From: a virus
Reading direction: 5' to 3' (one strand)
Virus record (IMG/VR): IMGVR_UViG_3300031974_000702
Span: 1 to 20,020 of that record
Length of the DNA: 20,020 nucleotides
The position numbers and the translations under genes are program-made. Below the pieces are notes generated by a model that was not told where the DNA came from, did no database searches, and saw only the letters and a list, made by a program, of their open reading frames with translations. Positions 1-20,020 of the stretch are shown piece after piece (the stretch's first letter is position 1; each line of letters begins with the position of its first letter).

Positions 1-615
1 GTGGTTAGTAATATATTCTTTTCCCTTTGGTCCAGTCCAGTGAATGACTTTCTTGTTTGGGCTGTCTTTACCTTTATTTAGTGATATCCTCAACCACTGA
101 TATTCTTGTGGTAGTTCTATTATCTGTTCATGTGGTTTGGTGTGTATCAACTCGTATAGTGCCTCTTGGTCACCTCTCACGCCATCATTCTGTTGTAATC
201 TCATGTCCCATTGTGTTAATAGACTTGGTCTATCGTTCACACATATAACACCTGTCGCCCACCAGTTACCTCGAACCCAGTCTCTCGTCAGTCCTATCAT
301 GCCTGGTGGCACCAAATCAAATGCGTCTGATATATCAGTTAATATCTGACAATCTACATCTAACCACATCACCCTCTTCTCTGGTGCGTTGATGACACAA
401 TGTAACTTATGAAACCAACCAGAGATGGTATGTTTTGGTAAGTCCTCACTAAACCATACGTCTGGATATTTCTCTATTAATCGTTGTTTGTTCTCAGGTG
501 TCATACCCAAGTCCCAGACACCAATACGTTCCTTGTCGTGGTGTCTCAGAGCATTATCTAACCACCAATCTAGTAGGTTCTCTAATCTAAAATCAACGCC
601 TGTTAGTATCATCAT
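1..615 (-). CDS. Glycosyltransferase-like protein, 3' part cut off by window edge
   Basis: The minus frame from 615 stays open to base 1, giving 205 residues of an incomplete protein. It reads like a GT8/GT32-type sugar-nucleotide transferase. There is a DxD motif in the stretch VMWLDVDCQI (about residues 98-107), followed by GDQEALYE (about 143-150) and an HWTG motif (about 192-195), the usual order in this fold: metal and nucleotide-sugar binding first, acceptor side later. The start is ambiguous: ATGATG at 615 and 612 follows AGGAAAG, and spacing favours 612. It overlaps the 3' end of the upstream nuclease gene by about 20 bases. T4-like phages use such enzymes to modify DNA, host surface glycans or virion glycoproteins; nothing here tells which. 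The family call comes from motifs only. Confidence 0.7.
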   Translation of the reverse strand, partial: MMILTGVDFRLENLLDWWLDNALRHHDKERIGVWDLGMTPENKQRLIEKYPDVWFSEDLPKHTISGWFHKLHCVINAPEKRVMWLDVDCQILTDISDAFDLVPPGMIGLTRDWVRGNWWATGVICVNDRPSLLTQWDMRLQQNDGVRGDQEALYELIHTKPHEQIIELPQEYQWLRISLNKGKDSPNKKVIHWTGPKGKEYITNH

Positions 616-946
616 CTTTCCTATTCAATAATATAAATGCTTCCAAATCAACTACGGCAAGTGGTTTGTGGTGATTTCGTTTGATGACCGCAAGTGGTTC
701 ATAACCCTTACAGTTTTCCTCCGCTTGTTTGTATGCCTTCCATATGTTTAGTGCCTCTTGGTTCTTACACTCAATGGAATATGGAAATAGATTTCTGGCT
801 GCTTTCGCCATAATCAAGTCTTCTCCACCCGCACCCATACTACGACTTTCAATATCTTCTGGGTCTATCTGTAGGTGTTCGATAAGTAATTCTCTTACCT
901 TCTTTTGTAGGTTTCTACCCTTCGCCTTCGCTGAACTCGTCTTCAT
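593..946 (-). CDS. PDDEXK-type endonuclease (Holliday-junction-resolvase-like)
   Basis: A 117-residue protein with the signature of small phage PDDEXK nucleases: a basic N-terminal helix, then SRSMGAGGEDLIM (about 35-47) supplying the metal-binding Asp43, then SIECKN (57-62) supplying the E-x-K pair Glu59/Lys61, then a Gln/Glu helix. This core is found in Holliday-junction resolvase-like and related endonucleases that cut branched or damaged DNA in a Mg-dependent way. Its place at the end of the primase-nrdA-nrdB cluster fits a role in replication or recombination. It overlaps the zinc-ribbon gene upstream by 32 bases and the glycosyltransferase downstream by about 20. Nuclease fold is quite likely; the exact substrate is unknown. 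Confidence 0.7.
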   Translation of the reverse strand: MKTSSAKAKGRNLQKKVRELLIEHLQIDPEDIESRSMGAGGEDLIMAKAARNLFPYSIECKNQEALNIWKAYKQAEENCKGYEPLAVIKRNHHKPLAVVDLEAFILLNRKDDDTNRR

Positions 947-1058
947 CTAATTCTCCATCATTATGTAATGCTTCACCGCAACATGGACAAAACTTTACAG
1001 GCAATTCGTTATATACTTTTATCTTCACCTCTGCCTCGCAATTATCACATATTATCAT
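915..1058 (-). CDS. Zinc-ribbon microprotein, 47 aa
   Basis: A short gene of 47 residues, read directly from the sequence. It opens with MIICDNCEAEV and has a second knuckle KFCPCCGEA, so Cys4, Cys7, Cys24 and Cys27 form a C-x2-C ... C-x2-C zinc ribbon. The tail is strongly acidic (GELDEDEFSEGEG). Its ATG shares the ATGA overlap with the nrdB stop codon, and its last 32 bases overlap the start of the nuclease gene, which argues that it is translated as part of the cluster. Small zinc ribbons of this kind are common in T4-like marine phages; a role as an adaptor for RNA polymerase or another protein is a guess. No function is assigned. Confidence 0.75.
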   Translation of the reverse strand: MIICDNCEAEVKIKVYNELPVKFCPCCGEALHNDGELDEDEFSEGEG

Positions 1059-2170
1059 AAAGCGAAACCTTTGAAACTGTCTTTCTCAACATCTTGTTTA
1101 ATCCCTCCCACAACATAGGATTCAATCTCTGTCTCCTGTGGTGCGTTTTGTAAACCCTTACTATTTAGCCAGTGTTCTGTCCATGGTAATGGGTTCTGGT
1201 TTTTAGGTTGGTCGTATATTGGATCAAGTCCAATCGCCCTCATTCTCTTGTTGGCGATAAACTCAACGTAGTTATGTAGTAACTTATCATTCAGTCCAAT
1301 CATACTTCCATCTTTGAATAGGTAGTTTGCCCAATTCTTCTCTTGTTCAACACAATCTTTATACATCTGGATAACGTTAGGTTTTTCTTCTTCTATAACT
1401 TCTAACATCTCTTTATCTTTCTCATGGTTCATGTAATTCTTAATTATGTGTTGACTTACTGCGAGGTGTTGACTCTCGTCCCTGGCAATCAATGATATAA
1501 TCTTCGCACTACCTTCCATTAATTTTAATTCACCAAAAGCAAAACTACAAGCGAATGAAACATAGAAACGGACACCTTCTAAGATGTTAACGTTGATGAG
1601 TGTTCTCCAGAGTTTTCTCTTTAACTCTTTCGTGTTGATACCCTGGACTTCTCCATCAAGTAACCATCTCTGTCCGTCATTGATTAATTCGTCATATGTC
1701 TTCGTTACTGCCTCTGCTCTCTCTGTGATATACTTATCTGTCAAAATTTTGTCGAAAACGTCTGACGGATTTGAATATACGTTCTTAATGATGTATGTAT
1801 AAGACCTGGAGTGGATAGATTCCATGAAGTCCCATATCAATATACAACTCTCTAACTCTGGTAGTGAACAGAATGGTAGGAATGCCAGACATGGACCACG
1901 ACCCTGTACACTATCTAATAGTGTTTGATATCGTAGGTTAGATGTGAAGATATGTTTCTGTTCTGGTCGTAAATCTTGCCAGTCATTTCTATCTTTCTGT
2001 AGAGATACCTCTTCCGGTCTCCAGAATAGACCCAGTTGATGTTGAGTAAGTTTATCAAAGATAGGATACTTGTATGTATCAAATCTCTGTACGGCATTGT
2101 CCTCTCCAAAAAACATAGGTTGTTTTGTGAAATCTATGTTTGCGTTTTTATTATATACACTCTTACTCAT
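1055..2170 (-). CDS. nrdB: Ribonucleoside-diphosphate reductase class Ia, small (beta) subunit
   Basis: 371 residues, full length for NrdB. It holds the diferric centre and tyrosyl radical used by NrdA to reduce ribonucleotides. All expected iron ligands and the radical site are visible: Asp86 (LLDSVQG), Glu117 and His120 (ESIHSRSYTY), radical Tyr124, Glu198 (ILEGVRF), Glu232 and His235 (ARDESQH). Tyr352 near the C terminus fits the residue relaying the radical to the large subunit, and the acidic/hydrophobic tail (EKDSFKGFAL) is the usual NrdA-docking peptide. AAGGGATAAAA precedes the ATG. Two unrelated genes separate it from nrdA, which is unusual. The start overlaps the end of the ATE-like gene by 8 bases. 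The enzyme should be active and supplies deoxynucleotides for phage DNA. Confidence 0.97.
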   Translation of the reverse strand: MSKSVYNKNANIDFTKQPMFFGEDNAVQRFDTYKYPIFDKLTQHQLGLFWRPEEVSLQKDRNDWQDLRPEQKHIFTSNLRYQTLLDSVQGRGPCLAFLPFCSLPELESCILIWDFMESIHSRSYTYIIKNVYSNPSDVFDKILTDKYITERAEAVTKTYDELINDGQRWLLDGEVQGINTKELKRKLWRTLINVNILEGVRFYVSFACSFAFGELKLMEGSAKIISLIARDESQHLAVSQHIIKNYMNHEKDKEMLEVIEEEKPNVIQMYKDCVEQEKNWANYLFKDGSMIGLNDKLLHNYVEFIANKRMRAIGLDPIYDQPKNQNPLPWTEHWLNSKGLQNAPQETEIESYVVGGIKQDVEKDSFKGFAL

Positions 2171-2912
2171 TTTTATCCCTTTCTTTGTAATAGTCTTTTT
2201 GACGATAATATAAATCTCTTAGACTTTCTATATCGCTATCTTTGTTTAGTAAATTTCTAAACAACTCTTTATCTCTACTCCATTTTCTGCCAGTCCACCA
2301 CTCAAAACCATTATAGTGTGACTTGTATTCACATACCCGTTCATAAGCATATGAAGAATAATAGTATTGGAACCTCATGCCCCTATACATCTCACACTCA
2401 AAATTCTGAGCGAATGTGCCTAAATTTAATTCAGGCATTTCATAGTCCCAAGCGAACTCGCCCGCAACTACACTTTCCTTATATCTCGTTAGTTGAGTAT
2501 AGCCAATTATCTTATCATCGTACCAGTAGATAAAATAATCTTTATCGCCATATGGTTTATCAACTAACTCACTTCCGTGGTCATCATAACCCTTGTGTTT
2601 ACAATATTTCTCGTATATCTTATCACACTCTTTCTGCCAGGGATTATCATCTGGATAATATCTGCCAGTAATATCTTTCTTCATGTATTGTCTATGTTTC
2701 TTCTTCACAGAAAATTCATCTAATACAATTCTTGTTGTCCTTGCCTGTATCCATAGTTGGTCGTCCGTGCGATAAAAAAAGGCATCCATAGGTGTCCAAC
2801 CTAATGATAATGCCTTGTCTTCTTCGTTCTTATCAACCTCCGCTAACGCAAGTCCGTATATTATATCATACTGGGTTGTGTTACCGTAAATATGGTCATA
2901 AAATATCTTCAT
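2163..2912 (-). CDS. Arginyl-tRNA-protein transferase-like (ATE/GNAT fold) protein
   Basis: 249 residues. The C-terminal half resembles the catalytic domain of arginyl/leucyl-tRNA-protein transferases, a GNAT-fold family that adds an amino acid to protein N termini. Seen in order: a basic stretch KKKHRQYMKK (70-79) like the family's S-R-x-x-R-R region; a beta strand pair YFIYWYDDKIIGYTQL (126-141); and LGTFAQNFECEMYRGMRF (164-181), YYYSSYAY (183-190) and YKSHYNGFEWWTG (196-208). These match the family order LG-alpha helix-YxYxGY-YKxxFxxxE. The N-terminal Cys cluster of true ATE enzymes is not evident, so it may be a GNAT acyltransferase with another substrate. It sits between nrdA/unknown and nrdB with 17- and 8-base overlaps. 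Fold assignment is inference from patterns; function is open. Confidence 0.5.
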   Translation of the reverse strand: MKIFYDHIYGNTTQYDIIYGLALAEVDKNEEDKALSLGWTPMDAFFYRTDDQLWIQARTTRIVLDEFSVKKKHRQYMKKDITGRYYPDDNPWQKECDKIYEKYCKHKGYDDHGSELVDKPYGDKDYFIYWYDDKIIGYTQLTRYKESVVAGEFAWDYEMPELNLGTFAQNFECEMYRGMRFQYYYSSYAYERVCEYKSHYNGFEWWTGRKWSRDKELFRNLLNKDSDIESLRDLYYRQKDYYKERDKNE

Positions 2913-3606
2913 CTTTATTCTTTTTATTTACAGGTCCTATTTGTGTCTCCTCTTCGTTGTTATACTGTTCTTTAGTCTCACGTTCCCATTGTGTGAAATA
3001 ACTATCGTCTGTGATACTATCCTCTCTGGTATTCTCAACCGTATAGAAGTTTTGGTCTATGAGATAACCAGGGTTACCATCTAAACGTTTCTCCATAAAT
3101 GCGTCATCGTACCATATCGTTCTATTGTTTGGATATGCGAAGAAATTACCATCGTCCATCCTAAACATATGGGCGCACTTATGCTCTGGGTCCTCACTAA
3201 AGTTTGTGTCTAACATACCCGCTTTATCTTCCCAACCAAAATCAATGGTGAACATATAGGTACCTTTTCTCTTTGTACCGTGCCAATCAACTAACTCTGC
3301 TCGACAATTTGCCAATCTATTTCTTCTCTGTACGTTAACATAACTACTGAAACAATCCCAGTACATATGAATATTCAAAGGATATATTGGTGCGTCTTTC
3401 TTCCATACAAAAGCATTGATAGGTCTTCTCGTCCAGTTTACACCATTTGGTAGTAGGCACTCAAATAATATTGCCCTACGTTCCATACAGTTGACGGTAT
3501 GTATATCTGAGAATGTGAACTCACCATGACCCTTCGTGTGATTGTAGAGATACTCGTTTCTTATGTAACCACTAAATGGTGGTATGTTATGATTTAAGTA
3601 TGCCAT
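2896..3606 (-). CDS. Conserved hypothetical protein next to nrdA
   Basis: 236 residues starting MAYLNHNIPPF. This start is chosen because its ATG forms a TAATG junction with the nrdA stop; a start four codons further upstream would lie inside nrdA. The protein is rich in Trp, Tyr, Phe and Asn with beta-strand-like stretches (AILFECLLPNGVNWTRRPINAFVW, about 45-68, and TYMFTIDFGWED, about 116-127) and ends in a low-complexity Glu/Asn/Lys tail. There is no signal peptide or membrane segment, and I see no catalytic motif. From memory, similar proteins occur beside nrd genes in T4-like cyanophages, which suggests a role in nucleotide or DNA metabolism, but that is only context. Function unknown. 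Confidence 0.8.
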   Translation of the reverse strand: MAYLNHNIPPFSGYIRNEYLYNHTKGHGEFTFSDIHTVNCMERRAILFECLLPNGVNWTRRPINAFVWKKDAPIYPLNIHMYWDCFSSYVNVQRRNRLANCRAELVDWHGTKRKGTYMFTIDFGWEDKAGMLDTNFSEDPEHKCAHMFRMDDGNFFAYPNNRTIWYDDAFMEKRLDGNPGYLIDQNFYTVENTREDSITDDSYFTQWERETKEQYNNEEETQIGPVNKKNKDEDIL

Positions 3607-5924
3607 TATATCGCACAAGCCTCACAATATTCTTCGTATTCCTCGTTTGAATTAAACTCACTTCTTGGTTTTAATTCATTCTCAGGTCCTCCAATACCAT
3701 GTGCGGGTTCATCATCGTTCTTGCCGTCATATGTATTCTGATAGTAAGAAGTCTTCCAACCCATCTTGTATGTGGTCAGTAGGTCTCTCGCCATCACAGA
3801 TACTGGCACTTGATTACCCTCATACTGTTCTGGATTATATGACCAGTTACCAGAGATGGCTTGGTCAAAATACTTTTGCATTACTGCGACCACGTTGATG
3901 TAACCCTCGTTGCCCCTCATATCCCAAAGTAATGTGTAGTGATTTTTGAGATTAGGGTAACCTGGCACTATTTGTTTGAGTGGTCCTTTTTTTGATTTCT
4001 TAACGGACAGGTAGTCACGCGGCGGTTCAATACCATTTGTTTCGTTACACACAACAGATGAACTTTCGCTTGGCATTTGGGCTGATAACGTGGAGTGTCG
4101 TAACCCGTGTTCCTTGATATCCTGTCTAATAGTATTCCAATCATAAGTTAGTTTCCTCTTAACGATACTATCGACATCTTTCTTGTAGGTGTCGATTGGT
4201 AGTATTCCATCAGAATATTTAGTTCTATCAAACTTATCACAAGCGCCTTTCTCTTTGGCCAATGCGTTAGATGATTTGAGTAGGAAGTATTGGAATGCCT
4301 CTGTCCACTCGTCCAGTAGTCTCCAAGCGTCTGGTGTGTCGTATTTTACTTTGTTTTTCGCCAGAAAGTGTGCCAGTCCAATGTAACCAATACCCAGACT
4401 TCTTCTCGCTTTCGTTGATATCTCTGCGGCCTTGACTGGATAATTTTGTAGGTCGATGAGTTCTTCTAACCCTCTCACAGATAGGTCACATAGGTTCTCT
4501 AGGTCTTCTTTCTGTTTGACGGCACCTAAGTTTATCGCACTTAGAATACAAAGAGCAATCTCACCTGATCCATCAATGTGTTGTAGTGGATCTGTTGGTA
4601 GTGTAATCTCCTGACATAGGTTGGACATATACACATGGTCTTTGAAACTTGAATGTGTGTTGACGTGGTCTATATTCATTATATAGATACGACCAGTCTC
4701 CGCCCTCTCTTTCAGAATGGCCATGAAAAGGTCTTGAGCCTTAACTTTCTTCTTCTTAATCTTCGTAGAGCGTTCATACTTTTCGTATAACACATCAAAC
4801 TCAGGTGTGCCATACTTATCATAGAGACCGGGACAGTCATGAGGAGAAAAAAGGGAAATATCATCATTATTAATAAAGCGCTGATAAAATAATTGAGATA
4901 TCTGTATTGAGTAATCAAGTTTTCTAACACGGTTATCCTCAGTCCCTTTGTTGTTCTTTAATACGATAATGTCTTCTATCTCTTGGTGCCAAATAGGAAA
5001 GTGAACAGTTGCTGACCCGCCTCGTACACCGTTTTGAGTACAGCACTTAACAGTTGCTTCGAACTTTTTAAGAAACGGGATAACCCCGGTGTGTTGGACT
5101 TCCCCTCCACGTATTCTACTATTGATTCCCCGGATTCTTCCAGCATTGATACCAATGCCTGCCCTCTGGGAGACATAACGTCCAATAGCCATGTCGCTAG
5201 AAAAAATACTTGGAAGAGTATCATCACTATCGACCAAGACACAACTAGCAAACTGGCGAAGAGGAGTACGAACCCCAGCCATAACAGGTGTTGGAATGTT
5301 AATAAGATGTTGTGAAATAGCGTTGTAGTATTTTTTGACATAACTTAATCTCTTCTCCGTATCGTAATTACGAAACAATGTTGCCGCAATCATCATGTAC
5401 ATATACTGTGGTGTCTCAAAGATATCACCCGTACTTCTATCTTGTACCAAGTATTTATCAACAACCTGTCTCAAACCAGCGTAAGAGAATAGATAATCCC
5501 TATCATGTTTAATCATTTCATTCATGGATTCTATCTCATGTGGATCATACCAAGATAGTATCTCTGGGTCATATACACCCTTCTCTATACAGTTAGAGAT
5601 ATGTACCTTCAAATGTGGGTGCTCCCATAATCTATGATGGAGAGATTTTCTCAAACTAAAGAGAAGCAAACGAGCAGCCACATATTGATAGTTGGGATTC
5701 TCCAGTGTTATCAGGTCAGAAGCAGATTTAATTAATATTTGTTGTATTTCGTCCGTTGTGATACCATCGTAGAATTGTAACCCACTCGACATTTCTACTT
5801 GGGATTCTGATACACCAGATAGGTTCTCACAGGCATAATGTACCATGCTGTGAATTTTTTGTATATCCAGAGGTTCGAGGCCCCTACCATTTCTTTTTTT
5901 AACGTTAATAGTCTCGGGCGACAT
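3606..5924 (-). CDS. nrdA: Ribonucleoside-diphosphate reductase class Ia, large (alpha) subunit
   Basis: About 772 residues, normal for NrdA. It reduces ribonucleoside diphosphates with NrdB. Residue numbers here count from the upstream Met. An N-terminal ATP-cone (about 7-75) suggests dATP/ATP activity control. Cys229 (FASCVLVDSDD) and Cys460 (ALCILSAINLGAV) are the redox pair. SNLCQEITLPT supplies the catalytic Asn436, Cys438 and Glu440. Tyr728-Tyr729 (TSYYQN) continue the radical path, and the tail CEACAI holds the Cys768/Cys771 pair that takes electrons from a glutaredoxin or thioredoxin. No glutaredoxin gene is seen here, so host or distant phage reductant is implied. Two ATGs occur (5927, 5924). 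The GGAGG directly before them is too close to the first, so 5924 is preferred. It overlaps the primase stop (ATGA). Confidence 0.97.
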   Translation of the reverse strand: MSPETINVKKRNGRGLEPLDIQKIHSMVHYACENLSGVSESQVEMSSGLQFYDGITTDEIQQILIKSASDLITLENPNYQYVAARLLLFSLRKSLHHRLWEHPHLKVHISNCIEKGVYDPEILSWYDPHEIESMNEMIKHDRDYLFSYAGLRQVVDKYLVQDRSTGDIFETPQYMYMMIAATLFRNYDTEKRLSYVKKYYNAISQHLINIPTPVMAGVRTPLRQFASCVLVDSDDTLPSIFSSDMAIGRYVSQRAGIGINAGRIRGINSRIRGGEVQHTGVIPFLKKFEATVKCCTQNGVRGGSATVHFPIWHQEIEDIIVLKNNKGTEDNRVRKLDYSIQISQLFYQRFINNDDISLFSPHDCPGLYDKYGTPEFDVLYEKYERSTKIKKKKVKAQDLFMAILKERAETGRIYIMNIDHVNTHSSFKDHVYMSNLCQEITLPTDPLQHIDGSGEIALCILSAINLGAVKQKEDLENLCDLSVRGLEELIDLQNYPVKAAEISTKARRSLGIGYIGLAHFLAKNKVKYDTPDAWRLLDEWTEAFQYFLLKSSNALAKEKGACDKFDRTKYSDGILPIDTYKKDVDSIVKRKLTYDWNTIRQDIKEHGLRHSTLSAQMPSESSSVVCNETNGIEPPRDYLSVKKSKKGPLKQIVPGYPNLKNHYTLLWDMRGNEGYINVVAVMQKYFDQAISGNWSYNPEQYEGNQVPVSVMARDLLTTYKMGWKTSYYQNTYDGKNDDEPAHGIGGPENELKPRSEFNSNEEYEEYCEACAI

Positions 5925-6904
5925 CATACCTCCTTGTAATTATTTAATTGTTGCTGTGCGGATAATTTTGAAAATGTATTATTATCTATAATAGTTTGTA
6001 TCTCTGCCACACTCATGCCTGCCATGACCATATCATTAATATCTTTGTGTTTCAATGACTTAGGAAAGATACATACTTTTTTATTATTTAAAATTAATTG
6101 TTGTATTTTATCAACGATTTGTTTGTTCCTTGGTTCGTTATCCAAGATATACACAGCGTTGGGTAGATTGATATTCAAGTCTGCCCCTGCGGCCGCGATA
6201 GCATTTGGTAAGAATAGACTATCTATTGGACCCTCTACGACATAAACCTTCTTGTTCACATCTAGTCTATCAAGTCCATATATTCGTCTTTTGTTCTCAT
6301 CTAGTTTTATCGTTATATACCTGGGATCCTCTTTACCAAAAGCACGCCCTTGAAACGCAAACATATTATTGTTCACATCAAAGAAAGGTAGGACGACCCT
6401 AGGGTGATCCACAGAGTTGACTAGACCCTGTTGGAACTTATTTGGTATTAAGGAGTTGACCCAGGCATAAAATTTTGGACAGAAATAGATCCTATCCAAA
6501 AACTCTGTTAGTTGTCTCGTCTTTGTGAATTGATGTGCTGGGTGGTCTTTCTCCAGTTTATCAAATCGTGTGAGACCACTTAAATTTCTATCTGGAAATA
6601 CTACAGGTTTAAAAGTAAACTCTGGTTCTTTCACTTTACCACCTTTGTATTTGGCGATAACATATTCTCTGTATAATTGTGGGTCTATGTGTTCTATCAG
6701 TTTACCAAGAGTGGTACCCTTCGAACAGTTATGGCACTTGAAAAAGTATTCGTTCTTCATAGAGTAAACGAAACCACGTGCCTTAGATTGTTTCTTTTGA
6801 CTATCACCACAATACGGACAACGAAAGTTGTATAGATTGTTAGATTTCTTCTTAAATCTGTCTAGTCTTGGTGATAACGTCAAAAGGTATTGAATGTCAA
6901 CCAT
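5924..6904 (-). CDS. DNA primase, T4 gp61-like (zinc finger plus TOPRIM)
   Basis: 326 residues. It makes RNA primers for lagging-strand synthesis with the replicative helicase. The N terminus has a CPYCGDS knuckle (Cys29, Cys32) paired with CHNC (Cys57, Cys60), the zinc-binding domain that reads the template. The TOPRIM catalytic core is visible: YVVEGPIDSLF (221-231) with Glu224, then YILDNEPRNK (252-261) with the metal-binding Asp255, then a Lys-rich segment ending KDINDM. It is the first gene of the cluster primase-nrdA-...-nrdB, just downstream of a strong promoter. AAAGG lies upstream of the ATG with normal spacing. Length and domain order match the T4 gp61 group rather than bacterial DnaG, which is longer. 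Confidence 0.9.
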   Translation of the reverse strand: MVDIQYLLTLSPRLDRFKKKSNNLYNFRCPYCGDSQKKQSKARGFVYSMKNEYFFKCHNCSKGTTLGKLIEHIDPQLYREYVIAKYKGGKVKEPEFTFKPVVFPDRNLSGLTRFDKLEKDHPAHQFTKTRQLTEFLDRIYFCPKFYAWVNSLIPNKFQQGLVNSVDHPRVVLPFFDVNNNMFAFQGRAFGKEDPRYITIKLDENKRRIYGLDRLDVNKKVYVVEGPIDSLFLPNAIAAAGADLNINLPNAVYILDNEPRNKQIVDKIQQLILNNKKVCIFPKSLKHKDINDMVMAGMSVAEIQTIIDNNTFSKLSAQQQLNNYKEV

Positions 6905-6921
6905 AATTACCTTTCTTAATT

Positions 6922-6959
6922 ATAGTATCTATAATACACCAAAATGGTGTAAAAGTCAA
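6922..6959 (-). promoter_or_regulatory. Sigma70-type promoter for the primase-nrdA-nrdB cluster, with spacer palindrome
   Basis: On the minus strand TTGACT (6959-6954) is followed after exactly 17 bases by TATTAT (6936-6931), a near-consensus -35/-10 pair. Transcription would begin around 6924, about 20 bases before the primase ATG. The spacer holds a perfect 7-base inverted repeat, TACACCA-TTT-TGGTGTA (6951-6935), touching the -10 box, which looks like an operator. A second TATAAT-like element lies at about 6919-6924. It is probably an early or middle promoter read by the unmodified host polymerase. Consensus and spacing are seen; activity is inferred. Confidence 0.75.
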
Positions 6960-6972
6960 GCGTTATTTAAAA

Positions 6973-7140
6973 CTATTTACTCTTGTTATAGAGGTAGTGT
7001 GAGAGCGCAACTTGCCAGTCGCCGCCATACTCGTTCCTAAAATAACGGACAAGATTTGGATCCACATTATCAAAATTATAACCATAATTGACAGGTGAAA
7101 ACCTAAGTGAACTAAAGAAGTTTTGTATGAGTTGTACCAT
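6973..7140 (-). CDS. Small conserved hypothetical protein, 55 aa
   Basis: A 55-residue reading starting MVQLIQNFFSSLRF and ending VALSHYLYNKSK. AAAGGAAAAAA directly before the ATG gives a good ribosome binding site. A longer frame also exists over the same bases (6963-7163), but it lacks a matching ribosome site and reads as an unlikely Ile-rich peptide, whereas this frame has a natural composition with the phrase YFRNEYGGDWQVALSHY. No signal peptide, membrane segment or known motif. Small proteins with this NEYGGDWQVALSHYLY-type ending are, to my memory, common in T4-like marine phages, without known function. It stands alone between the BMP terminator and the primase promoter, so it is probably transcribed from its own AT-rich upstream region. 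Confidence 0.65.
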   Translation of the reverse strand: MVQLIQNFFSSLRFSPVNYGYNFDNVDPNLVRYFRNEYGGDWQVALSHYLYNKSK

Positions 7141-7229
7141 TTTTTTCCTTTCATATTTAACATACTATACTATATAACATGTTTTTATGAAAAAGGACAG
7201 CACTACTTACTTATAGACGCTATGTAGAA
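7141..7229 (-). promoter_or_regulatory. AT-rich leader of the 55-aa gene, possible weak promoter
   Basis: Between the BMP terminator hairpin and the small gene, the minus strand is AT-rich and contains TATAGT (about 7166-7171), about 18 bases downstream of TTTTCA (about 7190-7195). This is a poor match to a sigma70 promoter. No T4 late motif is present. I see no other gene here. Confidence 0.3.
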
Positions 7230-7261
7230 AACGCATAGACTATCTCTAGTATCTATGCGTT
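7230..7261 (-). terminator. Terminator-like hairpin after the BMP gene
   Basis: A perfect 10-base inverted repeat: AACGCATAGA (7230-7239) and TCTATGCGTT (7252-7261), with a 12-base loop. On the minus strand it lies 13 bases after the end of the substrate-binding protein gene and runs straight into TTTTC, as expected of an intrinsic terminator with a short T run. The stem is only moderately GC-rich and the loop is long, so it could instead stabilise the 3' end of the message. Confidence 0.6.
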
Positions 7262-7274
7262 CTTAATATACTAA

Positions 7275-8339
7275 TTATTGTGGTAATTCTCCGTCAATGC
7301 CCTTGACATACCAATTCATGCCAAGTAACATACCATCATCAGCGACTTCGCCTTCTGGTACCATTAACTCGCCTGCCTGGTTGTAGATAGGTCCCTCGAA
7401 GGAATGTATCTCACCACTTCTCAGAGCGTTCTCTAGGGCGATTGCCTCATACTTCGTCTCAGGTGACATGTTGCGATATGGTGCCATTTCTACCATACCA
7501 CTATCTAAACCCTTCCACGTATCAATTGGTTCCCACGTTCCATCTGCCAATGCTTTCGCTCTGGCAACATAGTATGGTCCCCACTCGTCAATGATTGCGG
7601 TTAGGTGTGCGTCTGGACAAAAGTCATATTGATTACTTGCCTGACCAAATGCCAATACACCATTCTTTTGTGCGACTTGACATGGGGCGTAAGTATCAGT
7701 ATGTTGGACTATAATATCAGCGCCTTGGTTGATTAGTGTCTGTGCGGCGTCTGCCTCTTTACCTGGATCATACCATGTAAATGCCCAGATTATCTTTACC
7801 TTAATATCTGGATTTACTTTCTGTGCGGCCAACATGAAAGAGTTGATACCTCTTACAACTTCTGGTATTGGGAATGATGCGATATAACCTACCACACCAG
7901 TCTTACTCTCTTTACCAGCGATGTGTCCTGCGATTGTTCTACCCTCGTAGAACCTAGAACTGTATGTCGCCACATTTTCTGACCGTATGTACCCAGTAGC
8001 ATGTTCGAACTTCACATCTGGAAACTCTTTTGCCACCTCGTGTGTTTGATCCATATAGTTGAAGGACGTAGTGAAAATCAAATCGTGTCCACTTGCCGCA
8101 AGTTTTCTTATGGCACGGACAGCGTCAGCATTTTCTGGTACGTTCTCAATGTATGTTGTTTCAAACCCTAATTCAATCTCTATGTCCTGACGACCTTGGT
8201 CGTGCATATAAGTCCAACCATGGTCTCCTGGTGGGCCTATGTAAATGAATCCTATTTTGGGGTCTTTTGCGAATGTAGTTGTTGATAATAAAATCAATCC
8301 TATTACTACAAATAGGGTTGAAGTCAGTTTTTTAAACAT
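7275..8339 (-). CDS. BMP-family ABC transporter periplasmic substrate-binding protein (nucleoside/purine type)
   Basis: 354 residues. A Sec signal peptide is clear: basic MFKK, hydrophobic core 8-19, and a TFA|K cleavage site after about residue 24. The mature part reads as a type 1 periplasmic binding protein of the BMP (Bmp/Med/PnrA) family: KIGFIYIGPPGDHGWTY (28-44), NADAVRAIRKLAASGHDLIF (70-89), FPDVKFEHATGY (106-117), PIPEVVRGIN (158-167) and ADIIVQHTD (207-215). There is no Cys lipobox, so it is soluble in the periplasm; Cys220 and Cys241 could form a disulfide. Known relatives bind purine nucleosides or related bases for an ABC importer. No permease or ATPase is adjacent, so it must serve a host transporter. 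GGAG lies 5 bases before the ATG. It is full length with no frameshift and has its own leader and terminator: a host-derived auxiliary metabolic gene. Confidence 0.9.
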   Translation of the reverse strand: MFKKLTSTLFVVIGLILLSTTTFAKDPKIGFIYIGPPGDHGWTYMHDQGRQDIEIELGFETTYIENVPENADAVRAIRKLAASGHDLIFTTSFNYMDQTHEVAKEFPDVKFEHATGYIRSENVATYSSRFYEGRTIAGHIAGKESKTGVVGYIASFPIPEVVRGINSFMLAAQKVNPDIKVKIIWAFTWYDPGKEADAAQTLINQGADIIVQHTDTYAPCQVAQKNGVLAFGQASNQYDFCPDAHLTAIIDEWGPYYVARAKALADGTWEPIDTWKGLDSGMVEMAPYRNMSPETKYEAIALENALRSGEIHSFEGPIYNQAGELMVPEGEVADDGMLLGMNWYVKGIDGELPQ

Positions 8340-8354
8340 ATATTCTCCATATCT

Positions 8355-8371
8355 CGGGACTCACCTTCCCG
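8355..8371 (-). promoter_or_regulatory. Hairpin in the leader of the BMP gene
   Basis: CGGGA and TCCCG (5 bp, 7-base loop) lie just upstream of the ribosome binding site GGAG (8348-8345). The stem could influence translation start or the stability of the message. It does not match any riboswitch consensus I can recall. Short, so moderate to low confidence. Confidence 0.35.
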
Positions 8372-8389
8372 TTGTTTAAGTTGATGACT

Positions 8390-8401
8390 TACTATATAGT
8401 A
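8390..8401. promoter_or_regulatory. 12-base palindrome in the BMP upstream region
   Basis: TACTATATAGTA is a perfect palindrome about 50 bases upstream of the BMP start codon and 17 bases before a plus-strand ATG at 8418. Either strand offers TATAGT as a -10-like element, so it could serve divergent transcription or bind a dimeric regulator. No convincing -35 box is present on either side. AT-rich palindromes also arise by chance. Confidence 0.3.
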
Positions 8402-8417
8402 GTGAGTAGAATTATAT

Positions 8418-8603
8418 ATGTCTGAAAAAAAAGTTAAAACTGAGTATGACTGGCGAGGTGTTGATATCAAGTATGGTAATCGTGGGCCAGAACTAACCAA
8501 AAAATCCACTGTCCATAGAACCTTGAAGAATGAATCCAAGAAGGATAGCACCGCCAATAATCAGCCATCGCCATCTCTCAAGGATTCCAACTCTACTATC
8601 TAA
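8418..8603 (+). CDS. Possible plus-strand small gene, 61 aa (doubtful)
   Basis: The only plus-strand frame that reads like a real protein at its start: MSEKKVKTEYDWRGVDIKYG, then GPELTKKS, in mixed natural codons. The first 25 codons (8418-8492) lie in the otherwise gene-free space upstream of the BMP gene. The remainder (8493-8603) is antisense to the coiled-coil/TM gene, and its Ser/Asn/Lys-rich composition there looks like a shadow. There is no strong ribosome binding site (only GAGTAG at a distance). If real, it is transcribed divergently from the BMP gene from the palindromic region. It may instead be a relic of the insertion that brought in the BMP gene, or chance. Confidence 0.25.
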   Translation: MSEKKVKTEYDWRGVDIKYGNRGPELTKKSTVHRTLKNESKKDSTANNQPSPSLKDSNSTI

Positions 8604-8918
8604 CTTATCCTGTACCTGGTCGATTGCCTCTCGTAAATTGCGACTTTGTGTGGTAATCCTAGAATGTAGGTCTTTTAAATCTTCTTCCCATTCTCGTCTT
8701 CTATCTTCTAATATGGAGAATAGGTCGTCCTGTGAGGTATCAACTCTACGGAGTTTCTCCTCGTGTACCGCCAACATAGATTTTATGCCAGCAGAAATAT
8801 CTGTGAGTTTAGTTATAGCGTTGTCAAGTCTCTCATGGACCTGACCAGATGTCTGCCTGTCTGCTTTTAAGACAGCGATATCTTTAATCAGTTCCTTGAT
8901 TTGTGTTCCGTTCTCCAT
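8493..8918 (-). CDS. Coiled-coil protein with C-terminal membrane segment (XhlA-like lysis candidate)
   Basis: 141 residues. Residues 5-112 form a long heptad-like helix rich in Lys, Glu, Asp, Arg and Leu (MENGTQIKELIKDI ... QVQDKLDSRVGILER). They are followed by one membrane segment, WLIIGGAILLGFILQG (about 118-133), and a short tail. This layout, soluble coiled coil then C-terminal TM, is that of XhlA-type holin-associated proteins and of some tail-anchored phage proteins. Its position after the spanin-like pair supports a lysis function, but sequence similarity to XhlA is only architectural. Its start overlaps the lipoprotein gene by 35 bases. It could also be an inhibitor or scaffold of lysis. 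Confidence 0.55.
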   Translation of the reverse strand: MENGTQIKELIKDIAVLKADRQTSGQVHERLDNAITKLTDISAGIKSMLAVHEEKLRRVDTSQDDLFSILEDRRREWEEDLKDLHSRITTQSRNLREAIDQVQDKLDSRVGILERWRWLIIGGAILLGFILQGSMDSGFFG

Positions 8919-9261
8919 CTTCGTAATATTCCCTATAACTTAATAAAATTTGATTTGTCTCGTATAACTTATTACGAATGTCTGCGAAGTTTAATGATAG
9001 TTTCTTATACCCCTCGTCTGTTACTGCGAACAGGGCAGCATCACCACCTTCTGCTTTCACTTTCTCCATCACTTCATCAATATTGTCTGGAGTTACGATG
9101 ATCCACTCTACATCTATTAACTCTAGTGGTTCTGGATTGGGAATACTAAGAGGTTCTCTTTTCTTCTCAATCTTGTAACTCTGTAGTTCCTTCACCGCAA
9201 CTGCGGCACAGCCATTAAGGAACAGGCCAAAAACTAGGACACTCCCTATTAGGCGTACCAT
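8884..9261 (-). CDS. Outer-membrane lipoprotein, o-spanin (Rz1-like) candidate
   Basis: 125 residues with a lipoprotein signal: MVRLIGSVLVFGLFLNGC, lipobox L15-N-G-Cys18. After cleavage and lipidation at Cys18, the mature protein is about 108 residues with SIPNPEPLEL, VEWIIVTPDNIDEVMEKV and a C-terminal helix NFADIRNKLYETNQILLSYREYYE. The gene begins inside the 3' end of the i-spanin-like gene (47-base overlap), the usual arrangement of Rz/Rz1 pairs. AGGAATTAA precedes the ATG. It is longer than classical Rz1, which is short and Pro-rich, so this would be an unusual o-spanin. A role as another late lipoprotein cannot be excluded. Confidence 0.65.
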   Translation of the reverse strand: MVRLIGSVLVFGLFLNGCAAVAVKELQSYKIEKKREPLSIPNPEPLELIDVEWIIVTPDNIDEVMEKVKAEGGDAALFAVTDEGYKKLSLNFADIRNKLYETNQILLSYREYYEDGERNTNQGTD

Positions 9262-9655
9262 TTAATTCCTCCTCAGTTAGGGGTGACCCACTCGCTATCT
9301 CAGCGCAACGTGTGGCATTCTTACTCGCCCCATTAATAATTCGTTCAACTAACCCTGGCTTGTTCTCTGCCAGGTTTCCTATATCATGTTTGCCCAATCT
9401 CTTAGTCAAACTTGCCTTGTCTTTTTCTAATTTATCTTTTTCTTTTTGTACTTTATCTAACGTACTTCTTATCTTCTTAAAATCTGCGGCCTGACTCTCT
9501 ATGACGTTCTTCTGGTCTTCTACTGCGGATTCTAATTTTATCTGGTTAGATTTAAGGGTAGCGTTATCTTTCTGTAGTTTCTGAACGTATAGGTATCCAC
9601 CTCCGGCACCTGCCATCATCACCAATACTAATCCTATCTTCAAACTACTGAACAT
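9215..9655 (-). CDS. i-spanin (Rz-like) candidate
   Basis: 146 residues. An N-terminal signal-anchor (IGLVLVMMAGAGGGYLYV, about 7-24) is followed by a long charged coiled coil (about 25-90, QKLQKDNATL ... KDKASLTKRLGKHD), then a periplasmic end LVERIINGASKNATRCAEIASG with two Cys (about 117 and 139). Such inner-membrane anchored coiled-coil proteins span the periplasm and, with an o-spanin, fuse inner and outer membranes in the last step of lysis of Gram-negative cells. The overlapping lipoprotein gene downstream strongly supports this pairing. The start joins the stop of the TM-protein gene by TAATG. Spanins are poorly conserved, so the call rests on topology and context. Confidence 0.7.
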   Translation of the reverse strand: MFSSLKIGLVLVMMAGAGGGYLYVQKLQKDNATLKSNQIKLESAVEDQKNVIESQAADFKKIRSTLDKVQKEKDKLEKDKASLTKRLGKHDIGNLAENKPGLVERIINGASKNATRCAEIASGSPLTEEELNGTPNRECPSFWPVP

Positions 9656-9942
9656 TACTGTTTATCAAATTTCTCTAAATCTGCCAATCTACTTTCTAAT
9701 TCATCTATCTTCTTCGTTATGCGTGGGTACTTCTTACGCCATGCGTCTGGATCATTCTGTAACCAAGTCCAACCCCAACGATTTACTAGATATTCTAACG
9801 TACGGTCAAACTTCGCAACACCCCATGTTGCCATTCGTGTATCTTTGAACCAGAATAAGAAAGCGGCACTCAATAGAGAACCACCAATCGCTGTGTAGAT
9901 CCATAATCTATCACCTGCCATCTGTGAAATCATATCCCACAT
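9655..9942 (-). CDS. Single-TM small protein, holin candidate
   Basis: 95 residues with one hydrophobic segment, LWIYTAIGGSLLSAAFLFWF (about 13-32), a short N terminus and a charged C-terminal part (NRWGWTWLQNDPDAWRKKYP, then the helix KKIDELESRLADLEKF). The TM plus a charged tail, in a cassette with spanin-like genes, is compatible with a holin-like pore or pore regulator. The RWGWTWLQNDPDAWRKKYP phrase recurs, from memory, in marine T4-like phages, where the protein is unnamed. TAATG junctions at both ends imply translational coupling with the lipase upstream and the i-spanin downstream. Not proven to be a holin. Confidence 0.55.
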   Translation of the reverse strand: MWDMISQMAGDRLWIYTAIGGSLLSAAFLFWFKDTRMATWGVAKFDRTLEYLVNRWGWTWLQNDPDAWRKKYPRITKKIDELESRLADLEKFDKQ

Positions 9943-10691
9943 TACTTATCCATCTCCCTCTTACAATACTCGTAATAGTTATGAACACCATGGTCACTAA
10001 AACCATCTATCTGTAGGTGTGATACACCTCTGAATGTACCCTTGAACCATTGTTTCATCATGTACCAACGACTAAAGTTTGTCGATACATTACCATCGAT
10101 GTCAAAGTAGATGAAGTTACCACCCTCACCAGATACATGTTTATATCCAATAATCTCAAATGGTACTCTTGTTACTATGTCGTTGTTGTTTCTGTATCTA
10201 TATCTCTCTGTCGTTTTGAAAGACTTGACGAAATTCTTACCACCAACTCTTGGTGATCCATATGTGTATAAGTGTGTCGTAGGTGTGTTCCATCTACTTG
10301 CGGCCAATGTCGCCAATGCCCCACCTAGACTGTGTCCTGTAAAGAAGACATGTTCTTTCTTTGACTTCGTTAGGAAGGCAACTACATCTGCCCATACCTC
10401 GTCCAAGGCATCCCTAAATCCTCTATGGACAAATCCTGTTGGACACTTTACTTTTCTTATCTTTAAATCTGCTTTGATGTCTGACCACTGTGTTGGTTCT
10501 GTGCCACGAAATGCCACACAGGCAATCGCACCATCGTTCCAACAATAGACCTGTGTTCCATCTACGTCAAATAGTTTTGCTTCTGGGTCAAATTCTTTTT
10601 GAAATGCCCCTAAATCCTGATAGGCTGTCATAGACGCCTTTGCCATTATCGTGGCATTTTTCCAATTATGTGTTTTTGTTAGACCTTGCAT
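9942..10691 (-). CDS. Class 3 lipase (alpha/beta hydrolase)
   Basis: 249 residues reading as a fungal-type (class 3) lipase. The oxyanion element is FRGTE (61-65); the nucleophile elbow is TGHSLGGALATL (118-129) with Ser121; the YGSPRVG strand (144-150) follows; NDIVTRVP (170-177) supplies Asp171; and DHGVHNYYEY (233-242) supplies the catalytic His (His234 probable). All the triad residues are present. It has no signal peptide, so it acts in the cytoplasm or must escape via a membrane lesion or virion. It lies immediately before the holin-like and spanin-like genes, coupled by TAATG, and its start overlaps the virion-type gene upstream by 26 bases. Possible jobs are attack on host membrane lipids during lysis, or a virion enzyme. 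Substrate unknown. Confidence 0.88.
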   Translation of the reverse strand: MQGLTKTHNWKNATIMAKASMTAYQDLGAFQKEFDPEAKLFDVDGTQVYCWNDGAIACVAFRGTEPTQWSDIKADLKIRKVKCPTGFVHRGFRDALDEVWADVVAFLTKSKKEHVFFTGHSLGGALATLAASRWNTPTTHLYTYGSPRVGGKNFVKSFKTTERYRYRNNNDIVTRVPFEIIGYKHVSGEGGNFIYFDIDGNVSTNFSRWYMMKQWFKGTFRGVSHLQIDGFSDHGVHNYYEYCKREMDK

Positions 10692-11739
10692 TTTGTTTCC
10701 TTGCTGTTATTGATGTCATTGGTATATACGTCCCAAGTCCAGGTCCCTTTGCGGTCTCTTTCTTCTTCTTTGCGTTCAGAGCATATGCTCGTCTGTAAGT
10801 ATGTGGCGCTTTCATGTTACCAATGCTGGCTATAGGTCTCATCTGATCCACTGGAATAAATGAACCCACGGCATTTTTTATTGTTTTCATACCTTGAACA
10901 TTACCATTCATCATCTTTCTAAACTTCTCTTGTAATTCTGGATACTCGTCTAACTTACTGTAAAACTCTATAACCATCTTAGCGGTATCAACATCAACCT
11001 TCATCTTACCGCCCTTGTCAAAAGTTATCTTATCTTTCGTATTCTCTGAAACTATCTTCTCTAAAACTTTTATGTTGTTATCGTGTGATGAGAATGGGCT
11101 ATCGTAGATGAACTCTGCTTGTTCTTCTATCGTCTTATGTGTGCCAATCTTATCAATACTATCCTTTATCTGTGTGACGAAACTACCATATTTCTTTTCT
11201 TCTTTGTAACCATGTTTCTTCTTCGCCATGTTCATGCCCGTGGCATACATAACTTTTTTCGCATCTTTACCATATCTCTTTACGAAATCTGCCTTCTTTG
11301 GTTTTAGATCCTTTACGAATTTCTCTGCGTCTTTCTCTACCTTATCTGGTACAGCAACTTCTTTTAATCCACGACTAATCTTATGCCACTGACCACCACC
11401 CATGCGATTGTGTCTCAATGCCCTAATCTCACCAGATTGTGAATTTTGTATGACTAATATACCCTGTGGGTTCTTTATCGCCCAAGCGTATAGTGCCCTG
11501 TGACCCTCATCTTCCATGTTGAGATACTTAGACCACTTCTCAAACTTCTTCTTGCCTCGTCTGAACATATCATACAAATCAGGACTTACGTTGAATGTCT
11601 TTGATTTTCTCTTAACTTTCTTTGCCGTCGCTGGCATAGAAACGGCACCATCTCCCGCAACGTTGGCGATATCTTCCCTCTTCAAGGTCTCTTTTAGTGC
11701 CAATAGTTTATTACTAAAATCTGAGAATGATTGTACCAT
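10666..11739 (-). CDS. Virion-type conserved hypothetical protein
   Basis: 357 residues, basic and Lys-rich. N terminus MVQSFSDFSNKLLALKE resembles the short amphipathic start of other proteins in this block. A middle domain FNVSPDLYDMFRRGKKKFEKW ... LVIQNSQSGEIRALR (about 49-111) reads as a folded alpha/beta unit. A segment FVKRYGKDAKKVMYATGMNMAKKKHGY (about 152-178) is a phrase I have seen repeated in several structural-type proteins of T4-like marine phages. The C-terminal third is Lys/Met-rich helical and ends in a basic tail. No enzyme motif. It lies between the lipase and a conserved small virion-type gene. A structural or internal head role is likely but not proven. Confidence 0.65.
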   Translation of the reverse strand: MVQSFSDFSNKLLALKETLKREDIANVAGDGAVSMPATAKKVKRKSKTFNVSPDLYDMFRRGKKKFEKWSKYLNMEDEGHRALYAWAIKNPQGILVIQNSQSGEIRALRHNRMGGGQWHKISRGLKEVAVPDKVEKDAEKFVKDLKPKKADFVKRYGKDAKKVMYATGMNMAKKKHGYKEEKKYGSFVTQIKDSIDKIGTHKTIEEQAEFIYDSPFSSHDNNIKVLEKIVSENTKDKITFDKGGKMKVDVDTAKMVIEFYSKLDEYPELQEKFRKMMNGNVQGMKTIKNAVGSFIPVDQMRPIASIGNMKAPHTYRRAYALNAKKKKETAKGPGLGTYIPMTSITARKQNARSNKNT

Positions 11740-12344
11740 TATACTTCTTCTATGTCCTCTACTGTTACCAATAATACGTCTTTTGTCTTATCATGTATCA
11801 CCTCAAAAACATCATTACCCATAATCGTATCTTGTGGTGCCTGGTCAGAATAGACGTTCACTATATCGCCCTTCTTACCAATCACCTTATCATCTTCATC
11901 GACACCCACATCTTGTATAAGTTTGTATGTGCCTTTCAATAACTTGTCAGCGAAGGTGATTTCTTCTTTTATCTCACCATCATCTTCCAAGACTAAATCA
12001 TTATCTTTTAAATATTTATACAACTCCTTTTCGAGTAATTGTCCGTCACTATCCTGGTATTCCTTGACATGTTCCTTGATAAGAAATAGGGCGGCAGCAT
12101 AACTCGCCACACGGGACTTACCACCAGGCACCTTCTCAATTAATTTCTTTATATTGAATACGAGCCTGTGTAAAATAGTATATGCCTGCCTCTCCTCTAT
12201 CCGTTCAAGTGTCTTGTACTTCCTGAGAACTTTGCCCCTCTTATCAATAATACCAAGGTTATATGCCTCCGTCTTATCAAATGGGGTGACCAATAGTTTC
12301 AGGAATCTGAATGTGATAAAAGCGTCTATTGCCGGACTTGCCAT
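11739..12344 (-). CDS. Conserved T4-like marine phage protein (probable virion)
   Basis: 201 residues. The first two thirds are a compact helical domain (MASPAIDAFITFRFLKLLVT, GGKSRVASYAAALFLIKEH), followed by an acidic C-terminal region (VLEDDGEIKEE) and a beta-rich end containing VIGKKGDIVNVYS and VFEVIHDKTKDVLLVTVEDI. I recall similar proteins in T4-like cyanophages, annotated as structural or hypothetical. It follows directly after the 121-residue gene (TAG then ATG, no gap) and precedes the 357-residue gene by a TAATG overlap, so all three are co-translated. No catalytic motif. Assignment to the virion is by context. Confidence 0.65.
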   Translation of the reverse strand: MASPAIDAFITFRFLKLLVTPFDKTEAYNLGIIDKRGKVLRKYKTLERIEERQAYTILHRLVFNIKKLIEKVPGGKSRVASYAAALFLIKEHVKEYQDSDGQLLEKELYKYLKDNDLVLEDDGEIKEEITFADKLLKGTYKLIQDVGVDEDDKVIGKKGDIVNVYSDQAPQDTIMGNDVFEVIHDKTKDVLLVTVEDIEEV

Positions 12345-12710
12345 CTATATCTTTCTTAATACTTCCATTAGTTTCATGTTTATTAGAACCTGTCTCATCT
12401 CACTGGTGTCCATATACTTTAAGAATATCAAAAATGTCTTTAGAGTAGACCAGTATTCTTGTCCAACTTTATAGAACAGCAAAACTTTTGCCGCATCTGG
12501 ACCAAATACATTTGCCAATACGATTATATGGTTCATAATGAGACGTTCTTTCAATATACCAGTCTTGGTATGTTTCTTAAATAACCTCTTCAGGTATTTA
12601 AAACGTTTCATATCATCATAAAACTCTTTCTCACCAACCGCTTGTGGGTTATCATAATGTTTTATGGCAAACATCAGGACATTGTCCTTCGTCAGTCTAT
12701 CAAATAACAT
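12345..12710 (-). CDS. Conserved T4-like small protein (DUF-type, neck/head candidate)
   Basis: 121 residues, almost entirely helical. The opening MLFDRLTKDNVLMFAIKHYDN and the middle KYLKRLFKKH ... ERLIMNHIIVLANVFG are patterns I recall from a conserved, uncharacterised family of T4-like phages (possibly DUF7207; not checked). There is no membrane segment, metal site or enzyme motif. It is separated by four bases from the gene upstream and abuts the gene downstream. Such strict gene order in T4-like genomes suggests an essential virion or assembly role, but which one cannot be seen. Confidence 0.65.
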   Translation of the reverse strand: MLFDRLTKDNVLMFAIKHYDNPQAVGEKEFYDDMKRFKYLKRLFKKHTKTGILKERLIMNHIIVLANVFGPDAAKVLLFYKVGQEYWSTLKTFLIFLKYMDTSEMRQVLINMKLMEVLRKI

Positions 12711-12714
12711 TGAC

Positions 12715-13137
12715 TTACGCTAATTCTGCGTAAACCTTACATGCTCCATTAGATAATGTTTCGTATTTTAATTTTAATTGTCTCTCAATACCGTCATCAT
12801 TCTTAACTTCACCTGCTGGTTCTTCGCCAGTTTTTCCATATACACCACCATATTTTGACAATGGAATAGATACTGATCCATTCTTATCTGCCATCTCTGG
12901 TAGTTCCCCAACCATCTCAACTCCAAGTCCGTGTAATTTACTTCGTAAATGATTAACAGCGGCCATAGGATTGATATGTTCCATCGCACCAATAGATCCA
13001 ACAAAACGATTAATTCTACTAACAATCTCGTCATTAGTAATATCGTTTAAGTTTAAATCTGAATCAGATGGAGCATTTACTGGAGTAGGTTTTGTTCTAA
13101 TCTCAGTAATATTTTGAAATTCTTTAAACGATTTCAT
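12715..13137 (-). CDS. Virion-type hypothetical protein with MKSFKEF start
   Basis: 140 residues. It begins MKSFKEFQNITE, an amphipathic N terminus found on many structural or core proteins of T4-like marine phages. A low-complexity linker (TKPTPVNAPSDSDL) is followed by a helix (EIVSRINRFVGSIGAMEHINPMAAVNHLRSKL, about 37-68) and a beta-rich C-terminal domain (VEMVGELPEMADKNGSVSIPLSKYGG ... LKYETLSNGACKVYAEL). No enzyme motif. The start overlaps the preceding gene by 14 bases. A head or core protein is plausible; the function is unknown. Confidence 0.65.
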   Translation of the reverse strand: MKSFKEFQNITEIRTKPTPVNAPSDSDLNLNDITNDEIVSRINRFVGSIGAMEHINPMAAVNHLRSKLHGLGVEMVGELPEMADKNGSVSIPLSKYGGVYGKTGEEPAGEVKNDDGIERQLKLKYETLSNGACKVYAELA

Positions 13138-13339
13138 CTAACATCTCCCTTTGCTCTCTCAGGTCATCGCCCATGATTTCCTGAATTACTTTTTTCTTCT
13201 TCTTTTTAGGTTTCGCATCACGCTCCGCCTTGTTTTGTTTCGATTGATTAAGAGAAGCCTCTAATTCGTCCTTCTCTTTCTCAATCGTCTTCTCTACATA
13301 TGGTACGCCACCGGCGCCATATCTAATTCTTTCCGTCAT
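13124..13339 (-). CDS. Small charged hypothetical protein, 71 aa
   Basis: 71 residues: MTERIRYGAGGVPYVEKTIE, then a long Glu/Lys helix with a run of six lysines (DAKPKKKKKKVIQE) and an acidic end. ATG at 13339 is preferred over a GTG three bases upstream because GGAG lies seven bases before it. It overlaps the genes on both sides, as in a translationally coupled string. No domain recognised. From its charge it may be a scaffold-like or nucleic-acid-contacting protein, but that is only a guess from composition. Confidence 0.6.
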   Translation of the reverse strand: MTERIRYGAGGVPYVEKTIEKEKDELEASLNQSKQNKAERDAKPKKKKKKVIQEIMGDDLREQREMLDEIV

Positions 13340-13535
13340 CACTACTCTCCTCTACTACTTCCGCTGGTTTCTCTGCTTCCACTTTCAGTTGTTCACATAC
13401 TTGTATCGCACCACTAATCGCTTGAAGGTCTGACATATTTTTCTTAGTCTGAACCTCAAGGTCTTGTAGGTTTTTTAAAACCACTTTCTTGTTCTCGTTG
13501 AGTTTAGTGAGTTTCGCTTCAATCTCTTTTAACAT
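13323..13535 (-). CDS. Small coiled-coil hypothetical protein, 70 aa
   Basis: 70 residues, mainly one coiled coil: MLKEIEAKLTKLNENKKVVLK ... MSDLQAISGAIQVCEQLK, then an acidic tail. Two starts exist, 13547 and 13535. GGAGATATAC sits in the ideal position before the 13535 ATG and the first ATG overlaps this very site, so 13535 is chosen. It is the first gene after a terminator hairpin, with no clear own promoter, so it may depend on read-through. Small coiled-coil proteins of this sort are found in T4-like head and neck modules as chaperones or fillers; no function can be assigned. Confidence 0.6.
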   Translation of the reverse strand: MLKEIEAKLTKLNENKKVVLKNLQDLEVQTKKNMSDLQAISGAIQVCEQLKVEAEKPAEVVEESSDDGKN

Positions 13536-13555
13536 GTATATCTCCATTTTATAAA

Positions 13556-13574
13556 GGGGACTCTGAGAGTCCCC
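13556..13574 (-). terminator. Rho-independent terminator after the 223-aa structural gene
   Basis: GGGGACTC-TGA-GAGTCCCC is a perfect 8-bp GC-rich stem with a 3-base loop, lying 11 bases past the stop of the gene ending at 13585. On the minus strand it is followed by TTTAT. Its position just before the 13535 gene means it would lower, not abolish, expression of the downstream genes if it leaks. The strength of the stem makes this the best terminator in the window. Confidence 0.75.
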
Positions 13575-13584
13575 ATATTATAAT

Positions 13585-14256
13585 TTATGCTAGTGTGCAA
13601 CCTTGGTTAGACATTAGGTACCAGTTACCATTTGTGAATAAACAAATAGCCGCGTCCCCAGCGTCATTGAAAGTTAGTGTAGAACCTGATCCAAAGTTAG
13701 TTGGAGTTAACGTTCCGTCACCACCGTCAGTCTTCATTACTAAAAACTTTAGTTGTCCTTCAACACCATCAGCCAGAGTTAGTGCCTGAGCACCAGTTGT
13801 TACGATTTCTGTGATAGCAGAAACAACATCAACCGCACCCGCACCTGTTAACAATTGAGTTAAACCAAATACTGGTGTTGCGTTGATTTGTACGTTATCA
13901 GCAGAAGCGTCAACTAGGAAAGCAGAACTGTATGAGTTAGTTTCTGCTCTGAAATCTGTTTGACCAGAAGCCTCGTTGATTACAACTTCTCTGTTCGCAC
14001 CATCAACTCTGAATGCCTCTTCGTTATCGTTAGATACGATGAAGTCTGAATCCGTAGCGTCACTATTGATAGTTACGTTTGAACTCGCACCAGGGTTGAT
14101 TGCCACTGCTGTTGGTATGTTCGCAAAAGCAGAAGCGATAGATATTTTTTTGTTAATTGGTGTTCCACTTGGATCATCAATTACATGTAGTAAGTCAGCA
14201 CTTGCCAGGTTACCTGATCCCAGGTCTGTTAATGCCGTGATTTTCTTATCAGCCAT
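13585..14256 (-). CDS. Probable virion structural protein (surface or fiber-like)
   Basis: 223 residues, rich in Ala, Thr, Ser, Asn, Val and Gly, with almost no long helices: [66 protein letters not shown] and a final [12 protein letters not shown]. Repeated beta-strand units of this type are typical of marine phage fiber, decoration or appendage proteins. The start [13 protein letters not shown] recurs, from memory, in abundant marine phage structural proteins. A strong ribosome binding site (GGAGACTAAA) precedes the ATG, a structured leader lies upstream and a GC-rich terminator directly downstream, so it is probably expressed highly and on its own transcript. Which part of the virion it forms is not seen. 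Confidence 0.7.
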
Positions 14257-14272
14257 TTTAGTCTCCTATAAA

Positions 14273-14355
14273 CCCCATATGTATTAGGGGAATGCTACTA
14301 GAGGTACGCATACGCTTAACCTCTATCAATAAGTGAGGGCGACTAATTCGCCCTC
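14273..14355 (-). promoter_or_regulatory. Three consecutive inverted repeats between two structural genes
   Basis: The 111-base gap between the 196-residue and 223-residue structural genes holds three hairpins in a row: CCCC/GGGG (14273-14276 and 14287-14290), TAGAGGT/ACCTCTA (14299-14305 and 14319-14325, 13-base loop) and GAGGGCGA/TCGCCCTC (14335-14342 and 14348-14355, 5-base loop). On the minus strand the last one lies just after the upstream stop but is not followed by a T run. RNA processing, message stabilisation or attenuation is likely. I see no TATAAATA in this gap. Confidence 0.5.
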
Positions 14356-14367
14356 GATTAAATTTTA

Positions 14368-14958
14368 TTATGCTACAACTGTAACAGTTCCAGCCGCTGT
14401 ACCAATACTAGCCGCACTTGTTATAGTTGCGTTAGTACCCTGTACATCTTTAATTGTTCCAGAATTTAATGCTAATGGATTCGCACCAAAAACTAATACG
14501 TCATCAGCATTTGTAGCAGCGTTAGCCGCACCAATTGCTAATGAGAATACTAATTCGTTAGTACCTGTTCCACTCGCATATGCCAAGTTGTGAGGTCCTC
14601 TTCCTGATCCTGCACCTTGGTTACCGTTAGTTACTGCTAAAGTAGGTGTTCCACCCGTAGTAACAACGTTTACTGGTTCATTAAATCTTAATCTTGCTGA
14701 AAGTGTAAACCCAGCAGACTTATCTGCTGTTGTTGTAATCCATTCAATTTCTGTTATGTCAGCAGCGCCTAGGGAAGATGATAGTCCGCCTATAGCGACC
14801 AAAACTTCTTCGTCTGCTGAGGTATTGTCGTTTCCAGAAAATGATGATCCTGCTTCCCTTACCCAACCTTTAGTGTTCGCAAAGACTTCTTTCTTCTCTG
14901 CCGTGGTTAGGTTCTTAGGTTTGCTCTCATCAGCGTCTGTTGCTCCCCATAGTCCCAT
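14368..14958 (-). CDS. Virion structural protein with Ig/SwmB-like beta domain
   Basis: 196 residues. The head MGLWGATDADESKPKNLTTAEKKEVFANTKGW (1-32) is a phrase I recall as typical of T4-like marine phage structural proteins. The rest is Thr/Ala/Gly/Ser-rich beta structure: FTLSARLRFNEPVNVVTTGGTPTLAVTNG (84-112), LAYASGTGTNELVFSL (125-140) and LALNSGTIKDVQGTNAT (162-178). Those phrases resemble bacterial Ig-like and SwmB-type repeats used on cell surfaces, so this part is probably exposed on the virion. A TATAAATA late promoter lies 42 bases upstream, and AAGGAGAAACAAA precedes the ATG. A highly expressed capsid decoration or tail protein is likely, exact position unknown. Confidence 0.7.
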   Translation of the reverse strand: MGLWGATDADESKPKNLTTAEKKEVFANTKGWVREAGSSFSGNDNTSADEEVLVAIGGLSSSLGAADITEIEWITTTADKSAGFTLSARLRFNEPVNVVTTGGTPTLAVTNGNQGAGSGRGPHNLAYASGTGTNELVFSLAIGAANAATNADDVLVFGANPLALNSGTIKDVQGTNATITSAASIGTAAGTVTVVA

Positions 14959-14998
14959 TTTGTTTCTCCTTATAAAAAATATATATTTTCTCTTACTT

Positions 14999-15589
14999 CT
15001 ATTTATATCCTATTTTCTTTAAGTCCGCGATTACTTGTGGCGTTGACTTATAGAGTATAGGTTGACCTTTCGCCTGTTTCCATTCAGTAGTATTCTTTTT
15101 GAAATCATCAATTAGAACATTACCCTTAGCATATACCCGTTTTTGGTCTCTACGGACTATATGTATTCTTTCTTTATCCGTCAGTTTTAAGTTCCTCTGT
15201 AACCACAACCTCTTACCCTTTATACTGTTTAAATCGTATGGAGTGTAGGCTGATAGTATGTGTGGATTAAACTTACGAATGAATGACCATAACTTCATGC
15301 CACCTGGTGTCCAGGGTAGAGTTGGCCAAAATAACTTGTATTGATTGACTGGTTCCCATTTCTGCGCCTTGTTAGGGGCTGATAACCAGTCTTCAGCGTC
15401 AGAATACCCGGACATCTGCATTGGTCCAGGTTCTGACGGATTCTTTGATTTCAGGTTAAACATGTTGGCAATACCTCTGTTGAAATCACAGAGCACACCG
15501 TCCATATCACAATAGATAGTTGGGAGACCGTCTTGTTCTTGGACTAATGTTATGCCACGAATAGTCTCCGCTAGTGCGGAGTATCTCAT
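14999..15589 (-). CDS. HAD-superfamily phosphatase (5'-nucleotidase-like)
   Basis: 196 residues. HAD motif I is IYCDMDGVLCDF (25-36) with Asp28 as nucleophile and Asp30 as acid/base; motif II is LSAY (112-115) with Ser113; motif III is from the Lys-rich RRDQKRVYAKG; motif IV is VLIDDF (158-163) with Asp161/Asp162. The arrangement fits small 5'(3')-deoxyribonucleotidase-type enzymes that remove phosphate from nucleotides. It sits in the middle of virion-type genes rather than with nrdAB, and its first 20 residues (MRYSALAETIRG) look like the N terminus of a virion protein. It follows the dockerin-loop gene directly, TAG then ATG. Its 3' end overlaps a late promoter motif. Substrate unknown. 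Confidence 0.8.
   Translation of the reverse strand: MRYSALAETIRGITLVQEQDGLPTIYCDMDGVLCDFNRGIANMFNLKSKNPSEPGPMQMSGYSDAEDWLSAPNKAQKWEPVNQYKLFWPTLPWTPGGMKLWSFIRKFNPHILSAYTPYDLNSIKGKRLWLQRNLKLTDKERIHIVRRDQKRVYAKGNVLIDDFKKNTTEWKQAKGQPILYKSTPQVIADLKKIGYK
15000..15007 (-). promoter_or_regulatory. T4-type late promoter motif TATAAATA upstream of the MGLWG protein
   Basis: TATAAATA, the T4 late promoter consensus recognised by the phage sigma factor gp55-type, lies on the minus strand over the stop codon of the HAD gene, 42 bases upstream of the 14958 start. Its spacing before a structural gene with a strong ribosome binding site makes a real promoter likely. Confidence 0.7.
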
Positions 15590-16261
15590 CTATTTTCCCA
15601 TACTCTTAGATATTGCCTTACGTCTCTTATGTAAGAATTTATCTGAACTATCCACATCGCCATCGTTGTCGATGTCTTTGTCTTTTCTGTCCTTAAACTT
15701 CTTCTTTACTGCCTTTGGTTGAACAGCGTCCAGACCTTCACCATCGTCTGACTTATCATTCTTGTTAGTCTCAGCCTTATAGTATGTGTCGATGATTGTA
15801 TCTACCAGAGATTTAATCTTGCCCTGTTGTGCCGCTTGTATCTCAGCATTTAGATCCTCACCGTGTACCTCAATACCCTTAGCCTCTTTGTTCTTCTTGT
15901 TCATCTTCTCAGCGTCTTCGACTTTGTATTTCTTACCTGATACTACAAATTCCTTGTCGCCATTGTGTTTAGCAGCCTGTAGTGCCTTACTAAATGCGTT
16001 GCCTTCTTCTTCTTTTGGTTTCTCACCTTTTTCTTTTTTAGAAATCGCAATCGCAGCCTGTTGTGCTGGGTTAGCAGCCTCTTGGCTAAGTTGTCTTTGT
16101 TTTTCTTCTTCCGCTTGTACTCTAGCGCTCGATTGTACGTGTGGTTTATCACCAACTACCGCATTCTGTTTATCTGTGATATCTGCTATCACGCTGGCTA
16201 GTGACCCCTTCTTTGGTTCTCCAAAGTATGTTGGGTTCCAACCTAGTGTTTTCTTTGTCAT
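15590..16261 (-). CDS. Hypothetical protein with C-terminal dockerin/EF-hand-like calcium loop
   Basis: 223 residues, highly charged and probably partly disordered (Lys/Glu/Gln-rich). N terminus MTKKTLGWNPTYFGEPKKGS, an Ala-rich stretch at about 60-75, then basic and acidic blocks. The last 30 residues contain DKDIDNDGDVDSSDKFLHKRRKAISK. Asp196, 198, 200, 202 and 207 with Gly201 fit the D-x-D-x-D-G-x-V-D-x-x-D loop of dockerins and EF-hands, a calcium site. The same phrase appears, as I remember, in several proteins of T4-like marine phages. GGGAGACTAAA precedes the ATG. Role unknown; an internal or structural head protein with calcium-stabilised tail is possible. Confidence 0.7.
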   Translation of the reverse strand: MTKKTLGWNPTYFGEPKKGSLASVIADITDKQNAVVGDKPHVQSSARVQAEEEKQRQLSQEAANPAQQAAIAISKKEKGEKPKEEEGNAFSKALQAAKHNGDKEFVVSGKKYKVEDAEKMNKKNKEAKGIEVHGEDLNAEIQAAQQGKIKSLVDTIIDTYYKAETNKNDKSDDGEGLDAVQPKAVKKKFKDRKDKDIDNDGDVDSSDKFLHKRRKAISKSMGK

Positions 16262-16279
16262 TTTAGTCTCCCTTAAAAT

Positions 16280-17434
16280 CTATCTGAATTTAATCTTACC
16301 ACGTTTTGGTACGATTTTTAGTTTATATCTTACCATATCTACCACTTCTGGTGGCATGAAATAGTTTAACATGTTAGCGATACTGTCCTTCTCGGCTCTA
16401 GTACCGTTCATCATCTTCTCAATCCTATCTACTACCTTAGGATCAACTTCTTTGAAATTACTTTTCTTTGCCTCACCCAATTCTCTCTCATCGCTGGCGA
16501 ATATCTCTATATAAGGTAAGAAATCTTCTGGTAATTGTTTCCACTTCATACCAAACTTCAATACCAACTTTGATTTCGCACCTGATGATAAGATAGGTAT
16601 ATCTGCCTTAACAAGTTGTAGTAATTGTGACTTACTAAATCTGTCCATCAACTTACGGAGTTTGGCAAACTTCTCTGGGTTCATACCAGTCTCTTTACCT
16701 CTCAGATCCTCATACTCTCTCTTTAGTCTGGCAATCTGTTTTGATGTGAACTCTACTAGGTTCTCCAACTCCTCTGGCATAAACTCATCGTCTATATCTT
16801 TCTCCAGTTGTTTCGCCTGTTTATCATGTGCCGTAACTGACTTCTTCAACTGTTTGATGATAGGTTTGATTGTCTCTTTGTCTTTATCGTCTAGTGCCTC
16901 TGACTTTTCTTTCTCTATGTCTTTCTTCATAGCGTCTCTTGCCTTTTGACGTTCTTGGTCTACCCTATCTTTTTCTTTTCTAAGTCTTTCTCTTTCAGAG
17001 GTTCTCTTTGCGATTGCGTCTGCCTTTTTCTTAGCCGCGTCCGCTCTACCTGTGGTAGATAATCTGTTCGCAACTTTCTTAATGCCACTTGCCGCACCTT
17101 TGGCTGCCATACCAGCACCTTTGGCGATAGCACTACCTGCCGCTTTCGCTGGTTTAGATGTTACTGCCTTTGCCGCACCCTTTGCCACTTTACCTACACC
17201 CTTCGCAATACCTTTTACTGCTTTGAATGGTAGTGTGATTGGCGCTACTGCGACTTTACCAATACCCTTGGCAATCTTGCCTATAACTTCTTCTAATTCT
17301 TCTTGTTGGTCCTCATCCAGACTATCATAATACTCATAAAATTGTTCGTCATCTAGTTGTAGGACACCGTCAATATACTCCTCGAACATCATCTGCTCTT
17401 GGATCTGTGACATATTTAAACCGTATCTTTGCAT
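16280..17434 (-). CDS. Large Gly/Ala/Lys-rich hypothetical protein (virion internal candidate)
   Basis: 384 residues. The N-terminal 50 are acidic (MQRYGLNMSQIQEQMMFEEY, DEDQQEELEEVIG). Residues about 50-125 form a repetitive Gly/Ala/Lys tract (GKIAKGIGKVA, KAVKGIAKGVGKVAKGAAK, GSAIAKGAGMAAKGA) with small residues at regular spacing, like histone H1 tails or glycine-zipper membrane-active helices. Then comes a long Lys/Glu coiled coil (about 135-250) and a folded C-terminal part ending IVPKRGKIKFR. No enzyme motif. A T4 late promoter motif lies 19 bases upstream and CGGAGAGAT precedes the ATG. DNA condensation in the head, or membrane contact during ejection, are both possible. Speculative. 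Confidence 0.65.
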   Translation of the reverse strand: MQRYGLNMSQIQEQMMFEEYIDGVLQLDDEQFYEYYDSLDEDQQEELEEVIGKIAKGIGKVAVAPITLPFKAVKGIAKGVGKVAKGAAKAVTSKPAKAAGSAIAKGAGMAAKGAASGIKKVANRLSTTGRADAAKKKADAIAKRTSERERLRKEKDRVDQERQKARDAMKKDIEKEKSEALDDKDKETIKPIIKQLKKSVTAHDKQAKQLEKDIDDEFMPEELENLVEFTSKQIARLKREYEDLRGKETGMNPEKFAKLRKLMDRFSKSQLLQLVKADIPILSSGAKSKLVLKFGMKWKQLPEDFLPYIEIFASDERELGEAKKSNFKEVDPKVVDRIEKMMNGTRAEKDSIANMLNYFMPPEVVDMVRYKLKIVPKRGKIKFR

Positions 17435-17452
17435 TTTATCTCTCCGTGTTAC

Positions 17453-17460
17453 TATTTATA
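17453..17460 (-). promoter_or_regulatory. T4-type late promoter motif TATAAATA upstream of the Gly/Ala/Lys-rich protein
   Basis: TATAAATA on the minus strand, directly after the stop of the upstream 116-residue gene and 19 bases before the 17434 start codon, with a ribosome binding site (GGAGAG) between. Same motif as at 15000-15007, so both likely drive late genes. Confidence 0.75.
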
Positions 17461-17811
17461 CTAATTGTCAACTTTAGCGCCTGCTCGCCATTGATAACAG
17501 GACCAATACCCTGCGGTTGTCTTATCTTTCTTCTGGTCGCAATTGTGCCTCGCACGGAAAGATGCTCTACGTCCTGGGTCGTCTCTCTTAATACTCATGT
17601 TAGGGTCACCAAAATTCACCTTGACTACGTTACCCTTCTTGTTCTTCACATACACATGGAACTTAGAATTACCACCACTAGAACGGATTGGGTCGTTTAG
17701 ACTTACCTTCTTGCCCTGGTATTCTGCCTCAGTTATGCCTTCCTTCTCATGTTCGTAGACCATCATCTCACAAACATTGTCTATCTGTTCAACTTCTTTT
17801 CTGGTTTTCAT
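17461..17811 (-). CDS. Small Cys/His domain protein conserved in T4-like marine phages
   Basis: 116 residues. After a short acidic helix (MKTRKEVEQIDNVCEMM), the body is a compact domain: KKVSLNDPIRSSGG, FHVYVKNKKGNVVKVNFGDPNM, RRASFRARHNCDQ, GYWSCYQWRAG. His89, Cys91 and Cys105 may bind a metal. The phrase FGDPNM ... FRARHNC ... YWSC is one I remember from a domain of unknown function in T4-like phages and elsewhere (possibly DUF6321; not checked). The start forms a TAATG with the stop of the nucleotidyltransferase gene, so the two are co-translated. No function is known. Confidence 0.75.
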   Translation of the reverse strand: MKTRKEVEQIDNVCEMMVYEHEKEGITEAEYQGKKVSLNDPIRSSGGNSKFHVYVKNKKGNVVKVNFGDPNMSIKRDDPGRRASFRARHNCDQKKDKTTAGYWSCYQWRAGAKVDN

Positions 17812-19814
17812 TACTTACCCCTTACCTTTGAAGCCAAGTCTTTATCTGCCTTGCCCCAAGTTCCACTTGATTTTGTTACGAAACTGTTTACACGAGCCAT
17901 ACCCCATTGTTGTGGAGTTGTGCCTGGTCTGTGTCCAGTTCTCCATGCTGCCATGCCTCTGTTGTAAACTTTCATCAGTACACCATATGGCATCCCGGAT
18001 TTGGCTGCCTTCTTCTTAACACCCTCGTTCTCAGATAGTAACTCATCGAACATCTCAGATACGGTCTTGTCCAGGTATAACCTGTAATCTGTACCATACT
18101 CGTCCTTGTACTGTTCGATTGTCTCACTTTCCTCTGACCACAATTTGATATCTTTAATCTCCTGTTCGACATCTTCGCCAAACTTCTTCTTAAATGCTAT
18201 GGTGTGTTTAGATGGTTTAGTCTTAGCGTCAGCGTCACCAGGTGCTGGTTTATAAGCACTTGGGTCATCATCAGATTTCTTGGCACCTTTCTCAAAGTGT
18301 CTCGCCCTATCATCTTTAGACTTCTTAGATACACCTTTGTAATACACATCTGGTTGAGTGCCAGGTCTGTCTTTCACATCTGGATCTTGTCCTGTCTCTT
18401 TCTTTCTCTCACCATCTTTACTCTCTGCTTTGATGGTAGCACCATAATAGTTTTTCATATCTATGGCAAATTTATTAAGGTCTTCACCTCTACCATCTAT
18501 TCTAAAACTTTTTCTATCGCTCATTTTATCAATTCTAAAACCTGTTTTCTTACCAAATCTTTTTATATCGTCCATCGCCTTACGTCTTTTTATTGGATCT
18601 TTAATGGTAACTATCATCTTTTTAAATTCATCAAGTTCCACTTCTTCAAACTTCTGGAACTTTCTATTACCAACTAACTTACCATAGTCTCTCACCTGAC
18701 CAGGTGTTGAGATGTTGAATGTTCTCATCGTCTTAATCTGGTCTGCTTTTTCTGGACCCTGTGTCCAATCATCAACGTTATTAATCGCAGGTTGTCCTGG
18801 TGTGGTCACTGGTAACTTACGTTCTTTCTTTTTTGCCTTCTCTGTCTCTTTTTCTTCATCATCAGTATTTTTCTTTTGACTATCTTTGGCGCTGTTGATT
18901 TCTTCATCGAAAGTTGAGAATGTCTTTAACGTCTCACTATTCTTTTGTAGTACCAACTTCTTCTTATCAACGTTCTCTGTCTGTAACTCTGTGTCGATAG
19001 ATTGTGCTGGTTGAATATCATCTAGGAATGCTTTCTGTATCCCACCATCTTCCATCTCGTATTGGACGTAATTTGGTCCTCGTTTAATAATCGTTCCAAC
19101 ATTACCACTTGGTTTATGTTCAACTGTCTCACCCATCAGGTATATCTCGTTGTTATGGTATTGTTCTCTTATATCTTTCAATTCCTCATTATCACTTGGG
19201 GCAAGTATTTCTTCATTCACACCCATCCCATTTTTTAAGTCTTTAAATAATTTCATGGCGTCATTCTCCTTGGTGCCTGCGATAAGTCCTGCTCTGAAAC
19301 TTTTGAAGTCATTCTTCATAGCGTAATCCCTCATTTTACTGGCACTCATTCCTTTCGCACCAGTGGCGTCTGGGTCTCTACCCCCAGCACTCACTACTTC
19401 AACTGTATCAAAGTTATAGTCCTTACCTTTATATTTGTTAATCAATGTTTTAAATTCTGCGACCCTATCACTACCTGCGACCATATAGACATCAGTATAT
19501 TTCTTATCAAATCTATTTTTCAATATTTCCATGAATGTTCTTTCACGTCCTGTCGCTGGTAAAATTTGTATGCCTACTGGATACATCTTTTTCAGATAGT
19601 CAATCTTTTGTTTTACACTCAATGGATTCTTCTTACGATCCTGAGTGGCACTCACATATAGCACGGGCAAACCTTTTGTCCTCTTCGCCATTGTGATAAC
19701 TCTATCAATGAGACGTTGGTGACCTATCGTAGGTGGATTCATACGACCAAAAGCAAACACCACTGTCTGTTTTCGTCCTACATCTTTTCTCAATAGTTCT
19801 TTTAACGTCTTCAT
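17811..19814 (-). CDS. Nucleotidyltransferase fused to a long modular virion-type tail
   Basis: 667 residues. Residues 16-180 are a cytidylyltransferase-like (NMNAT/CTP:glycerol-3-phosphate type) domain. FAFGRMNPPTIGHQRLI carries the T-x-G-H nucleotide motif (Thr29-Gly31-His32), VYMVAGSDRV follows (109-118) and GMSASKMR (155-162) matches the S/T-x-S-K-x-R motif. The active site looks intact. The remainder is not an enzyme: YLMGETVEHKPSGNVGTIIK (about 225-244) reads as a small beta domain; then a low-complexity linker; then FRIDGRGEDLNKFAIDMKNYYG; then a conserved C terminus KSGMPYGVLMKVYNRGMAAW ... GTWGKADKDLA (last ~64, DUF5824-like from memory). Start MKTLKELLRK; ATGA overlap with the gene upstream. 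Substrate unseen; NAD, CDP or phosphopantetheine chemistry are all possible. Confidence 0.85.
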   Translation of the reverse strand: MKTLKELLRKDVGRKQTVVFAFGRMNPPTIGHQRLIDRVITMAKRTKGLPVLYVSATQDRKKNPLSVKQKIDYLKKMYPVGIQILPATGRERTFMEILKNRFDKKYTDVYMVAGSDRVAEFKTLINKYKGKDYNFDTVEVVSAGGRDPDATGAKGMSASKMRDYAMKNDFKSFRAGLIAGTKENDAMKLFKDLKNGMGVNEEILAPSDNEELKDIREQYHNNEIYLMGETVEHKPSGNVGTIIKRGPNYVQYEMEDGGIQKAFLDDIQPAQSIDTELQTENVDKKKLVLQKNSETLKTFSTFDEEINSAKDSQKKNTDDEEKETEKAKKKERKLPVTTPGQPAINNVDDWTQGPEKADQIKTMRTFNISTPGQVRDYGKLVGNRKFQKFEEVELDEFKKMIVTIKDPIKRRKAMDDIKRFGKKTGFRIDKMSDRKSFRIDGRGEDLNKFAIDMKNYYGATIKAESKDGERKKETGQDPDVKDRPGTQPDVYYKGVSKKSKDDRARHFEKGAKKSDDDPSAYKPAPGDADAKTKPSKHTIAFKKKFGEDVEQEIKDIKLWSEESETIEQYKDEYGTDYRLYLDKTVSEMFDELLSENEGVKKKAAKSGMPYGVLMKVYNRGMAAWRTGHRPGTTPQQWGMARVNSFVTKSSGTWGKADKDLASKVRGK

Positions 19815-20020
19815 TTTTTCTTACTCATTTCCTTGTAGCCTTTTAATCTACTCTTTTCTTTTCTACCCCTATTCTTAGAGGCATCCTCGAAACCCACGAT
19901 GTCTTTACCTTTGTGTGACGCATCTTTGCCATCACCATTCCCGTAAGTACCCTTGTCTCTATTATATTGTACCAATTGTTTACGATACTCTATACGTTCT
20001 GGTGAAGATTGAAACTTCTT
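19811..20020 (-). CDS. C-terminal end of a conserved virion-type protein, cut off by window edge
   Basis: 69 codons enter at the right edge and end with TGA inside the ATGA overlap with the nucleotidyltransferase gene. The peptide reads KKFQSSPERIEYRKQLVQYN, then GTYGNGDGKDASHKGKDIVG, FEDASKNRGRKEKSRLKG. The phrases YGNGDGKDASHKG and NRGR-x-EKSRLK are, from memory, repeated in T4-like cyanophage proteins of unknown function. It is a very basic C terminus. The N-terminal part lies outside, so function and family cannot be decided. Confidence 0.7.
   Translation of the reverse strand, partial: KKFQSSPERIEYRKQLVQYNRDKGTYGNGDGKDASHKGKDIVGFEDASKNRGRKEKSRLKGYKEMSKKK

Follow-up and report, generated by a model that had tools for sequence, protein, structure and literature searches.

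We report here that the window, i.e. the whole stretch of DNA that was analysed (an entire IMG/VR record of 20,020 bases), carries a gene for a substrate-binding protein of the Bmp family, predicted to be of purine-base type. We favour, with some confidence, the view that this gene of a lytic T4-type pelagiphage came from an alphaproteobacterium and lends a periplasmic purine-base binding protein to a host importer. The family, the pocket identity, the absence of a permease, the acquisitions from bacteria, the purifying selection, the spread, the preference for the base-type gene and the phage leaders were computed directly, whereas export, purine binding, docking on the importer and the gain for the phage are inferred.

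The open reading frame is undamaged from its ATG to its stop codon (Table 1), and its product matches PF02608 (Bmp) over residues 28-310 with 178.2 bits, against a cut-off of 24.1 (E = 2.5e-52). PHROGs has no family for this protein, and the sole near match in NCBIfam falls far under its cut-off. In the N-terminal sequence, MFKKLTSTLFVVIGLILLSTTTFA-KDPK, we recognise a basic end, a T-x-A site and a hydrophobic core of mean hydropathy 2.7, but no lipobox cysteine. We did not detect any permease or ATPase gene within the window, and a BPD_transp_2 permease was found in 0 of 66 related phage records. The initial annotation had described an intact gene for a lone host-type binding protein with a Sec signal peptide, located between lysis and replication genes, and all of this agrees with our results: upstream are the spanin genes and a gene for a DUF7201 protein, and downstream are primase and nrdA.

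Table 1. Coordinates in the window of the binding-protein gene, its signals and its neighbours.
Feature	Position	Strand	Basis
Bmp-family substrate-binding protein, predicted purine-base type (AtzT/3S99-like), 354 aa	7275..8339	-	Pfam, PDB sequence search, fold, pocket
Sec-type signal peptide codons, residues 1-24, predicted cut TFA/KD	8268..8339	-	sequence features and hydropathy
3' hairpin with short U-run, probable terminator	7228..7263	-	MFE -15.7 kcal/mol, z -2.46
Shine-Dalgarno-like GGAG ahead of start codon	8345..8348	-	sequence
Leader hairpin, stem CGGGA/UCCCG, invariant loop AGGUGAG	8355..8371	-	covariation among clade A leaders
DUF7201 coiled-coil protein (PF23831), upstream neighbour	8493..8918	-	domain match
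Rz-like spanin genes, two overlapping ORFs	8884..9655	-	phrog_812, phrog_739
T4-type DNA primase, downstream neighbour, 60% identical to HTVC008M	5924..6904	-	
nrdA, class Ia ribonucleotide reductase alpha, 84% identical to HTVC008M	3606..5927	-	

A sequence search of the PDB returned 3S99 from Brucella (E = 4.6e-131) and AtzT, encoded by plasmid pADP-1 of Pseudomonas sp. ADP (PDB 6PI5, 6PI6 and 6PII; E = 3.5e-103), the next match being at 1e-17. An AlphaFold2 model built from 23 phage sequences (pLDDT 89.5) was compared with known structures by VIA-align. It gave Z = 48.0 with 3S99 (58% identity) and 46.8 with AtzT (49% identity), whereas the nucleoside binders Lbp, BmpD and PnrA, which share the Pfam family PF02608 and the fold, gave only Z = 33-36 with 17-23% identity (20-23% for Lbp and PnrA). 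AtzT and 3S99 belong to the same Bmp subfamily, have a near-identical fold and both hold a free purine base in their cleft; they are bacterial proteins, unlike the phage-borne, lone protein of the window. AtzT co-purified with guanine and binds guanine and adenine with Kd values of 110 nM and 2.5 μM, respectively, while adenine was modelled in the structure of 3S99 (PMC6834077).

The pocket is laid out as an aromatic sandwich (Y/W42 and W189) with S92, F93, E160 and a polar pair at positions 213 and 215. Residues W42, S92, F93, E160, W189, H213 and D215 are shared by 3S99 and 72 of 72 phage proteins, as well as by all host sequences aligned, except for one gap. AtzT has a tyrosine in place of W42, and Asn218/Asn220 where the phage protein and 3S99 have His/Asp; because of this latter difference, our prediction extends to the class of purine bases and not to one particular base. 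Since 3S99 and AtzT are the nearest relatives and the pocket is the same as that of 3S99, by all sequence signs, the predicted fold included, the protein appears to be of the purine-base type (adenine and/or guanine class); its ligand may also be a small non-purine heterocycle. The initial annotation had called it nucleoside-type and had proposed a comparison of its predicted structure with PnrA/BMP complexes. In this comparison the best fit was with the base binders and not with nucleoside-binding PnrA, and the former label should be revised, the more so as the host copies lie in neighbourhoods of purine-base salvage or oxidation.

The closest bacterial relatives (71-77% identical) come from a family of streamlined marine alphaproteobacteria, in which most genomes encode the protein; for copies from SAR11 the identity is 60-64%. 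A full-length host orthologue was present in 32 of the 81 Pelagibacter-genus genomes sampled, a count made on the orthologue itself. As this is less than half of them, the partner importer may be missing in many hosts. Host operons contain an ABC ATPase gene, two BPD_transp_2 permease genes and then the binding-protein gene, often with a purine phosphoribosyltransferase gene behind or near it. Genes for a urate oxidase N-domain, a deaminase and xanthine dehydrogenase stand beside the operon in one SAR11 lineage, and the host lineage nearest to the phage clade of the window (clade A) has a phosphoribosyltransferase gene behind the binding-protein gene and no catabolic enzyme. Judging from gene content, and independently of structure, these operons support a purine-base substrate. 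The same host genome also carries a second Bmp paralogue of nucleoside type, about 28% identical, beside an ABC ATPase and a probable uracil phosphoribosyltransferase (named from sequence). In matched IMG/VR scans with both host proteins, 134 viral stretches were found for the base-type protein versus 2 for the one of nucleoside type. Only close relatives come up in such a scan and these numbers are no census, yet they give a strong hint that phages preferentially took the base-type gene.

The search for the same gene in related marine phages, suggested at the outset, showed that many carry relatives: IMG/VR contained 151 stretches by a single-sequence scan and 445 by a profile scan, neither set being dereplicated. 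T4-type gp23 was present in 29 of 66 related records tested. By tblastn against 50,697 phage records the gene was not found in isolate phages; the matches were unannotated 'Bacteriophage sp.' contigs with at most 41% identity, 13 out of 14 from faecal samples. Phages with this gene are thus known from metagenomic contigs only.

In phylogenetic trees with host proteins, as also proposed initially, clade A, which includes the window, lies beside the streamlined marine alphaproteobacterial family. Clade B is a phage clade of its own (support 100), a small group (L269/L270) is nested in Acidiferrobacteraceae, and there are others besides. Constraining all phage sequences to a single clade costs 211 log units and is rejected (p-AU = 4.2e-8), which implies that the gene was acquired more than once; exactly how many times depends on sampling. 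On the evidence of these trees the gene was acquired from bacteria at least twice, and probably more often. Within clades, pairs of genes gave dN/dS values of 0.03-0.18, indicating purifying selection; for the most distant pairs dS was saturated. Clade B phage proteins (L026-L081) lack about 15 C-terminal residues after window residue ~315, which are present in clade A and 3S99.

By sequence relationships the phage of the window is a T4-type, HTVC008M-like pelagiphage, Pelagibacter phage HTVC008M being the nearest isolate (Table 1); hosts of individual phages were assigned from relatedness to HTVC008M. The latter has no binding-protein gene, and its block equivalent to the spanin and DUF7201 genes stands directly, about 67 bases, before the primase gene, from which we conclude that the gene of the window is an insertion in a phage of this type. 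Among other genes of the window, the one behind nrdA (2896-3618, minus strand) belongs to phrog_3704 ('ferredoxin'), like L082:15828-16475; this family also includes an HTVC008M gene annotated 'PurM', so the names conflict. Between nrdA and nrdB (2163-2912, minus strand) there is a borderline match to an arginyl-tRNA-protein transferase C-terminal domain (25.2 bits for a cut-off of 25), and upstream of the spanin genes (9942-10691, minus strand) a class 3 lipase-like protein is encoded (PF01764, E = 3.9e-22).

The gene occupies another position in many related phages. In 21 of the 29 records with gp23 it begins 137-185 bases behind gp23 (18 of clade A and 3 of clade B), and many of these are near copies; the site is nonetheless common to two unrelated lineages. 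The copy of the window is not at this site, and in HTVC008M gp23 is followed by an 86-codon hypothetical gene and then a tail gene. The initial annotation had argued for nucleoside uptake from the adjacency of primase and ribonucleotide reductase genes, an argument that becomes weak since most gp23-bearing relatives have the gene behind gp23. In 14 loci a motif resembling a T4 late promoter, TATAAATA, stands some 70 bases ahead of the gene. If it is a late promoter it would fit late expression, which is suggestive only, as its counts are near chance except in short loci and the motif is common in such AT-rich DNA. In one viral contig (L031, IMGVR_UViG_3300020470_000043), a permuted alphaproteobacterial-type tmRNA gene (1365-1751, plus strand; 86 bits) begins about 10 bases behind the purine-type gene; it may be a tmRNA gene of a marine phage or a scar of host DNA.

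We then considered the leaders. Among eight distinct clade A leaders, a stem of 5 bp around AGGUGAG keeps 5 of 5 pairs, 4 of them with compensatory changes, and its covariation is 0.771 versus 0.216 in shuffled sequences. The stem of clade B leaders is unrelated to this one; it shows compensatory changes in 3 of 5 pairs and encloses an invariant loop of 17 nt, AGUAUCUCCUUACGAUC. Part of this loop, UCUCCUUA, can pair with the Shine-Dalgarno sequence AAGGA (duplex of -5.4 kcal/mol). Among all sequences compared, intact leader motifs precede only the purine-type gene. A covariance model built on the clade B leader picked up 19 leaders in phages and none in hosts; its two weak further matches, L164 and L175, are on contigs that had themselves been picked by the motif pattern. 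Many other bare-motif matches in IMG/VR have no stem or lie inside coding sequence and look like chance. Some members of the sister host clade also have the AGGTGAG hairpin ahead of the gene, but there it contains a plain Shine-Dalgarno sequence, and we therefore do not claim a structure in the host leader. As for the proposal that the gene is bounded by its own leader and terminator, the covarying leader hairpin bears out the first part; for the second, a strong 3' hairpin is present, but a consensus terminator scan did not list it.

The natural reading of such leaders is that they would regulate translation. One may go further and imagine both phage leaders as metabolite-responsive translation switches, a new class of purine-sensing RNA, in which a UCCUU-AAGGA pseudoknot in clade B would let the purine level control the binding protein, but we hold this to be doubtful. 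With Rfam, no riboswitch family was above threshold in the window and in seven clade B loci, chance matches being seen only in clade B leaders, and the xanthine-sensing NMT1 riboswitch, considered for the clade B leader, gave no match.

Among other explanations for the gene, the least improbable, though still unlikely, is a purine binder whose role lies in nitrogen supply, or in scavenging the purines set free when neighbouring cells lyse, and not in nucleotide synthesis as such. The xanthine dehydrogenase, urate oxidase N-domain and deaminase genes of one host lineage would fit such purine catabolism, and a phosphoribosyltransferase of the phage's own is rare (3 of 34 above cut-off); however, in the host lineage nearest clade A the gene is followed by one for a phosphoribosyltransferase instead of a catabolic enzyme, and the two roles are not exclusive. 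Slightly less probable is a PnrA-type protein increasing nucleoside uptake. Its membership of the same Pfam family as Lbp, BmpD and PnrA, PDB relatives which bind nucleosides, has to be set against its much higher identity to adenine-holding 3S99, with the identical pocket, and against the separate nucleoside-type paralogue of the host, a scan with which gave only the 2 viral stretches mentioned above, against 134.

The position behind gp23 in two phage lineages, with TATAAATA upstream, could also suggest a late virion-gene product acting outside uptake, for instance a virion-associated protein, a periplasmic decoy or a factor of superinfection exclusion. We judge this improbable: the ligand pocket is complete and under strong purifying selection, the Sec signal speaks against packaging, and the gene is elsewhere in the window and in other phages, besides the frequency of the motif in AT-rich DNA. 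Finally, short IMG/VR contigs can be cellular and the host gene is common, so that we also considered whether the contigs were misassembled or misclassified and the gene was host DNA. This is very improbable, since gp23, tail tube and UvsY genes flank the gene in related phage contigs, the capsid protein of one of them (L005) is 95.5% identical to gp23 of HTVC008M, and the sequences form their own phage clades with phage-specific leaders and without the host permease.

We thus retain a loan of the binding protein to a host importer as the preferred reading. The phage protein would leave the cytoplasm through Sec and, judging from its pocket, capture purine bases in the periplasm. Once loaded, and given that these phages have no permease, it would dock on an AtzT-type ABC importer of the host, and a host purine phosphoribosyltransferase, as seen in the host operons, would convert the base to a nucleotide. 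During infection, the supply of purine, and of nitrogen, for phage DNA would in this way be raised, or kept up while host expression fails. Repeated acquisition, the repeated gp23 site and dedicated leaders suggest that selection keeps and regulates the gene. SAR11-like bacteria rank with the most abundant marine cells; if our reading is true, marine phages alter purine-base import in them via the substrate-binding subunit only. The system would then also offer a clean way to learn whether the abundance of the binding protein limits ABC import in infection.

ABC-transporter KOs were reported to be enriched in aphotic viromes, in a passage that does not name the genes (PMC5504273). In a limited search of full texts, we found no earlier description of a phage purine-base binding protein: a lone phage binding protein is known in principle, and it is the purine-base type, its breadth and its phage leaders that we did not find described. 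The precedent is PstS, a lone host-derived periplasmic phosphate-binding protein that marine T4-type phages encode without a permease. Both proteins are lone and host-derived, with the permease absent, but they differ in family and ligand. The two kinds occur together in a 147-kb T4-type phage contig (L052), where the gene of a PstS-like protein (PBP_like_2, 5960-6910) is followed, after one intervening gene, by that of the purine-type protein (8004-9020). If the role proposed here is true, the principle of PstS would no longer be limited to phosphate but would extend to a nitrogen source that is at the same time a ready-made precursor of nucleotides.
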